From a virus: a stretch of 58,593 nt of DNA. The notes under the pieces are model-generated. The model was not told the origin of the DNA. It did no database searches and saw nothing but the letters and a program-made list of their open reading frames with translations. The translations under genes and the position numbers were made by a program. This document shows, piece after piece, positions 1 to 58,593 of this stretch. Every line of letters starts with the position of its first letter. The first letter of the stretch is position 1. The stretch spans positions 1-58,593 of IMG/VR virus record IMGVR_UViG_3300048833_000177, one strand, 5' to 3'.

Positions 1-824
1 CGGGAATGCTCGGCGAGGATGCGCTGCGCGATCTGGTCCGATGGCATCTCCAGGGAGAAGAAGCCGACGACGCCCGGCTTTTCGCCTTCCGCCTGCCGCT
101 CCATCAGCCCGCGCGCCACGGCATAGGAAATGTTGATCGCCAGCGCCGATTTGCCTGAGCCGGTCGCGCCGGCGAGGATGACGAGGTCGGAGCGGTGCAG
201 TCCGCCCAGCGCGTCGTCGAGGCGCTGTAGCCCGGTCGACAGGCCCGCCAGCACCCCGCCGCGGGAATAGGCCCGGGCCGCGATGTCCACAGCCCGGGAC
301 GCCGCGGCGTTGAAGCTTTCAAACCCGCTTTGCGATGACAGCGGCGGTCGGAGATCGTTGATCACCGTCTCGACGCGCTCGAGCCGCTTGGTCGCTGGCA
401 TCGGCCGCCCGGCCAGGATGTCGGCCATCTCCTCTTCGAAGACGAGATAGATCGACCGCGTGATGGCGTCGTTCTTCACGATTTTGGCGTACTCGATCGC
501 GTCCGCGACCTTCTTCGGCGCGGCATTCCACAGCCGCATTAGGTAGTCGAAGCCGGCCATGTCACCGACCTTCATCTCCGCCGCATAGGGCTTCATCGAG
601 ATCGGCGTGGCGACCTGCCCTCCTTCGATCAGGCTGCGGATCATGTCGAAGATGCTGCCGTGAATCGGCTCGTAGAAGTCCGCCGGCGAGAGCGTCTGCC
701 CGATCTTCGACAGCCAGTCGTTCTCGTTGAGCAGAGCGCCGATGACCATCTGCTCGGCGTCGACATTGTGCGGCAGCTTGCGCTGGTCGAGCGGCGTGCC
801 GTCCATCTTCATCACCGCGCCCAT
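1..824 (-). CDS. dnaB: Replicative DNA helicase, DnaB family (C-terminal part beyond window)
   Basis: The translation opens with a DnaB-type N-terminal domain (LPHNVDAEQMVIGALL, NENDWLSKI) and reaches the RecA-fold core with a Walker A motif, GATGSGKS, followed by the H1a-type FFSLEMP segment. Family knowledge: hexameric 5'-3' helicase that unwinds the fork and recruits primase. The gene runs off the left edge, so Walker B, H3 and H4 are not visible. The start at 824 overlaps the stop of the upstream methyltransferase gene as TGATG; further in-frame ATGs lie at 812 and 806. It is the last visible gene of the leftward replication operon. Confidence 0.93.
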   Translation of the reverse strand, partial: MGAVMKMDGTPLDQRKLPHNVDAEQMVIGALLNENDWLSKIGQTLSPADFYEPIHGSIFDMIRSLIEGGQVATPISMKPYAAEMKVGDMAGFDYLMRLWNAAPKKVADAIEYAKIVKNDAITRSIYLVFEEEMADILAGRPMPATKRLERVETVINDLRPPLSSQSGFESFNAAASRAVDIAARAYSRGGVLAGLSTGLQRLDDALGGLHRSDLVILAGATGSGKSALAINISYAVARGLMERQAEGEKPGVVGFFSLEMPSDQIAQRILAEHS

Positions 825-1813
825 CAGGCTGCCTCACCGGCTGTTGCGGCGCCGATGCGCTGGCGCGCAAGCTCGGCATATTCCGGGTTGAGTTCGATGA
901 GGGTGCTGTCGAGGCCAAGCGCCTCAGCAACGACGGCCACGGTCCCTGAGCCGCCGAACGGGTCGAGCACTCGGCCTGGCACGCGAGGGAAGGCAGAGCA
1001 CAGGCCTCCGCAATCCGTGGCGGCGCCACATGCCCCGCACGTCGTCTTCGGCACTCCGGCTCGGATGCAACGCTCGGCCAGCGCGCGTGGGAACGTCGCG
1101 AAGTGCGCGCCGCGGTAGCCTTCAATATTGAAAGTCCAGACGTTCCGCGGGTTCCGCATCTCCGGCACATAGGTTTCAACCCATGTGCCGGGCCGGTTTT
1201 GCCCCTTCGTGGAGCCTTTGGCCGGCTTGTATTGCCCATCCTTGCGCCGGGCGTGCGCGCCGCCCGTGACTGGTTCCTTGATCGCCTCGACGTCGAAGAA
1301 GTAATCATCCGACTTGGTCAACAGCCAAATCTTCTCATGCACGGCGGCCGGCCGGTCGAAGACGCTCTCTGGCTTCGGGTTGGTCTTGTTCCAGACGATC
1401 TCCGATCGCACCCACCAGCCATCTTCCTGCAGAGCGATTGCCAGCCGGTTCGGCAGCATGCAGAGGTCTTTCGGCTTGAAGACGCCGCCGATGGTCGAAA
1501 ATGGCTTGTCGCGGAATGTGCGGTCATCGTTGATGACATCCTCGGCAGCCCGGCCATTCGGCGTCGTGGCATAACAGTCTCCGTAATTGACCCATGCCGT
1601 GCCCTGGGGCTTCAGCACGCGACGGACATCGCGGAAGACGTCGACCATGACAGCCATGTGCTCGCCGACCGTCGATTCAAGGCCTATCTGTCCAGCGACG
1701 CCATAATCACGCAGGCCCCAATATGGCGGCGACGTAACGACACAATCGAAGTGCGCGTCGGGAATCTTCCGCAGTTGCTCGCGGACGTCGCCGACCAGGA
1801 TGGACACGGTCAT
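824..1813 (-). CDS. Site-specific DNA methyltransferase (beta-class, N4/N6 type)
   Basis: 329 residues. The catalytic motif TSPPY is at residues 27-31, followed by WGLRDYG, and the SAM-binding motif DPFGGSGT is at about 284-291. That order (catalytic motif before SAM motif) is the beta class, which methylates exocyclic amino groups of adenine or cytosine. A Cys4 cluster (C259, C262, C268, C272) just before the SAM motif probably binds zinc. No restriction partner is adjacent, so this looks like an orphan enzyme that could protect phage DNA or regulate it. Start and stop overlap the neighbouring genes (ATGA with the exonuclease gene upstream, TGATG with the helicase gene downstream). The target base and site cannot be read from sequence. 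Confidence 0.9.
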   Translation of the reverse strand: MTVSILVGDVREQLRKIPDAHFDCVVTSPPYWGLRDYGVAGQIGLESTVGEHMAVMVDVFRDVRRVLKPQGTAWVNYGDCYATTPNGRAAEDVINDDRTFRDKPFSTIGGVFKPKDLCMLPNRLAIALQEDGWWVRSEIVWNKTNPKPESVFDRPAAVHEKIWLLTKSDDYFFDVEAIKEPVTGGAHARRKDGQYKPAKGSTKGQNRPGTWVETYVPEMRNPRNVWTFNIEGYRGAHFATFPRALAERCIRAGVPKTTCGACGAATDCGGLCSAFPRVPGRVLDPFGGSGTVAVVAEALGLDSTLIELNPEYAELARQRIGAATAGEAA

Positions 1814-2778
1814 GCCGAAAACACTTCCATCTGCTCATCCGCCAGATCGGCGATGCGTGGGCATGGCTCTGCGTCATCAGCGCGGAGGCCGAAGGGGTAG
1901 GCGAAGCGCCTGGCGAACTGGACGATCTCGAGCGCGCGGAGAGCGGAGAGCAGCGCTGGCGCGTCGATGGGGCTGAGCGCGAGGTCGTCGAGGTCGAGCG
2001 GTACCGGCACGCGATCGTCGAGGCTGGCGAGCCGGAAGGATTGGCGAGCGAGCGCGGCGCCCGCCTTCACTTTAGCGCGCAGCGCGGGCTTGCTGATCTC
2101 GTCGGCGCGGGCGATCAGCGTCTCGAGATCGCCGAACCGGCCGATCAGTTCCGCAGCGCCCTTCTCCCCGATCCCGGGGATACCGCTGATGCCGTCGATC
2201 GAGTCGCCGGACAGCGCCTGGGCATGCGGCACCTGCCATGGGTAGACGCCGAACTTCGCGACGACATCGTCTTCACCGAGCATCTTGCCGAACGTGCGGC
2301 CGTCGTCCTGCTTGGCCATCGGGTTGTAGATCGCGACGCCGGCCCGGATCAGCGCCATCATGTCCTTGTCGACGCTGATGATGCAGGTCGCCATGCCGGC
2401 CTCTTCGGCGAGGCGCGCATAGGTGGCGATCAGGTCGTCGGCCTCATAGCCCCGCAACTGGACCGCGTGCAGGCCGAGCCGCGGCACGATCTCGCGGCAG
2501 AGGCGCAACTGCGGCGGCAAGGCCGGATCATGCGTGCGGCCGCTCTTGTATGTCGGCAGGATTCGGTGCCGCCAGTTCGGGCCCGGCGCGTCGAAGATCA
2601 CCGCCGCATGCGTCGCCATCTGGGGCTTTCCGAAGTTGCCGAGGCAGGACCAAACCAGATCAAGGAACTTGCCAACCGCGCCGACCGGCAGGCCGTCGCT
2701 GCGGATCTGCTGGTTGTCCTTCGTCGAGTGATGGGCCCTGTGGACCAGCCCGTTCCCGTCTATCAGTAGGAGGGACAC
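1810..2778 (-). CDS. 5'-3' exonuclease (PolA N-terminal/FEN-like)
   Basis: 322 residues with the PIN-like fold motifs of DNA polymerase I 5' nuclease domains: LLLIDGNGLVHRA at the N terminus, GYEADDLIAT and SVDKDMMALI as metal-binding acidic clusters, then a helix-3-turn-helix GIPGIGEKGA. Family role: removal of RNA primers and flaps during replication or recombination. No polymerase domain is attached, as is common in phages. The start is GTG at 2778, supported by AGGAG six bases upstream and by abutting the preceding stop. It belongs to the leftward replication operon. Confidence 0.9.
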   Translation of the reverse strand: MSLLLIDGNGLVHRAHHSTKDNQQIRSDGLPVGAVGKFLDLVWSCLGNFGKPQMATHAAVIFDAPGPNWRHRILPTYKSGRTHDPALPPQLRLCREIVPRLGLHAVQLRGYEADDLIATYARLAEEAGMATCIISVDKDMMALIRAGVAIYNPMAKQDDGRTFGKMLGEDDVVAKFGVYPWQVPHAQALSGDSIDGISGIPGIGEKGAAELIGRFGDLETLIARADEISKPALRAKVKAGAALARQSFRLASLDDRVPVPLDLDDLALSPIDAPALLSALRALEIVQFARRFAYPFGLRADDAEPCPRIADLADEQMEVFSA

Positions 2779-2985
2779 CTAGCGCTCCTCTTCCCAATAG
2801 GCCGCCAGCAGGTTCGCGACCGACGACTCTGGGATGACGCGGCCCATGCGGAACGTCGCGACCTTGGCGATGTCGGCGGTGTCGACCTTGGCGGCCCATG
2901 CGGTGACCGCGATCTCGAGCAGCGCCATCGTCTCGTCGTCGGAGAGGCGCAACGGCTCGTCGTTGGCGTGAGGCATCAGGATCAC
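2779..2985 (-). CDS. Small hypothetical protein
   Basis: 68 residues, acidic and helical-looking, no family recognised. The GTG start at 2985 overlaps the upstream stop (GTGA) and is preceded by GGAGG seven bases away; an ATG at 2976 is the alternative. It is sandwiched between a proline-rich unknown gene and the exonuclease gene in a fully coupled operon, which supports it being real but says nothing of its role. Confidence 0.65.
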   Translation of the reverse strand: MILMPHANDEPLRLSDDETMALLEIAVTAWAAKVDTADIAKVATFRMGRVIPESSVANLLAAYWEEER

Positions 2986-3815
2986 GCGGACGCCTCCGCG
3001 ATCTCGATCCGGCAGCCGACGCCCTTGACCTGGATGAAGGTGACGCCGCGCTGGGCGAGTTCGGCGGTCCAGCGCGGGATGCTCAGCACCAGCGCATCGA
3101 TGCTCATGCCGCCGAGATCAGCGAGCACCTTGTGGCCGAACATCTCGCCGTTTCGCATGCGCTCCATGACGAGGACGACCGGGCGGGTGGTCTGCCAGTC
3201 GCCACCAGGGCAAGCGACGATGAAGTTGACGACGTCGACAGCGACCACCTTGCCCGGCGCTGTGATGACGACGCCGGCGATGCGTCCCGGCCGCGGATCA
3301 TATGGCTTCGATTTGACGACTGGCTTCGTCCGCCCGGCAGGGATGAGGACGGGCCCCTCCCCTGCCGGACGTGACGAATTGCGAGGATCTGCGTTGCTAT
3401 GCTCCGCCGAAGCGGCCCCAGCCGAAGGCGCTGCTGGCACAGCAACCTCTTTTTGCGCTCGCTGATCCTCGCCTTGTTTGCCGACCACTTCGTCCTGTGC
3501 TGTCGGAAAGGCAGCGGGCTGGGGTGTTGGCATGTCCTCCGGCAGGACGCGGGGGCGATCGACCGCCGGAGGACCGGCCGGAGCAGCGCAGGGAGGAGGT
3601 GCGCTGTCCGACGGGGGGATGGGAGATGGCTGCGCCGCGGCGCGGGCGAGCCGGTAATCCTGGAGCGTTGCGATCTCGGCCGGCGCGATGCGCTCAGCGA
3701 GCTTCGCCATCTCGGCTTTGATCGCTTCGAGCCGATGCCAGCGACCGTTGAACGCGCGGCAGTAGATGTCCTCGACCGCATAGGCGGCTTCAAGAATCGC
3801 GTCCTCGCGCTTCAT
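2982..3815 (-). CDS. Hypothetical protein with proline-rich linker
   Basis: 277 residues. The first 60 are charged and helical (MKREDAILEAAYAVEDIY), then about 130 residues rich in Pro, Ala and Ser form a likely disordered linker, and a compact C-terminal domain follows (PGRIAGVVITAPGKVVAVDVV, then WQTTRPVVLVMER and a final GVGCRIEIAEASA). No family recognised. The start at 3815 overlaps the previous gene's stop (ATGA), which is better than the longer in-frame start at 3923. The two-domain layout with a flexible tether would fit an accessory replication protein, but that is only inference from operon position. Confidence 0.7.
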   Translation of the reverse strand: MKREDAILEAAYAVEDIYCRAFNGRWHRLEAIKAEMAKLAERIAPAEIATLQDYRLARAAAQPSPIPPSDSAPPPCAAPAGPPAVDRPRVLPEDMPTPQPAAFPTAQDEVVGKQGEDQRAQKEVAVPAAPSAGAASAEHSNADPRNSSRPAGEGPVLIPAGRTKPVVKSKPYDPRPGRIAGVVITAPGKVVAVDVVNFIVACPGGDWQTTRPVVLVMERMRNGEMFGHKVLADLGGMSIDALVLSIPRWTAELAQRGVTFIQVKGVGCRIEIAEASA

Positions 3816-4042
3816 GGCGAAGGCCTCCTGAACTCGGCTGGCGCGTGCTTCGGGCAATACCAATCGCCCTCGATGCCCTTGAGCAGGCTCACGCCCTCGC
3901 CGAAGCAGGCCGGGCGGCCGCACTCGCAGCGCTCTGGAATGGTTGGGCCGGGCGCTGTGCGGCGATCGCCAACTGGCGCGGGCCGCTCGGCAGGCTTCGG
4001 CGCCTGCGGCTGGTAGAAGTCGAAGTCCGCGCCCCTAACCAT
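3812..4042 (-). CDS. Small zinc-finger-like protein
   Basis: 76 residues from an ATG at 4042. A putative zinc site is formed by CECGRPAC followed about 17 residues later by WYCPKH. The N terminus is proline-rich. It overlaps the nuclease gene upstream by eight bases and the next gene by ATGA. A longer start at 4063 would overlap the upstream gene by 29 bases and is less likely. Role unknown; small zinc proteins in replication operons often bind nucleic acid, but nothing here proves it. Confidence 0.65.
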   Translation of the reverse strand: MVRGADFDFYQPQAPKPAERPAPVGDRRTAPGPTIPERCECGRPACFGEGVSLLKGIEGDWYCPKHAPAEFRRPSP

Positions 4043-4619
4043 GGCGGAACGCGCCCTGGTCATGCAGGCTCAGTTCGCGCGGGATGGCGCGGCCATGGAC
4101 GCATTCGGCCCACGACCACACGCCGGCCGCATCCGCCATATTGTCGTCTTTGCAGCCCTTCGGCAGGTATCCAAGGGCAATGCCACGGCTGATCGTCTGG
4201 GCCTTCGTCGCCTCGCGGCTGCCGAAGTTGGCGCGGCCGAGATAGTGCTTGCGCCATGTCGCCGGATAGACCTGGACGACAGTGATGCCGTAGCAGGCAG
4301 CGATCCCGCGGACCGCGCCCATAATCAGCGGCGGCGTCAGCATGGACGCAGCGCTGCGCTGAACCTGCCGCTCGCCCTCACGCTCGTCGTTACTGTTGAA
4401 GTTGGGCATCAAGGCCTCGATCGCGATCAGATCGGGCCTCGTGCTCTCGATGAAACAGATATCCCTGACGAAGCGCGCAGCCCCGTCGGCCACCAGCCAT
4501 GTATCCTCGCTCGGTTTCTTCAGCCGATGCTTGTCGACCTTCGGAATGGTGTCCGGCGCGCCCAGCGCGAAGCCGGACACCGTGGCACCGTCAATGGCGA
4601 GGATCATGCTGGCGGCCAT
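4035..4619 (-). CDS. RuvC-like Holliday junction nuclease
   Basis: 194 residues with an RNase H fold signature: AIDGATVSGFA (first Asp, D10), IAIEAL (Glu, E68) and KDDNMADAAGVW (terminal acidic residues about 158-163). This matches phage and bacterial RuvC-like crossover-junction endonucleases, which resolve branched DNA before packaging. A basic region lies between. It sits in the replication operon just upstream of the zinc-finger gene. An internal start at 4607 is possible (MILAID). Confidence 0.82.
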   Translation of the reverse strand: MAASMILAIDGATVSGFALGAPDTIPKVDKHRLKKPSEDTWLVADGAARFVRDICFIESTRPDLIAIEALMPNFNSNDEREGERQVQRSAASMLTPPLIMGAVRGIAACYGITVVQVYPATWRKHYLGRANFGSREATKAQTISRGIALGYLPKGCKDDNMADAAGVWSWAECVHGRAIPRELSLHDQGAFRHG

Positions 4620-4631
4620 CGGGCGCGGGCC

Positions 4632-5384
4632 TCAGTGGATCGCAGCCGGACCAAGGCCCTTGGTGCCCTGGTCCTCGATGTATTTGTCGGCGGTCTCGCG
4701 CGCCTTTTCCTTGGCAGCCGCCGCGCGCTTCTGAGCAGGCGTCAACTGCTTGTCGGCCGGGGTCTCGAACGCAGCCGCATCTGCCGCCTTCTGTGCCTCG
4801 ATCTTCGCGCGCTTCTCCTCCGGGCTCTCCAGCGGCTTGATGCCGGCCGCCAGGCCCTCGACCCCGACGTTCGGCGTGGTCACCGGCGGCGGTGCGGGCG
4901 GGCCACGGCGCTTGCTGGCGCGACCCGGATCGTCGCCGCGCTCGGCCGCGACCTTGTCGCCCGAGGACGTCTTGTCGAAGACCGAGCCTTCCTCCGGCTC
5001 CGCGCCGCCGGCAGCCACCGTGTCGTTGAACAGATCGAGCTGATCGTCGAGGCCGAGTTGCTTCACCAGGAACATGAACTGGCGGATGACGCGCTGGCGC
5101 CGGCCGTCCGGCAGGCCGCGGACGTCGTTCAGCATCTTCAGCGTCTTCGGCTCGACGCGGTAGAGCTTGGCCTGGCGCTTCTCGTGCTCCTTGATCGCCG
5201 CTCGAGCGCTGGCCATCTCGGCGGCCGCCGTTTCCTTGTCGGCCAGCAGGGTGTCCGGCGTCTCGACGAACTCCTCGCGGAGCTTGTCGACCTCCTTCGG
5301 GAACTGCAGCAGCGCGTCGGCGGCGAGGTTCTGCGCTGCGGCGGCGTCGTCCTTCGGCTTCGTCTTCTTCGATGGTCGGGCCAT
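4632..5384 (-). CDS. Hypothetical protein, GapR-like helical segment
   Basis: 250 residues, strongly charged. Residues about 20-115 form long helices with the pattern AAIKEHEKRQAKLYRV then LKMLNDVRGLPDGRR and FMFLVKQLGLDDQLDLFN. This recalls the DUF2312/GapR family of alphaproteobacterial DNA-binding coiled coils, but the match is from memory and the protein is much longer than GapR. The rest is Ala/Pro/Lys-rich and probably disordered. If GapR-like, it would bind overtwisted DNA ahead of forks. Confidence in the CDS is high, in the family low. Confidence 0.7.
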   Translation of the reverse strand: MARPSKKTKPKDDAAAAQNLAADALLQFPKEVDKLREEFVETPDTLLADKETAAAEMASARAAIKEHEKRQAKLYRVEPKTLKMLNDVRGLPDGRRQRVIRQFMFLVKQLGLDDQLDLFNDTVAAGGAEPEEGSVFDKTSSGDKVAAERGDDPGRASKRRGPPAPPPVTTPNVGVEGLAAGIKPLESPEEKRAKIEAQKAADAAAFETPADKQLTPAQKRAAAAKEKARETADKYIEDQGTKGLGPAAIH

Positions 5385-5398
5385 GATGGCGCTCCGGG

Positions 5399-5875
5399 TT
5401 AGTGGGACAGGCGTTCGACAAGATCCGAGCGTTCGGGGATCAGCCCGCGCCGGATCATCGACTGGTGGATGGCGCGGATGCGCTCGGCGCCGGCGCTCAC
5501 GGTCACCCGCGGGATCGGCGCAAGCCTGATCTGCGGGCGCTGGTCTTCATCGGGCTGGGCGAGCAGCGTGATCTGCGGCAGCGAAACCGGCCGGGCTTCG
5601 GGCTGGACGGCCGCGTACTGCGCGGCGCCGATCTGCTGCTTGAGCCTCGGCTCGATGCGCGGGCGATAAGCGGGCGCCTTGCGCTCACCGCTTTCGCGCT
5701 CGCGCTTGCGAGCGAGCCGGGAACGCTCTCGCTTCTTCTCGCGCTCGCCGTTCAGGTCGAGCGCATAGCGGATTCGATCAACGCTGCAGCCGAAACTGCG
5801 CGCGACTTCCGCCAGCGACACACCCGCATCAAGGCGACGGCGCGCCTCGGCGATCCAGTCAGATTTCTCGGTCAT
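5399..5875 (-). CDS. Helix-turn-helix protein
   Basis: 158 residues. The first 45 contain a homeodomain-like helix-turn-helix (DWIAEARRRLDAGVSLAEVA, then SFGCSVDRIRYALD) of the sort found in resolvase or terminase-small-like DNA binders. A very basic stretch follows (about residues 45-65, RERSRLARKRERES), then an unrecognised C terminus. The start overlaps the upstream small membrane-protein gene by ATGA. Likely a DNA-binding regulator or accessory replication factor. Confidence 0.72.
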   Translation of the reverse strand: MTEKSDWIAEARRRLDAGVSLAEVARSFGCSVDRIRYALDLNGEREKKRERSRLARKRERESGERKAPAYRPRIEPRLKQQIGAAQYAAVQPEARPVSLPQITLLAQPDEDQRPQIRLAPIPRVTVSAGAERIRAIHQSMIRRGLIPERSDLVERLSH

Positions 5876-6036
5876 GGGCGGCCACCACGTTCACCGTGAG
5901 ACAGGAGGCGCGTGGCGCGGTCCGACAGCCATGTTGCGGCGCGGATCACCGGCGCAGCTGGCGCCATCCAGATCGAAGCCAGCGTGGCGAGAACGCTCGA
6001 CAGGGCCAGCATCAGGATTGAGACGAGACCTCGCAT
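5872..6036 (-). CDS. Small membrane protein
   Basis: 54 residues. Reads MRGLVSILMLALSSVLATL followed by ASIWMAPAAPVI, one hydrophobic segment covering residues 3-30, then a basic tail rich in Arg. AAGAAGG sits nine bases before the ATG, and the stop overlaps the next start as ATGA, the same coupling used throughout this operon. Function unknown; the hydrophobic helix followed by positive charge predicts a single-pass inner-membrane peptide. Confidence 0.6.
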   Translation of the reverse strand: MRGLVSILMLALSSVLATLASIWMAPAAPVIRAATWLSDRATRLLSHGERGGRP

Positions 6037-6054
6037 GCAGCGGGCCCTTCTTGT

Positions 6055-6399
6055 TCAGGATTTGAGGGATGCGATTTCAGCGGCAATGCGAGCCTGCTCC
6101 GCCTCGAGCGCGGCCAGGCGCTCGCGGTGATGGGCTTCGTCCAGCCATTTCGGGCAATTCGGATAGACCGCGACCAGAAAGGCCGGGCCGTAGGCCAGGA
6201 TCAGGCGCGAGAACCCCGCCCAGGACGGCTTCGCGACGCCTTCAAGCCAGCGCCGCACAGTCTGCGACGACAGGCCGGTATCGGCGGCGACGCAATCCGC
6301 CGTCTTCGTCGGGTAGAGACGACGCACGAAGGCCACCGCCCGGTCGGGGCAGGCCTCGCCATCGTTCCGCCCAATCTTGAAAACGCTACGCTCAGACAT
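6055..6399 (-). CDS. Helix-turn-helix-like protein with C-terminal coiled coil
   Basis: 114 residues from the ATG at 6399, which has GGAG six bases upstream; in-frame starts at 6420 and 6549 only add low-complexity residues. The segment TADCVAADTGLSSQTVRRWLEG is a clear helix-turn-helix, and the C terminus (RERLAALEAEQARIAAEIASL) is a short coiled coil. The middle is hydrophobic (FSRLILAYGPAFLVAVYP). Likely a DNA-binding protein. No named family assigned. Confidence 0.7.
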   Translation of the reverse strand: MSERSVFKIGRNDGEACPDRAVAFVRRLYPTKTADCVAADTGLSSQTVRRWLEGVAKPSWAGFSRLILAYGPAFLVAVYPNCPKWLDEAHHRERLAALEAEQARIAAEIASLKS

Positions 6400-6550
6400 G
6401 GCAGGCTCCGTCTGCGACATTGCAGGGGTCGGAGCGGCCTTGGACGAGGCGGGCGAGACAGAGACATTCCGGGAGGAACGGGCGGCAACCCGAGACCCCA
6501 CAGAACGAGACGGAGATGGGCATGAAGACGAAAGCGCGAGACCCACCATG

Positions 6551-6637
6551 TCAGTGGACTCCGATGATGGCGGCGATGGTCATGGCGGCGGTAACCACCA
6601 AGATGATCACCACCATGATGCGCTGGACGAGGCCCAT
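6551..6637 (-). CDS. Possible 28-residue membrane peptide
   Basis: An ATG at 6637 overlaps the stop of the Cro-like gene (TAATG) and opens a 28-codon frame reading MGLVQRIMVVIILVVTAAMT then IAAIIGVH. This is a single hydrophobic helix. The start-stop overlap and the hydrophobic character favour a real gene; its size makes chance occurrence possible. Confidence 0.4.
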   Translation of the reverse strand: MGLVQRIMVVIILVVTAAMTIAAIIGVH

Positions 6638-6903
6638 TAGGAGGCGTCCGCCAGCGTCGGCGACTTGCCCATGATCTCTTTGGGCGAGGCCGGGTTGCTC
6701 AGCAGGAACTGCTCGAGCTTTCGCATCTTGTCGGTGGTGACGCTCTCGCCATCCAGAACGCGCTTGATGAACAAGCTGTCCTTCAGCGCCACGCGGCCGA
6801 GCGTCGAAGGACCGCACCCATGCTTGTCGCAGTAGGCTCGGCACATCTCTTGGACCTCTTGATAGAGGCGATCGACGGGCGTGGTTTCGGCTGCTTTCGT
6901 CAT
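6637..6903 (-). CDS. Cro-like regulator, divergent from the repressor
   Basis: 88 residues. The region LGRVALKDSLFIKRVLDGESVTTDKMRKLEQFLL has the layout of a small helix-turn-helix DNA binder (long recognition helix then a dimerising helix), though it is not a textbook XRE domain. It is transcribed away from the CI-type repressor across a 102-base gap that carries two inverted repeats, one of them 14 bases from this start. By position it is the first gene of the leftward operon and the likely Cro counterpart. Confidence 0.68.
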   Translation of the reverse strand: MTKAAETTPVDRLYQEVQEMCRAYCDKHGCGPSTLGRVALKDSLFIKRVLDGESVTTDKMRKLEQFLLSNPASPKEIMGKSPTLADAS

Positions 6904-6916
6904 GCCGTGAGTAATT

Positions 6917-6932
6917 GCATAATTCCTTATGC
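6917..6932. promoter_or_regulatory. Candidate repressor operator GCATAA-N4-TTATGC
   Basis: A perfect inverted repeat with six-base arms and spacer TTCC lies just upstream of the Cro-like gene. The identical arms recur at 9317-9332 in front of the rightward early operon with a different spacer. Two copies at two divergent-phase promoters is the pattern expected for CI-type operators. Confidence 0.65.
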
Positions 6933-6946
6933 AGACACAAGCCCCC

Positions 6947-6967
6947 TTGACGAAAAATTCTTTCGTC
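6947..6967 (+). promoter_or_regulatory. -35-like box and inverted repeat upstream of the repressor gene
   Basis: TTGACG at 6947-6952 overlaps an inverted repeat GACGAAA-N5-TTTCGTC (6949-6967). It is a plausible promoter and autoregulatory site for the repressor gene starting at 7006. No good -10 box is visible 17 bases on (GGATTC), so the promoter call is tentative. Confidence 0.4.
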
Positions 6968-7005
6968 TCGGATTCCGCCTAGAGCCTGTGCGATAGTGCG
7001 CTGCA

Positions 7006-7725
7006 ATGAGTACGAGCGAACCCACGGTTCTTCAGAAGAACCTCAAGGCCCTCATGGACGCCCAGGGATTTTCTGGGCGAGGGCTTGGCGCCGCCGCTGG
7101 CACCAGCGAGATGGCCGTGGGTAAGATTCTCACTGGAGAATCAAGGAACCCGCGCTCTGACACGCTGATGAAGCTGGCCCGGGCGCTCGGCGTGTCCGTG
7201 GCCGAGTTGACGGGCGAAAGGGATATCCCGATCGCTGCTTTTGATCGTCAGCAGAAACCGACAGTTGCAAATGATTCTATTCAGCGCTTGCATGTCCGTT
7301 GGGAAGCGGCAGCGGGGGCATGGCTAGAAGTGGACACGCATAGGGACGCCGACGAGTTTGCGGACGCTCCAATCACCAGTGGCGGGACCGCTTTCAAATT
7401 CTTGGCCCGAGTAAAGGGCAATTCGATGGACCTCGAGGGCATGCCGGACGGCAGTCTTGCTGTCTGCCTCGAGTGGGAAGAGGTCGGGCGAGACCCCAAA
7501 GACGGCGATATTCTTCTGGTCCAGCAAACGAGAGACGGCGGCCTCATGGTCGAGACCTCGATCAAGATGGTGAAAGTCTTCCGCGACCGATACGAGCTGC
7601 ACCCTCGATCTTCGCAGCCTGGCTACAAGGTGATCACCATACCCAAGGACGCCGAGCCGAACGACGGCAGAGAGGTCAAGATTCTTGGTCTCGTTCTCGG
7701 TTCCTACAAGGAGTTCGTCAGATGA
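7006..7725 (+). CDS. CI-type phage repressor (XRE HTH plus S24 peptidase)
   Basis: 239 residues. An XRE helix-turn-helix covers residues about 8-65 (SEMAVGKILTGESRNPRSDT). A LexA/CI-type S24 domain follows: probable self-cleavage site A103-G104 in WEAAAGAWLEV, catalytic serine S140 in VKGNSMD, and catalytic lysine K187 or K190 in SIKMVKVF. Family role: dimeric operator-bound repressor that maintains lysogeny and is inactivated by RecA-stimulated autocleavage after DNA damage. It diverges from the Cro-like gene and its stop overlaps the lipoprotein start (ATGA). This is the main evidence, with the integrase, for a temperate lifestyle. Confidence 0.93.
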   Translation: MSTSEPTVLQKNLKALMDAQGFSGRGLGAAAGTSEMAVGKILTGESRNPRSDTLMKLARALGVSVAELTGERDIPIAAFDRQQKPTVANDSIQRLHVRWEAAAGAWLEVDTHRDADEFADAPITSGGTAFKFLARVKGNSMDLEGMPDGSLAVCLEWEEVGRDPKDGDILLVQQTRDGGLMVETSIKMVKVFRDRYELHPRSSQPGYKVITIPKDAEPNDGREVKILGLVLGSYKEFVR

Positions 7726-8114
7726 AGGCCAGCATCGCCGCCGCCATCGCGCTGATCTCGATCGCCAGCGCAGCTTGCACGTCGACCGAGCAGCCGCGCC
7801 AGGCTGCGGTGACCGCGACGCCTTCTCCGCTCTCCGCGAAAGACACCGCTGCGATCAAGGCCGGTGTGACGAAGGTGCTGCGCGATCCCGCCAGCGCTCA
7901 GTTCGGCGAGTTCGCGGCGGTCACCACCTCCGACGGAACCCGCAAGGCCTGCGGCTACGTCAACTCCAAGAACGGATTCGGCGGCTACTCCGGCATGAAC
8001 CTCTTCATCGGCTCATTCTCCGGATCGAACTTCACGCCGACCGACATCGGATCCGACGAGACAGACCTCCGCATCATGCGCGGGTTCTGCGCTCAGGCTG
8101 GCATCAGCATCTGA
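7722..8114 (+). CDS. Lipoprotein coupled to the repressor
   Basis: 130 residues. A lipoprotein signal (MKASIAAAIALISIASAAC) places the lipidated cysteine at 19. The mature part contains VLRDPASAQFGEFAAV and ACGYVNSKNGFGGYSGMN, a pattern seen in small proteobacterial envelope proteins of unknown function. The ATG overlaps the repressor stop (ATGA), so the gene should be expressed in the lysogen. This position suits a lysogenic-conversion gene such as a superinfection-exclusion lipoprotein, which is inference only. Confidence 0.85.
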   Translation: MKASIAAAIALISIASAACTSTEQPRQAAVTATPSPLSAKDTAAIKAGVTKVLRDPASAQFGEFAAVTTSDGTRKACGYVNSKNGFGGYSGMNLFIGSFSGSNFTPTDIGSDETDLRIMRGFCAQAGISI

Positions 8115-8798
8115 TCATGCCGCCTGAGGCCTGAAATCTGTTTCGAGCCGATTGCCCTTGCCTTCGTTGCAGTCGGCGCAGAGGATCTGCAGGTTGTTCT
8201 GGTCGAGACGCAGGTGCCAATTGAACCGTAGCGGCTTGATGTGGTCGACGTTCAGGACCGCTCCGGTCTCAGGCGACGCGCCGCAGCAGCCGCAGCGACG
8301 GCCGAGGCGGACTAGCGCGTCGATTCGAGCCCGTTTCCATTCGGGCGACTGGTAGAACGCCTGGCCCTCTTCGACGGTTTTGTCGGGCGCTCGGCGCGCA
8401 GTGACCGCCATCGGACGCCGAACCTTCAGCATGGCCACCAGCCAGCCAAGGATAGCATACTTGTCGCCCGCCATGCCGCCGGGCGGGCCGGAAATGCCTT
8501 CCGCGCGCATGATCTCTTGCATCTGGCCAATCAGATTGATGCCTTCGTCGCTGATGCTGTGCTTGCGCAAATGCGACCTGATGACTCGCATCTCGGCGAG
8601 GTGCTGTTGCTGGTCGCGTTTGGGCTTGCGCTTTGCCGATCGCTGGGGAACGGCTGCCGAGCGCAGCAGCTGACCGCTGGCGAGCGCTTTTTTCCAACCC
8701 TTCGGCGGAGGCCAAGCGACGCCCCAGGCCTCGATCTGCTCGCGCGTCCAGCCGCCGAGCGCAGTCTGCGCTGAATCAATCTCAGACATCGTAACCAT
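8115..8798 (-). CDS. HNH endonuclease
   Basis: 227 residues. The C-terminal third carries an HNH fold: CGCCGAS as the first zinc knuckle, NVDHIKPLRFN with the catalytic His, NNLQILCADCNEGKGNR as second knuckle and Asn. The N-terminal part is unrecognised, with a helical basic stretch (residues about 50-75). It stands alone on the minus strand between the immunity operon and the early operon, and its 3' end abuts the lipoprotein gene tail to tail. Start may be 8798 (AAGG nearby) or the ATG at 8789. It could be a homing-type insertion or a packaging/recombination nuclease. Confidence 0.82.
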   Translation of the reverse strand: MVTMSEIDSAQTALGGWTREQIEAWGVAWPPPKGWKKALASGQLLRSAAVPQRSAKRKPKRDQQQHLAEMRVIRSHLRKHSISDEGINLIGQMQEIMRAEGISGPPGGMAGDKYAILGWLVAMLKVRRPMAVTARRAPDKTVEEGQAFYQSPEWKRARIDALVRLGRRCGCCGASPETGAVLNVDHIKPLRFNWHLRLDQNNLQILCADCNEGKGNRLETDFRPQAA

Positions 8799-8873
8799 CT
8801 GAGCCTTTTCCTTTTTTTGAGCGCCGATCTGTCAATCGGTTCAGCACTGCATCTGCCATAAGACCCCCGACCC

Positions 8874-8892
8874 CCATGGTCTGAGACCATGG
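8874..8892. repeat. 19-base palindrome, arms CCATGGTCT/AGACCATGG
   Basis: Nine-base perfect arms around a single central base. The symmetry and odd length resemble a dimeric regulator site rather than an RNA terminator, since no U-run follows on either strand. It lies about 75 bases upstream of the HNH gene start. Confidence 0.6.
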
Positions 8893-9130
8893 AAGCCAGG
8901 GGCCCTACAGTTCCGACAAGCCTGTCAATTCGGACGAGACACTTGCAGAGCTGCCCCGGCGCCTTGCGGTCGCCGATATCCCTATAGTTTCCCCAGCCGC
9001 ACCTTCAGGATCTCGACCCCGCGCGCGCCGCTTCTGCTGGGAGCGCCCGCGACGGATCGCGAGCCAGCGGCATTGAAAGCCACCGGCTGGAACGGCGAGA
9101 GCGGCAGATATGGGGATTGAACGATCGAGC

Positions 9131-9148
9131 GACGCAATATCTTGCGTC
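9131..9148 (+). repeat. Perfect hairpin GACGCAA-TATC-TTGCGTC
   Basis: Seven-base perfect arms with a four-base loop, in the non-coding stretch about 60 bases before the strong terminator. Could be part of a small structured RNA or the 3' region of the immunity transcript. Confidence 0.5.
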
Positions 9149-9208
9149 TGAGGCCTGATTCGCCTATATCGGCTGGGCCTCGCGCTCGGTGCTGTCATCA
9201 CCGAATCT

Positions 9209-9248
9209 TCCGCCCTCGGGTTTCCAGACCCGGGGGCGGACTCGTTTT
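9209..9248 (+). terminator. Rho-independent terminator after the immunity transcript
   Basis: A 13-base-pair stem (TCCGCCCTCGGGT with ACCCGGGGGCGGA, one G-U pair), six-base loop, then CTCGTTTT. It is oriented for plus-strand transcripts. It would stop the repressor-lipoprotein transcript after it has run antisense through the HNH gene, and would insulate the early promoter at 9312. Confidence 0.75.
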
Positions 9249-9288
9249 GGGGCCGATCCTGATCGTAGTCAAGCGATCGAATAATTCT

Positions 9289-9340
9289 GCATAAAAAGTT
9301 TGTCGCTTCCGTTGACGCATAATCTTTTATGCGCTAGCTC
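9289..9340 (+). promoter_or_regulatory. Rightward early promoter with two operator-like repeats
   Basis: TTGACG at 9312-9317 is a good -35 box; TAGCTC at 9335-9340, 17 bases on, is a weak -10. A perfect inverted repeat GCATAA-TCTT-TTATGC (9317-9332) lies in the spacer, identical in its arms to the repeat at 6917-6932. A degenerate copy, GCATAA-AAAG-TTTGTC, lies at 9289-9304, 28 bases upstream. Tandem sites over a promoter are the classic layout of CI control; binding by this repressor is inferred. Confidence 0.62.
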
Positions 9341-9371
9341 TTGCATCATCGCTTCCCGACGCGAGGTGCAA

Positions 9372-9626
9372 ATGCCATCCCCATCCGAGACGACTGCTGC
9401 TGACGCGAGAGCGCTGCTTATGGCTGCGCAGAGCGCGGTCTCCGAGCACATGGATGCGATCGTCGCCCGCTTCAAGCCGGGCGTGAAGATCACCGTTCTG
9501 GTGCGGACGCCGGAGTTCCCGGGCGGCGAGCGCGACTTCCTAATGACCGACGATGATCTCGGCGACGCGATCAAGGCGCTCGAGATTCGCCGCGCTGCCG
9601 GCATGGACGCGGAGGCTCGCGGCTGA
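9372..9626 (+). CDS. Small hypothetical protein, first gene of early operon
   Basis: 84 residues from the ATG at 9372, which has GAGG five bases upstream; the longer frame from 9300 would start inside the promoter and is rejected. Contains HMDAIVARFKPGVKITVLV and a short acidic stretch. No family recognised. The stop overlaps the next start (TGATG). Confidence 0.7.
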   Translation: MPSPSETTAADARALLMAAQSAVSEHMDAIVARFKPGVKITVLVRTPEFPGGERDFLMTDDDLGDAIKALEIRRAAGMDAEARG

Positions 9627-9931
9627 TGCCATCCACCAAGCACACGCTGGAAACGACGTGGCCGTATGGCTGCGATGACGTCGAGGTCGAGATCGGCTTC
9701 ACGTTCGAGCCGGGCTATCCCGGCGACCCGATCGGCTATTGCGCCGACACCGCGGAGATCGAGAGCGTCTTCATCGTCTCCGGCGGCCGCCGCCCGGCTT
9801 CGAACGCCATGATCGAGGCGATCAACGCCAGCGCCGAGATTTACCAGCAGATGGTCGATCTCGCGAACAGCGAGCGCGTGCCGGATCCGGATGCCGCGCG
9901 CGACGCTATGGCCGATCTGGTGCTGCCATGA
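9626..9931 (+). CDS. Hypothetical protein
   Basis: 101 residues, acidic. The N-terminal half looks beta-rich (TWPYGCDDVEVEIGFTFEPG), resembling small phage proteins that handle numeric or metal-binding roles, but no family can be named. Both ends overlap neighbouring genes (TGATG upstream, ATGA downstream), consistent with a real early gene. Confidence 0.65.
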   Translation: MPSTKHTLETTWPYGCDDVEVEIGFTFEPGYPGDPIGYCADTAEIESVFIVSGGRRPASNAMIEAINASAEIYQQMVDLANSERVPDPDAARDAMADLVLP

Positions 9932-10293
9932 GCATCCTCACGATCAAGCACAGCCCGGCGCCGTTCGATGTCCGCGTCGTGGATTGCGTGGCGTACCTGT
10001 CTTCGCCGAATCGTGGCGCCGGCAAGCCGGTGCTGGGCCGGTCCTCGTGGCTGGATTTCTCGCAGGTGGTCGTCAAGTCGCGTGACAGCGACAAGCCTGA
10101 TCCCGAAGGCGTCGCGAACCTGAACCTGTTCCGCGCCGCACCCGCTCTTCTGCAGGTCGCGATCGCCTTCGTGCACGAGCACGCCAAGCGCGGTGGCGTC
10201 TACGACCAGATCCTTCCGATCGACCAGCAGGACAGCATGGTCCGTGCGGCCATGCGCGCCGTCGAGGAAGCTCTCAGCGGAGAACTGCCATGA
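9928..10293 (+). CDS. Hypothetical protein
   Basis: 121 residues. Features include a possible beta N-terminal part and a helical C terminus (LFRAAPALLQVAIAFVHEHA, then MVRAAMRAVEEALSG). Starts at the ATG overlapping the previous stop (ATGA) and itself ends in an ATGA overlap. The helical half resembles the generic phage segment in which a list of members is followed by a helix that ends ALSG, but no named family is recognised. Confidence 0.65.
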   Translation: MSILTIKHSPAPFDVRVVDCVAYLSSPNRGAGKPVLGRSSWLDFSQVVVKSRDSDKPDPEGVANLNLFRAAPALLQVAIAFVHEHAKRGGVYDQILPIDQQDSMVRAAMRAVEEALSGELP

Positions 10294-10442
10294 CCGGGCT
10301 GATCTCGTTCGTCCTGCTCGTCATGGGCGGCCTCGTCCTCATGAGCGCCGGGATGCTCAAAGAAGAGGGCAGGGATTTGTCCGCGAACTTCTGCCTCGCC
10401 TTCGGCTTCATCCTGCTGCTCTGCGCGTGGTGGCTGGCATGA
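10290..10442 (+). CDS. Small two-helix membrane protein
   Basis: 50 residues. Two hydrophobic segments (LISFVLLVMGGLVLMSAGM and FCLAFGFILLLCAWWLA) are joined by a short charged loop (KEEGRDL), predicting a hairpin in the inner membrane. Start and stop overlap the neighbours by ATGA. Role unknown. Confidence 0.65.
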   Translation: MTGLISFVLLVMGGLVLMSAGMLKEEGRDLSANFCLAFGFILLLCAWWLA

Positions 10443-10747
10443 GCCCGCACCAGCACGTCTACGACCGCGTGATCGGCATGATGGCGGACCTTCTCTGCCT
10501 GTCGCCGCAGGTCGATCCTGCTGACGACGCCGAGTGCCGCGCCCGCTGGCGCCAGCAGCGCATCGCCGAGATTGCCATTCAAGAGTTCGGGCCCGACGCC
10601 AAGGCCATCGTCCAGGCGCGGCTCGCACGAGATGCCGGAGACGGCCACCAGATCGAGAGGGGCGGCGGTGCGAATGACCGTTGCAATGAGGCACGCCGCG
10701 ATGGCGCGCCCCTCTCGGTGCCTTCGCGCGCCGAGGAGGCAGCATGA
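10439..10747 (+). CDS. Hypothetical protein
   Basis: 102 residues. The N-terminal 60 residues are helical and charged (VYDRVIGMMADLLCLSPQVD, then CRARWRQQRIAEIAIQEFG); the C terminus is Gly/Arg-rich and probably disordered. No family recognised. ATGA overlaps on both sides support it. Confidence 0.62.
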   Translation: MSPHQHVYDRVIGMMADLLCLSPQVDPADDAECRARWRQQRIAEIAIQEFGPDAKAIVQARLARDAGDGHQIERGGGANDRCNEARRDGAPLSVPSRAEEAA

Positions 10748-11013
10748 CCATCCGGCTTCATCAGGCCTGCCTGTTCACCTCGTCGCCGATCAGCGACTGC
10801 GGCCGCGACATGGTCGTCCCTGAGCCCGTGCTCGCCTCGCACTGGCCGCTGGCCTTCATCGGCGCGGTGCTGGTCGGCTGGGTCGGCTGGAACTTCCTCT
10901 GCGCGCTCTACCCGAAGCGCATCGTCTGGCAGCAGCCGGCAGAGCCCGCATGGGACACCGGCGACGAAGAGCGCCCCACCATCGAAATCCGCGCGCGTCG
11001 CGCCGGCGAGTGA
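10744..11013 (+). CDS. Hypothetical membrane protein
   Basis: 89 residues. One central hydrophobic segment (WPLAFIGAVLVGWVGWNFLC, about residues 34-53), preceded by a polar N terminus and followed by an acidic-basic tail. Likely single-pass membrane protein. The start overlaps the preceding stop (ATGA). Confidence 0.62.
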   Translation: MTIRLHQACLFTSSPISDCGRDMVVPEPVLASHWPLAFIGAVLVGWVGWNFLCALYPKRIVWQQPAEPAWDTGDEERPTIEIRARRAGE

Positions 11014-11040
11014 CCACCCACCACCTCGAAAGGAATCCCG

Positions 11041-11316
11041 ATGACCATCTCCGAACTCCTCCGCAACGCCTCCGAGAAGGAAGACGCGGTCGGCGCCGAC
11101 GTGATCGCCGCCATCATGAATGCCGACACCCTGGCCCGGCAGAACCTCTCCGGCCGGCAGGTCGTCACCGGCGCCGACGTCATGCGGCTCGGCAAGGTGC
11201 TGGCGCTCTACGCCGACATGCGCCCGCCTGGCGAAGGCGCCGAGGCGTTCCGGAAGCCATCGAACGTCCGCCCGGCCGCGCCCGGCCCCGCGGCTTCTGA
11301 GCAGGCGGCCGCGTGA
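11041..11316 (+). CDS. Hypothetical protein
   Basis: 91 residues, mostly helical in the first 60 (MTISELLRNASEKEDAVGAD, then DVMRLGKVLALYADM), with a Pro/Ala tail. AAAGGA precedes the ATG by six bases, so this gene has its own good ribosome site after a 27-base gap. No family recognised. Confidence 0.65.
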   Translation: MTISELLRNASEKEDAVGADVIAAIMNADTLARQNLSGRQVVTGADVMRLGKVLALYADMRPPGEGAEAFRKPSNVRPAAPGPAASEQAAA

Positions 11317-11528
11317 TGGGTATGATTTCAGGCACCTCCGGCATCGCTGGCGCCTACGGCGTTTCTTCATCCACCACCAGCACGAAGGCGTCACGCCGCC
11401 AGCAGCACCCGTCCGAATGGGTCAGCCGCTGCCAGCGCAACGGCAAGCGCGAGATCGCGCGGCGGCTTCGCCAGATCGCCTCCGGCCACATCACGGAAGC
11501 CAACGGTCTCGTTCGTTCGACGACCTGA
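11316..11528 (+). CDS. Small basic hypothetical protein
   Basis: 70 residues from the ATG at 11316 that overlaps the upstream stop (TGATG). The N-terminal 30 residues are Ser/Thr/Gly-rich, the rest basic (SRCQRNGKREIARRLRQIAS). The basic helix suggests nucleic-acid contact. A 15-base palindrome (GCGGCTC-A-GAGCCGC, 11531-11545) follows the stop. Confidence 0.55.
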   Translation: MGMISGTSGIAGAYGVSSSTTSTKASRRQQHPSEWVSRCQRNGKREIARRLRQIASGHITEANGLVRSTT

Positions 11529-11568
11529 CAGCGGCTCAGAGCCGCCATCCTCCGACAAGGACACCACA

Positions 11569-12630
11569 ATGACCGACGCCGCCGACCCGAATGACTGGTC
11601 CGTCTGGACCGCACTGCTGAAGAGCGGCGGCTCGCCGAAGCCCGACAGCGAGGTGAGCACGGGATACTGGCGCCTGCCGAACGGCACAGCCGGCACCGCG
11701 ATCCCGATCGCCAGCTATTTCTATGCGCCCGACGAGGCCAAGCCGGCCAAGGGCGTGTGGATGGCGACCGTCAAGGGCCGCGACATCGACCAGAACGATG
11801 GCGAGGAATGGCTGTCGTTCGTCGCCAACCGCTGGCCGAAGCTGAAGGCCGTCAGCGATTCCGATTACGAGACCGCGCTCAGCACCGGCATGTGGCCGGA
11901 TGGCACGCCGGTCGAGAAGCGCGACGGCATCGGCGGGAACCAGCCTCCTGAGGACATGCCCAGGGAGCAGGTTCTGGCGCAGCGGCTTGCCGATCTGGAG
12001 GCCGAAGTTCTGGCATGGCTGAAGAGCATCGGCTGGAAGCCGGAGACGAAGGGCTGGCGCCCGACGACGAAGGCGGATGCCGACAAGACCGTTGTCTATC
12101 AGGCCCACTTCCAGGAGATCGAGAGCGAGGCGGAGAAGGCTCGCGTCGCCGAGAGCGACCCGCTGCACAAGGCGTGGAAGGCCGCCATTGAGAAGTGGAA
12201 GCCGGTCGTCTCCGGCGCGAAGCTTCTGAAGGATCAGGTCTACGATCTGGGCCAGGCCTATCTCAAGGCGGAGAATGATCGGCTGCGTGAAGAGGCTCGT
12301 ATCGAATCCGAGCGGCGCGCCGAGGATGCCCGCAAGGCTGCGGCTGCGGCCGCGGCGAATGCTGAGCCTGCCGCGCCGCCACCACCTGCGCCGGAGCCCG
12401 TCGTCGTCGAGACAGTCTCGATCGGCGCAACGCGCAAGATGACAGAGCACAAGCTCCCGCCGCAGGTCGAGGTCGGCGATGACGCCGCCTTCGCCGCGTT
12501 CCTTGCCGCCGAGGCGGATCCAGACCTGAAAGCCTGCCTGCTGAAGGTGGCTCGCGCCAAGGTCAGGGCGAACGTCGCGCACCTGCCTGGCGTGCTCGTC
12601 GACGGCAAGCCGCGCGTCGCCGCCTCCTGA
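11569..12630 (+). CDS. Hypothetical protein upstream of the recombinase
   Basis: 353 residues. The N-terminal 110 residues look folded (WSVWTALLKSGG, FVANRWPKLKAV). The middle is a long helical stretch (residues about 145-265, with ESEAEKARVAESDPLHKAWK) likely to form a coiled coil, then an Ala/Pro linker and a small helical C-terminal domain. Proteins of this layout sit next to single-strand annealing recombinases in alphaproteobacterial phages. A role in recombination is inferred from that position only. Confidence 0.75.
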   Translation: MTDAADPNDWSVWTALLKSGGSPKPDSEVSTGYWRLPNGTAGTAIPIASYFYAPDEAKPAKGVWMATVKGRDIDQNDGEEWLSFVANRWPKLKAVSDSDYETALSTGMWPDGTPVEKRDGIGGNQPPEDMPREQVLAQRLADLEAEVLAWLKSIGWKPETKGWRPTTKADADKTVVYQAHFQEIESEAEKARVAESDPLHKAWKAAIEKWKPVVSGAKLLKDQVYDLGQAYLKAENDRLREEARIESERRAEDARKAAAAAAANAEPAAPPPPAPEPVVVETVSIGATRKMTEHKLPPQVEVGDDAAFAAFLAAEADPDLKACLLKVARAKVRANVAHLPGVLVDGKPRVAAS

Positions 12631-12661
12631 TCAACCGCTACCGCTGAAGGACATCACGCAC

Positions 12662-14278
12662 ATGAACGCTGTCGCCCAATTCCAGCCACCACGCCTGCCC
12701 TACCATCCCGTTATGCAGGAGCGCTTCGGCGTCGATGCCAGCGGCTGGAAGGCGCTGGTCGAGGCCATATATCCGCTCGCCAAGACGCAGGACTCGGTCG
12801 CCATGGCGCTGTCCTACTGCAAGGCGCGCAAGCTCGACCCGTTCAAGAAGCCTGTTCACATCGTCCCCATGTGGGATGCCAAGGCGGGCCCCGAGGGGAC
12901 CGGGGCTTTCGTCGAAACCGTTTGGCCTGGCATCTCTGAGGTCCGCACCACCGCCTTCCGCACCGGGCAGTATGCCGGCTGCGATGAGACCGAGTTCGGC
13001 CCGGAGATCACGCAGACCTTCACCGCGCTGAAGGACAAGTGGGAGAACCGTCGGAAGGTCGGGACCGAGGAGGTTTCCGTCACGGTCACGTTCCCCGAAT
13101 GGGCGCGCATGACGGTCTACCGCGACCTCGGCGGCCGCACCTGCAAGTTCGTCGGACCGAAGGTCTACTGGCTCGAGAGCTATGCCAGCCAGGGCAAGCT
13201 CGACATCCCCAATTCCATGTGGGCCGACCGCCCGATCGGCCAGATCGAGAAGTGCGCGGAGGCTGCCGCGCTGCGCAAGGCCTTCCCGGAGGAGATCGGT
13301 AACGACCTGACGGCGGAGGAAATGCACGGGCGCCGCGTCGATGCCGACTTCGCGGGGCCGGAGGTCGCTGAGCCCGCGCGCCGCCAGCCGCCGGCGCCGC
13401 CCAAGGTCGAGGATGCCGTCGTCACGGAGGTCAAGCCGGCCGGTCGCGCTCCGAAGCCACCGCATGACCCGGACAACGGCGAGATCGACCAGCCGCAGGC
13501 CGCCGCTCCGGAGCCGGTCAAGGTCACCAGCGGCAGCGCGGCGCCGGCGGAGCAGCAGGACACCACCAAGGCGAGCCGCAAGCCCCGCGGCTGGGCCAAG
13601 CTCTTCGAGCATGCGCGCATCGTCATCGAGGACGGCAAGTTCACGAAGGACGCCGATGGCTTCGCCACGATCGGCGAGTTGGCCTCTGATGGCGACATCG
13701 CCGACGCCGACCTCGTCCTGAAGGACAACGTCATCGTCAAGAACGAGGTGGTGCTGCCGGGCGCCGAGCCTGCGGTCGACCCGGCCGCGGCCATGGCGAA
13801 GTTCGAACGCGACTTCGCGGCGGCCGACAGCCTCGATGCGCTGAATGCCGCCGCCCAAGCGAACGAGGCGGCCTATCTAAAGCTCAAGGCGGCTGGACAG
13901 CACGCGCCGGCGGACAAGCTCTTCCGAGAGGCCGAGGCGCGGATCATGAAGGCCGACGCCGAGGCCGAAATGGCTGCCGGAAAGATCGCCGACCCGGTCT
14001 CCGCCGAGGAGCGCGGCCCGCCGGTCGATGACGACTTCCCCGGCGATCGCCCGTCCGCCAGCGCGGCGCCGGTCAAGCCGGAGAAGATGGAGCCGCCCGA
14101 ACTCGAAAGGTACATGCGCGCCTATATCGCTGAGGCCACCGACATCGAGGCGCTCAAGAAGCGCTGGTACATCGACGAAGACCTCCGCGACAAGCTGGAC
14201 GACAAGACCCGCGCGGAACTGCGGACGCTGTGGAAGGCCAAGACGGAAGAACTCCGCTCGGCCCAGGCTGGCGGCTGA
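12662..14278 (+). CDS. bet: Phage recombination protein Bet (RecT family)
   Basis: 538 residues. The first about 225 match Bet/RecT annealing proteins: SVAMALSYCKARKLDPFKKP, HIVPMWDAK, WPGISEVRTTAFRTGQYAG and CAEAAALRKAFPEE. The remaining 300 residues are unusual for the family: a Pro/Ala/Lys linker and further helices, about twice the usual length. Family role: anneals complementary single strands during phage recombination. The partner nuclease is not obvious; the 5'-3' exonuclease at 1810-2778 or the HNH-like protein at 14973 are candidates. Confidence 0.88.
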   Translation: MNAVAQFQPPRLPYHPVMQERFGVDASGWKALVEAIYPLAKTQDSVAMALSYCKARKLDPFKKPVHIVPMWDAKAGPEGTGAFVETVWPGISEVRTTAFRTGQYAGCDETEFGPEITQTFTALKDKWENRRKVGTEEVSVTVTFPEWARMTVYRDLGGRTCKFVGPKVYWLESYASQGKLDIPNSMWADRPIGQIEKCAEAAALRKAFPEEIGNDLTAEEMHGRRVDADFAGPEVAEPARRQPPAPPKVEDAVVTEVKPAGRAPKPPHDPDNGEIDQPQAAAPEPVKVTSGSAAPAEQQDTTKASRKPRGWAKLFEHARIVIEDGKFTKDADGFATIGELASDGDIADADLVLKDNVIVKNEVVLPGAEPAVDPAAAMAKFERDFAAADSLDALNAAAQANEAAYLKLKAAGQHAPADKLFREAEARIMKADAEAEMAAGKIADPVSAEERGPPVDDDFPGDRPSASAAPVKPEKMEPPELERYMRAYIAEATDIEALKKRWYIDEDLRDKLDDKTRAELRTLWKAKTEELRSAQAGG

Positions 14279-14281
14279 CCG

Positions 14282-14722
14282 ATGGCCCGCCGCGCCCAGA
14301 ACAAGCCGGTGACGATCCTGCGCGTCGTGCGCGGCGGGTACGAGCCTGTCGCTGCGATCGACGCGGAGTTTCACGCCGGCCTGCCGCTGGGCGCGGAGGT
14401 GACCGCAATCATCGACCGGGACAAGAGCAACCCGCAGCTAAGGCTCTTCTGGGGCTTCCTCGGGTGGGTGGTCGAGAACACCGACGACTATGGCAACTCG
14501 CGCGCTCTCGCCAACGCGCTGCTGGTCGAGCTCGGCTACGCCGACAGCTTCCGCCTGATGGACGGCAGCATGCAGGTCTTCCCGCAGTCGATCGCGGAGA
14601 TGGACGACGCGGAGTTCCAGGCGTTCTGCACCAAGGCGTTCGACCGCGTGTTCGGCGAGTTCGGGCTCGATGTCGACGTCTACAAGGCGGAGATGGCGGC
14701 CAAGGCCGGAGGGCGCCGGTGA
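14282..14722 (+). CDS. Hypothetical protein, possibly DUF1367-like
   Basis: 146 residues. The segment RDKSNPQLRLFWGFLGWVVE with NSRALANALLVELGYADSF resembles small phage recombination-region proteins (DUF1367, NinB-like context) in which a conserved FW begins a helical core. The match is from memory and weak. It begins three bases after the recombinase stop and ends with TGATG, so it is translated with it. Confidence 0.65.
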   Translation: MARRAQNKPVTILRVVRGGYEPVAAIDAEFHAGLPLGAEVTAIIDRDKSNPQLRLFWGFLGWVVENTDDYGNSRALANALLVELGYADSFRLMDGSMQVFPQSIAEMDDAEFQAFCTKAFDRVFGEFGLDVDVYKAEMAAKAGGRR

Positions 14723-14973
14723 TGCGCGTCCGCAGCCGCCTTCCCCGCAAGCAGGTCGTGATGAACGGCACCGAGCGCCCCGTCGGTATGTGGCGGATCG
14801 CTGGCGTCGGCCCCTTCAAGTGGATCCTGTCGCATCGGTGGTTCTTCCGCGCCATGGGCGAGGACGGCTTCCGGTCGATCTACACGCCGAAGCCTGCGCG
14901 CCGGCGGCGCAAGGTGATCCCCGGCCTCGACCGGCGCCACGCCTACCTGCTCGACGACGGGATGCCGTTCTGA
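14722..14973 (+). CDS. Small basic hypothetical protein
   Basis: 83 residues, rich in Arg and Trp (FKWILSHRWFFRAMGEDGF, then KPARRRRKVIPGLDRRH). No family recognised. Starts at the ATG in TGATG with the previous stop and ends in the same type of overlap with the next gene. The charge suggests nucleic-acid binding. Confidence 0.62.
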   Translation: MRVRSRLPRKQVVMNGTERPVGMWRIAGVGPFKWILSHRWFFRAMGEDGFRSIYTPKPARRRRKVIPGLDRRHAYLLDDGMPF

Positions 14974-15404
14974 TGCGCGCAAAGGATCACAGGAAGCCGA
15001 TCCCGGTCGGCGTGAAACTGAAGAGTTCGCTGCTGGCGGCAGGCTTCAGCGAGGAAGCGATCGAGGGTGGGCATATCCAGTTCGATCATTTCCCGGCGCT
15101 CGGCATCCGCCCGGTCGACGAGCACGGTCAGATCCAGCCGCCGGCGAACGACTATCGCTACATCCGCCCGATGCTGAAGGCGGATCACGACATCAAAACC
15201 CGCGGACGCGGCGCCACCACCGCCGGCAGTGATGTCGGAAACGCCGCGAAGGTGAAGCGCCTCGAGCGCGATCCCCGGGGCGGCGAAGAGTTCCGGCGCC
15301 GGCTGCTCGCAAAGGCAGAAGGCAAGCCACCACCAGAGACGAAGAAGCGGAAGCGGCCATGGCCGTCCCGCCCGTTCCCGAACCAGAGGAAGGACAAGAG
15401 ATGA
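14973..15404 (+). CDS. HNH-like phage nuclease
   Basis: 143 residues. Contains IQFDHFPALGIRPVD, then YIRPMLKADHDIKTRGRG and AGSDVGNAAKVKRLER, a layout common to a phage family annotated as HNH-like: an Asp-His pair, a KADH-type His motif and a basic C-terminal helix, with a Lys/Arg-rich tail. Near the annealing recombinase, it is a candidate end-processing or junction nuclease. Family assignment is from memory. Confidence 0.68.
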   Translation: MRAKDHRKPIPVGVKLKSSLLAAGFSEEAIEGGHIQFDHFPALGIRPVDEHGQIQPPANDYRYIRPMLKADHDIKTRGRGATTAGSDVGNAAKVKRLERDPRGGEEFRRRLLAKAEGKPPPETKKRKRPWPSRPFPNQRKDKR

Positions 15405-15607
15405 AGGCCTCGATGAAGCTGACGAAGCCCGACGACGTCGAGGCGACGATCACGCTGACGATGACGCTGGCGCAGTGGAAGTTGCTGCGCGTGTCAGTGG
15501 TCGACGACGCGGGCTACCAGCCGGGCGGCAAGCTGCGCGAGGCGATCGACGATCTCGTGCGGCAGGCGACGAAAGCGTTCTACTCAGGCGAGGACGATTT
15601 CGCATGA
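15401..15607 (+). CDS. Small hypothetical protein
   Basis: 68 residues from the ATG at 15401 (ATGA overlap); the longer frame from 15359 is rejected. It alternates beta (VEATITLTMTLAQWKLLRVS) and helix (LREAIDDLVRQATKAFY). The layout recalls small phage proteins with a single sheet and helix pair; no family named. Confidence 0.6.
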   Translation: MKASMKLTKPDDVEATITLTMTLAQWKLLRVSVVDDAGYQPGGKLREAIDDLVRQATKAFYSGEDDFA

Positions 15608-15963
15608 CCGCGCTCGCCACCTTCCTCGCCACGGCGAAGCGGATCGAGGGGCTGCTCGACCAAGTCGAGACCGTGCGCAGGCTGCCGGATGCGGCCGCGG
15701 ACGGAGTCCGCGGGGTCCGCATCGAGTCGAGCTACTACGACAGCAGCGGCGCGCTTGCGAAAGCGGCCGGCGAGATCAAGACGCGCCTGACGGCCGAAAA
15801 GCGAGCCGAGGGCGAGGCCGCGCGCGACGCCCGCCTCGCCGAGATCGCCGCCGAGCTCACCGCCCTGCGCGCCGTCCTTCCGCAGCAAGCCGCCGCGGTC
15901 GCCATCGAACTCGGCCATCAGGCCAGGATGCTGCAGCACGAAGCCAATGGAGGGACGGTGTGA
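15604..15963 (+). CDS. Hypothetical helical protein
   Basis: 119 residues, almost entirely helical and charged, with a coiled-coil-like C-terminal half (AEIAAELTALRAVLPQQAAA). No family recognised. ATGA overlap upstream and a GTGA overlap with the DUF1643 gene downstream. Confidence 0.6.
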   Translation: MTALATFLATAKRIEGLLDQVETVRRLPDAAADGVRGVRIESSYYDSSGALAKAAGEIKTRLTAEKRAEGEAARDARLAEIAAELTALRAVLPQQAAAVAIELGHQARMLQHEANGGTV

Positions 15964-16535
15964 GCGACCTCCTGATCACGCGCGGCGCGAAGATCTCGGC
16001 CTGCGGCACCTTCCGAAGCCAGCTCTGGCGGCGCACAGCGCAGCACGGCGCGATGATCTTCATCATGCTGAATCCGAGCACGGCGGATGCGGAGCGCGAC
16101 GACCCGACGATCCGCCGCTGCATGGCGTTCGCGCGCCGTGAGGGGCTGGGCTCGGTGCATGTCGTGAACCTGTTCACGCACCGCTCGCCGTCGCCGCGCT
16201 CGCTCTGGGAAGGCTCCGACCCGGCTGGGCCCGAGGCGCTTTACGCGATCCGCGACGCCATCACGCTCGCCGATCCGGAGAAGCACACGGTCGAGATGCG
16301 CAAGGCAATCGGCCACGAGATCCCGTTCGACCGAATCGTCTGCGCATGGGGTGCCCTGCCCTCCGGGGCGCCCGACTGGTTCCGCATCATGCACAAGGAC
16401 CATGTCGCCGAGGTCGTCGCCTACGCCCGCGACATGGGCCGCACCCTCTGGTGCCTGGGGCGAACCGCCAGCGGCGCACCGCGCCATCCCCTCTACGTCC
16501 GCAATGATCAACCGCTGGAAAGGTGGCCGTCATGA
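15960..16535 (+). CDS. DUF1643 domain protein
   Basis: 191 residues. Matches DUF1643: CGTFRSQLWRR near the N terminus, FIMLNPSTADA, DDPTIRRC, VVNLF, and a C-terminal LGRTASGAPRHPLYV. Widespread in bacteria and phages, biochemical role unknown. The start is GTG, overlapping the preceding stop (GTGA). The near-complete set of family motifs makes this a confident assignment. Confidence 0.85.
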   Translation: MSDLLITRGAKISACGTFRSQLWRRTAQHGAMIFIMLNPSTADAERDDPTIRRCMAFARREGLGSVHVVNLFTHRSPSPRSLWEGSDPAGPEALYAIRDAITLADPEKHTVEMRKAIGHEIPFDRIVCAWGALPSGAPDWFRIMHKDHVAEVVAYARDMGRTLWCLGRTASGAPRHPLYVRNDQPLERWPS

Positions 16536-17074
16536 AGCCCCGCCTCTATCTCGACCTCGACGGCGTGATGGCCGACTTCGACGCGCACTTCCCGGCGGTC
16601 TTCGGCCTCGACCACCGCAGCATGGCGGACGACGCCATGTGGCAGACCATCAACGCGCACCCGAGCTATTTCCGGGACATGCCGCCCTGCCCCGGCGCGA
16701 TCGAGTTCTATCGGGAGATCGCGCACCTCGAGCCTATCGTGCTCACCGCCTGCCCCCGCACCAACTACGCCAACGCCGCGCAGCAGAAGCGCGCCTGGGT
16801 CTACGAGCATCTCGGCTCGCACGTCACCGTGCTCCCCGTCATGGGCGGCCACAACAAGCCGCTCTTCATGCACGCGCCCGGCGACATCCTGATCGACGAC
16901 TTCGAGAAGAACACGCGCGCATGGTCGGCGGCCGGCGGCGTGGCGATCCTGCATCGCGGCTTCGCCAGCACGCGCCACGCCCTGCGCGATCATCTCGGCC
17001 AGCGCGAGACTGAGGCGCGCAAGGCTCTCGACGCCGCCCGCCGCGCGCACGAAGCCGGGTGGGACGCGGCATGA
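16532..17074 (+). CDS. 5'(3')-deoxyribonucleotidase-like HAD phosphatase
   Basis: 180 residues. HAD motif I is YLDLDGVMADFD (D8 nucleophile, D10), motif II the LTACP segment, a lysine in MGGHNKPLF as motif III, and LIDDFEKNT as motif IV. Pattern and size match mitochondrial-type/NT5C 5'(3')-deoxyribonucleotidases of phages, which dephosphorylate dNMPs. It overlaps DUF1643 by ATGA. Together with the MazG-like gene at 23790 it suggests nucleotide-pool management. Confidence 0.82.
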   Translation: MKPRLYLDLDGVMADFDAHFPAVFGLDHRSMADDAMWQTINAHPSYFRDMPPCPGAIEFYREIAHLEPIVLTACPRTNYANAAQQKRAWVYEHLGSHVTVLPVMGGHNKPLFMHAPGDILIDDFEKNTRAWSAAGGVAILHRGFASTRHALRDHLGQRETEARKALDAARRAHEAGWDAA

Positions 17075-17364
17075 GCAGCCAATCTCGCACCGTCGATCTG
17101 CAGCGCGCACAGGAGATCATCCGCAGGGCGCTGCACAAGGTCGCCAAGCTCGACGATGTCCAAAAGGATCCGTTCGTGCTGCTCGTCATCATGGGCGCCA
17201 GCCTGTCGGCGGTTTTCACCGAACTGCACGCTCAGGGCGGCGCCTTGCTTGACGAAGCGCAGATCGAGCGCTCGACGGCTGCGGCAACGAAAATCATGGG
17301 CGACATGATCCGTCAGGACATGACCGGCCTCATGCGGCATCAGCGCGGGGAGACCCTACAATGA
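17071..17364 (+). CDS. Hypothetical protein
   Basis: 97 residues, helical (LQRAQEIIRRALHKVAKLDD, then FVLLVIMGASLSAVFTEL). The central hydrophobic run could be a buried helix or membrane segment. Start from the ATGA overlap. No family recognised. Confidence 0.62.
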   Translation: MSSQSRTVDLQRAQEIIRRALHKVAKLDDVQKDPFVLLVIMGASLSAVFTELHAQGGALLDEAQIERSTAAATKIMGDMIRQDMTGLMRHQRGETLQ

Positions 17365-18230
17365 GCGAGACGAAAATCCAGCCCGTCATCACCGCTTGGG
17401 CCATCGGCAAGTGCATGTCCACGCCGTCGAGCTATCAGGACCAGGCCAACCGCTTCGGCACCGTCAGCAAGAAGCGGACGGCTGCCTATGCGCTGCAGCA
17501 GTTGGCCGAGGCTCGCGCCAAGGACGAGGCGCAGGCGGCGGCGAACCTGATCGCCATGCAGCAGAACGCCGCGATCAAGGCCCGCGTCGAGGCGCTGATG
17601 GCTGAGATCGGTATGCCGGCCAAGGTCACGGAGATTGACGCGAAGAGCCGGTCCCGCTTCCCGAAGCGCGTCACGCGCGACGCCGGATGGGTGCAAGACC
17701 TGCAGCGCGAGTGCCGGACCTATGACGGGTTCGAGCAGGCCACCCGCACCTATCAGCAGTTGAAGGAGCGGTACGACGCCTACGCCGCCGAGGCGGAGAA
17801 CGAGGCTGAGCAGATCGCGGCGGCGCAGGCCGAAGAGGCAGAGCGCCGGCGCCAGGAGAAGCTGGCGAACGTCGAACTCGCCGAGATCGTCCTGCGCTAC
17901 GGGCTCGACCGCGAGGCCGAATGGTCCGACGTGCTCGAGGAGCTTCGTAAGAAGGACCAGCGGCTCGATCTCGCCGTCGCCATGAGCCAGACCCGATTGG
18001 ACTGGTCGGACGGCGCTTATCGCGTCTCCGATGCCTTCGGCCGCTTCACCATCCAAAACGACGAGGACAAGTCGATCGCGAACTGCATCGCCAGCATCCT
18101 CGCCGACTTCGAGGACGGCCGCGAGTTCCGTGACTGCTCCTGGTCCTACAGCCGGCTCTTCGCCGAGGCCGCCGACCAGCAACTCTCAACCGACATCCAG
18201 AAGGCGATGGAGCGCAGCGCCCGTGACTGA
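17361..18230 (+). CDS. Hypothetical protein with coiled coil
   Basis: 289 residues. The first 110 are helical and basic, residues about 130-175 form a strong coiled coil rich in Ala and Glu (AEAENEAEQIAAAQAEEAER), and the C-terminal 100 form a folded acidic domain (EWSDVLEELRKKDQ, FEDGREFRDCSWSYSRLF). No family recognised. It overlaps the previous gene by ATGA and the next by eight bases. Confidence 0.68.
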   Translation: MSETKIQPVITAWAIGKCMSTPSSYQDQANRFGTVSKKRTAAYALQQLAEARAKDEAQAAANLIAMQQNAAIKARVEALMAEIGMPAKVTEIDAKSRSRFPKRVTRDAGWVQDLQRECRTYDGFEQATRTYQQLKERYDAYAAEAENEAEQIAAAQAEEAERRRQEKLANVELAEIVLRYGLDREAEWSDVLEELRKKDQRLDLAVAMSQTRLDWSDGAYRVSDAFGRFTIQNDEDKSIANCIASILADFEDGREFRDCSWSYSRLFAEAADQQLSTDIQKAMERSARD

Positions 18231-18426
18231 GACCTTCACCGCCCGCCAGAAGCAGCAGGCCCTTAACCGCGAGCTCGGCTTCCGCCGGCGCGTCTACGCC
18301 CAGCGCGTGGCCGAGCAGCGGATGAAGGAGGCCGACGCCAAGTTCCAGATCGCCATCTTCGAGGAGATGGAAGCCGAATATCGCGCCAAGGCTGATGCCG
18401 AGGACCAGGCCGGGAGGCTGCTGTGA
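18223..18426 (+). CDS. Small helical hypothetical protein
   Basis: 67 residues from a GTG at 18223. Highly charged single helix (AEQRMKEADAKFQIAIFEEM). GGAG lies ten bases upstream. It overlaps the previous gene by eight bases and the next by GTGA. No ATG is available in the frame before residue 34, so GTG is the only sensible start. Confidence 0.6.
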   Translation: MTETFTARQKQQALNRELGFRRRVYAQRVAEQRMKEADAKFQIAIFEEMEAEYRAKADAEDQAGRLL

Positions 18427-19136
18427 CCGATCGCCCTATCCCTTTCAGCGCGCCTATGGTGGCCGCTCTCCGCGCCGGGACGAAGACGCAGACCAGGCGC
18501 ACGATCATCCCGCGCGGGCGCAATTCGCTCTTCGACGGGGGCTGGACCGATGGCTATGTGCTCGACCCGGGCAACGCCGAGTGGCGCCGACGCGAGATCG
18601 GCGTCATCCCGGGCGACCGCTTCTGGGTCCGCGAATCTTACTACCAGCGCGGCCATTGGGCGCCGGTCGACGGCGCGCAGACCAAGGGCGGCCGGCAGAA
18701 ATGGGGCTTCGTCCCGGCCGACGACGTGATCGCCTTCGACCAGCCCGCCGGCGAGGTCCGGCTCGGCCGGCACAATGCCGATCCTGGCACGGTCTGCTGG
18801 CACAAGCGGCTCGGCCGGTTCATGCCGCGCTCGGCGAGCAGGATGACGCTGACCGTCACCGACGTCCGCGTCCAGCGGCTGCAGGACATCAGCGAGGAGG
18901 ATGCGATCGCGGAGGGCGCGACGCGCATCGTTCACGAAGGGCCGCCGGGCTGCGGCAGTCTCGACGCTTATCATCACGGTCAGCCGTCGATGGACGACGC
19001 TGGCTTCATCGATGCGCGCGCCAGCTATCGGGATCTCTGGGATCACATCAACGGCGCCGGCGCATGGGCGGCCAACCCGTGGGTGGTCGCCTACAGCTTC
19101 ACGGTCGAGCGCCGCAACATCGACGCGGAGGGCTGA
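18423..19136 (+). CDS. ASCH/PUA-like phage protein
   Basis: 237 residues from GTG at 18423. Matches a widespread phage family with an ASCH-like fold: AGTKTQTRR near the start, PGDRFWVRESYY, FMPRSASRMTLTVTDVRVQR, ISEEDAIAEG and a C-terminal NPWVVAYSF. ASCH domains bind RNA or modified bases; in phages these are sometimes labelled morphogenetic proteins without proof. Position in the early operon argues against a structural role. Confidence 0.78.
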   Translation: MTDRPIPFSAPMVAALRAGTKTQTRRTIIPRGRNSLFDGGWTDGYVLDPGNAEWRRREIGVIPGDRFWVRESYYQRGHWAPVDGAQTKGGRQKWGFVPADDVIAFDQPAGEVRLGRHNADPGTVCWHKRLGRFMPRSASRMTLTVTDVRVQRLQDISEEDAIAEGATRIVHEGPPGCGSLDAYHHGQPSMDDAGFIDARASYRDLWDHINGAGAWAANPWVVAYSFTVERRNIDAEG

Positions 19137-19139
19137 GGG

Positions 19140-19391
19140 ATGGCCGATCGAGACTTCGACTGCGCCATCTGCCTGAGACGAGTCTGCATGCGGTGGACTG
19201 CCGGGCGGCGGTTCGACCCGGTGGCCCCTCTCTGCCGCTGGTGCGAGCAGACATACGGCGGCAATGGGCGCGGCCAGTCCGCAGGCTCATTCCGCGATCG
19301 GCGCGAAGTCATCCGGGGCATCGCTCTGAGCGAAGCGATCCGGAGCGAAGCGGCCCAACAGAACTGGAGGCAGAAGCATGCCCGCGCGTGA
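19140..19391 (+). CDS. Small zinc-finger protein
   Basis: 83 residues. Two Cys pairs, CAIC and CRWC about 24 residues apart, make a plausible zinc ribbon; the C-terminal half is a charged helix. It begins after the 18-base junction repeat described elsewhere and ends inside the next gene's start region. DNA or RNA binding likely, target unknown. Confidence 0.6.
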   Translation: MADRDFDCAICLRRVCMRWTAGRRFDPVAPLCRWCEQTYGGNGRGQSAGSFRDRREVIRGIALSEAIRSEAAQQNWRQKHARA

Positions 19392-19623
19392 CTATGAATC
19401 GGCGCCAGTGACGAATGAGCTTGGCCTCGACACCGTGATCAAGTCGCTCGTCAACGACTTGGAGCAGCTTCGTAAGGGGGAGATCAGCGTCAACGACGCC
19501 ATCGCCAGGTCGATGCTCGCCAAGCAGATTTTCAACGGCGTCCGCATCTACATGAACGGCACGAAGATGCTCGCCGACAGCGCGAAGGATGTCAGCCCGC
19601 CACTCCCCAAGGCGGAGGGCTGA
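19378..19623 (+). CDS. Hypothetical protein
   Basis: 81 residues with GGAGG eight bases before the ATG, overlapping the previous gene by 14 bases. Helical core (LDTVIKSLVNDLEQLRKGEI, then DAIARSMLAKQIFNGVRIYM). Short proteins of this shape are common in phage early operons beside XRE regulators; no family recognised. Confidence 0.6.
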   Translation: MPARDYESAPVTNELGLDTVIKSLVNDLEQLRKGEISVNDAIARSMLAKQIFNGVRIYMNGTKMLADSAKDVSPPLPKAEG

Positions 19624-19626
19624 GGG

Positions 19627-19911
19627 ATGATCTGCAGCCGATGCCACTCCCCGACGGTCACATGGCGCGGTCCACTGGCGGCGCTGACGCATACCGAGTG
19701 CTCGCAATGCGGCGGCATCAACTGCCAACTGGTCGTAGACGACTTCGATCATGGCCCTGAGGATGACGACTGCCCGAACTGCGGCGGCGACGGCGTGGTC
19801 TACTCGTGCTTCGACGAGTGCGCGTGCGTCGATCCCGAGAGCGGATGCGACGAATGCGAGCGCGCATGCGACTGGTGCAAGCCGCGCCCCGCGCCCAAGG
19901 CGGAGGCCTGA
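19627..19911 (+). CDS. Cysteine-rich zinc-ribbon protein
   Basis: 94 residues with at least five CxxC pairs: CSRC, CSQC, CPNC, CDEC and CDWC. The first two make a zinc ribbon around THTECSQCGG, the rest an acidic cysteine-rich tail. No enzyme motif. It follows the second copy of the 18-base junction repeat. The acidic, multi-zinc composition suggests a protein-interaction or nucleic-acid module. Confidence 0.6.
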   Translation: MICSRCHSPTVTWRGPLAALTHTECSQCGGINCQLVVDDFDHGPEDDDCPNCGGDGVVYSCFDECACVDPESGCDECERACDWCKPRPAPKAEA

Positions 19912-19912
19912 C

Positions 19913-20113
19913 ATGCGCCGCCCTCGCCGCATCATCCACGCTCGCCACCCCAACGCCAACCGCTATCTCTCGGCGGAGGAGAAGCTCGCGCATGTGATCT
20001 GCGGCGCTGTCCACTCGGCCGGTTGCCACTGCGAGCAAGGCTCCGCAGCGACATGCTCGACCATGATCTGGGCCGCCAAGCGCGTCCTGAAGCATCTCGG
20101 GAAGGAGGCCTGA
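19913..20113 (+). CDS. Small cysteine-containing protein
   Basis: 66 residues. A CxC pair with two further cysteines (CGAVHSAGCHCEQGSAATC) and a basic N terminus. Starts at 19913 one base after the previous stop. No family recognised. Confidence 0.55.
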   Translation: MRRPRRIIHARHPNANRYLSAEEKLAHVICGAVHSAGCHCEQGSAATCSTMIWAAKRVLKHLGKEA

Positions 20114-20114
20114 G

Positions 20115-20399
20115 ATGCCGCGCGCGCCGATGCTTGCGCCCGACGACGGCGCACGCCGACCATCGCCACCACGGCGCGGTCTGTCGTGCGCTGAATCGGC
20201 AGATTACATCGGCGTGTCCGTCACCAAGTTCCTCGAGATGGTGGATGACGGTCGCATGCCAAAGGCGAAGGAGATCGACCGTCGGCGCGTCTGGGACATC
20301 CGGGCGCTGGACCGGGCATTCGACATGCTGCCAGGCGATGAAGACGCCGGCGCCTTGGATGCAGGGGCCTTGCCGCAGAAGCGGGAGATCGTGCTGTAA
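20115..20399 (+). CDS. xis: Excisionase-like helix-turn-helix protein
   Basis: 94 residues. Contains LSCAESADYIGVSVTKFLEM followed by VDDGRMPKAKEIDRRRVWD, the winged-helix pattern (HTH_17/AlpA type) of phage excisionases, and it lies directly before the integrase with a TAATG overlap. Family role: bends attL/attR DNA and steers the integrase to excision. Orientation and coupling support the call. Confidence 0.75.
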   Translation: MPRAPMLAPDDGARRPSPPRRGLSCAESADYIGVSVTKFLEMVDDGRMPKAKEIDRRRVWDIRALDRAFDMLPGDEDAGALDAGALPQKREIVL

Positions 20400-21541
20400 T
20401 GTGCTTCATGGCGAACATCAGACTGAAACACGTCACCATCGACCGCTCGGAAGGGCTGGTCCGCTATTACCTGCGCCTGCCCGGCCAGAAGAAAATCCGT
20501 CTGCCCGGCAAGCTGGGCGACCCCGTTTTCATGAGCGCCTATCAGGCGGCCATCTCAGGCGTGCCCGTGCCGCGCCAGCCGGATGGCGCCGTCGCCAAAG
20601 CGAACAGCCGCGGCACCATGGTATGGTTGGTCGACGAGTATCTGCGCAGCGCTGCCTTCAAGGGGCTGGCGCCGGCGACGCAGGGCGCCCGGCGCAACAT
20701 CCTGAAGGTCATGCTGAAGACAGCCGCCGACGTCCGCGTGGCCGACGTCACCCAAGACGAGATCAGGAAGGCGCGGGATAGGCGCTCGGCTACGCCGGCA
20801 GCCGCCAACACCTTCCTGAAGGCAATGAGCCACCTCTTCACCTTCGCCATCGAATACAAGCACGCCACGAAGAACCCGGTCGAGGGCGTTGCGCGGCTGC
20901 CGTCGAAGACGAACGGGCACCACACCTGGACAGAGGCCGAGATCAATCGCTTTCTCGACCACTACCCGGTCGGCACCATGGCGCATCTCTGTCTGTGCAT
21001 CATGCTCTACACCGGCGTCCGCGTGTCCGATGCGGCCGTCATGGGCCGTCAGCACATCAGTAAGGGCTGGATCAGCTTTCGGGCGCAGAAGAACAGCGTC
21101 GAGGTCGACATGCCGGTCGCGCCGGAACTCCAGCGCGCGATCGACGCGGTGCGTGTCTCGCGCAAGGGCCACATGCACCTGCTGATCAACGAGTGGGACA
21201 AGCCGTTCTCGGTGAAGGGCCTGGGCCAGCGCATGCGGAAGTGGTGCGACAAGATCGGCCTAGAGCATTGCTCAAGCCATGGCGTGCGAAAGGCCGGCGC
21301 GACGATCGCCGCTGACAACGGCGCGACCGAGCACGAGCTCATGGCAACGTTCGGGTGGAACTCGCCGAAGCAGGCCGCGCTCTACACCAGGAAGGCGAAT
21401 CGTCGCCGCCTGGCGGGGTCCGGCGCCGCCAAGATCAGCCTCGGGAAGGGTGAGAACGGGAACGAAATTGTCCCGCCGTCCGAGGGGGTGGAAACCGAGC
21501 GGGACAATCAGCCCGAAAAACGCAAGGAAATCAGTGCATGA
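20399..21541 (+). CDS. int: Tyrosine site-specific integrase
   Basis: 380 residues. An N-terminal arm-type and core-binding region (residues 1-170) precedes a catalytic domain with the full tyrosine-recombinase set: R208 in GVRVSD, K231, H294 and R297 in SSHGVRKAG, W320 in the H/W position and nucleophile Y329 in ALYTRKA. Role: recombination between attP and attB. The start ATG at 20399 overlaps the excisionase stop; an ATG at 20408 is alternative. The last 40 residues are encoded across an inverted repeat that may be an att arm. Confidence 0.94.
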   Translation: MCFMANIRLKHVTIDRSEGLVRYYLRLPGQKKIRLPGKLGDPVFMSAYQAAISGVPVPRQPDGAVAKANSRGTMVWLVDEYLRSAAFKGLAPATQGARRNILKVMLKTAADVRVADVTQDEIRKARDRRSATPAAANTFLKAMSHLFTFAIEYKHATKNPVEGVARLPSKTNGHHTWTEAEINRFLDHYPVGTMAHLCLCIMLYTGVRVSDAAVMGRQHISKGWISFRAQKNSVEVDMPVAPELQRAIDAVRVSRKGHMHLLINEWDKPFSVKGLGQRMRKWCDKIGLEHCSSHGVRKAGATIAADNGATEHELMATFGWNSPKQAALYTRKANRRRLAGSGAAKISLGKGENGNEIVPPSEGVETERDNQPEKRKEISA

Positions 21542-21660
21542 AAAGGTGCTTGGAGGCCTCGCCCGAAACGGAGCATTTGAGGTCTGACAACAACATAGCG
21601 GCAAATTCGGTCCCGACGCACGCCACGGTTTTACGGGGCGAATCGCAGGGATTGTCCCGC
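21467..21660. repeat. Three ATTGTCCCGC boxes around the integrase 3' end (probable attP arms)
   Basis: ATTGTCCCGC occurs at 21467-21476 and 21651-21660 on the plus strand, and inverted at 21499-21508. The first two form a perfect ten-base inverted repeat inside the coding sequence, the third lies in the 190-base gap after the stop. The gap 21542-21731 contains no gene. Repeated ten-base boxes next to int are typical of integrase arm sites or the attP core. Confidence 0.55.
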
Positions 21661-21731
21661 CCTTCAGGCCCCCTCCCCCCTATGGGCACAGAGAGCGGGG
21701 GACGGTGATGGGCGCGCGCAAGGAGACTGAC

Positions 21732-21989
21732 ATGAGCGAGACGAAGCTGACGGGATGGCAGCCGATTGAGTCGGCGCCGAAGGATGGAACCTACGTCCTT
21801 GTGACAAACGGGGTTGCTCAAGCTTCTTGGGTGGCGAAGTTCGTAGGCGAGCGGGCGTTCATCGAGAACCCGTGGATGAGCATGATGCTCAACCTATGGC
21901 ATTCACCAGTCCGCTATTTTTCGACCATCCCCACCCACTGGATGCCGCTCCCTGCCCCGCCCGCCCTCTCCAACCCGGAGAGCGAGTGA
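21732..21989 (+). CDS. DUF551-like protein
   Basis: 85 residues. GWQPIESAPKDGTYVLVT at the start and THWMPLPAPP near the end are the two signatures of DUF551, a common small phage protein of unknown function. The start at 21732 has AAGGAG seven bases upstream and is preferred over in-frame ATG 21708. First gene after the attP-like region. Confidence 0.75.
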   Translation: MSETKLTGWQPIESAPKDGTYVLVTNGVAQASWVAKFVGERAFIENPWMSMMLNLWHSPVRYFSTIPTHWMPLPAPPALSNPESE

Positions 21990-22246
21990 TGGGCGAGAAG
22001 CTGATCCTATCTCGCCGGGCTCTCATTTTGGGGCTGACCGGGGTGGTCGCGGCCCCCGCCTTGGTTCGGGCGGCGTCTTTGATGCCCATTAGCGCGCCGT
22101 GGGAATTGTTATTTGCACGCGACTATTGGCGCGCGGCGATACCCACCCGGATGACCGTTTACCGGAAGAATGGAGTGATCCGTATCGCTCATGAGCGCCT
22201 GCCTGCCCCCGGCCTTGCCGCCCTCTCCGAGAAGGGGAGGGAGTGA
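21989..22246 (+). CDS. Small protein with twin-arginine signal
   Basis: 85 residues. The N terminus LSRRALILGLTGVVAAPALV is a twin-arginine export signal with hydrophobic core and an A-x-A-type end. The short mature part has no family. TGATG overlaps on both sides. Predicted to be exported folded; what it does outside the cell membrane is unknown. Confidence 0.62.
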   Translation: MGEKLILSRRALILGLTGVVAAPALVRAASLMPISAPWELLFARDYWRAAIPTRMTVYRKNGVIRIAHERLPAPGLAALSEKGRE

Positions 22247-22422
22247 TGGTTGCGCGTAAGCAGCGCATCTTTCGGCTGGAGCCGAATTGGACCTTCCCGT
22301 TTCGAGTGCTGGGGAAGGACTGCATTTTTGTGGCGCAGCCGGTCTGGAATGTCCGGTGGACGCGCCTGCTCGACCGCAAGCAACGCCTCATTCGGGCGCA
22401 GCAGTTTAGGAGCAACTCATGA
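22246..22422 (+). CDS. Small basic hypothetical protein
   Basis: 58 residues, basic and aromatic (IFRLEPNWTFPFRVLGKDC, then WNVRWTRLLDRKQRLIRAQQ). Start overlaps the previous stop (TGATG) and the stop overlaps the next start (ATGA). No family recognised. Confidence 0.55.
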   Translation: MVARKQRIFRLEPNWTFPFRVLGKDCIFVAQPVWNVRWTRLLDRKQRLIRAQQFRSNS

Positions 22423-23036
22423 CCACCTCGATCGAAGAAGCCCTCCGATCCGGCGCGGTGCGCGGTGGGTGGGAGTTCTTTCAGGACGAAGGCTATTTCG
22501 GCATGTGGTGCGTGCGGGAGGTCGGCTCTAGCCGGTTTGGCGACGGCTTTCATGTCGCATCGCAGGAAGAAGCCCGCGCTCTTCGCAACCTCCTAGAGGA
22601 GCGGGATCGGTTGAAGGTGGAGCGGGACGAGGCGACAGGCCCCAAAAACGCGCCGGTGGCAGTAGCGTGGCGTTGGCGGTTCGAGCCCGATTTGCCGTGG
22701 CGCATCGTGGCGACGGCGGCCGGGGTTCCGACGACAAAGAGGTGGCCGCGCGCAGAGGTTCAGCCACTGTATCCCGAAGTGCCAGCCCCTATTCGCCTTG
22801 TCGCTCTGACCGAACGCCGCGCCCCCGCCGCCGAAGCCAAGTGCGACGCGGCTTTCGCGTTCATCGCCAAGCTAGTTCACATGCAATCGGGCCAAGGCTG
22901 GACACGCGCTGTCGTTCGCGAAGCGGCCGCCGAGTTCCTGCTGTCACAGGGCGTCACCGTCGAGCACAGCGCGGACACGACGCCAGAGATTATCGCCCGC
23001 GCCCTCACCCAGGAGACGAACGATGTCGGAGAATGA
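22419..23036 (+). CDS. Hypothetical accessory protein
   Basis: 205 residues with a mosaic look: an N-terminal part (WEFFQDEGYFGMWCVREVG, then GDGFHVASQEEARAL) and a short helix, a central segment (PVAVAWRWRFEPDLPWRIV) that resembles a short phage module found in Ea22-like proteins, and a helical C terminus. No function assigned. It overlaps the next gene by 14 bases. Confidence 0.62.
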   Translation: MTTSIEEALRSGAVRGGWEFFQDEGYFGMWCVREVGSSRFGDGFHVASQEEARALRNLLEERDRLKVERDEATGPKNAPVAVAWRWRFEPDLPWRIVATAAGVPTTKRWPRAEVQPLYPEVPAPIRLVALTERRAPAAEAKCDAAFAFIAKLVHMQSGQGWTRAVVREAAAEFLLSQGVTVEHSADTTPEIIARALTQETNDVGE

Positions 23037-23292
23037 GAAGCTGGTGGAGCGGTTGCGGGAAGCGGCCGACTGGCCCGAAGTGTGCCCCGTATCCGCGAGC
23101 GAATTGCGCGAAGCCGCCACCGCCCTCACCGCCGCACAGGCGAGGATCAAGATGCTGTCCGAGGCGCTGGCGTTCTACGCGTGCGACGGCGCCAACTGCG
23201 ACTGCTTACCGGGCGAAGAACAGAAAGACCGCCTCTACTGCGGTTTCGTAGCCCGCCAAGCCCTCACTAAGGATCAACCCCATGAAGCCTGA
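23023..23292 (+). CDS. Hypothetical protein
   Basis: 89 residues. A helix-rich N terminus (KLVERLREAADWPEVCPVS, then LREAATALTAAQARIKMLSE) is followed by a cysteine-containing segment (CDGANCDCLPG). This recalls fragments of Ea8.5/Ea22-type accessory phage proteins. Overlaps both neighbours by 11-14 bases. Confidence 0.6.
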   Translation: MSENEKLVERLREAADWPEVCPVSASELREAATALTAAQARIKMLSEALAFYACDGANCDCLPGEEQKDRLYCGFVARQALTKDQPHEA

Positions 23293-23797
23293 GAGCCCCG
23301 CGATGGACGCGCTGCTGGAAGCCGCCCTCAACGAATACCCGCAGGGGCTCCACGCCACGCATCGCGACTGCATGCGGGCGGCTGTCGAAGCTGTGGTTGA
23401 AGCATACGAGGCCGCCAAGCCCGTTGCGGTGGGTGCAGTTGGGTGGGTCAACCCCGCCGATCTCGACCTCTTGCGTGCGGGCCGGGATGACCAGACCTCG
23501 ATTTGGTCAAAGCCTTTCCCAGGTGCAGTGCCGCTCTCCCGTCTCGCCTCTCTGGAAGCCGCCAGGAGCGCGGAGCCGGTGGCGTTTCCTGTCGGTTGGG
23601 CTTTCCGCGAAGGCGACATGGTCGGCAAGAAGAGCGGGTCGTGGTGGGAAGGCAAGATCGTCGGGTGGTATTCGACCCGCGACACGCCCCGAGGCTATGC
23701 TATTCAGGCGCAGGTTTCCGGCGGCAACGGGCCGGTGCAGATCTTCCCCGAGACGGCGATCGTCTCCCACCCCACCCCGGAGGCTTCCGATGTCTGA
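23282..23797 (+). CDS. Accessory protein with C-terminal type II (R67/DfrB-like) dihydrofolate reductase domain
   Basis: 171 residues. The N-terminal 100 contain helices and a segment like other phage accessory proteins (VGWVNPADLDLLRAG, KPFPGAVPLSR). Residues about 106-160 closely follow the SH3-like type II DHFR: EGDMVGKKSG, then W, G, then KIVGWYSTRDTPRGYA, then PVQIFPETAI. By alignment from memory, K116 matches the R67 lysine 32, Q153 and I154 match Q67 and I68, and F155 replaces Y69. R67 is a homotetramer that reduces dihydrofolate and is insensitive to trimethoprim. Activity here is unproven; the barrel could be a structural relative only. Confidence 0.78.
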   Translation: MKPESPAMDALLEAALNEYPQGLHATHRDCMRAAVEAVVEAYEAAKPVAVGAVGWVNPADLDLLRAGRDDQTSIWSKPFPGAVPLSRLASLEAARSAEPVAFPVGWAFREGDMVGKKSGSWWEGKIVGWYSTRDTPRGYAIQAQVSGGNGPVQIFPETAIVSHPTPEASDV

Positions 23798-24086
23798 GAC
23801 GTTCGACCCGATCATCGCGGAGGTCGCCCGCGCAATGCGTAAATTCCCGACGTGGCCGACAGACCCGCTCCATGCGATCGCCGTGCTTGGCGAGGAGTTC
23901 GGCGAGCTGACGAAGGAGGCGCTGCAACTGACCTACGAGCCCCACAAATCGACGCTGGCCGATTTCCGCAAGGAAGCGATCCAGACAGCCGCGATGGCGC
24001 TACGCTTCGTTGCCAGCCTTGACGACTACAAATTCTCGCCGGGGGTCCAGCATAGCCAAGCGCCTGTGGACGCCGCCGATGTCTGA
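23790..24086 (+). CDS. MazG-like nucleotide pyrophosphohydrolase
   Basis: 98 residues. FPTWPTDPLHAIAVLGEEFG is followed by ELTKEALQLTYE and FRKEAIQTAAMALRFV, giving the EExxE...Exx(D/A) acidic helices of small MazG-type enzymes that hydrolyse NTPs. Starts eight bases before the previous stop. With the DHFR-like domain just upstream and the deoxyribonucleotidase at 16532, it hints at a nucleotide-metabolism theme. Confidence 0.72.
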   Translation: MSETFDPIIAEVARAMRKFPTWPTDPLHAIAVLGEEFGELTKEALQLTYEPHKSTLADFRKEAIQTAAMALRFVASLDDYKFSPGVQHSQAPVDAADV

Positions 24087-24432
24087 GATCGGGGAGGAGG
24101 AAATCGCGAGGGCGCTGATGTTGGCGCGCGGCGGATGCGCCGTCACTGACTGGCGCGAATCTGAATGGAACCCAAACGTCGCGCAAGCCTTAGCTGAGGC
24201 CCGCGCTGCCCTCGCCCTCCTCCAGCCTGCCCTAGAGCGGGCGAGACGGGAGGAAAGGGAACGGTGCGCGCAGATCGCGGCCGACAAAACGACGGGATAT
24301 TGCGAGTGCGAGGGCTTTGGCTGCGATTGCGGAAACTACGACGATGCGGGGTCAGCAGGCGCGGCGGCATCGGCTCGGCACATCGCCGCCGCCATCCGCT
24401 CCCGGTCGCAGGAGAGCGAGACGGGGGCCTGA
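24079..24432 (+). CDS. Hypothetical helical protein with cysteine cluster
   Basis: 117 residues. N-terminal half helical (ALAEARAALALLQPALERAR), then a cysteine cluster CECEGFGCDCG and an alanine-rich helical end. Uses the same GATGTCTGAGA junction as the gene before it. The Cys cluster could bind metal. No family recognised. Confidence 0.58.
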   Translation: MSEIGEEEIARALMLARGGCAVTDWRESEWNPNVAQALAEARAALALLQPALERARREERERCAQIAADKTTGYCECEGFGCDCGNYDDAGSAGAAASARHIAAAIRSRSQESETGA

Positions 24433-24441
24433 AACGAAAAA

Positions 24442-24474
24442 AGCCGCCGGCCCTCCCGAAGGAAGCCGGCGGCT
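24442..24474 (-). terminator. Rho-independent terminator of the leftward late operon
   Basis: A perfect ten-base stem (AGCCGCCGGC with GCCGGCGGCT) with a 13-base loop. On the minus strand it is followed by a U-run (CTTTTTTCG), while on the plus strand the bases after it are not T-rich. It therefore best serves transcripts from the minus-strand late genes, which must cross the small plus-strand gene at 24605 first. Confidence 0.75.
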
Positions 24475-24604
24475 GAGTGGTATACAGGGGACTTCAAAAA
24501 CGAGCGGAGCGTGTCACCACGAACCACTCGGCATCCGACCGGAGAGAGCCCGGCAGGATCTCGTCAGGGCTCGCGCCCTATTCGTTCATCATGGAGAGCC
24601 GACA

Positions 24605-24793
24605 ATGACCAACGCGCCCGCCCACAAGGACGACATCGCAGACCGCGTCAGGGAGTGCGTGGTCGAACTCAACAACGCCGTCAAAGCAGCCGCCGAGCGC
24701 GGGATCAAGGTCGAGATGCGGCACTACACCATCGTCGAGTTCGGTGCAGGCGAGCGCCCCGTCATAGCCGTCGAACTGTTCGAGCGGCGCTGA
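24605..24793 (+). CDS. Small hypothetical protein
   Basis: 62 residues, with GGAG eight bases upstream. A helix (DIADRVRECVVELNNAVKAA) followed by a beta-like end (MRHYTIVEFGAGERPVIAVE). It is isolated on the plus strand between the late-operon terminator and the last late gene, converging tail to tail on the latter. No clear promoter of its own. Confidence 0.6.
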   Translation: MTNAPAHKDDIADRVRECVVELNNAVKAAAERGIKVEMRHYTIVEFGAGERPVIAVELFERR

Positions 24794-24802
24794 GCCTAGC
24801 GG

Positions 24803-25282
24803 CTACCGAACCTTGGCGCCGCGAATGTCGAGGGTCGGCAGCGCCCATGGCGAGCCGCAGTCGTATTTCACGGAGGCGTCGATCAGGATGGAATCGGCGT
24901 CCTCCCAGCCCTTGGGCACGGGGGCCTCATAGGGGCCGATGATCAGGCTCTCGCCGGCGTGGGCGATCATTCGGTCTGCGACGGCTGGCGTCCCGTCCAG
25001 CAGCACACCCGGCAGGATGCGACGCTCCTTGCCCCATTGCGCCAGCCATGTGATCTGCGGCGGACAGGAGCGGAGCTTGTCGACATGGACCGACCACGTC
25101 ATGAAGTTGCCCTCGCGCTTGGCGTTCACGATCTCCCAGACGGCGATCGGCGGGGCGAAGCGGAGCTCAACCTGGGGCCCGGCGATCATCGCCGCAGCGA
25201 AGGCCCCGATCATGGCGAAGCCGCCGATCATCACCAGACCGGCGCGCTTCAAGGCATAGCCGATGCAGGCGAGGCGGATCAT
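24803..25282 (-). CDS. Membrane-anchored hypothetical protein
   Basis: 159 residues. An N-terminal hydrophobic segment (AGLVMIGGFAMIGAFAAAMI, about residues 14-33) is followed by a soluble, probably periplasmic domain with two cysteines (SCPPQ, YDCGSPW). Last gene of the leftward late operon, overlapping the holin gene by ATGA. Position next to lysis genes suggests envelope work, but no family is recognised. Confidence 0.68.
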   Translation of the reverse strand: MIRLACIGYALKRAGLVMIGGFAMIGAFAAAMIAGPQVELRFAPPIAVWEIVNAKREGNFMTWSVHVDKLRSCPPQITWLAQWGKERRILPGVLLDGTPAVADRMIAHAGESLIIGPYEAPVPKGWEDADSILIDASVKYDCGSPWALPTLDIRGAKVR

Positions 25283-25617
25283 GGGTTGCTCTCCTTGTCG
25301 CGCTTGACCTGACGGGTCCGCGCCTTCCAGAGATCGATGACGAAGCCCGAGACCGCGATCCCTCCGATGCCGATCAGGAAGCCGGAGAAGCCGGCCCGGC
25401 TCGCTGCATCAATAACGATCTTGCCGATCAATGGTTCGATCGTGGGGATCGCGAGCGGGGCAAGGTAGAGCGCGCAGATGGCGCCGACCGTGATCGAGAT
25501 GATGCCGCTCTTCCAGTCCTCGCGCAGGGACAGCCAGCGGACGATTCCGCCCAGCGCGCCAGCAATGGCGATCTGCCCCTTCTCGCCAAGGAACCAGGCC
25601 CAGAATCCGTCGTGCAT
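25279..25617 (-). CDS. Putative holin
   Basis: 112 residues with three hydrophobic segments: IAIAGALGGIVRW, IISITVGAICALYLAPLAI and FLIGIGGIAVSGFVIDL, and a short basic C-terminal tail (KARTRQVKRDKES). Size and topology fit class I-type holins that time lysis by permeabilising the inner membrane. It lies next to the spanin and endolysin genes. The assignment is by topology and context; sequence motifs for holins are weak. Confidence 0.72.
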   Translation of the reverse strand: MHDGFWAWFLGEKGQIAIAGALGGIVRWLSLREDWKSGIISITVGAICALYLAPLAIPTIEPLIGKIVIDAASRAGFSGFLIGIGGIAVSGFVIDLWKARTRQVKRDKESNP

Positions 25618-25628
25618 CGATCTCAGTC

Positions 25629-25877
25629 CTATGGTCGAGCGGCGCGGATCGCGGCGCGCAGGTTGCCGTAGTCGTCGATCATCCGGCCGACGGTCGGGGC
25701 TTGCGGCCTGATGGCGGCAAGTTCGTCTGCGGCCTTGCGCTGCTGCTCCGGGGAGTAGGAGACCAGCGGCGGCAGGGCGAGGCGCGTGGGCTCAGAAGGA
25801 GCCGTCGCGCATGCGGCGGTCAGTGACCCCACTGTCAGGGCCGCGGCCGACCTCTTCAGCCATCCGATCTTTCGCAT
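25629..25877 (-). CDS. Rz1-like outer-membrane spanin lipoprotein
   Basis: 82 residues. A lipoprotein signal ending LTVGSLTAAC places the lipidated cysteine about residue 23. The mature part is Pro-containing and short, with YSPEQQRKAADELAAIRPQ. Its start lies inside the 3' end of the inner-membrane spanin gene (86-base overlap in another frame), the classic embedded Rz/Rz1 arrangement. Role: outer-membrane half of the spanin that fuses membranes at lysis. Confidence 0.75.
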   Translation of the reverse strand: MRKIGWLKRSAAALTVGSLTAACATAPSEPTRLALPPLVSYSPEQQRKAADELAAIRPQAPTVGRMIDDYGNLRAAIRAARP

Positions 25878-26049
25878 GGGAGACCTCCTTCTCGACCTTC
25901 AGGTCATTGGCGGCGTGTTCGGCGTTGGCGGCGTCCTTGCCGGCGCTGCGGACCTTCAGGAGCAGCATGACAATGCCGAGGGCTGCTGCGGCCCAGCCGG
26001 CGATGCGCTTGCCCCAGCCGGTCGTCAGGAAGGCGATGATCCCCGACAT
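25792..26049 (-). CDS. Rz-like inner-membrane spanin
   Basis: 85 residues. One N-terminal transmembrane segment (IAGWAAAALGIVMLLL) is followed by a periplasmic coiled coil (AGKDAANAEHAANDLKVEKE). The start at 26049 overlaps the endolysin stop (TGATG). Paired with the embedded Rz1-like gene, it makes a two-component spanin. The longer frame from 26265 is inside the endolysin gene and is rejected. Confidence 0.75.
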   Translation of the reverse strand: MSGIIAFLTTGWGKRIAGWAAAALGIVMLLLKVRSAGKDAANAEHAANDLKVEKEVSHAKDRMAEEVGRGPDSGVTDRRMRDGSF

Positions 26050-26783
26050 CAGACCCGAGCCTCGACCATGGCGCGCATGGCATCGCCGCAGGCCTTGGCG
26101 CCGACCAGCGACGGGTCGAAAGCGAGACGGCTGACGTCCCACTTGTTTCTCTGACGAACCCCGAGGTTCGCCTGGACCTCCGCATGGCTGAGCACCGTCT
26201 TCGGCGTCACCGGGATGTCGTAGCGTCGGCAGAGTTCGGCCAGCACGTCCGCCAGCGTGTGCCACTGGATCGCCGTCATCGGCGCCTTGCCGGGCTTGAA
26301 CGGGCTTTCGATCGCGCCGGCCATGCAGCAGAGCGAGACGCCGATCGAGCCTGTATTCGAGTTGAGCGTGTGACTGGCCCGCAACCCGCTGCCGCCGATG
26401 CCGTTGCCAGAGATCGACGGCACGCCCCGGATGAGCTTGCCGTCGGCCTCGATCAGGATGTGATAGTGCTCGCGATCGGTGCTTGAAGCGCGGTGGTTGC
26501 CGGCCGTCCAGTGGAAGATGATGCGCTCGATCCGCGCCTCAGGCATCCAGTCCGGCGGGACGATGCCATAGACCACCCCCCGCGGCGGAGGCGGCTTGCC
26601 ATCGCCCAAGGCGGCCTGCAGAGCCCTGATCGTCTCAGGCCCGACGATGCCGTCAGGCCCAAGGCCCTTGGCCCGCTGGAAGGCAGTCAGCGCCTTGCGT
26701 GTCTTCGGACCCCACTGGCCGTCGATCGCGCCCGGCGCAAAGCCAAGCTTCGACAGCGCGCTTTGAATCGCGGTCGTGTCCAT
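26049..26783 (-). CDS. Endolysin: peptidoglycan-binding domain plus amidase_2
   Basis: 244 residues. Residues 1-60 are a PG_binding_1 domain (LSKLGFAPGAIDGQWGPKTR, then GIVGPETIRALQ). An N-acetylmuramoyl-L-alanine amidase of the amidase_2 type follows: IIFHWTAGN with zinc ligand H91, EHYHILIEADG, SLCCMAG, and VLSHAEVQ with KWD giving H200 and D216. GGAG lies six bases before the ATG. There is no signal peptide, so release depends on the holin. It cleaves the amide between MurNAc and the stem peptide. Confidence 0.92.
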   Translation of the reverse strand: MDTTAIQSALSKLGFAPGAIDGQWGPKTRKALTAFQRAKGLGPDGIVGPETIRALQAALGDGKPPPPRGVVYGIVPPDWMPEARIERIIFHWTAGNHRASSTDREHYHILIEADGKLIRGVPSISGNGIGGSGLRASHTLNSNTGSIGVSLCCMAGAIESPFKPGKAPMTAIQWHTLADVLAELCRRYDIPVTPKTVLSHAEVQANLGVRQRNKWDVSRLAFDPSLVGAKACGDAMRAMVEARV

Positions 26784-26806
26784 GGTGTGCTCCGATGTGG
26801 GAAGGG

Positions 26807-27136
26807 TCAGGAGCCTGCAGGCGGCACGTACAGGCAGCGCATCGTCGTCAGCGCGTACGGGAGGATGCAGGCGTGGTAGCCGCCGTCTGGGCTCTCCTTG
26901 GCTTCGGAGAACGGCACGAGGTATTGGACCGGCGCAGGCTCTGCGCTGAGCATCTTGTGGTCTGACGGGCGCAGGGTGACAAGGTAGCCGCGCGGCGTGA
27001 CCTGAACCGCCCGCGTCGGGATCGGCTGACAGTCCTGATCGTTGCAGCAAAATTGCGAGTAGAAGCTATGCGCCTTCACAGCCGGCGCACCGGCCGCGAG
27101 CATCAGCGCGAGGCTCAACCACATGAGCGCGCGCAT
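26807..27136 (-). CDS. Secreted cysteine-containing protein
   Basis: 109 residues from the ATG at 27136 (overlapping the previous stop). A signal peptide (MRALMWLSLALMLAAGAPAV KA) precedes a mature domain with SFYSQFCCNDQDCQPI, a disulphide-rich cluster, and a C-terminal MRCLYVPPAG. Small exported proteins of this type recur in lysis modules of rhizobial phages; function unknown. Confidence 0.68.
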   Translation of the reverse strand: MRALMWLSLALMLAAGAPAVKAHSFYSQFCCNDQDCQPIPTRAVQVTPRGYLVTLRPSDHKMLSAEPAPVQYLVPFSEAKESPDGGYHACILPYALTTMRCLYVPPAGS

Positions 27137-27261
27137 CACTGGCACTTCCGGTTCGCATCGCCATCGACGGCGAGGCAGTAGAGGATCGTCCCCGCCGGGC
27201 CGCAGGCCGACAGGACAGAGGCAAGCGCCAGCAGCGCCAGCCCAAGGGCAGCGTGTTTCAT
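27136..27261 (-). CDS. Small lipoprotein
   Basis: 41 residues. MKHAALGLALLALASVLSAC is a lipoprotein signal with the lipidated Cys at 20, then a 21-residue mature peptide (GPAGTILYCLAVDGDANRK CQ end). GGAG-like site (GGAGCATCCCC) precedes the ATG. It overlaps the secreted-protein gene by TGATG. Possible entry-exclusion or lysis accessory factor, by analogy only. Confidence 0.6.
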   Translation of the reverse strand: MKHAALGLALLALASVLSACGPAGTILYCLAVDGDANRKCQ

Positions 27262-27279
27262 GGGGATGCTCCGGTGATG

Positions 27280-27369
27280 TTAGAGGTTCGGGAACGGCCT
27301 GCTCATGGCCCACACGAAGGTGATACCGAGCGCGATCAGCGCCAGGACGAGGGCGGCAAGCGATTTCAT
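27280..27369 (-). CDS. Very small membrane peptide
   Basis: 29 residues, essentially one hydrophobic helix (MKSLAALVLALIALGITFVW) with a short polar end. Its ribosome site (AGGACATCCCC) and ATGAAA start copy those of the lipoprotein gene just downstream. This shared leader suggests that the two small genes are expressed alike. Real but low-evidence. Confidence 0.5.
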   Translation of the reverse strand: MKSLAALVLALIALGITFVWAMSRPFPNL

Positions 27370-27409
27370 GGGGATGTCCTGGTGGCGGCGGCTTTCAGGA
27401 AGGCTCGTG

Positions 27410-28504
27410 CTAAGCCGCCCGAATGAAGGCCCCGATATACTGCTCAGAGGTGTTGAGGCCTGAAAATGTCAGCGTACCGCTTGACTGCGAAACGCGCGCA
27501 ACACTGTCCTCAGCAGCGGAACTGTTCATCGAAACTCTCGCGTCGTTGCCGCTGAAAGTTGGGGTTCGAGCAGTATCGAAAAGCTCCCAAGGCCCGCTGG
27601 TCGCCACATTATGAATAAGCGCAAGCTGGGCTCCGTTCGCCCAGCCAGTCGCAAACGTTCCAACCCCAGATCCGTTCGTCGTGAATGTCCCGCACTGGAT
27701 CAGACCTGTTGATGTCGTATCGTGCCCGAATACGTAAGCAATGTGCGCTGCACCGCTGGCATTAACGTAGGAATCGTTCCCGACCGAAAAAACGGAAGAA
27801 GTCGGAGAAGTGTTATTGAAGTAGCCCGAATACGGGCCTGCTGTGTAGCCAGCTGTCGTGTTGAGGTAGAGATACCCTTCGGCACTTAGCGAGCGGTGGT
27901 AGACGAGCCAGTCCGCCAAACCGTCAGAGCGCCTGATGATCATCATCCCCGGCACTGATGCCAGGGCATGGGCCACGGTAAGTGGCGACCCCGTCCCTGT
28001 ATAGGATACGACGCTGAGAACGCCAGGGAGGTTTTTGAAGCGGTACAGGACCGCGTTTCCGGACGATAGGTGCGTGGCGTAGCTTGAAAACGAAGCTTCT
28101 GCAGATTGAGTGTTCGATGCGAGCCGCTTGCTCATTCCTCGCGCGCTATCCCGCCAAACCCAATCGGTTGCGTTCGCGCGGCTTTTCGCGATCAGCAGAT
28201 CCCAGCCGGTCGTACTCAGCGCATCAAGGTCAGAGGCAGTTCCAAGCTGGATATCGACGCCCGCGGCGCTCGCGCCTCCACCGGTGCCCTGGGCTCCCAC
28301 GCCTGGCATCATCTTCGCCATCATTAGCATGGCGAGTTCGTAGTCGCGGATGCCGAGGCGATGCCCGGCGATCTCCGCCTTCTCCGACAAGGCCGGCGGC
28401 AGGATCAACGCGGGGCGCGCAGGCAATGCCAGGGCGGGCGCTGACGCCAGCGTGAGGCCCGTCACGGCAGCGATGCGACGGCGCATCTTGCGGTCGATCA
28501 GCAC
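27410..28504 (-). CDS. Tail fibre/receptor-binding protein
   Basis: 364 residues from GTG at 28504 with GGGAGG eight bases upstream. The N terminus looks like a hydrophobic leader or linker. From residue about 110 it matches a phage tail-fibre tip domain (DUF7483-like): DWVWRDSARG, VLYRFKNLPGVLSVVSYTGT, GMMIIRRSD, WLVYHRSL, YLYLNTTAGYT. Probable host-receptor binder. By eye it is less GC-rich than its neighbours, in keeping with tip domains exchanged between phages. Confidence 0.8.
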   Translation of the reverse strand: MLIDRKMRRRIAAVTGLTLASAPALALPARPALILPPALSEKAEIAGHRLGIRDYELAMLMMAKMMPGVGAQGTGGGASAAGVDIQLGTASDLDALSTTGWDLLIAKSRANATDWVWRDSARGMSKRLASNTQSAEASFSSYATHLSSGNAVLYRFKNLPGVLSVVSYTGTGSPLTVAHALASVPGMMIIRRSDGLADWLVYHRSLSAEGYLYLNTTAGYTAGPYSGYFNNTSPTSSVFSVGNDSYVNASGAAHIAYVFGHDTTSTGLIQCGTFTTNGSGVGTFATGWANGAQLALIHNVATSGPWELFDTARTPTFSGNDARVSMNSSAAEDSVARVSQSSGTLTFSGLNTSEQYIGAFIRAA

Positions 28505-28507
28505 GGC

Positions 28508-29122
28508 TCAGGCCTCCCAGCCGGCATCAATGTCGACGGCGTCGAGCGCGGCGTGCGTGGCGGCTGCCTCTATCGTGTCCTTCAACTCCCAGGAGCGGCC
28601 ATAGATCGCCTTGCCCCATGCGGCCATGGCGAGCAGGGCGGCGAGCCCGTCGTCATAGCTGACGGTGAAAGTCTTGTTGTCGGCAGAGCGGAACTCCGCA
28701 CCCAGCACGGCCCCAGCACCTTGTGCGACGGCCGCAGAATAGGCCGCTTGCGAAGTGAGCCAGTTGACCTTGTCGTCTGCGTCACGGGTTTGCAAAAGGT
28801 GGACGCCTTTGGCGCCGAAGTCGTGCGCGTAGCCGGCAGTGAGCTTGCTATCGCGCAGGTCCGACACCTGCCGAAGCATCTGCGCCTTCCGCTCGGCGAG
28901 CGTTTTGCTTGTGACCGTATAGCGCTCGATCACGCGCGTCGCCTCGACCACATAGGTCGGGCCGGTCAGCGTCTCCTTCGCGGGATCATAAGTCGGCCGA
29001 TCCTCAACCACGATCGGCAGCAGGCGTGGCTTGCCGGCTGCGAGCTTGGTCTGGTCACGGTTCGGTGCTTCGTCCCGGTACTCCAGGATCGCGCCGTCTT
29101 TCACAAGGGCGTGGCGGCTCAT
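28508..29122 (-). CDS. DUF4376-type tail-fibre-associated protein
   Basis: 204 residues. The N terminus ([20 protein letters not shown]) resembles fibre-associated proteins, and the C-terminal half follows DUF4376 ([52 protein letters not shown]). Start overlaps the long fibre gene by ATGA. Typically attached to, or a chaperone of, tail fibres; exact role unproven. Confidence 0.75.
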
Positions 29123-31470
29123 GCGTCTGTTCCCGCGTCGGTGGTGATGAAGATTTCGATGCACATCACGCGGGCATCGACGGCCAACGTGTCGGAGCCG
29201 TTGGCAACCTCGCGCTGCAGCTCCAGGAAGATCATGTCGCCGACGGCGGGCGAGCCGCCGATCGTGACTGCTGCGCTCTCGGCCGAGACGTGCATGTCGT
29301 TCGCCGTGATGAGGGAGTCGGTGACCGTGATCGCGGTGCCCCATGATCCATCCATGGCGTCGTCGTCAGACGCCGCCCGGCCGCGCAGGCTGAATGCGAC
29401 ACCGCCAGAGCCCGAAGCCGCTGTCCAGAAGACGCGGAAGGTGATCGTCCCCTCGTTCCATTGCTTCGGGAACGGGAAAGCGATCTGGATGGCCTCGGCG
29501 GTCGACGTGTCGAAGTCATAGCCTCGGATCATCACGTCGTTCGTGGCAAGCTCGGTCGAGAACGTCGCCGCGCCGTTTGTCGTGCGCGCTACCCAGGACG
29601 GCGCCGGCAGCGGGATCGCCTGCTTGCCCTTCACCGGAGCGTTGCCGGCGTCATAGGCCTGGACGTCAGTTCCGATGGCGACACCCAGAGTGGTGCGCGC
29701 GGCAGCGGCCGTCGTGTCGTCAAGCAGGCCGCGCATGAACGAGGTGAGCGTCGTGACAGCGGCTGTGCCCGAGCCCGTGAAGTAGGGCAGCGCATCGGCC
29801 GCGCTGGTCAGGCCTGCGAGCGCCGAAAGCTCGGCGTCCTGCGCCTGAACGTTGGTGCCGATGACGAGGCCGAGCAAGGTCCGCATCGTCGCATAGTCTG
29901 CAGCAGTGAGGATCGAGCGGCCATTGGCGCTCGCGTCGCTGATCTCCGAGGCCGTGTGGGTGTGGGAGGCGAGCGCGAAATAGGCATCGGCGCGCGTACC
30001 GGCCGAGCCAATGCCTAGCGTCGTCCGCGCGGCGGCCGCGTCGGCATCATCAAGCAGAGTCCGCATGAAGGACGTCAGCGTGAACAGCGCCGCCGTCCCG
30101 GACCCGGTGAAGTATGGCGCACTATCGGCTGCAGAGGTGAGCCCCGCGAGGGCGGTCAGTTCTGCGTCGGCCGCCTGGACGTTCGTGCCGATCGTCAACC
30201 CGAGGGTGGCGCGCGCCGCAGCAGCGTCAACATCGTCGAGCAGGGTACGGATGAACGTCGTGATGTCGAACAGTTCGACGCTGTCGGTGCCGTTGCCTAC
30301 GATACCCTTGCCCGACACCATCGACAGGGCAGCAATCGCCGTCAGAAGCGCATCCGATGCCTGCGCCCCAAGGCTGGACAGCGTCGGGATCGGACCACCG
30401 TCCTCGATCGTGTCGCCTGTGCCATCGGCGAAGACAGCGATGTTGCCTTCGGTGACGCCGCCCGTGGTCTGCACGTCACCGGAGCCGGCACCCGCTGCGC
30501 CGCGAATATCGACCGCGTCGCCGATCGTCGCCGTCAATCCCGTCGCGCCGACATAAAGCCCCGTTGCCGGCTTGGAGCCCGTGCCTCCGGTCCAGTCGAT
30601 CACCTGCTGCACGCGGCGCGCGCTGTCGGTAACGGTCGCCAGCACCGGCGTCCAGCCGTTGACGCCGTTCGAGCCCGAGGCGCCGGAGACGCGGATCGTC
30701 CAGTCGCTGTAGGAGCCCGAGCCCGCGACCGAGACGACGTTCACCGTAAGGCTGGTGCCGGAATAGGCCGTCACCTGGCCGCGCATCAGGTTGGTCGTCG
30801 GGCTGGCGTCCGAGGTGATGAGCAGATCGGCGCCGACGGCGAACGCCTTGCCTGACTGCGTCGTGAAGCTCTTGGATCCCGTGCCGATCGGGACCGATGT
30901 CGTCGAGGTGCCGCGCAGGTTGGCGGCAGCCGCCGCTGCCTCAACCGCGCTCGCGGCGGCTTCAGCGGCCTTGGTGGTGGCGATCCCGGCTTGCGTGGTC
31001 GCTGTTCCGGCGGAGGTGCTCGCCGAAGTCGCCGCTGAGGACGCAGTTGATGCTGACCCGGAAGCGGCCGTGGCGCTACCGGACGCCGCAGTCGCAGAAC
31101 CGGCTGAGGCAGTCGCGCTCGTGGCGGCCTCGCCTGCCTTGGCCGTTGCGATGCCTGCCTGCGTCGTTGCAGTGGTAGCGCTGCCAGCGGCAGAGGTGGC
31201 ATTGGTCGATGCCTCACCCGCCTTTGTGGTCGCGATGCTGGCCTGCGTTGTCGCAGTGCTCGCCGAAGTCGCAGCCGCAATTGCTGCCGTGCTGGTCGAA
31301 GAGGCGAGATCAGCCACGCCCGCACCGATCGTCGCGACGTCCTGCAGCGCAGGTACGAAGTTGATGCGGTGACCGTCGTTCGCGAGGCCGCCGGGGTTCG
31401 TCGAGGCGTTGTAGTTACCGCCGTTGTAGAGATCCTCGAGCCGGTCGACGGCATCGGTGAAGTCGGACAT
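29119..31470 (-). CDS. Long tail fibre protein with internal repeats
   Basis: 783 residues. An N-terminal attachment segment is followed by an Ala/Thr/Ser-rich coiled-coil-like region (residues about 60-190, repeated [12 protein letters not shown]-type units). A middle portion carries three copies of a unit that reads [45 protein letters not shown] beta-rich C terminus follows. Repeats like these form trimeric fibre shafts. The protein is probably the main side fibre that the receptor-binding proteins decorate. Confidence 0.82.
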
Positions 31471-32339
31471 CAGAGGGCCTCCGTGATTTCGAATGCAGTC
31501 GAGGCGCCGAACGTGTCGCCGATCTGGACGGTGAGAAGCTGGATCGCCGGGAGCTCGGCGAGGTTGCCGAGGAAGGACCGCTTGTTGCGGTTCACCGTGT
31601 CGTCAGGGTCCGAGATGACGAACACCTGCTTGTCGAGGTTACTGATCGACTGGATCCGATAGACGTCGTTCCAGACCTCGGTGTCGGGCAGGTATGGGAA
31701 CGGCAGCAGGATCGAGCGGGCGCTCTTGCGGCGAACGAAGTAGGGCGTCCCCCCCAGCGACTTCATGACCGTCGTGTTCGGGATGAAGCGGAAGTTGTTG
31801 CTCTCGGCGGAGAAGTTGATGCTCGGCTGCCAGCCGAGGCCCATGAAGAGTCGGCCGATCTCGACAAAGCCTTCCGGGTTAGCCTGATCGTCGATCTCGA
31901 AAGTCCAGTTCTTCGCGGTCTCGTCCTCCTCGAACAGGTGAACGACGAAGATGCCGGCATTGTCGGGGTCGTCGATCGGCTGCACGCCGGTCCAAAAGTT
32001 CGGGTCTTCCCACGCCAGATCGAGCGACGGCACGGCTTGGATGCCGATGTCGGTCCATCCGCTATCATAGGTCTCCATGGTGAAGTCGGCGTCGGAATAG
32101 GCCCTGATCCGATAGCGCGCCGAACTGGTGAAGTTCGTCGGGCCGAAGGCGAGCGCCTTGAACGTCCGCACCGTCGGCAGCGCGATCCTGAAGGTGGTGT
32201 TGGCAAGGTCGAGGCTGGTTGAGCGCGCCCTGCGTGTCGGCCGAGGGTCTTGCATGTAGCTGAGCGGCAGCGACCACGAGCCGCCCGAAAGCGTGCCGGC
32301 GTCGGCTGCGTTGTCGTAAAGGATCAGAACCCGCGCCAT
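31470..32339 (-). CDS. Tail tip-associated protein
   Basis: 289 residues from the ATG at 32339. Reads [20 protein letters not shown] then [12 protein letters not shown] and [20 protein letters not shown], with later aromatic beta stretches such as [19 protein letters not shown] beta-rich receptor-side or fibre-base protein in the tail module of several alphaproteobacterial phages. Sits between the tail tip protein and the long fibre. No enzymatic motif seen. Confidence 0.72.
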
Positions 32340-32341
32340 AC

Positions 32342-33868
32342 TCAGCCCGCCAGATAGATGCACGAAACCAGGCGGACCTGATCAGGATGGTCGAAGGTGA
32401 CCGGCTCGCGGACCTTGGCGACGGTGACCGAGCGCACGATGTCGTCGGGCTGGCGCTCGCCCTTGCCGGGCAAGTCGGAGCACCAGATCAGGTCGCCGGC
32501 CTCGAGGTTGCCTCCGCGCCCGCAGACGTTGATCTGACCTTCGCCGAGCGAGTTCACCGTCAGGCGATCGAAGCGGTCGATTAGCGCATCGCCGATCTCG
32601 CCATCGGCTGCCGCAAGGCCGTCCGTCTGTTGGAGCGGATATCGCCCAGCGACCGCGCCGAGAGCTGCCCGCTGCCCTCGGGCGGTCGAGGGCGCAACCT
32701 CGGAAAGGGTGTCGCTGACGCCCTGCCGGGCGAGGATCGCTACGTCGACGACGATGTCGCCGGGTTCGACAAGCGCAAGCTTTGAAATCAGCGCGTCGTG
32801 CGCGCCGGTGAACGGACCATAGGGGCCGTAGAGTGCATAGAAGGCATAGCTCGGCTTGCCGACCTCCCCGCGCCAAAGACCGCTCTGTCCGAAAACCCCG
32901 ACGCCGGCACCCAATACGCTGAGGCCGTAGACGCCAGGTCCAGATCCCGTCTGCTGGAATGACCCTGTAGGTCCCGAGCTATTTGATCCCGCGACAACGG
33001 CTTCACTGAACGATGAGACGACCGTGAGGGCCGTGCCCGAACCCGAGTTGGTAATGCGCGCGCCCGCTGCCGATGAAGTCGCATCGATCCGCAGTACGAT
33101 CTCGTCGCTGACGGTCTGGCCTAGGCGACCGACGATCGAGCCGCCCGAGTTGAATACTTGGATCGCGTTCGTCGATTCGCTGATTTCGACGCGACGCCCG
33201 CTTCCAGCGGTCTGAAATACCCCGCCTTGGATTGTGGTGCCGGTGATAAAGCCAGCATAGACGGAGCCGAGGACTGCCGTGATCGCAGAGAGAGACGATG
33301 CCGATATCTTGTTGGCGCTTAGCGAGGCAATCTTCGCGTCGGTGATGGTCGCGTCGGCGATCTTCGCCGTGGTGATCGCAGCATCCTGTATCTTGGCGCT
33401 GGTGATCGCCGCATTGGCGATCTTCGCATTGTCGATCGCCGCGTTCGCGATCTTGGCGTTCGTGACGGCGAAGTCGGCGATCTTCGGTGCCGTGATCGCG
33501 CTATCGGCCAACTCGACATCGGTGATCGTGCCAGGGCCGGGCTGCGCCGTGCCAGCGGTCGCCGCGACGCCGGCCGTGGCCGACAGCGGAAACCAGTCGC
33601 CATAGAGACCCGACGCATTGCGCGCCCGCACCCAATAGAACCGCGTCTCACCCGGCGGCACGCCGGCATGCGTCAAGCTGCTGAGCGCCTCGCCGACCTT
33701 GGCCGCGCCGGCGCGATCGTTCGCAGCCGCGGCCCAGACCTCGACGGTGCCGAGCGTCAGGTACGGCAAGCCCGCCTGGTTAGGGTCGCTGACGGTCCAT
33801 GCCAGCACGACCTGGCCTACCCCGCTCGTGGCATTGAGCCCCGAGCAGACGATATCGCTGTCTGCCAT
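32342..33868 (-). CDS. Tail tip protein with FN3-like domain and AKI repeats
   Basis: 508 residues. The first about 100 form a fibronectin type III-like domain (LNATSGVGQVVLAWTVSDPN, TRFYWVRARNASGLYGDW). Residues about 115-180 contain a short repeat around AKIANAAI, AKIQDAAI and AKIADATI with about eight-residue period, a beta-helix-like or coiled shaft. A beta-rich C terminus follows (DLIWCSDLPGKGERQPDDIV). Resembles the fibre-bearing end of J-like tip proteins. Confidence 0.78.
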   Translation of the reverse strand: MADSDIVCSGLNATSGVGQVVLAWTVSDPNQAGLPYLTLGTVEVWAAAANDRAGAAKVGEALSSLTHAGVPPGETRFYWVRARNASGLYGDWFPLSATAGVAATAGTAQPGPGTITDVELADSAITAPKIADFAVTNAKIANAAIDNAKIANAAITSAKIQDAAITTAKIADATITDAKIASLSANKISASSLSAITAVLGSVYAGFITGTTIQGGVFQTAGSGRRVEISESTNAIQVFNSGGSIVGRLGQTVSDEIVLRIDATSSAAGARITNSGSGTALTVVSSFSEAVVAGSNSSGPTGSFQQTGSGPGVYGLSVLGAGVGVFGQSGLWRGEVGKPSYAFYALYGPYGPFTGAHDALISKLALVEPGDIVVDVAILARQGVSDTLSEVAPSTARGQRAALGAVAGRYPLQQTDGLAAADGEIGDALIDRFDRLTVNSLGEGQINVCGRGGNLEAGDLIWCSDLPGKGERQPDDIVRSVTVAKVREPVTFDHPDQVRLVSCIYLAG

Positions 33869-33875
33869 GAGTGCT

Positions 33876-35414
33876 TCAGCCCCAACAATCCAGGGTGACG
33901 GTGTCGACCGCGTACTCGTCGGTGCGGCCGATCACGGTGAAGAGCTTGCCGGCCGAGAGGCCCAGCCGCGGCGTGCGCAGGCTGATGACCGAACCGACGT
34001 CGCAGGCGCTGGCGACGCTAATGTGCGCCGTGAACTGGTAGCGATCCCGCCGGGTGCCATAGAGTGCCTGGACGCGCGCGGCCTCCGCTAGCGCGTCCGC
34101 CTCATAGGCAAGGCAGGTGTCGATCGTGATCTCTGGCGCCTGCAGGTGGCGGACCTTGACCGCGGCGTCCTCAACCTTGGTCTCGCGCCACTGCGACGCG
34201 ACCAGCGTGCGGCGGGCTGTGGTAGCCTGCCCGACGAGATCGTTGTCGCCCTGAACCTGGTAGACCTGCCCCCAGCGGATCGTGGTGCGCCAGGCGGGGA
34301 TGCCCTTGCCCTCGTCGTCGACCGTCAGACGCCGTAGATCGCCGATGAACTCGCGCTCGCCGAACTCGTCGACCGGCGTCCCGCTTGCAAGGCCCAGGCG
34401 CCCCACAGAAAAGACGCCGAGCCGGTCCGGGCTGATCCATGCGCCGATGCTGTTGAGCACGCGGGAGACGGCGTCGATCGCCGTTTCCTCGCTATTGAGA
34501 TAGATCCCGACCTCGGCCGCGTTGAGCGCGTCGAGAGCAGCGAAGCTCGCGGTCGGCATGTCGGCGGAGGCGATGCCGAACGACAGCAGCATCCGGCGCG
34601 CCACCTGCGCCGCCGTCCGATCGGCTGCGGTCGCACCCTCGACGACATCAGCGGTCACGCCCTTGAAGGGCTGGGCGCCGACGCGGAACAGTCCGAGCGC
34701 GAGACAGGTGGCATACTGACCCGGCAGGATCGTCGCCGATCGCAGCGCCGCCACATCGGCATAGTCGCCGCCATTGGTCAGCGGCACGCCGGCATCGAAG
34801 GCGGCGATGCTCGCGACTGCCGAATTTGAAACCTGGTAGATCAGGTCGAAGGCGTTGACGAGCGTCGCGGGGACATTCGAGACGCGGCCCCAGACCCGAG
34901 GCTTGATTTGATCCTTCAGGTCAACGTTGCCTTCCGCCGTCGGCCCGGTCGTGATCGTCGTGCCGGCATAGCGCGTCGTCAGCAGCGGCTTCGCGAGATC
35001 GGCCAGCCGGTCGCGCAGACGCAGCCGGAACTCACTCACCGGGTTGTCTGACACGAGTTGATCGGCCGAGCCCCGGAACAGCGTCACCGCCGACGAGATT
35101 GGAGCGCCCGGCGCGATCCGCTTGATCGTGATCGCCCGGCCGTCGAACCCGTAGCCGAGCCAGGCGTCGAGGTTCGTGCCGTTGCCGGGATCTCCCGACG
35201 CGAAGACGATCTCGCCGGCGCCGACCTGGCTCTGCCCCCGCGTCGTGCCCTGCCCATAGAGGCTGCGCTCGAAGTTGCCCGGATCGATGATCCGGGGCGC
35301 ATAATAGGTGTTCGCCGGCGTATCGGTCGGGCGCGTCGTGAACCCATCGCTGCTCAGATAGAGCCGCGTCACACCAGAGCCGGTATAGGCGTCGATCTCG
35401 ACGAGGTAGATCAT
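33876..35414 (-). CDS. Baseplate hub/minor tail protein
   Basis: 512 residues. The N-terminal 130 residues (YLVEIDAYTGSGVTRLYLSS, ERSLYGQGTTRGQSQVGAGE) follow hub proteins in tails of HK97-like alphaproteobacterial phages. The rest is beta- and helix-mixed with a late segment (AHISVASACDVGSVISLRT). It forms the tail-tip ring that joins tape measure to fibres in related phages. It starts ten bases after the retropepsin-like gene's stop. Confidence 0.75.
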   Translation of the reverse strand: MIYLVEIDAYTGSGVTRLYLSSDGFTTRPTDTPANTYYAPRIIDPGNFERSLYGQGTTRGQSQVGAGEIVFASGDPGNGTNLDAWLGYGFDGRAITIKRIAPGAPISSAVTLFRGSADQLVSDNPVSEFRLRLRDRLADLAKPLLTTRYAGTTITTGPTAEGNVDLKDQIKPRVWGRVSNVPATLVNAFDLIYQVSNSAVASIAAFDAGVPLTNGGDYADVAALRSATILPGQYATCLALGLFRVGAQPFKGVTADVVEGATAADRTAAQVARRMLLSFGIASADMPTASFAALDALNAAEVGIYLNSEETAIDAVSRVLNSIGAWISPDRLGVFSVGRLGLASGTPVDEFGEREFIGDLRRLTVDDEGKGIPAWRTTIRWGQVYQVQGDNDLVGQATTARRTLVASQWRETKVEDAAVKVRHLQAPEITIDTCLAYEADALAEAARVQALYGTRRDRYQFTAHISVASACDVGSVISLRTPRLGLSAGKLFTVIGRTDEYAVDTVTLDCWG

Positions 35415-35423
35415 GATGCGCGA

Positions 35424-36020
35424 TCAGCGGCAGAGGGTGACGCGGCCGGTCTTGCCGTCGTAGATCATGACCTTGTCGGCGAGGAAGTCGCGGCCGAGCA
35501 GCACTTGGATGCCCTGCTGAGCAAGCGGCATGGTGATCATCGTAAGGGTCTGAACCGTGTCGATTTGCGGCACAGTGAACTCCGCAAGCAGCTCGCGCGT
35601 CTCAAGCGTGCCAGTAGCCAGCATGGCAGAAGTAGCCTTGCCCTCTCCTTCATCGAATAGGGCGGCAGCCAAAACCGTATCGATTGCTGAGATTGACGCT
35701 CCAGTGTCGATAACCGCCAAGAGAGGGATCGACGCCCGACCACTGGCCGAGTTCTTGATCTGCACGACCACGACAGGGCCATGCTTCTGCATACCAGCGC
35801 CCGCGTCGGCTTCGATTTTCGGGCCAATGTGATGAACAGGCGCCATCTCTTGCGTCCGGGCCAAGGCGGTTAGGATCTGGTAGCCATTGGTGCCACGCGA
35901 GAGGATGCTTGGTCCATGGTCCGACTGGGTCGCTTTCATGCCTAGCCCCAAGCTTGATCGTGATGCCGCCGCGTCGGCGACATCGTGCATTGCGGGTTCG
36001 AAGTTATGCCGATGTCCCAT
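35424..36020 (-). CDS. Retropepsin-like aspartic protease
   Basis: 198 residues from the ATG at 36020 (TGATG overlap with the tape measure). Residues 83-190 carry a retroviral-type aspartyl protease: VVVVQIKNSASGRAS, then LLAVIDTGASISAID with the D105-T-G-A-S active site, and the flap-end LLGRDFLADKVMIYDG. One lobe per chain, so activity would need a dimer. It is the only such gene here, by eye less GC-rich than its neighbours, and it sits where related tails often have an NlpC/P60-type enzyme. Role may be cleavage of a tail or host protein; that is inference. Confidence 0.75.
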   Translation of the reverse strand: MGHRHNFEPAMHDVADAAASRSSLGLGMKATQSDHGPSILSRGTNGYQILTALARTQEMAPVHHIGPKIEADAGAGMQKHGPVVVVQIKNSASGRASIPLLAVIDTGASISAIDTVLAAALFDEGEGKATSAMLATGTLETRELLAEFTVPQIDTVQTLTMITMPLAQQGIQVLLGRDFLADKVMIYDGKTGRVTLCR

Positions 36021-39000
36021 CACGCCGCAGCCGCCTTCCGCCGCTCAGCCCGCGCAGCCGCAGCCGTGTTGCTGGCGACGATGTCGACACCCTCGCGAAC
36101 GTGCATGGCGCCGGTGGCCGCCGCGCTGGCGGTGCGGGTGTGGCCGGTGCTGTTCTCGGACCGCAGCGAGGCCAACTCGGCCTTGACCGCCCGCAGTTCC
36201 GACACGACGGCCCGCATGTCGCCGCCGCCCATCACCGGAACCGGCATCGCGGGCAGCGCGAGGTTGTCGTTCGTCCGCAGAGCCTCGACCGCAGCGACGC
36301 CGCCAAACCGGCTGATGTCGCTCTGGCTCCAGACGATCTCGCCCTTGTGGACGATGCCGGCCGGGTCATACTTGCCGCCGGGGCCGGTGTAGCCGCCGTC
36401 AGCAAAGACGGGCAGGCTCGTCGTTCCAGTGGCGGTTAGGCCCCATGCACGGTTTTGCTGCTGCATCATCGCGTGCATGGCGTAGGCATAATAGCGCATA
36501 TCAGCCAAGACGGTCAGCGACGCTGCCGTGTTTAGGGTGTTCTGTGCGGTGTTGCTGCCAAAATCCTTCATCTGAATGCTGAGATTTCGGATGTCACCAG
36601 ATAGAGCATTGCCGGCCGCAATGTTGTTGTTCGAAGCCGCGGTCGCAGCTTGAATGGCGTTCAGCATCGTGTCCTGCGCGTTCACAGCGCCACGCACCTG
36701 ACCCGTCGCGCTGTTAATCAACTCCAACTTGTCGAGTGAGCCCGAATTATCCTTGTCGAGACGGGTGAACATGTCGCGAAGCTGGCTGTTGCTGGCCATT
36801 CCGCCGAGCGCAGCCTGCATCTCGTTGAAGTCGATCGACGCGCTGGTGTTGCTGTCGATCCGGTTGAAATAGGTCGACAGCGCCGCGGCGATTTCGGACG
36901 CCGAGCCCGACGAGACAGCCGACTGCAGCGTGACCTTCATCGCATCGACTGCGGCCACCGTCTGATCAGCGCCTGCCTCGATCGCGTTGACGATGAACTG
37001 CTCGGCGCTGATCTGCGACGGCAGCGCGCCAAGCTGGCTCTGGATCTGAGCGAAGATCTCCTGGAAGCCGGTCGAAGAGGCGAAGAAGCCCTTGGCGGCG
37101 TCGAGGAGGTCGCTGGCGTAGCTGGTGATGCTGTCGAGCGCGGCGCGGTCGCCGCCCTGCGCCAAGGCAAGCTGGGCGTTATACTGCGACTGAGCCGCCG
37201 CCAGACGGGCCTGCGGCGAGAGCGGGCTGTCGGAGCCAGCGCGCAGGCCGTCCAGATATTCCTGGATCGACCGGGTGAAGCGCGCGACATAGTCCTGCGC
37301 CTGCTGGAGCGACTGCTTGTAGTTGTCGTTCGCCGCCTTGTTGAAGTCGCGGATGATGTTGAAGCGCTCGGCCTGCTGAGCGGCTTCAAGCTCAAGGATA
37401 TACTGCCCGCCGAGCCTGATCTCCTCCTCGCGCTCACGCATCGCCTGCCGGTCATAGGCCGCAAGCTGGCCGGCCAGCGTCGAGGTGTCGTTCGTCGCGT
37501 TGAAGAGCCGATCGATGTAGCCGAGCCGGCGCGACGCATCCTCCAGCGCCTGACCGGCCGCCACGACGTTGCCGGTGAACTCCGGAAACAGCCGCAGGAA
37601 CTCCTCGAAGGCATCGCCCGTGAGGTTGGCCTCGTCGACGAGGTTCTGCGCTGCCGCCTGGAAATAGCGGGTGATGTTGCCGGGGTCCGTGCCGAGCGTG
37701 CGCGAGTCGGTCGCCAGTTGCTGGATTTCCAGCAGCAGCGAGCGGGCATCGTTCAGATAGCCCTTGTCGAGCGCCTCGTTCGTCTTCGCCTGCAGATCGG
37801 TTTCGAACGTGTCGCGCAGGCGCTGGACCGCCATCGCCACGCCAGCGGTGACCGCCTCGCCCGCCTGCTCGCTCGCCACGCCGAGATCGACCAGCACCTT
37901 GACCAGTCCGGCGCCAGTGCCTTGGATTTCCTGCATGCGCTGCTGCACCAGCGTCAGCGACTTGGCACCGTCCAAAACCGACACGGCATAGGCGATCGAC
38001 GCCTGCCGCGCCTGGTCCACCTGAGGCGTGCCCTGCCCGAATGCCGTCTCGGCGTTCTCGATGAAGCCCTGCAGCTCCTTGCCAAAATCAGCCACGGCCG
38101 ACTTGGCCTGCGCGAAGGGCGAGTTCGGGCCGAGACCGGCCTCCATCGACTGGATCATGCCGATGAAGCCGTCGCGATACTCGCTCAGCAGCCGGGCCTC
38201 GTACTTCTTGAAGTCGAGATAGGTTTCCCGCTCCTCGTCGTACTTCTTCGCGAAGAACATGACGTCGGTCAGCTTGCGGGTGGCGGCCTCGGCCTCCGCG
38301 ATCTGGATTTTCAGCGTGTTCTGCGGATCACCGCGAAGCTGGGAGCGCATCGTTGCGATCGCCGGCTGGGCGTTCTTGTAGTTCTCCTGCGCCTCCCGCT
38401 CGCGCTGCTCGCGCGCCTGCTTTCGGGCCTGCTGCTGCCCGTAATAGGCGAGGCCCGCGCCGATCACGAGGCCGATGCCCGGCAGCGCCATGTTCCCGGC
38501 CATGCCGAGGCCCGTCGCCAGCGAAGCGCCCGCCATGGCGCCGGAGATCGCGCCGCCGCCCACGGCCTGGCCAAATGAGCCCGCGGCCGCGCCAGTGCCA
38601 TAGGCGCCCGCGAGGCCAGCGATCGCCGAAAGGCCGCCCGCGAGTTGCTTGCTGTCGATACCGAAGAGGCCCGCAGCGCCGCCGTTCGTGCTCGCTACGT
38701 CAATGCCGGTGACAACACCGACTGCGCTACCCTTCTCCGACCCCTGTTGGACCGCCTTGCCGACTTCTTTGGGTAGGCCAGCAAGCCAGCCGAAGATGCC
38801 GCCCTGGCTCTTGTTATCGTTCGAGGCCATGCCCGTGATGCTGGCCAACGGCCCCTTGCCGCTGATCAGCGCATCGAGCGACGCGGACAGGTAGCCCTTG
38901 CCCAAGCTCTTCAGCGCGCCGTTGATGCCATCGGTTCCGGTGATCAGTTCCTCGACAAAGTTCTTAAAGCCGTCGGCAACAAAGTCCTGCGCCTGCTTGA

Positions 39001-41905
39001 TCCCGTCATAGGCCTTCCGGGTCTGGTCGAGTTGGACGTTCAGTTCGCCTATCCGGCGCGCCTTCTCAATGATCTGCTGGCCTTCCGCGGAATCCGCCCG
39101 GATGCCCTGCTGCACCAACTGCTGCTTGGCCTGCAGGATCTCCAATTCGATCCGACGCGCCGCAGTGCTCTGGCCGATCAGCGCGATCTCGCGCTCAAGC
39201 GCTTGGATGGTCTGGTTCTGGTTTTCCAGAATGCCCAGCGCGGCACGCTGCTGCTCGACCGTCAGGCGTGCACGGACCGCTTCGGCGACCTCACGGTTCG
39301 ACGCCGCGAGCACCTTGTTGTCGTTGACGCCCAGCGCGCGGAGCTTGCGGTTGTTCTCCTCCGTTGCCTGGTTCACCTGCAACTGCTGGTTCGCCTGCGC
39401 CAGCGTGATCCGGCCGGCCGCCACCTCAGCATTGAGCTTGCGCTCGAGGTCGGCGGCCTCCTTCAGCTTCGCGTTGTTCTGGATGCGCTCATTCTGGACG
39501 CGCGCCAGTTCCTCCGCCAGCAACTGCTGCTCACGAATGACCGCGCTGCCGCCTGTCTCGGCGGCTTCCTTCGCCGCGCGCGCCCTGATCTCGGCGGCCT
39601 TGCCGGCCTCGGACCCGTTCTCGCGGATCGCCTTGGTCTGAGCGTTGAGCGAGTCGGTGCCGTACTTCGCCGCGGCCGCCGCCTCGGCCTCAGCGCGCAC
39701 GCCTTCGAGGCGCGCAGCAGTGCGAGCCCGGTCCGCCTCAGCCTGCCGCTGCGCATCCGACAGCGACGATCCGCGCAGCTCGTTCAGCTTCAACTGCGCC
39801 GCGAGTTCGCCTTGCTGGACCGCGGTGAGCTTGCCGGTGAACTGAGCCTGGATGTCGAGGGCCTTGGCCGCCTTGTCCGCTTCGATGCTGCCGGCAACCT
39901 GTGCCGAGCGGAACTCTTCGAGTTGCCGGGTCGCGGTCTGCAGGTTGCGCTCGTACTCGGCCGCGCGCTGCGCCTCCTGCGTGAACTTGTCGGACTGGAT
40001 CGCCTCCGGCCCGGCCTTCACCATCTCGTCGAGCGCCTTGGTGCTGGCCTCGTAGCCGCGGCGGAGATCGGTGACGGACTTCGTCAGGTCGTCGATACGC
40101 TCCTTGTCGGCGTTGTAATCCTTCGACCGGGCTTCGGCGGCGTTCAAAGCATTGGTCGTCTGGACGCGCTCCTGCGCCGCCTTCGCAGCCTGCTGCTGCA
40201 ACTCGATCTGCCGGCGGATGCGCGCCTCTTCGTTGGCCAGCGCGGAATCGTTGGCCTGCAGCCGCCCGATCGTGCCGGACGTCGTCGCGCCAGCATCCGT
40301 CAGCCGCTTGATCCGCTCTTGGATAGAAGCGCGCTGCGAGAGGACCGTGTTCAACTGCTGCTGCTTGGACGGGTCGACCCGGTTTCCGATCGCCTCGCCG
40401 ACGGCGTCGACACCATCCGAAACCGAACGCTTCAGGCTGTCCCATGTGCGGGCCCAGAACGAGGTCGCGTTCGCCGCGCGCTCGGTGCTGCTGACCAGCG
40501 CGTCGACAAGGATCTTCTGCGCCCGATAGGCATCGTTCTGGTTCACCGCGTCGCGGACGGCACGCTGCACCGACGGGCCCAGCGTGCCGAGGCGGGAGTT
40601 GAGCGTCTCCATGCCGCGGATCGGGTCGGCGAACGAGGCCGCCAGATCCTTCGCGGCGTCCGGGACTTCCTGCCCGGTCGTGACCGCATAGTCCTTCGAC
40701 ACACGGATCAGGTCGCGGATGATCGACGGCGCGATCTTGCCGGTCTTGGTGTATTCCGCCGTGATCGAGCGCGCGGTCGACACCGAGACATTGCCGGCAG
40801 CCGCCGACTCCTTCGCCAGCGCGTTCAACTGATCGCCGGTGATCCCCGCGGCGCGACCGACGCCCAGCAGCGAGTTCGCCAGATCCTGCTTCTGCCCCGC
40901 CACGGAGAACGCGGCATAGGCGGCGCCAGCGGCCGCGAGCGCTACCGCCAAGGTGCCCAGCAACGGCGCGTTGGCGAGGAGGCCGGCGCCCAACTGCGCG
41001 AAGAAGCCGCCGATGCTGCCGCGCGAGGCCGCGAACACGTCCGCAATCTGTGTGCCCTGCTGGATCAGCACCGTCAGCGGCGACTGGCCAGAGGCCAGCG
41101 ACACGAACACGTCCTGCGCCTGGCGCGACAGGTTGATCAGTTCATTACGCGCGAGTCCGACGCCGGTGACGTACTTGCCGAGCGGCACCTGTGTCCGTGC
41201 CAACGCCGCGGCCGTGTCCTCATAGCGGCGCGTCACGGCGTCGATCATCGTCAAGCGCTGCTGCTCGCCGATCAGTCCGGCCGCGGCGAACTTGTTGATC
41301 TGCGCTTCCGACTCGGCGCGGCGCTCTTGGGCGATTGATAGCTGGTCATATTCGACGCGCAGCTTCTGGACCGCGTTGGCCTGCCGCTGAAGATCCGCCT
41401 GAAAGACTTGGGCGGAGGCGGCCGCCGCGCCAGGCGTTGATGCCTGGACGCCGAGACGCGCATTGATTTGCGACTGCGCAGCGGCCCGCGCCGCCTGGGC
41501 CTGCGCCTCAGCGGCAGTGCGAGCGGCGGTCGCCAGGCGCCCGTATTTGACCGTCGCCTGATCGACGATGGCGTTCACCTCTTGGAGCGGGCGCCCAAGA
41601 TTGGTGAAGGCCTTATCGGCAATCGACTTGGTCTGCTCCAGTTCCCGTCGCGCCCGCGCGATGGCTGCCGAGGTCGGATCAAGCGCGGCTTGGAGCTTCT
41701 CATAGTCGCGCGCGAGCTTGGAGATGGTCGACGACCCGGAGGTCATGACCATCGTCGTCTTGTCCATCGCAGCCTGGGCTGCGCGGTTCCGGTCGAGGAA
41801 GCGATCAACGGCCCCCTGAGCAACGCGCAGCGCACGGTCGAACTCGGCAGTGCCCTGCTGGGCACCGCGAGCGTCGATCGTGAGTTGCGTGACGATCTCA
41901 GTCAT
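36020..41905 (-). CDS. Tail tape measure protein with paired EF-hands
   Basis: 1961 residues, by far the longest gene, setting tail length. Heavily helical with long coiled coils throughout, a TPM-like region around FVSLASGQSPLTVLIQQGTQ and several hydrophobic segments (LGTLAVALAAAGAAYAAF, LPGIGLVIGAGLAYYG) that may form the membrane channel. Near residues 1684-1728 two EF-hand loops occur 33 residues apart: DSNTSASIDFNE (degenerate at position 6) and DKDNSGSLDKLE (canonical). No lysozyme or peptidase motif seen. Confidence 0.92.
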   Translation of the reverse strand: MTEIVTQLTIDARGAQQGTAEFDRALRVAQGAVDRFLDRNRAAQAAMDKTTMVMTSGSSTISKLARDYEKLQAALDPTSAAIARARRELEQTKSIADKAFTNLGRPLQEVNAIVDQATVKYGRLATAARTAAEAQAQAARAAAQSQINARLGVQASTPGAAAASAQVFQADLQRQANAVQKLRVEYDQLSIAQERRAESEAQINKFAAAGLIGEQQRLTMIDAVTRRYEDTAAALARTQVPLGKYVTGVGLARNELINLSRQAQDVFVSLASGQSPLTVLIQQGTQIADVFAASRGSIGGFFAQLGAGLLANAPLLGTLAVALAAAGAAYAAFSVAGQKQDLANSLLGVGRAAGITGDQLNALAKESAAAGNVSVSTARSITAEYTKTGKIAPSIIRDLIRVSKDYAVTTGQEVPDAAKDLAASFADPIRGMETLNSRLGTLGPSVQRAVRDAVNQNDAYRAQKILVDALVSSTERAANATSFWARTWDSLKRSVSDGVDAVGEAIGNRVDPSKQQQLNTVLSQRASIQERIKRLTDAGATTSGTIGRLQANDSALANEEARIRRQIELQQQAAKAAQERVQTTNALNAAEARSKDYNADKERIDDLTKSVTDLRRGYEASTKALDEMVKAGPEAIQSDKFTQEAQRAAEYERNLQTATRQLEEFRSAQVAGSIEADKAAKALDIQAQFTGKLTAVQQGELAAQLKLNELRGSSLSDAQRQAEADRARTAARLEGVRAEAEAAAAAKYGTDSLNAQTKAIRENGSEAGKAAEIRARAAKEAAETGGSAVIREQQLLAEELARVQNERIQNNAKLKEAADLERKLNAEVAAGRITLAQANQQLQVNQATEENNRKLRALGVNDNKVLAASNREVAEAVRARLTVEQQRAALGILENQNQTIQALEREIALIGQSTAARRIELEILQAKQQLVQQGIRADSAEGQQIIEKARRIGELNVQLDQTRKAYDGIKQAQDFVADGFKNFVEELITGTDGINGALKSLGKGYLSASLDALISGKGPLASITGMASNDNKSQGGIFGWLAGLPKEVGKAVQQGSEKGSAVGVVTGIDVASTNGGAAGLFGIDSKQLAGGLSAIAGLAGAYGTGAAAGSFGQAVGGGAISGAMAGASLATGLGMAGNMALPGIGLVIGAGLAYYGQQQARKQAREQREREAQENYKNAQPAIATMRSQLRGDPQNTLKIQIAEAEAATRKLTDVMFFAKKYDEERETYLDFKKYEARLLSEYRDGFIGMIQSMEAGLGPNSPFAQAKSAVADFGKELQGFIENAETAFGQGTPQVDQARQASIAYAVSVLDGAKSLTLVQQRMQEIQGTGAGLVKVLVDLGVASEQAGEAVTAGVAMAVQRLRDTFETDLQAKTNEALDKGYLNDARSLLLEIQQLATDSRTLGTDPGNITRYFQAAAQNLVDEANLTGDAFEEFLRLFPEFTGNVVAAGQALEDASRRLGYIDRLFNATNDTSTLAGQLAAYDRQAMREREEEIRLGGQYILELEAAQQAERFNIIRDFNKAANDNYKQSLQQAQDYVARFTRSIQEYLDGLRAGSDSPLSPQARLAAAQSQYNAQLALAQGGDRAALDSITSYASDLLDAAKGFFASSTGFQEIFAQIQSQLGALPSQISAEQFIVNAIEAGADQTVAAVDAMKVTLQSAVSSGSASEIAAALSTYFNRIDSNTSASIDFNEMQAALGGMASNSQLRDMFTRLDKDNSGSLDKLELINSATGQVRGAVNAQDTMLNAIQAATAASNNNIAAGNALSGDIRNLSIQMKDFGSNTAQNTLNTAASLTVLADMRYYAYAMHAMMQQQNRAWGLTATGTTSLPVFADGGYTGPGGKYDPAGIVHKGEIVWSQSDISRFGGVAAVEALRTNDNLALPAMPVPVMGGGDMRAVVSELRAVKAELASLRSENSTGHTRTASAAATGAMHVREGVDIVASNTAAAARAERRKAAAA

Positions 41906-41911
41906 GCGCGA

Positions 41912-42325
41912 TCACTTCTTCGGCTTGGGTGGCGTAGGAGGTGGGGGCTGCTTGGCGTTGCGCGCCTGCTCCGCGATGAATGCGTCGTCGAGATCCTCGA
42001 TGATCTCGACTTCCCATGGCGCGAGAGGATAGCGCGCGGCCGCGATGAACGCGGCGATGTCCGGCCAGCCGATCGGCTCCGGACCGAACCCGTTCCCGCC
42101 CTTGCGGCGGCGGATCCGGATGAACGCAGCCCAGATGTGGGCGCCGGCGGCGGGGAGGACCGTGGCCGCAAGCTCGGCCCTCAGCTCTTCCCGCCGCTCT
42201 TCCGTGCGCGCCCTGGCGAGCAGACCTTCAAGCGTCTCGCGGTACGAGTTGCCGGCCTTGTCTGTCGCCGAGAGGCGGAAATGCGTCTCCGCGAATGCCT
42301 TCAGTTCGTCGCGGAGCGCTGCATA
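41912..42325 (-). CDS. Tail assembly chaperone T-part, expressed by -1 frameshift
   Basis: 137 codons plus stop after the frameshift point, with no ATG, GTG or TTG to start it. Its start-of-frame residues continue from the G gene as YAALRDELKAFAETHF. A family signature for tail chaperones of alphaproteobacterial phages appears near the end (GPEPIGWPDIAAFI, PWEVEIIEDLDDAFI). If read as a fusion with the G gene it gives a GT protein of about 281 residues. Family role: tape-measure chaperone. Confidence 0.78.
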   Translation of the reverse strand, partial: YAALRDELKAFAETHFRLSATDKAGNSYRETLEGLLARARTEERREELRAELAATVLPAAGAHIWAAFIRIRRRKGGNGFGPEPIGWPDIAAFIAAARYPLAPWEVEIIEDLDDAFIAEQARNAKQPPPPTPPKPKK

Positions 42326-42328
42326 AAA
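42287..42328 (-). promoter_or_regulatory. Programmed -1 frameshift site and stimulatory hairpin
   Basis: The slip site is TTTT (42328 to 42325), read as AGT-TTT-ATG in the G frame and as TTT-TAT-GCA after a one-base backward shift of Phe-tRNA. Eight bases later begins a perfect eight-base stem, CTCCGCGA with TCGCGGAG, extendable by GCG/CGC across one bulged A, and a 14-base loop. Spacing of 6-9 bases between slip site and stem is what programmed frameshifting requires. The G stop lies in the loop (42301-42303). Confidence 0.72.
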
Positions 42329-42756
42329 CTGCGGTCGTCCGTGATGAAATCGACCATCTGCGAAAACGCCCAGCCGAGCTCGGGCTTCACCAGCAGATCG
42401 GTCGCGGCCGAGTCGGAAAAGGTGATCGCGTCGCCCGGCCCGAGCTTGACCGGCGTCCAGTCGACGATGCGGGAGACGATCCAGGAAACGGTCTCGCGCT
42501 TCTGCTCGTCCGGATCCTTGTCGTCGGCCTTAAACTTGCGGCCGTTGACCTGCGCCTGCTCGATCTGCTGCTGCTTGCGCAGGTTCTTGCGGCTCTGCTC
42601 GTTCTGCCAGGCGACCGTCTTGGGGTGAGCCGGGCCGGCGAAGGTGATCTTCCAGCCGGTGCTCTCAATGCCGCCGGGCTTGAGGATCTCCAGAACCGCC
42701 GTCTCGAGCGGGATGAGGGCGGAAAGGTCGACGACGGCGTTCGTATCGGTGGTCAT
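42301..42756 (-). CDS. Tail assembly chaperone G-part
   Basis: 151 residues if no frameshift. Helical and charged with a central basic region (NLRKQQQIEQAQVNGRKF) and a C-terminal domain ending RSFMQRSATN. Position directly upstream of the tape measure and the overlapping frame of the T part match the G/GT arrangement conserved in long-tailed phages. Residue 144 (Phe) is where the frame change is predicted. Confidence 0.78.
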   Translation of the reverse strand: MTTDTNAVVDLSALIPLETAVLEILKPGGIESTGWKITFAGPAHPKTVAWQNEQSRKNLRKQQQIEQAQVNGRKFKADDKDPDEQKRETVSWIVSRIVDWTPVKLGPGDAITFSDSAATDLLVKPELGWAFSQMVDFITDDRSFMQRSATN

Positions 42757-42786
42757 GATGATTGGTTCCTTGTCGGAGGAGATTGT

Positions 42787-42816
42787 GGCGGGCGAGGACC
42801 GACACCCTCGCCCGCC
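42787..42816 (-). repeat. 11-base-pair hairpin in the leader of the G gene
   Basis: Perfect arms GGCGGGCGAGG and CCTCGCCCGCC with an eight-base loop, 30 bases upstream of the G-gene start. On the minus strand no U-run follows, so it is not an intrinsic terminator; it may control message stability or the ratio of tail proteins. Confidence 0.55.
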
Positions 42817-42869
42817 TGTCGCGCGACCTCGCCGGGGCGAGATGGGCCGCTGTCGGGCGGATGGAGGTA

Positions 42870-43157
42870 TCAGGGCGCCTTGTCGGAGGCCTTCTCGGTC
42901 GCCTTCTCGACGACCTTGTCAGCGGCCTTCTGAGCGGCCGCCACCGTCTTCGCCGCCACAGCAGGCGGCAGATCGTCGGTCTGGACGGTGAGCGAAACCT
43001 TGGCCTTGCCGGTTTCACTGATCGCGATAGCTGCGAGGCCTTCCGGCCGGCTCGGCCACGCGACGACGAGCCCCGCGGCGCGCGCCTTGACAATGGCGGC
43101 GTCCAGGGCCTCAGCGGCCGAACGAACGGCCGCCTCGACATTGGTCTGCTTGGTCAT
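42870..43157 (-). CDS. Hypothetical helical protein
   Basis: 95 residues, alanine- and lysine-rich helices (VEAAVRSAAEALDAAIVKAR, then a repeated AAKTVAAAQKAADKVVEKA tail). No family recognised. Lies between the tail-tube gene and the tail chaperone pair, where small tail-assembly proteins occur. The Lys/Ala tail is likely to be a single helix. Confidence 0.6.
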   Translation of the reverse strand: MTKQTNVEAAVRSAAEALDAAIVKARAAGLVVAWPSRPEGLAAIAISETGKAKVSLTVQTDDLPPAVAAKTVAAAQKAADKVVEKATEKASDKAP

Positions 43158-43204
43158 GGATCATTTTCTCCTGGTAGCAACCCCCAGCCGCCGGGATGGG
43201 CCGG

Positions 43205-44398
43205 TTAAGCAGCGCTCGTCTGGTAGACGACGGTGCTGGCTTCGTAGGCGCCGCCGCGCTCGTCCTTGCCGATGAGCAGCGAGATGTCCTGCGTGCGAGG
43301 ACCATCAGAACCGATCTCGGAATCGGTGGCGCTCGCCAGCGTCAGGTTGCCGATGAAGAACGAGCAGAAGTCCTTCGGCTCGCTCTCGTTCTCGGTGAAC
43401 AGGAGATGCAGCGAAAGCTGATCTTCGTCGATGAACTGCTCCATGCGGTTGAAGTCCTGCTTCAGCGCAGTGATGGAGCCTTCGACCATCGCCTGGTTGG
43501 TGAAGACGTCAGGCGTCAGGACCGAACCGACGACCGGCTGGCCGGCAGCGTTCAAGTTGATCGTCAGCGAGAGCGACGACACGTCGAGCACATCGCCGGT
43601 ACCGAGACGAATGACTGCCTCGACCGCCGTCATGCCGAGTGAAGTCGTCGCGGTCGGATCGGTGAAGTAGGGCGAGGACGATCCCGTCATCACCTCGAGA
43701 TCTTGGCCAACGCCGGTGAAGGTCACGATCGCCATGCCGTTCGGCTGCAGATCCAACTGCATCTGGCCCCAGCGGATGCCCTTACCGACCTTGGAGCCAT
43801 CGATGTCGATGTCGCGCTCCTCGAGCGTGAACGAGCGCGCAGTGGTGCCCATGACCAGCTTCTTGGGCCGGGTGATGGTGAACGCCGTGTCGGGGGTGGC
43901 GTTCTCGGTCAGCGTCTCGGCCGTGGTGATGGTGGTCGACGTCAGGCCGGTGATCCGGATGTTCTTGCCGTTGTTGGCCGCCGTCGCGTGGTTCGTAAGC
44001 CGAATGACGTCACCGACGCGCAGACCAGCGGTGATCCACGAGCCGCCACCGGCGACGATGGTGTTGGCGGTGGTGGTGATGCTCGTCAGCGAGGCGGTGG
44101 CCTCGGTGATGACGAGTTCCGATGCGAACGTGCCGCGGAACACGGCCTCGATGAAGTCGTCGTAGCTGCCGAGGGACAGATCGGCGGCATACTGCGCGTT
44201 GACCGTGCGCGAGCCGTGGCGGCCGCGCGTCATCTGGCCATCGCGACGGTTCTCGTTCGACTGGATCGGCTCTTTGGTCAGGTTGAGCGCGCCGCTGTTG
44301 GGGCGGAAAACCTTGCCGCTGGTCGCTCCTGGCAGTGTGCCGAAGGCGCTTTCGACCTTATAGGCGACGAGGGCGTTGCGGCCGGTCTGGTACGTCAT
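43205..44398 (-). CDS. Major tail tube protein
   Basis: 397 residues. The opening (YQTGRNALVAYKVESAFGTL, PNSGALNLTKEPIQSNENRR) and AQYAADLSLGSYDDFIEAVFR are typical of phage tail tube proteins, followed by an inserted beta-rich Ig-like section and a conserved tail-tube C terminus. Forms the stacked rings of the tail. An RNA hairpin with a short U-rich tail precedes the ATG. Confidence 0.86.
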   Translation of the reverse strand: MTYQTGRNALVAYKVESAFGTLPGATSGKVFRPNSGALNLTKEPIQSNENRRDGQMTRGRHGSRTVNAQYAADLSLGSYDDFIEAVFRGTFASELVITEATASLTSITTTANTIVAGGGSWITAGLRVGDVIRLTNHATAANNGKNIRITGLTSTTITTAETLTENATPDTAFTITRPKKLVMGTTARSFTLEERDIDIDGSKVGKGIRWGQMQLDLQPNGMAIVTFTGVGQDLEVMTGSSSPYFTDPTATTSLGMTAVEAVIRLGTGDVLDVSSLSLTINLNAAGQPVVGSVLTPDVFTNQAMVEGSITALKQDFNRMEQFIDEDQLSLHLLFTENESEPKDFCSFFIGNLTLASATDSEIGSDGPRTQDISLLIGKDERGGAYEASTVVYQTSAA

Positions 44399-44420
44399 GA
44401 TGGGCTCCTGAAACGAAAGA

Positions 44421-44439
44421 ACCCGCCGGGATGGCGGGC
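44421..44439 (-). repeat. Hairpin before the tail tube gene
   Basis: GCCCGCC-ATCCC-GGCGGGT on the minus strand (seven pairs counting one G-U), then TTCTTTCG before the tube ATG. Could be a weak internal terminator or a stabilising 5' structure for the highly expressed tube message. Confidence 0.5.
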
Positions 44440-44504
44440 TCTCGAGCGCTTGCCCAAGGCGCGGTTGGTCACGGCGGCGCGGGCGTCACGCAGCCGAAGC
44501 GGGA

Positions 44505-44951
44505 TCAGGCGATCGAGATGAACTCGAAGGGGATGGTGACGGTCACGCAGAACCACAGGCCTTCGGGGTTCTCAGAACGAGCCGGCAGCGCGCGCCCGAC
44601 ATGAGGCTTCCATGTCCGCACACAGAACCCGGATGAGCGGTAGAACTCCTTGACGCGGAATATCTCGCCGATCGCCGTCGCGTGCGTCCGGGCTGTCGAA
44701 AGGCCGACACCCGTGGGAACGAAGACCTTGGCGACGATGCTGCCGCGGTCGACGTTGACATGGCTGCCGGGCTTGCCAGCGCCGATGATGTCGCCTTCCT
44801 CGTTCTCGATCTCGAACAACACCCACGGCACCGGGGCGCCATCGACGAAAGCCGCCTGCTCCCCTTCATTCGGGAGGATGATCGGCGACGTCGTCCAGTT
44901 GTCCCGGAGACGCTGCTCGATCGCCTCCATGGCGCCGGCGATGTCTGGCAT
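44505..44951 (-). CDS. Tail terminator-like protein
   Basis: 148 residues. MEAIEQRLRDNWTTSPIILP at the start and PEGLWFCVTVTIPFEFIS at the end fit the tail terminator (DUF4128-like) family, which caps the tail tube. It lies between the neck protein and the tail tube, the expected place. Family recognised from pattern and position. Confidence 0.75.
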   Translation of the reverse strand: MPDIAGAMEAIEQRLRDNWTTSPIILPNEGEQAAFVDGAPVPWVLFEIENEEGDIIGAGKPGSHVNVDRGSIVAKVFVPTGVGLSTARTHATAIGEIFRVKEFYRSSGFCVRTWKPHVGRALPARSENPEGLWFCVTVTIPFEFISIA

Positions 44952-44953
44952 GG

Positions 44954-45556
44954 CTACTTCTCGGTGATCAGGAGCACGGGTTGGCGCGTGTCGCGCTCGA
45001 TACGGTTGGCGCCGCGCCCTCCCCCGCCGCCGACCACTCCGCGGAAGGTGAACCGGATGTTGGCGACAGCGCTGAACTGGCGCTTCACCGACCGCGAAGC
45101 CCGCTCGTAGACGTGGTCAGTGCCTGGCACGCGCATCGTCATGGCGCCGACCTCGATCTTTCGGGCATAGGGCACCGGGTTCGCGATCGACACCTCGTCG
45201 CCAGACTTCCATGCGCTCAGGTTCGACACGGCCACGCCATTGAGGAACAGCGTGTGCGATTCCCGGTACTCGCCGCTGTCGACCGGGCTGAACTCGAAAA
45301 GCTTCTCCATCGCGAACTGCGCGACTGCCTCAAGGCGCGGGTAGAGATAGTCGATCCGGCCGAAGGCGCTGACGTTCTCCTCAACCAGCCCGCGCCGGCC
45401 GTCGACGATCCTGGTGAACGCCATCGGTCGCGGCGGCGTCTTCATCACCTTGGCGTGCTCGCGCTTCGCCGTCTCGACGAGAAGCCGCTTCGTCGCCGCC
45501 GCGGTCTCCTGCCGCGCAATCTCGAACTGCCGGGCGATCGGCTGGTATCGGGCCAT
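44954..45556 (-). CDS. Neck/tail-completion protein, HK97 gp10-like
   Basis: 200 residues. Helical basic N terminus (QFEIARQETAAATKRLLVET) and a C-terminal beta half (GDEVSIANPVPYARKIEVG, with a Gly-rich GVVGGGGGRGANR tail). The PYARKIEVG motif is characteristic of gp10-like tail completion proteins. Start overlaps the previous gene (TGATG). Confidence 0.72.
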   Translation of the reverse strand: MARYQPIARQFEIARQETAAATKRLLVETAKREHAKVMKTPPRPMAFTRIVDGRRGLVEENVSAFGRIDYLYPRLEAVAQFAMEKLFEFSPVDSGEYRESHTLFLNGVAVSNLSAWKSGDEVSIANPVPYARKIEVGAMTMRVPGTDHVYERASRSVKRQFSAVANIRFTFRGVVGGGGGRGANRIERDTRQPVLLITEK

Positions 45557-45930
45557 CAGCCCAAAACCTTCGCCTCGACCCTGACCGGAGTGTTGCCGGA
45601 CAGGAGCGGTCGGGCAGCCTCAATCTTGCGGTCCCCGCCGATGCTCTGACGGATGAAGTCGCCAACCTTGGGCCAGCGATCGCCACCGGCCGCGCCCGGC
45701 CATGTGCCGGCCGTCGCCGCCGCATTGATCTCCGTCGGCGAGATGATGAAGGTCGATGCCGTCTGGGCAACTCCGGCCACGAGAACCTCGCTGGCATAGC
45801 CCGCGACCTTCGCCTTGCATGTCAACTCGACGAAGGCAGTGGTCGTGCCGATGCGCCGGCGGATGGTGATCGTCTCACCATGCTCCGCCAGTTGGCTGTC
45901 GAGCATTGCGATAGCTTCAGCCGGTGTCAT
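45556..45930 (-). CDS. Head closure/stopper protein
   Basis: 124 residues. Beta-rich with ETITIRRRIGTTTAFVELTC and FIISPTEINAAATAG, then IRQSIGGDRKIEAARPL. Matches head-closure proteins at this spot in HK97-like phages. Overlaps the adaptor gene by ATGA and the neck gene by TGATG, so all three are coupled. Confidence 0.68.
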   Translation of the reverse strand: MTPAEAIAMLDSQLAEHGETITIRRRIGTTTAFVELTCKAKVAGYASEVLVAGVAQTASTFIISPTEINAAATAGTWPGAAGGDRWPKVGDFIRQSIGGDRKIEAARPLLSGNTPVRVEAKVLG

Positions 45931-46553
45931 CGGAAAACGCGCAGCCCGGCGAGAAGGCTGTCTGCGGAAGCGTTGAGCGCCTTCGCGTCGGCCCGGCTGG
46001 TGAAGAACTCGCGGCGGCCGACACCCTCGACCTCTTCAACCTTCAGCAGGCGCTGCTCGGACGCGATCGATGCCATGTTCTGGACCATGTAGCGGATGGC
46101 CTGCTTGACCGCGACGGGGAGAACCCCCGTGCCGCCGCTGACCGGTGCGGTCCCGTTGTAGCCGGCGACGTAGCGGATCCGAAGATTGCCAGGGTAGCCA
46201 ATCGTGTCTGGCCAGTAGCCGCTGCTGAGCCGCAGCGTGCCCGTGAGCTTGTCGAGCACCACCCCGGCCACGTCGACCGTCCGCTCACCATTCGCCGCGT
46301 CGAGATAGGTGATGCTGGTCAGGCTCACCACCGGCGGGCAGGGCAACTCAATCACGCTGCAAGGGAAGCGATCGGTTTGGTATTCGAGCGTCTGCACGCC
46401 GAAGGCCCGGCCAACCCATCCGCCCGGCCCGTCGATCTCGCTCATGGCAGCAGCAATATAGGCCGTGATGGTGGCGTCGCTGCCGGAGTGCGAACCGGGG
46501 ATGTCAGCCGGCGTCATCACCGGCTCCGGCGGGACAACCACAATCGTCGTCAT
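45927..46553 (-). CDS. Head-tail adaptor (phiE125 gp8/HK97 gp6-like)
   Basis: 208 residues from the ATG at 46553 in TGATG with the repeat protein's stop. Contains PGGWVGRAFGVQTLEYQTD, FPCSVIELPCPPVVSLTSI, LRIRYVAGYN and a helical VKQAIRYMVQNMASIA, the standard pattern of the connector that binds the portal. Confidence in role high by family. Confidence 0.8.
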   Translation of the reverse strand: MTTIVVVPPEPVMTPADIPGSHSGSDATITAYIAAAMSEIDGPGGWVGRAFGVQTLEYQTDRFPCSVIELPCPPVVSLTSITYLDAANGERTVDVAGVVLDKLTGTLRLSSGYWPDTIGYPGNLRIRYVAGYNGTAPVSGGTGVLPVAVKQAIRYMVQNMASIASEQRLLKVEEVEGVGRREFFTSRADAKALNASADSLLAGLRVFR

Positions 46554-48100
46554 CAGAGCCTCGAGAGCAGCGGGTAGAGGTCGCACTCGACCTCGGACCC
46601 GTCATCCATCTTGAGCTTCAGGACGCCGTCAGCGGTGATGCTCATGCCGGCCGGGCGCGTGCCGCGATCGGCCTTCGTGACGAGACCGGGCCCGCCCCGC
46701 TTACCCTGCTGCGCCATGAGTTGCCAGCCCTCGCCAGGGCACGGGCCGGGCCCATCAGTCTTCGCGATGAAGGAGGCGCCGTTGAGCATGACCACCGACA
46801 GCCGGCGATAGTCGCGCTCGGCATCGAAGGTGCCGCACAGTTCGATCTGGTCGGCGTCAATGCCGTCCCTGCCCTTGGCGGCGATGCAGGTCCAGTCAGC
46901 GTGAGGCGGGGCCCGGCCAGTGTCGACCGATGCCTGATAGGTTGCGCCGTTGTGCGAGCAGACCTCGCCTTCGTAATAGACCCGGTCCTCCCACGCCTTC
47001 ACCACCGGCAAGCGGCCGTCTTTGCCGTCCTGCGGCTTCGGGATTGCGGCAACAGCCTCTTCGACCATGGCGCGGACCTCGGCGGGGTCGATACTGGCGC
47101 CGTCCTCGCCATCCTTCGGCTTGGGCAACGCCTCAACCGCGGCCTTCACGACTTCCTCGACGACGCCGCGGATGGCTTCAGGCGTCGGAGTCTCGCCATC
47201 CTTTGGCGCGGGGATTGCGCTCACCGCCTCCTCGACCATCCGCCGAATCTCAGCCGGGTCGGCGTCTTTGCCAGGCTGAGCCGGAGGCAACGCCGCAACG
47301 GCTTCTGCGATGATGGGGGCCGCGATCTCGCGCAGCCGCTCATCGGACGGCGTTTCGCCATCCTTCGGAACGGGCAGATTGGCGAACTCCTCTTGGATGA
47401 ACTGGCGGACCAGATCCATGTCGGCGTCCTTGCCGGGCGCCGGCGGCGGCAGTGCGGCCACCGCATCGGCCACGGCCTTGTCGACCAGCGGAGCGATCTC
47501 TTCGGCGGTAGGCGTGTGCCCATCCTTGGGCGCCGGCACCTTCGCGACCTCTTCGACGATCAGCGCGCGCACTGCGTCCATGTCGACATCGGCACCGTCA
47601 CGAGGGACCGGGAGCGCAGCCACAGCCTCTCGTGCGGCTGCTGCGAGCGCGTCGCGATCAATGGTGGCAGGCGGGACATTGATCTCCGCAACACGCTGAG
47701 AGACGAGCGCCTCAATCTCCGGCTCAATGGCCGCCCGCAGATGCCGCGCAACCGTTTCCGGATCAGCATCGACACCGTCTTTCGCCGGCGGCAGCGCCGC
47801 AATCTTCTCAGCGATTTCGTCCGAGATGCCAGAGCGCGCGGCCTCAGTCGCGCTGGCCACCGCAGCCCGAACCGTCTCCTCGACCAGCGGCGTCACATCT
47901 GCAACCGTGACGGACGCGCCGTCCTTGACTGTGGCGAGCCGCTCCCCGACAGCGCGCTCGAGCCGGTCGAAGCGAAGCTCCCACTCGGCCGTCTGGCGCT
48001 TCAGATCGGAGAGCGCCGCGTCCAGGCGGAGCGACGTTTCCTTCCCGATCTGCGCGGCAATGGCGCCGAGCTCCGCGCCCAGCACCTCAAGCGGCGACAT
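46553..48100 (-). CDS. Repeat-rich head-associated protein with carbohydrate-binding-like C terminus
   Basis: 515 residues from the ATG at 48100, overlapping the portal stop by 14 bases. A coiled-coil N terminus is followed by roughly ten repeats of about 28-35 residues, each with a helix and a turn such as ALPPAKDG or IPAPKDG (collagen-like PKDGxDGx turns near residue 370). A C-terminal module (WEDRVYYEGEVCSHNGATYQ, DWTCIAAKG) is carbohydrate-binding-like, ending in a small beta domain. Its place between portal and adaptor is unusual. It may form trimeric fibres on the head or neck. Confidence 0.75.
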   Translation of the reverse strand: MSPLEVLGAELGAIAAQIGKETSLRLDAALSDLKRQTAEWELRFDRLERAVGERLATVKDGASVTVADVTPLVEETVRAAVASATEAARSGISDEIAEKIAALPPAKDGVDADPETVARHLRAAIEPEIEALVSQRVAEINVPPATIDRDALAAAAREAVAALPVPRDGADVDMDAVRALIVEEVAKVPAPKDGHTPTAEEIAPLVDKAVADAVAALPPPAPGKDADMDLVRQFIQEEFANLPVPKDGETPSDERLREIAAPIIAEAVAALPPAQPGKDADPAEIRRMVEEAVSAIPAPKDGETPTPEAIRGVVEEVVKAAVEALPKPKDGEDGASIDPAEVRAMVEEAVAAIPKPQDGKDGRLPVVKAWEDRVYYEGEVCSHNGATYQASVDTGRAPPHADWTCIAAKGRDGIDADQIELCGTFDAERDYRRLSVVMLNGASFIAKTDGPGPCPGEGWQLMAQQGKRGGPGLVTKADRGTRPAGMSITADGVLKLKMDDGSEVECDLYPLLSRL

Positions 48101-49478
48101 CGCTGCTCTTGCCGAAGGCGCTGCGGAGCGCTGCGACTGCGCGAGCGGTGTCCTCGGGGTCGGGCTCATCGGCATTGACCTCATCCGCAGTCGGTTCGTT
48201 GTTCGGCGCCGCTGCCGGTGCCGTCGGCTGCATCTGCGCGCCGAATGATAGCGGCACGACCTGCTGCTGGACGCGCGGCTGTGCGCCAACGCCGCCCGGC
48301 ACCGAAGGCAGGCCGATCTTGTTGCGCGCCTCGTCGGGGGCGTAGATGCCGCTGATCGTGCCGCGGGCGAGCCCCTCGATCATCTCCTTGAAGTTCGACC
48401 GGAGCAGCGCCTCGGTGTCGAACTCGAGATACTCGTCGGGCTGGCCCTTCAGGCCGAACAGCGCGCCGATCGCTTCCTCGATGTGGTTCAGGCAGAAGCC
48501 CAGACCAGAGGACTTCCACGACGACATCAGCGCTTCGGTCGATGCGAAGGGTGTCGAGCCGACGCCCAGCACCTGAAGCGGCATCCGGAACGCCAGCGCG
48601 ATCGCTTGGTCGGTGATCTTCAGCATGTCGGCGAGGCGCGCATCCGCTGGCGACATCGAGACCGCCTTGGCCTTCAGCCCCCACGACAAGATCGGCGTGC
48701 CGCCGGCGTTCTCGCCTTGCGACATCTCCTCCCAACGCTTGCGCAGATCTTTGGCCTGATCCGAGTTGAGCTTCTCGTCGGTTTCCAGGATGAAGCTCGG
48801 CCGGGCCTGATTGATGTAGAAGGCGACCTGCTGGTTCAGCGCGGCACCGGCCATCGCTCGCTCAAGCACCGTAGCCAGGATCGGGCTTATGCCTTTCAGC
48901 GGGTGCTGCGGCGTGTGCAAGCGCAGATGCAGGACATCGCGGGCCGGGATCGGCAGCGCGAAATCGAAGCGCCGCTCGGCGACCTCGTTCCCGCCGAGCC
49001 AGTAGAAGATCGAGCCGTCATTGCCGATCAGCGGCTGGCCATGACGCATGATGTGCGTCTCAACGATCTCGTTCCGGTTGTTCCGGATCGCCACCGCGAA
49101 GGCCTCGCCGCGCTCGTACATGCGCCGCGTCAGGTTCATCAGGTGGTCGGAGATCGACTCGTAATCGTTCGGCTTCCGCAGCCAGCGCGTCAGCGCAGAG
49201 CCGGTCTGGCGCTTGCGCCCGCCGTTCTCCTCGGTGACCCAATGGTCGCCCGGGCACATGGCGACCGTCTGCGCATAGGCCGAGATACAGGCCTCGACCA
49301 TTGAACTCGCTTCGCCGTAAGGCTGCAGCGAATAACCCATTTGCCACCAGTTCAGGAACTTGCCGGCTTTCGCCGACAGCCACCCATCGGACAGCGCATA
49401 AGGCCCGGGGCGATACGCGCCCTCCGTGGTGGACTTCTTTGCCCACGACGGCAGCACGCGGGCGAGGAGACCAGCCAT
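48087..49478 (-). CDS. Portal protein (HK97 family)
   Basis: 463 residues. Matches HK97-type portals: VEACISAYAQTVAMCPGDHW, LTRWLRKPNDYESISDHLMN, HTPQHPLKGISPI, SFILETDEKL and a LQVLGVGSTPFASTEALMSS wing-stem segment. Forms the dodecameric DNA entry ring. The stop lies inside the following repeat protein gene. The C-terminal tail is Pro/Ala-rich. Confidence 0.92.
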   Translation of the reverse strand: MAGLLARVLPSWAKKSTTEGAYRPGPYALSDGWLSAKAGKFLNWWQMGYSLQPYGEASSMVEACISAYAQTVAMCPGDHWVTEENGGRKRQTGSALTRWLRKPNDYESISDHLMNLTRRMYERGEAFAVAIRNNRNEIVETHIMRHGQPLIGNDGSIFYWLGGNEVAERRFDFALPIPARDVLHLRLHTPQHPLKGISPILATVLERAMAGAALNQQVAFYINQARPSFILETDEKLNSDQAKDLRKRWEEMSQGENAGGTPILSWGLKAKAVSMSPADARLADMLKITDQAIALAFRMPLQVLGVGSTPFASTEALMSSWKSSGLGFCLNHIEEAIGALFGLKGQPDEYLEFDTEALLRSNFKEMIEGLARGTISGIYAPDEARNKIGLPSVPGGVGAQPRVQQQVVPLSFGAQMQPTAPAAAPNNEPTADEVNADEPDPEDTARAVAALRSAFGKSSDVAA

Positions 49479-49487
49479 GATCTGGGC

Positions 49488-49811
49488 TTACGCGCTGCGG
49501 GTCTTGTAGCCGCGCTTAGGCTTCTCAGCCGTGATCTCGCGCGTGGTCTTCGCGGGTTCGCCCTCGCCTTCAGGCGCGGCTTCCCTCTCCTTCGCCTTGC
49601 TGGCCTTCTTCTCAGCGGCCAGGCGCTCAGCCTCTTCGCGGGCAGCGGCGCGGGCTGCATCGGGGTCGTCAACGCCGCGCGACCGCGGCACGCCCGCGCG
49701 AATTGCCACCGCAACGCCGCTCGCGTGAACCAGTCGTCCGTCCTCGCTCATGGAAACCTCCGCAGGATCGACGACTTCGTCATCTTCCAGGACATACCAG
49801 GTCTCGCGCAT
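49488..49811 (-). CDS. Hypothetical protein between decoration gene and portal
   Basis: 107 residues from the ATG at 49811, which has AGGAG eight bases upstream (a GTG at 49871 is less likely). The first 40 residues form a small folded unit (ETWYVLEDDEVVDPAEVSM), then a long Lys/Glu/Ala helical and disordered tail. No family recognised. Position after the decoration genes suggests a minor head protein. Confidence 0.62.
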   Translation of the reverse strand: MRETWYVLEDDEVVDPAEVSMSEDGRLVHASGVAVAIRAGVPRSRGVDDPDAARAAAREEAERLAAEKKASKAKEREAAPEGEGEPAKTTREITAEKPKRGYKTRSA

Positions 49812-49867
49812 CGCTCTCACTCCTGTCGGGAAGGGAGCAGGGGCGACCGGAGCCGCCCCCACAGGGG

Positions 49868-50242
49868 TCACTTGCCGTCGTCGACGTAGACGATGATCGT
49901 GCCGGTCTTGACGTTGCCGCCCTGGGCGACGACGACCTTCACGCGGTCACGGGCCAGGGCGATGCGGTCGTTCACCGCGGTGCCTCCGGAGGCGTAGAGC
50001 GACGCGACGCCAGCCGTGGTGTGCGTGCCGGCGCGCGGCCGCAGCTTGGTCGCCGCGTTCTGGTCCGTCAGCGACAGGATGACTTCGCCGGTCGTGTCCG
50101 CAGTGATGGTGAAGTCGACGCCATCGGCGAAATCGGTCTTCACATACTGGATCGAGTCGATGAAGCCGGAGAGATACGGCGAATAGGCCGTCGCGGCGCC
50201 CGACGAGTTGGTCGTCAGGGGGATCGTGAACTTGCGGATCAT
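49868..50242 (-). CDS. Decoration-like head protein, copy 2
   Basis: 124 residues, all-beta. Shares ATAYSPYLSGFIDSIQYVK, GVDFTITAD, RAGTHTTAGVASLYA and DRVKVVVAQGGN with the next gene upstream, so it is a tandem paralog at roughly half identity by eye. Likely a capsid decoration or outer-head protein. It has its own short leader after a 12-base gap. Confidence 0.7.
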   Translation of the reverse strand: MIRKFTIPLTTNSSGAATAYSPYLSGFIDSIQYVKTDFADGVDFTITADTTGEVILSLTDQNAATKLRPRAGTHTTAGVASLYASGGTAVNDRIALARDRVKVVVAQGGNVKTGTIIVYVDDGK

Positions 50243-50253
50243 GACAGGACTCC

Positions 50254-50625
50254 TCAGCCGTCGACGGTGATGTGGAAGGTGCCCGCCGTGGCGTTGCCGC
50301 CGCTCGCGACAACGATCTTCACGCGGTCCTGAGACAGCGAGATCTTGCCGTTAACGGCAGTTCCTGCAGCGGCGTACAGCGAAGCCGCACCAGCCGTGGT
50401 GGCCGTGCCAGCGCGCGGGTAGCGGGTCGCGGAGGCGTTGACGTTCTCCTCGGCCCAGATCGTCTCGCCGGTATCCTCGGCGGTGATGGTGAAATCGACG
50501 CCGTTTGCGAAGGTGTCCTTCACATAGCGGATCGAGATCAGGTCGCCCGACAGAACGGGCGAATAGGCCGTGGCGTCACCGCTTGCATCGACGGTGACCG
50601 GCACGACGTGGCGTCGTAGGGCCAT
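50254..50625 (-). CDS. Decoration-like head protein, copy 1
   Basis: 123 residues. ATAYSPVLSGDLISIRYVK, FANGVDFTITAEDTGETIW, RAGTATTAGAASLYAAAGTA and DRVKIVVASGGNATAG define the family shared with the downstream copy. Small beta proteins after the major capsid are usually decoration proteins; here two diverged copies lie in tandem. Family named only by context. Confidence 0.7.
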   Translation of the reverse strand: MALRRHVVPVTVDASGDATAYSPVLSGDLISIRYVKDTFANGVDFTITAEDTGETIWAEENVNASATRYPRAGTATTAGAASLYAAAGTAVNGKISLSQDRVKIVVASGGNATAGTFHITVDG

Positions 50626-50706
50626 GTGGTTTCTCCCGCAGACTCATCTGCACAAGGTGAAACGCGGGGCCGTGATTGGCCCCGCGCGGGTCAGGCGGTC
50701 AGCGGT

Positions 50707-52599
50707 TTACCAGGAGGTGCCGTCGACCCAGTTCACCATGGACGGGCGGCCCATGACCCAGCTCACATCCATCAGCATGCGAACGCCGATGGTCGCGGTC
50801 TGGTAGAACGAGCGGACCGGGTCAGCGACGGTCGGGCCCGTGCCGGACACGATCTCCAGCGGGTTCGCGTCTTCCATGTGAACGGTCGCCGTCTCGTTGA
50901 TGTCGAACTCGGGCGCATCGCCAGCGGCGGTGTAGAAGTCCGAGTTGCGGATCGCGATCAGGCGGCCAGCGGTGGCATAGGTGGACTCGACGATCGTGAC
51001 GCGCTCACGGATCGGAGCGAACCAGTTGGTCGTGTTGTCCGGGCCGTCCATCATCGCGATCGAGAGACCCTGCGCAGGGTTCATGATCACGGTGATGTTG
51101 TCCGCCGCGTTCGCCGCGATGAACGGCGCCAGGAGAGCCTTGAAGTCCTCCTTGACCGCCGTGTGGTCGCCACCGCCGTAGCCGGAGGCCACAGCCGAGA
51201 CGCCGTTCAGCAGACCAGCCGGGCGAGCCGAGGAAGCGGCGGTGGCGTCCAGCAGCGCCGCATCAAGGACCGATGCGGTGTCTTCCAGGATGGCCTGGCG
51301 AACGATGGCCTCGATCGCCGGGGTCGAGCGACGGGCGAGCTCACGCGAGAACGGGACGATGACGCCCATCTTCTTCGGGGTGAGTTCGGCTGCAGCGGTC
51401 GTGATGCGGCCGACCCGGATGGGCGAGCCCTCCGCGACGAAGCCGCCGCCGGCGCCGCCAGCAGTGCGGCGGGGCAGCTTGATCGTGCCGGTGCCGTCGA
51501 AGCTAAGCCCGACGCCGCGGTTGCGGAGCTCGGGATAGATCGACATGCCGGTCAGCGCCTGCAGGAAGCCGGAGTTGACCGTCTGGAGAAGCTCGGACGC
51601 CCAGCCGGACACGGTGGTCGTGCCGATGGTCTGGTCGGCCTTCGCGACGATCGCGGTCGCCTCGTGGCCCGGGTAGCGCTCCTCGAGCACGCGGTCGAGG
51701 GTCTTGTCGCCGCCGCCGAAGGCGCGCACACCCTGGACTACCATCGCGCGGACCAGCAGGTCGAGCGGCTGCACGTCCTTCTGGGGGAAGCCGAGCGGCC
51801 GACGATTGACCGCCGGGGCAGCGACGCCACCGGCCGGCGCGGCGTTCAGGCCGATCAGCGACTCCGAGCGCTTCATCGCCGTCAGCGTGGCGGTGTCGCG
51901 CTCGATCTGGTCGCTGAGCTCGTTCACGGCGTCCGCGTCGAACTCGGCAGCGCCGTTCAGTTCGGTCAGGCGGTCCTTTTTGGCGACGAGTTCGTTCTCC
52001 GCATCGACGATGCGCTGTGCGAGGGTCTTCATGACGGGTGTGCTCCGATGAGGTGGGGTTTGAGCGGCTTTCTCGCCGGTTGCCGCCAGATCCCGGCGCC
52101 TCTCGTCGGCATGCTCGCCGAAGGCTAGGGACATGGTTTCGGTTGAGAGATTCAGGGACTTCGCCAGTTGCAGGGCAGAAGGATTCGCGGGGACGGAGAC
52201 CAGCGAGGTCTCCAGAAGCTCGGCGCGGATGTAGCGCTGGCCCGCGTAGGGCTTCTCCTTGTCGAGAGGCTCCCACTGCAGCGGACGGAAACCGACGGAG
52301 ACAGCGCGAAGGATGCCCTGCTCGACCAGGCTGATGAGCTCGTCGATCCGAGCGCTGGTGCCGCGGGCCGCCAGATTGAGCTTGGCGACCAGCTTCCCGC
52401 CCTCGACGCGAACATTCGACCACGTCCCGATCGGGAACGACGACGAATGCCCGAACAGCGCGATCGGGTTCGACTTGAAGCGCTTCAGATCCCAGCCGCT
52501 GGGCTCGACCACGTCGCCGTAGCTGTCCTTGGTGGCGTCGGACAATACGAACTCGAAGCCGTCGCCAGCCTTGGCGACAGTCTTGCGGACCATTTGCAT
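50707..52599 (-). CDS. Fused HK97-type prohead protease and major capsid protein
   Basis: 630 residues. Residues 1-150 are a herpesvirus/HK97-type prohead protease with active-site candidates H51 (LFGHSSSF) and S101 (AVSVGF). A helical delta-like scaffold follows (residues about 190-255), then an HK97-fold capsid protein (SGWASELLQTVNSGFLQALT, GRITTAAAELTPKKMGVIVP, LLDATAASSARPAGLL, and a C-terminal IGVRMLMDVSWVMGRP). Internal ATG at 52032 has GGAG ten bases upstream, so a shorter capsid-only product is possible. Confidence 0.9.
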   Translation of the reverse strand: MQMVRKTVAKAGDGFEFVLSDATKDSYGDVVEPSGWDLKRFKSNPIALFGHSSSFPIGTWSNVRVEGGKLVAKLNLAARGTSARIDELISLVEQGILRAVSVGFRPLQWEPLDKEKPYAGQRYIRAELLETSLVSVPANPSALQLAKSLNLSTETMSLAFGEHADERRRDLAATGEKAAQTPPHRSTPVMKTLAQRIVDAENELVAKKDRLTELNGAAEFDADAVNELSDQIERDTATLTAMKRSESLIGLNAAPAGGVAAPAVNRRPLGFPQKDVQPLDLLVRAMVVQGVRAFGGGDKTLDRVLEERYPGHEATAIVAKADQTIGTTTVSGWASELLQTVNSGFLQALTGMSIYPELRNRGVGLSFDGTGTIKLPRRTAGGAGGGFVAEGSPIRVGRITTAAAELTPKKMGVIVPFSRELARRSTPAIEAIVRQAILEDTASVLDAALLDATAASSARPAGLLNGVSAVASGYGGGDHTAVKEDFKALLAPFIAANAADNITVIMNPAQGLSIAMMDGPDNTTNWFAPIRERVTIVESTYATAGRLIAIRNSDFYTAAGDAPEFDINETATVHMEDANPLEIVSGTGPTVADPVRSFYQTATIGVRMLMDVSWVMGRPSMVNWVDGTSW

Positions 52600-52613
52600 T
52601 TCAGGATCTCCGA

Positions 52614-54329
52614 TCAGGCGATCATCGCCGCGGCTTCAGCGCGAGCGGCCGCTTCCGGGTTCATCGACATCAGCGTCACCGCGTTGAACATCGCCATGAC
52701 CGGGTCGATCTTCGCGGTGCCGGCGATCTGCTTGGTGACCATCAGGGCGTTGCCCTTCTGCTCGACCTTCGCGTTCCCGACGCACCAGATCATCAGGTCG
52801 GACCCGTCATGGATCATGGTGCCCTGCGCCAACCGGCGCTCGGCGACTTTCACTGCCGTCTGGAGCTTGTAGCCCTGCGGCACCGAGATGATCTCGCCGA
52901 TCTCGCCGTCCTTGCCGACGCTGAAGTTCCGCCGCTCGAGCTCGTCGACGATGTCGCTCACGCCCGCGGGGTCCGCGCCGATCGCGGCCTCCGCCGGCAG
53001 CAGACCGGCATCGCGAACCTGCTCGACGATGTCCGCCAGTTCCTCGACGTCCGCAGAGGACTCGTCCTCGACGATCTCCAGCCATTCCGTCGCGTCGAGG
53101 TCGATAAGCTTCGACGCAATTTCCTTGCGCCGCTCCAGCACGATCCGGTGCGCCCAGGCCTTGCACCAGACCAGCCACCGGCGGGTTTCCTTCTCACGCC
53201 CCAACACGCAGAGGCCGAGCAAGTCGTCCAGGCCGCCGCCGTCGACACCGACCACGGCAACGTCACAGCGCTCGATCAAGGCCTCAATGGTGAGCCCGGG
53301 CTCGGCTCGCTTCGCCCAAAACAGCGCGCCGGCCCAATTATCCGTCCGAAGCCCCTGCCCGATCTCGACGTTCAGGAACTTCGCCAGGAAGACGTTGCGG
53401 GTCTCCGGGCCCTTGCGCTTTTCCTTCTCGAGCCCGTCGGCGATCCACTCGCGGCCCCATTGGGTGCGGCCGACGAAGGGATTCGTGATGTAGAAGTTCT
53501 CGGGCTTCTCATACGACTTGTCGGCGATCATCGCCGCCGGAAACTCGTAGATCACCGGCAGGAACTTCCGGTCCTGAATCGTCCCATCGCGCACGCCGCG
53601 GGCATAGTTCAGCCGGTCCTTGAACACGCCAGTCGGCGGCGCATCCGCCATGGTGCTGATCGAGATGACGAAGCCTTCCGGTCGCCCGACCAACCCGCCT
53701 GTCGCCTCCTTCAGCATCGAGTCCGCCTTGGCGCTCGACCCGAACTCCCAGAGCTCGTCGATCAGCACGAAGCCGGCCTTGTTGCCGACGACGATCGACC
53801 CGTCCGCCGAGAGGATGCGCAGCGTGGCGCCGGTCCGCAGATGCGTGATCGTGCGCAGGTGATCCTGGATCTTCAGGAAGCCCTGCTCGTCAGCGTTCAG
53901 CGTCGGGTCGGCGCGCACCATGTCCGCCGCCGGCTTGAAGGCGTTCTGCGCCGCCTTGATCGTCGGCGCGATGATGATGAGTTCGTTCGACTGCCGCCAG
54001 TTCCTGATCAGCGCCGTCAGCATGATTCCGGCGGAAATCAAACTCTTGCCGTTCTTCTTGGCAACGCAGAGAAAAAACTCGCTGATCTCGCGCCGGCCGG
54101 TGCTGTGGTCGTAAGCCCCGAAGATGGCCTCGACGAAATCAAAGACCCACTGGTCGCCTGCCTCGCCGAAGGTCGGCATGCCAGCCGCCTCGACGATCCG
54201 CAGCGATTTGAACACCGCCATCGCCTGGGCGGCTTCGTCGGGGAAAAGAGCCCCGACTGTGATCAGCGGCTCGCCGGCGACGATGCGGCGCTCCCAATCG
54301 AGGCACGCCGTCGACCAGGTGAGCGTCAC
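52614..54329 (-). CDS. terL: Terminase large subunit
   Basis: 571 residues from GTG at 54329 (overlapping the small subunit stop). The ATPase N-terminal half has a Walker A-like VAKKNGKS, FVLIDELWEFG (Walker B and following), STMADAPPTG and the C-terminal nuclease half has VVGVDGGGLDDLLGLCVL and AAIGADPAGVSDIV as metal-binding acids. Terminase_1/HK97-type. Drives DNA packaging and cuts concatemers. Confidence 0.93.
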   Translation of the reverse strand: MTLTWSTACLDWERRIVAGEPLITVGALFPDEAAQAMAVFKSLRIVEAAGMPTFGEAGDQWVFDFVEAIFGAYDHSTGRREISEFFLCVAKKNGKSLISAGIMLTALIRNWRQSNELIIIAPTIKAAQNAFKPAADMVRADPTLNADEQGFLKIQDHLRTITHLRTGATLRILSADGSIVVGNKAGFVLIDELWEFGSSAKADSMLKEATGGLVGRPEGFVISISTMADAPPTGVFKDRLNYARGVRDGTIQDRKFLPVIYEFPAAMIADKSYEKPENFYITNPFVGRTQWGREWIADGLEKEKRKGPETRNVFLAKFLNVEIGQGLRTDNWAGALFWAKRAEPGLTIEALIERCDVAVVGVDGGGLDDLLGLCVLGREKETRRWLVWCKAWAHRIVLERRKEIASKLIDLDATEWLEIVEDESSADVEELADIVEQVRDAGLLPAEAAIGADPAGVSDIVDELERRNFSVGKDGEIGEIISVPQGYKLQTAVKVAERRLAQGTMIHDGSDLMIWCVGNAKVEQKGNALMVTKQIAGTAKIDPVMAMFNAVTLMSMNPEAAARAEAAAMIA

Positions 54330-54772
54330 GAGTTACTCACGACCAGCCGCGGCGGCTCCGGAACGGCGAATTTTCCCTCAGCGGTGCTCTGCTCGGCGTT
54401 GATCCGGCGCTGCTCGCGCTTCGTCTGCGGCGCCGGCGGCGCGACCGGCCCATCCGCAGCAGGCGCCGGCGGCGTATAGGCTTCAGCAGCCGCGCAGGCC
54501 TTGGCGTTAGCCGGCGTGACGAAGCCCCAGGTCAACAGCAGCGCCGTCGCCTTGATCGCCGCAGCCTCGCTGCCGTGCTCGATGATCTTGTTGAGCCGAT
54601 CGACGCCCTTCAAAGCGCCAGCCTGCGCCTCCGCCATCAGGTCGAGCTTCTCGGCCTCCGACTGGACCGGGCCAGCGACAGCCACCGGCTGAGCGATCTT
54701 CGCAGCGTTCGGCTTCCGGCCAGCGCCAGGACGCTTCCCGCCGCGGCCGATGCCCTTTGATACCTTCGGCAT
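54326..54772 (-). CDS. terS: Terminase small subunit
   Basis: 148 residues. A basic N terminus (MPKVSKGIGRGGKRPGAGRK) typical of small terminases precedes a helical core (EAQAGALKGVDRLNKIIEHG, KATALLLTWGF) and a Pro/Ala-rich tail. It lies immediately upstream of the large subunit gene with GTGA overlap. The N-terminal GRGGKRPGAGRK is a widely seen small-terminase signature; DNA-recognition helix not resolved. Confidence 0.82.
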   Translation of the reverse strand: MPKVSKGIGRGGKRPGAGRKPNAAKIAQPVAVAGPVQSEAEKLDLMAEAQAGALKGVDRLNKIIEHGSEAAAIKATALLLTWGFVTPANAKACAAAEAYTPPAPAADGPVAPPAPQTKREQRRINAEQSTAEGKFAVPEPPRLVVSNS

Positions 54773-54881
54773 TCAAAGCCCCATCGAAATCGTGGATTCG
54801 CCGCCCCAGAAATTCTGCGCGTGAGCCCAATAGCGGTCCACAAGGGTAAAGGCTGTGGACTTTGAAGGCCCCCGCCCCCCG

Positions 54882-55778
54882 TCATCGAACGTCAGCGAAC
54901 AGCGGCAGTTGGCCGGCGATGATCGTCCCGCCTTTGGCGAGATTGCATCGCCTGCACGCGCATTGGACGTTGGCCCATGTGTGAGGGCCACCCATTGCCA
55001 TGGGGATGCGGTGATCCATCTCCGGCGCGTTGGGCTCATAGGTTCCCATGAGGCGCTGCGGTGTCTTCACTCCGCAGACCTGACAGCGCCAGCGGTCGCG
55101 CTCGAATAGCTTAAGGCGATTGACCGGCTCATAGGCGACGCCGTGATAGCGGGCGCGCTTTCGGGCCTTGTTGCCGTACACCTTGCGGCTTCGGTTTGAA
55201 GCGCTGCGCTTGCAGGCGGCGGAACAGAAGCCGGCGCTACCATGATGCGGCACGAAAGGCGCTGCGCAGCCCTTGCAGGGACGCGGCTGGTGTATCAGCG
55301 CGGGCTTAGGCGGCGCCTTTGGTCTAGGTTGCCAGCCCGTTCGTTCTTTCCAGCGCTCTCGCTCTGCCCGCTTGGCCTGCTGCGGCGAGCTGTATTTCCG
55401 AATGCCGTTCGCTTGGCATGCGCGGCTACAGTAAAGCCCTTTACTGTTGCGCGTCGGCATGAACAGCGCGGCGCATTGCTGGCATGTGCGCCTGTTGCGT
55501 TCGGCGGAGCGAGCGGATCGGGTCTGATGCGCCTTGGCATTGGCACATGCAGTGCCGCAGCATGTGACGCGGCTGTTGAGCGGCTTGAACCTGATGCCGC
55601 AGACGGCGCAATCCCTATCGGTTAGCAGCGTGCGGGGCGGCCCCTTAGCGGGCCGGCATCCCGTGGCGCAGTAGTGCGGCCTTCGTCCTCGAGTGCCAGG
55701 CGCAACATAGATCAGCGCAGAGCATGCCTTACAGGCTGGCGCATTGCGCCCGTCATCGCATACAAAGGCCGAAGCCAT
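54882..55778 (-). CDS. HNH endonuclease with four zinc knuckles
   Basis: 298 residues. Four repeats of C-x2-C-x(13-17)-C-x3-C occur at about residues 16-41, 57-78, 99-121 and 168-189. Then a C-terminal HNH domain: CQVC (C232, C235), PEMDHRIPM with the catalytic His 256, PHTWANVQC with the Asn, and CRRCN. Basic linkers separate the knuckles. HNH genes beside terminase often help cos cleavage or packaging; zinc arrays like this are uncommon and may read DNA sequence. Confidence 0.85.
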   Translation of the reverse strand: MASAFVCDDGRNAPACKACSALIYVAPGTRGRRPHYCATGCRPAKGPPRTLLTDRDCAVCGIRFKPLNSRVTCCGTACANAKAHQTRSARSAERNRRTCQQCAALFMPTRNSKGLYCSRACQANGIRKYSSPQQAKRAERERWKERTGWQPRPKAPPKPALIHQPRPCKGCAAPFVPHHGSAGFCSAACKRSASNRSRKVYGNKARKRARYHGVAYEPVNRLKLFERDRWRCQVCGVKTPQRLMGTYEPNAPEMDHRIPMAMGGPHTWANVQCACRRCNLAKGGTIIAGQLPLFADVR

Positions 55779-55846
55779 ATCGAACCCTCAACGTTCGGTG
55801 CGGTCAGGGCTCGCGTCGGTGCTGGTAACACCGCGCGAGTCCGCCC

Positions 55847-56146
55847 TTATGGCGCTAGGCGACGCGCTTTCTCGTCAGCAGTTTTGCGCCCATGGCACGG
55901 TGCGCACAATGCCTTTCCCGGCCCGAACGGGTCGCCGCCATCCTTTATCTCGATGACGTGATCGGCGTAGAGCTTCACGCCTGCGGCGCCGCAGCTCTCG
56001 CATTTCCAGCCGGCCCGCTCTTTCACAGCGTTGGCCCAATCGCGATGCGCGGCCGTCTGATAGTGCGGATCGGGCTGCTTAGGCTGGCGTGGCCAGCGTG
56101 AAGGCGCAGCGCCAAGGCGTGGCGGTAGAGCGCGCAAGCGTCCCAT
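55847..56146 (-). CDS. HNH endonuclease (terminase-adjacent type)
   Basis: 99 residues. HRDWANAVKERAGWKCESCG, then KLYADHVIEIKDGGDPF with the catalytic His and NALC-type CAPCHGRKTADE. This is the short HNH family commonly found next to terminase genes of HK97-like phages, where it assists cohesive-end cutting. It lies 69 bases upstream of the zinc-array HNH. Basic N terminus rich in Arg and Pro. Confidence 0.85.
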   Translation of the reverse strand: MGRLRALPPRLGAAPSRWPRQPKQPDPHYQTAAHRDWANAVKERAGWKCESCGAAGVKLYADHVIEIKDGGDPFGPGKALCAPCHGRKTADEKARRLAP

Positions 56147-56155
56147 GTGCGGCGG

Positions 56156-56485
56156 TTAGATGCCGTCGCCGTCTGTCATAGGCTGGCGAGGTTCGGGGCT
56201 GGCGTCGTCGGGCCACTCGCACGAAACCACAATGCGATCATGCAAGCCAATATGGCGCACGGTTCCGTCTGCGAACTCGACATGGCGCTTGATGACCATT
56301 GGCCCGCGATCAAAAGCGACCGATGCTTGGCCCATGGTGAACTCGCCGGGCAAGAGGCCAGGCGAAACGACCTCGCCAACGAGTGATGCCGAGCCGTGCA
56401 CCATGCCGCCTTTGGCAAGCGCTGGCGCTGCGACTGCGGCAACCGGCGCTAGGCCGATCATAGCGAGCAAGCTGCGACGGTTCAT
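56156..56485 (-). CDS. Small protein with twin-arginine signal
   Basis: 109 residues from the ATG at 56485. MNRRSLLAMIGLAPVAAVAA PALA is a twin-arginine signal with alanine-rich end. The mature domain has MVIKRHVEFADGTVRHIGLH and IVVSCEWPDD, unrecognised. Apparent first gene of the leftward late operon. Exported proteins of this shape also occur in the accessory block (21989). Confidence 0.65.
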   Translation of the reverse strand: MNRRSLLAMIGLAPVAAVAAPALAKGGMVHGSASLVGEVVSPGLLPGEFTMGQASVAFDRGPMVIKRHVEFADGTVRHIGLHDRIVVSCEWPDDASPEPRQPMTDGDGI

Positions 56486-56891
56486 TGTGGCGACCCCTGT
56501 ATGAGAGCCGGCGGGATGCGGCCGCATTGCCCGCCGGGTGGCCGCTGCGCCGATACGCTGGCGCAGTTGTTCGGCCTTGTGCTGATCCTGAAACGCAAGA
56601 CGCCAGCCGGGTTAGGGCTGGCGTCGCGTTGGCTGGCGTCGCTGGCGCTACCTTGGCGCTGCTATCGACGTTGGCCCTATGGTCGCGAGAGAGAATCCAT
56701 TTTCAACGTAGTGTCAACAATGGCGATTTGATTGTTTCTGATTTTGATCGAATGCGAGGGCGCGAATGTGAGCGTGCGGAATCGCATGCAGCGAGGCTTT
56801 CACACGCGACTTCAAGGGGATGCGGCGCATGAGAAAGCCCGCAGGGCGAACCTTGCGGGCTTGTTTGGGTGCGGAGTGATTCGGGCTGGCG
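56486..56891. other. Late-operon leader region
   Basis: 406 bases with no convincing gene; two 36-codon minus frames (about 56677-56787 and 56720-56830) lack ribosome sites. It contains direct repeats of GCTGGCGTCG (near 56627-56643), a conspicuous AT-rich stretch at about 56690-56760, and a TTGACA on the minus strand (56712-56717) that could be the late promoter's -35, though no clear -10 follows. The terminator at 56835-56862 lies at its right edge. Confidence 0.55.
56835..56862 (-). terminator. Hairpin terminator after the XRE gene
   Basis: A perfect nine-base stem (AAGCCCGCA with TGCGGGCTT) with a ten-base loop, followed on the minus strand by TTTCTC. It ends the regulator transcript before the late region; on the plus strand TTGTTT follows so it may work both ways. 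Confidence 0.68.
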
Positions 56892-57350
56892 CTATGGCTT
56901 GCGACTGGACGCGGCTAGACGAACGCCTATCCCTTCGTTTCCATCATCGTCCAGAACCTTGACGCCGCGCGCCTCGATTGTGGCGTTGATTGCGCGCCAT
57001 GCCTTCGCGGTCGGCTTAGGCCCGCCGGGCTTCGGTTCCTCGATGCGAGATACTGTTGCCCGGCTAAGGCCGGCCAGCTCGCCGAATTGCGTCTGCGATA
57101 GGCCCATTAGCGATCTCGCTGCTGCGACTTGGCCAGGCGAGAGGATGCGGGGCGGCGCTTCGGCGCTGGCATGCTCGATCAGGGGCGCGGGTTGAGGATC
57201 GAGCGCTGCCGCGCGCTGCGACTTGGCAATGCGCGCGGCCTTCGCCGGCTTTGCCTTCTGCTTTGGCGCGACCTTCGGCGCTTCCTGCTTTTCCACCGCG
57301 CGAGATGCGAACGGATTGAGCGGCGTGGACGGGTCGGACTTGATCGCCAA
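56892..57350 (-). CDS. XRE-family transcriptional regulator
   Basis: 152 residues. The first 65 are a Lys/Ala/Pro-rich, probably disordered arm; then a classic HTH: LSPGQVAAARSLMGLSQTQF, GELAGLSRATVSRIEEPKPG, followed by a helix pair (KAWRAINATIEARGVKVLDD). Ends with NEGIGVRL, a tail common to Aca-like and XRE regulators of mobile elements. It diverges from the small plus-strand genes at 57497 and probably controls that promoter and itself. Confidence 0.82.
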   Translation of the reverse strand: MAIKSDPSTPLNPFASRAVEKQEAPKVAPKQKAKPAKAARIAKSQRAAALDPQPAPLIEHASAEAPPRILSPGQVAAARSLMGLSQTQFGELAGLSRATVSRIEEPKPGGPKPTAKAWRAINATIEARGVKVLDDDGNEGIGVRLAASSRKP

Positions 57351-57376
57351 AATCGGGCCTCAACATATTCTGAGAA

Positions 57377-57424
57377 TTTTGCAGCAAATCACTTGACGCA
57401 TTTTGCAGCTTGCAGCATATTGCA
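57377..57424 (+). promoter_or_regulatory. Divergent promoter with TTTTGCAGC operator repeats
   Basis: TTGACG (57393-57398), 17 bases, then CATATT (57416-57421) is the best promoter in the window. TTTTGCAGC occurs at 57377-57385 and 57401-57409 (24 bases apart), and TTGCAGC at 57410-57416, with a further TTGCA at 57420. These overlap both boxes, so a regulator bound here would block it. The XRE gene, starting at 57350, is the obvious candidate. Confidence 0.62.
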
Positions 57425-57496
57425 TCTTATCGGGGCGAGCAAGACGCAACCCCGGAAACGGCCTCACGGTGAGGCGTCCTAGAGGGACCAGCGATC

Positions 57497-57685
57497 ATGA
57501 CCATCATCAAGCGCAACAGCATCTCGCTTTCCGCCAACGCAAGCGAGAATGGATTCCCCCTGACGGCGCGTCCGTTTCTGACGCCTGGGGCTGGCGACTT
57601 TGCGGGCCGTGTCGAGGGCCGGGATCGCCGCAAGGTTCGGCGTCTCCGCATCAGCGACAAGCGTTCCTTTCTCTCTGGCATGTGA
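57497..57685 (+). CDS. Small basic hypothetical protein
   Basis: 62 residues, N-terminally Ser-rich and C-terminally basic (GRDRRKVRRLRISDKRSFLS). GAGGG ten bases before the ATG. First gene of the rightward operon that reaches the right edge. No family recognised; a small early or anti-host gene is possible from its position. Confidence 0.5.
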   Translation: MTIIKRNSISLSANASENGFPLTARPFLTPGAGDFAGRVEGRDRRKVRRLRISDKRSFLSGM

Positions 57686-57695
57686 GGGCAGGCCA

Positions 57696-57986
57696 ATGAC
57701 CGCGACCGTTCTCGACCTCGATCTCCGCCAGTCTGCGGAGGCGCATTTCTTCCGGGTCTCGCCTTGCCGGATCGAACCGGGATGCGAGCCGGACGATACC
57801 AACGTGGAGCGCTGCGCGCCCGGCGATGCCGAGTGGTTCGGGGTCTACTATGGCCGCACCGATGCGCCCGAATTGGCGCTTGCAGACTTCGACACGGAAG
57901 CTGAGGCGCTGACGTTCGCTCGCCAGACGGCCGGAAGCCGGCCCGTCTATCTCTTTGACCCGGTGAATGGGGAGCGGCTGGCATGA
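57696..57986 (+). CDS. Hypothetical protein
   Basis: 96 residues from the ATG at 57696. Acidic with FFRVSPCRIEPGCEPDD, a beta part (AEWFGVYYGRTDAPELALAD) and a helix. No family recognised. The cysteine pair and acidic charge are noted without function. ATGA overlap with the next gene. Confidence 0.62.
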   Translation: MTATVLDLDLRQSAEAHFFRVSPCRIEPGCEPDDTNVERCAPGDAEWFGVYYGRTDAPELALADFDTEAEALTFARQTAGSRPVYLFDPVNGERLA

Positions 57987-58237
57987 GCGGGGCAGACCTC
58001 ACCTATTCCCCGGCCGGGCCGTTCGTCGCGTTCTTCGCGGAAACGCCCGCTGGCGAGGCCGCATGGCGGGAACTGGCCAGCCATAGCGATGGAACGGCAA
58101 AGTTCCTTCCTGCGCAGTTGCCGGGCGTGCTGTCGCAACTCTGCGCGGCGGGATACCGAGTCGCCAAGGCAAAGCCCCGCGCGCCGCTGTCGGCTGACGA
58201 TCTCGACGCGATGCTGTCGGAACTGACGGCGCCCTAA
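57983..58237 (+). CDS. Hypothetical protein
   Basis: 84 residues. AEAAWRELA-type helix, then a core (AQLPGVLSQLCAAGYRVAKA) and a charged end (DDLDAMLSELTAP). Reads like the small partner proteins encoded next to conserved phage accessory genes, but no family is recognised. Starts in the ATGA overlap. Confidence 0.6.
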   Translation: MSGADLTYSPAGPFVAFFAETPAGEAAWRELASHSDGTAKFLPAQLPGVLSQLCAAGYRVAKAKPRAPLSADDLDAMLSELTAP

Positions 58238-58339
58238 CCGCCTATCGCCGGACGCCACGCGCGCCCGGGCCGGATTCCCCACTCCCCTTTCAACCCGACA
58301 CGCGCGGCGATGGCTGGCGCGTGAATGAGGAAGCACGCC

Positions 58340-58593
58340 ATGAGCAAGGTTCAGATTGCGGCGGAATTGGCCGCGCTGCTACTCGACGAAAGCCACTTTT
58401 GCCAGTCGATCCCGGCATTCCGCGAAGCCTATTTCCAGCGGACCGGCGACCGCTACGCCAGCGCCCCGCCCCATGTCGCGGCACGGGATGCGCTCGCATT
58501 GCTCCGGATCGGCGCCAGCGTTTCGCGTTGGGCCGAGCGGGCATGCAACGGGATCGTTCGCTATCAGGGCAACGGCATATCGTGCGGCACTTG
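58340..58593 (+). CDS. Hypothetical protein, cut by the right edge
   Basis: At least 84 residues before the edge. A good ribosome site (AGGAAG seven bases upstream) precedes the ATG. The visible part is helical (QIAAELAALLLDESHFCQSI, ARDALALLRIGASVSRWAER), ending in IVRYQGNGISCGT. No family recognised; continues beyond the window. Confidence 0.6.
   Translation, partial: MSKVQIAAELAALLLDESHFCQSIPAFREAYFQRTGDRYASAPPHVAARDALALLRIGASVSRWAERACNGIVRYQGNGISCGT

Follow-up and report, generated by a model that had tools for sequence, protein, structure and literature searches.

DfrB enzymes are highly trimethoprim-resistant dihydrofolate reductases whose origin is debated. A study from 2023 that found 12 distant DfrB homologues described and tested phage homologues with additional N-terminal domains; its authors called the native function unknown and already proposed that proteins of this kind came before the resistance genes (PMC9835603). 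In that work, phage DfrB-H4 and the bacterial proteins DfrB-H5 and DfrB-H6, each of which has large extra domains, conferred trimethoprim resistance while phage DfrB-H3 did not; the extra domains of the tested extensions did not block resistance, and DfrB-H5 was still a tetramer with reductase kinetics like those of DfrB1 (PMC9835603). DfrB matches have also been reported from viromes (PMC7265639, 2020; PMC10580818), and eight were reported from lytic phages (PMC12466917). Both the arrangement of a phage DfrB barrel behind an extension and the idea of a phage source are already published, and the locus described here is a divergent example of this arrangement.

A DfrB barrel on a phage accessory protein

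We analyzed a 58,593-base IMG/VR virus record, which we refer to as the window in the sense of this whole stretch of DNA. Its phage genes include those for large terminase, portal, major head protein, tape measure and repressor together with a RecT-like annealing protein, NinB, a DnaB-like helicase and an integrase. This gene set identifies it as a temperate tailed phage, and EBPR siphovirus 2 is 89% identical over one stretch of 1.8 kb. The gene of interest lies where the initial annotation had placed it, encodes a 171-aa product (Table 1), has a plausible ribosome-binding site at its start (AAGGATCAACCCC-ATG), and shares 11 bases with the ORF upstream and 8 bases with the ORF downstream. Around it runs a series of small accessory ORFs, with the integrase on one side and oppositely directed tail genes on the other. 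The downstream neighbor had been described as MazG-like, a label that found no support, as the ORF has no Pfam match at E<=0.01 and its PHROG matches are all uncharacterized. Another nucleotide-metabolism gene of this phage, a 5'(3')-deoxyribonucleotidase-like gene (NT5C, E 1.5e-12), is found at positions 16529-17074; neither ThyA nor ThyX was found in the window phage.

Table 1. Coordinates of the DfrB gene, its neighbors and its functional parts in the window.
Feature	Position	Strand	Basis or remark
Tyrosine integrase (temperate phage)	20399..21541	+	Pfam Phage_integrase, E 3.5e-14
Overlapping upstream ORF, 89 aa	23023..23292	+	No family
Accessory protein with C-terminal DfrB barrel	23282..23797	+	171 aa; Pfam and R67 structure matches
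N-terminal extension, about 102 aa	23282..23587	+	AlphaFold: mainly helical, low confidence
DfrB SH3-like barrel, residues 106-161, five strands	23597..23764	+	Pfam, AlphaFold, Foldseek
K116 = R67 K32, substrate/cofactor-binding lysine	23627..23629	+	56/56 other non-redundant homologues
W122 = R67 W38, dimer-dimer interface	23645..23647	+	56/56 other non-redundant homologues
Loop V145-P151 (VSGGNGP)	23714..23734	+	R67 loop 2 residues shorter; H62 absent, S65 -> Pro
Pore motif V152-Q153-I154-F155 (VQIF)	23735..23746	+	F155 in place of Tyr69
Overlapping downstream ORF, 98 aa	23790..24086	+	Only PHROG families of unknown function

The initial annotation had read a C-terminal DfrB-type barrel from R67 landmarks in residues 106-160, and this reading was borne out throughout: GDMVGKKSG, W122, IVGWY, T135-P-R-GYA and VQI are all present, and K116, Q153-I154 and F155 do correspond to K32, Q67-I68 and Tyr69 of R67. 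Residues 96-160 match the R67 dihydrofolate reductase family (Pfam PF06442 DHFR_2; 59.6 bits, E 2.6e-16; cutoff 25), and residues 102-160 match R67 chains (1vie, E 6e-13), with R67 being the only match among solved structures. Compared with DfrB1, 27 of 51 aligned residues of the barrel are identical. With the NCBIfam model trim_DfrB, which represents the named resistance proteins, the window protein scores 60.2 bits and stays below the curated cutoff of 137, whereas integron DfrB1 as a control scores 159.5. An AlphaFold2 prediction (single chain, 30-row alignment) gave five strands between residues 113 and 162, with mean pLDDT values of 89-97 in blocks of ten across residues 101-160. A Foldseek search with this model returned R67 for all of its first seven matches (best 1vie, E 2.3e-6), separated from the next fold by about three orders of magnitude in E-value, and the model superimposes on 1vie with a TM score of 0.88 over the R67 chain and an rmsd of 1.9. 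As far as the fold is concerned, the initial annotation therefore withstood the check by structure prediction. Family membership, the barrel fold, the conserved pore residues (K32, V66, Q67 and I68) and W38 are established computationally; judged from its sequence, the gene is by descent a DfrB-family (type II) dihydrofolate reductase and a divergent member of this known family.

No homologue of the N-terminal extension was detected in the collections searched, either in close-relative searches with the whole protein or with the N-terminal part alone. The same architecture occurs in other phages: 54 of 89 viral DfrB proteins examined have more than 60 residues before the barrel (31 have 25 or fewer). 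Within one phage group of 30, the similarity among barrels is about 90%, but the 120 residues in front of them match at 0.31, with 0.19 for shuffled sequence. Because alike barrels follow unlike extensions, the barrel is a constant domain carried on exchangeable extensions, a pattern that the window protein fits. A "PVAW...PLY" stretch seemingly shared by window residues 53-86 and the extensions of three other phage proteins (L029, L004 and L009) was seen by eye only and, with no profile support for the window, was discarded. As a separate observation, the upstream ORF at 22419-23036 contains a "PVAVAWRW...PLYPEVP" stretch as in many phage accessory proteins and some DfrB extensions, with no profile match.

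Pore residues and possible function

We counted residue conservation over 57 non-redundant DfrB domains, comprising the window copy and 56 others. Invariant in all 57 are K32, W38, G40, V43, G44, Y46, T48, T51, G54, V66, Q67 and P70, and many other alignment columns vary freely. Among the 56 other copies, I68 is found in 55, and Tyr69 likewise in 55 with Trp in the remaining one, so that Phe at this position occurs only in the window. The window protein retains K32, W38, W45, V66, Q67 and I68 but carries the further substitutions E58Q and S59A; like most of its clade, it lacks S59 and H62, which are dimer-interface residues. A study by Strader et al. (Biochemistry, 2001) reportedly found that R67 Y69F keeps catalysis with Km values raised around 8-fold for dihydrofolate and around 20-fold for NADPH. 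Since this exchange is reported to raise both Km values in R67, the window protein is predicted to be a weaker enzyme, and F155, Pro65 and the longer loop together suggest that its ligand binding would be weaker than that of DfrB1. The roles of the pore residues and of W38 at the dimer-dimer interface have been described, and Y69L abolishes the resistance conferred by DfrB1 and DfrB-H5 (PMC9835603).

The explanation that we favor, with moderate confidence, is that the protein forms a tetrameric pore dihydrofolate reductase that provides the thymidylate synthesis of the host with tetrahydrofolate while the phage is replicating. Four C-terminal barrels would assemble into a 222-symmetric tetramer as known from R67, in whose single pore NADPH and dihydrofolate would bind (at K116, Q153, I154 and F155 in place of Tyr69) and the hydride would pass by proximity. 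The tetrahydrofolate made in this way would then serve host enzymes that synthesize thymidylate and purines during replication of the phage, and trimethoprim insensitivity would be a by-product. The tetramer, the activity and the physiological role of the window protein are inferred. Conservation of the pore lysine and the Gln-Ile pair across unrelated extensions argues for a ligand-binding tetramer pore rather than a bare SH3 fold.

The distribution of thymidylate synthases is suggestive only with regard to this folate role. ThyA was found in 5 of 40 DfrB phage records, all of them genomes of at least 76 kb, and ThyX in 0 of 40; both are absent from 35 of the 40, in counts that cover DfrB phages only. 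No FolA-type dihydrofolate reductase was found in the five ThyA-carrying records, which makes DfrB the only candidate dihydrofolate reductase in these phages. In the remaining ones, including the window phage, DfrB would need host ThyA for lack of a phage ThyA or ThyX. We count this absence from the window and the 35 records against the favored explanation, as we do F155 and the missing S59 and H62. Separately, Sinorhizobium phage phiM9 has a second ThyA-like gene, recognized by a partial match, that would be near DfrB and a dNMP kinase if the two ends of the genome were connected (147896-148246; 417-620), which suggests a nucleotide-metabolism cluster.

The frequent lack of an own thymidylate synthase would also fit a different reading, which we find doubtful though worth serious attention: The barrel could be a folate-, nucleotide- or protein-binding module with adventitious dihydrofolate reductase activity, and the mosaic N-terminal part could perform the phage function while the barrel tetramerizes it. 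The many proteins with long extensions (54/89) and the divergence of these extensions next to near-constant barrels are in line with such a module, and adventitious activity has been proposed before (PMC9835603). However, the 31 viral proteins with at most 25 residues before the barrel indicate that in many phages the barrel suffices by itself, and K32, Q67, I68 and Y69 are conserved beyond the apparent needs of tetramerization. It is improbable, in turn, that the window copy is a degenerating, catalytically dead member in which only the fold is kept. Its long branch (1.8), its VQIF motif as the sole one among 57, Pro65, the two-residue insert, E58Q and S59A would all agree with decay, but the frame is open, has a ribosome-binding site and overlaps tightly with its neighbors, K32, W38, V66, Q67 and I68 are retained, and relatives that keep VQIY likewise have E58Q, S65P and an altered residue 59. 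Finally, while integrons and plasmids are known to carry DfrB genes, recent acquisition of a clinical trimethoprim-resistance cassette by this phage is highly improbable, and the distance to every cassette gene already contradicts it, given that identity to any plasmid DfrB is only about 50%, that the trim_DfrB score is 60 bits against a cutoff of 137, and that its closest relatives come from a Rhizobiales prophage and from phages.

Relatives and a possible phage source of integron DfrB genes

A protein search found 25 annotated phage records with a DfrB domain, many of them already named dihydrofolate reductase, and a profile search found at least 116 IMG/VR contigs and 22 bacterial loci. The phage reservoir, which counts at least 116 viral contigs, exceeds the 12 distant homologues known from the 2023 study. 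In trees built on 57 alignment columns, in which the root of the family is not placeable, the window barrel groups, at supports of 97/93 and 96/97, with copies that come mostly from Rhizobiales phages and prophages, and it forms the longest branch of this clade (about 1.8). E58Q, S65P and a residue other than Ser at position 59 are common to the window and this clade. The closest barrel, with 60% identity, belongs to a Rhizobiales prophage (L106, AFS060926) and is encoded near an integrase, Erf, NinB and DUF1643. An association with DUF1643, seen at L006 and L106, was rejected as a general feature because it recurs in only 1 of 40 DfrB phage records, and so was an association with DNA methylases that published neighborhoods had suggested (only 8 of 40).

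Some loci deserve mention in their own right. Rhizobium phage RHph_N38 contains an unannotated DfrB ORF (L002:4956-5237) over whose first part a helix-turn-helix gene is annotated in another frame. Two different DfrB copies are located about 8 kb apart on a Polynucleobacter contig (JALRHB010000011.1; L115 and L126), and the Rhizobiales genome AFS060926 also has two (L106 and L112).

Integron DfrB proteins group with viral contigs in two places of the tree. DfrB1/3/4/10 group with viral contig L094 (99/98) and also with copies from Burkholderiales, which are seen as the original hosts (PMC11662351). In L094, the gene for this 69-aa DfrB (5986-6192) comes immediately behind a phage DNA polymerase processivity gene, with a large integrase close by, and is a candidate for a phage-borne relative of the clinical genes. 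Apart from this group, a P. aeruginosa plasmid carries a short DfrB flanked by arr-3 and catB3 (L020:474-674) that groups with viral contig L035:4381-4605 (98/83), which may reflect a second recruitment. On these groupings, a phage source for clinical DfrB is possible. We hold the wider idea only tentatively, namely that the barrel is an old phage domain, kept by itself in some proteins and as the constant C-terminal portion of mosaic accessory proteins in others, and that integron resistance genes were recruited from phages. If so, the window copy would show that Phe is tolerated within the natural family at the nearly fixed Tyr69. Natural diversity including the VQIF pore offers a means to test both the drug-free role of DfrB and the phage origin of the clinical copies.

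Comparison with described DfrB proteins

DfrB-H3 from Pseudomonas phage PS-1 and DfrB-H4 from a Vibrio phage resemble the window protein as phage-borne barrels that follow an unrelated N-terminal region, and at 167 aa the PS-1 protein is almost as long as the window protein (171 aa), but both carry VQIY instead of VQIF. We equate DfrB-H3 with the PS-1 protein (L009), as it appears from the Pseudomonas phage origin, the DNA methyltransferase nearby and the match of the published segment primers to L009. Compared with near-identical viral copies (e.g., L039 and L032), the frame of L009 shifts directly after VQIYPAK (about 5100-5195), which replaces the last barrel strand with an unrelated tail, and the published DfrB-H3 segment ends within this tail. 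The authors put its lack of resistance down to poor soluble expression (PMC9835603). From the reading frames, the inactivity of DfrB-H3 may instead stem from the frameshift and not be a property of its phage group, of which intact copies are present in IMG/VR.

Within the clade of the window barrel, the closest prophage relative L106 and Shinella L107 share the GPVQI form but retain Tyr69, have a shorter loop and carry other N- and C-terminal extensions. DfrB proteins of Rhizobium phages of the Schitoviridae, such as RHEph24 and RHph_Y2_6, belong to the same GPVQI clade, whereas they are stand-alone proteins of about 82-91 aa with VQIY from phages that both carry ThyA. From R67 and DfrB1, the window protein differs by Phe69, Pro65, a loop longer by 2 residues, the absence of S59 and H62, and its extension of about 102 residues, while it has in common with them the SH3-like barrel, K32, W38, W45 and V66-Q67-I68.
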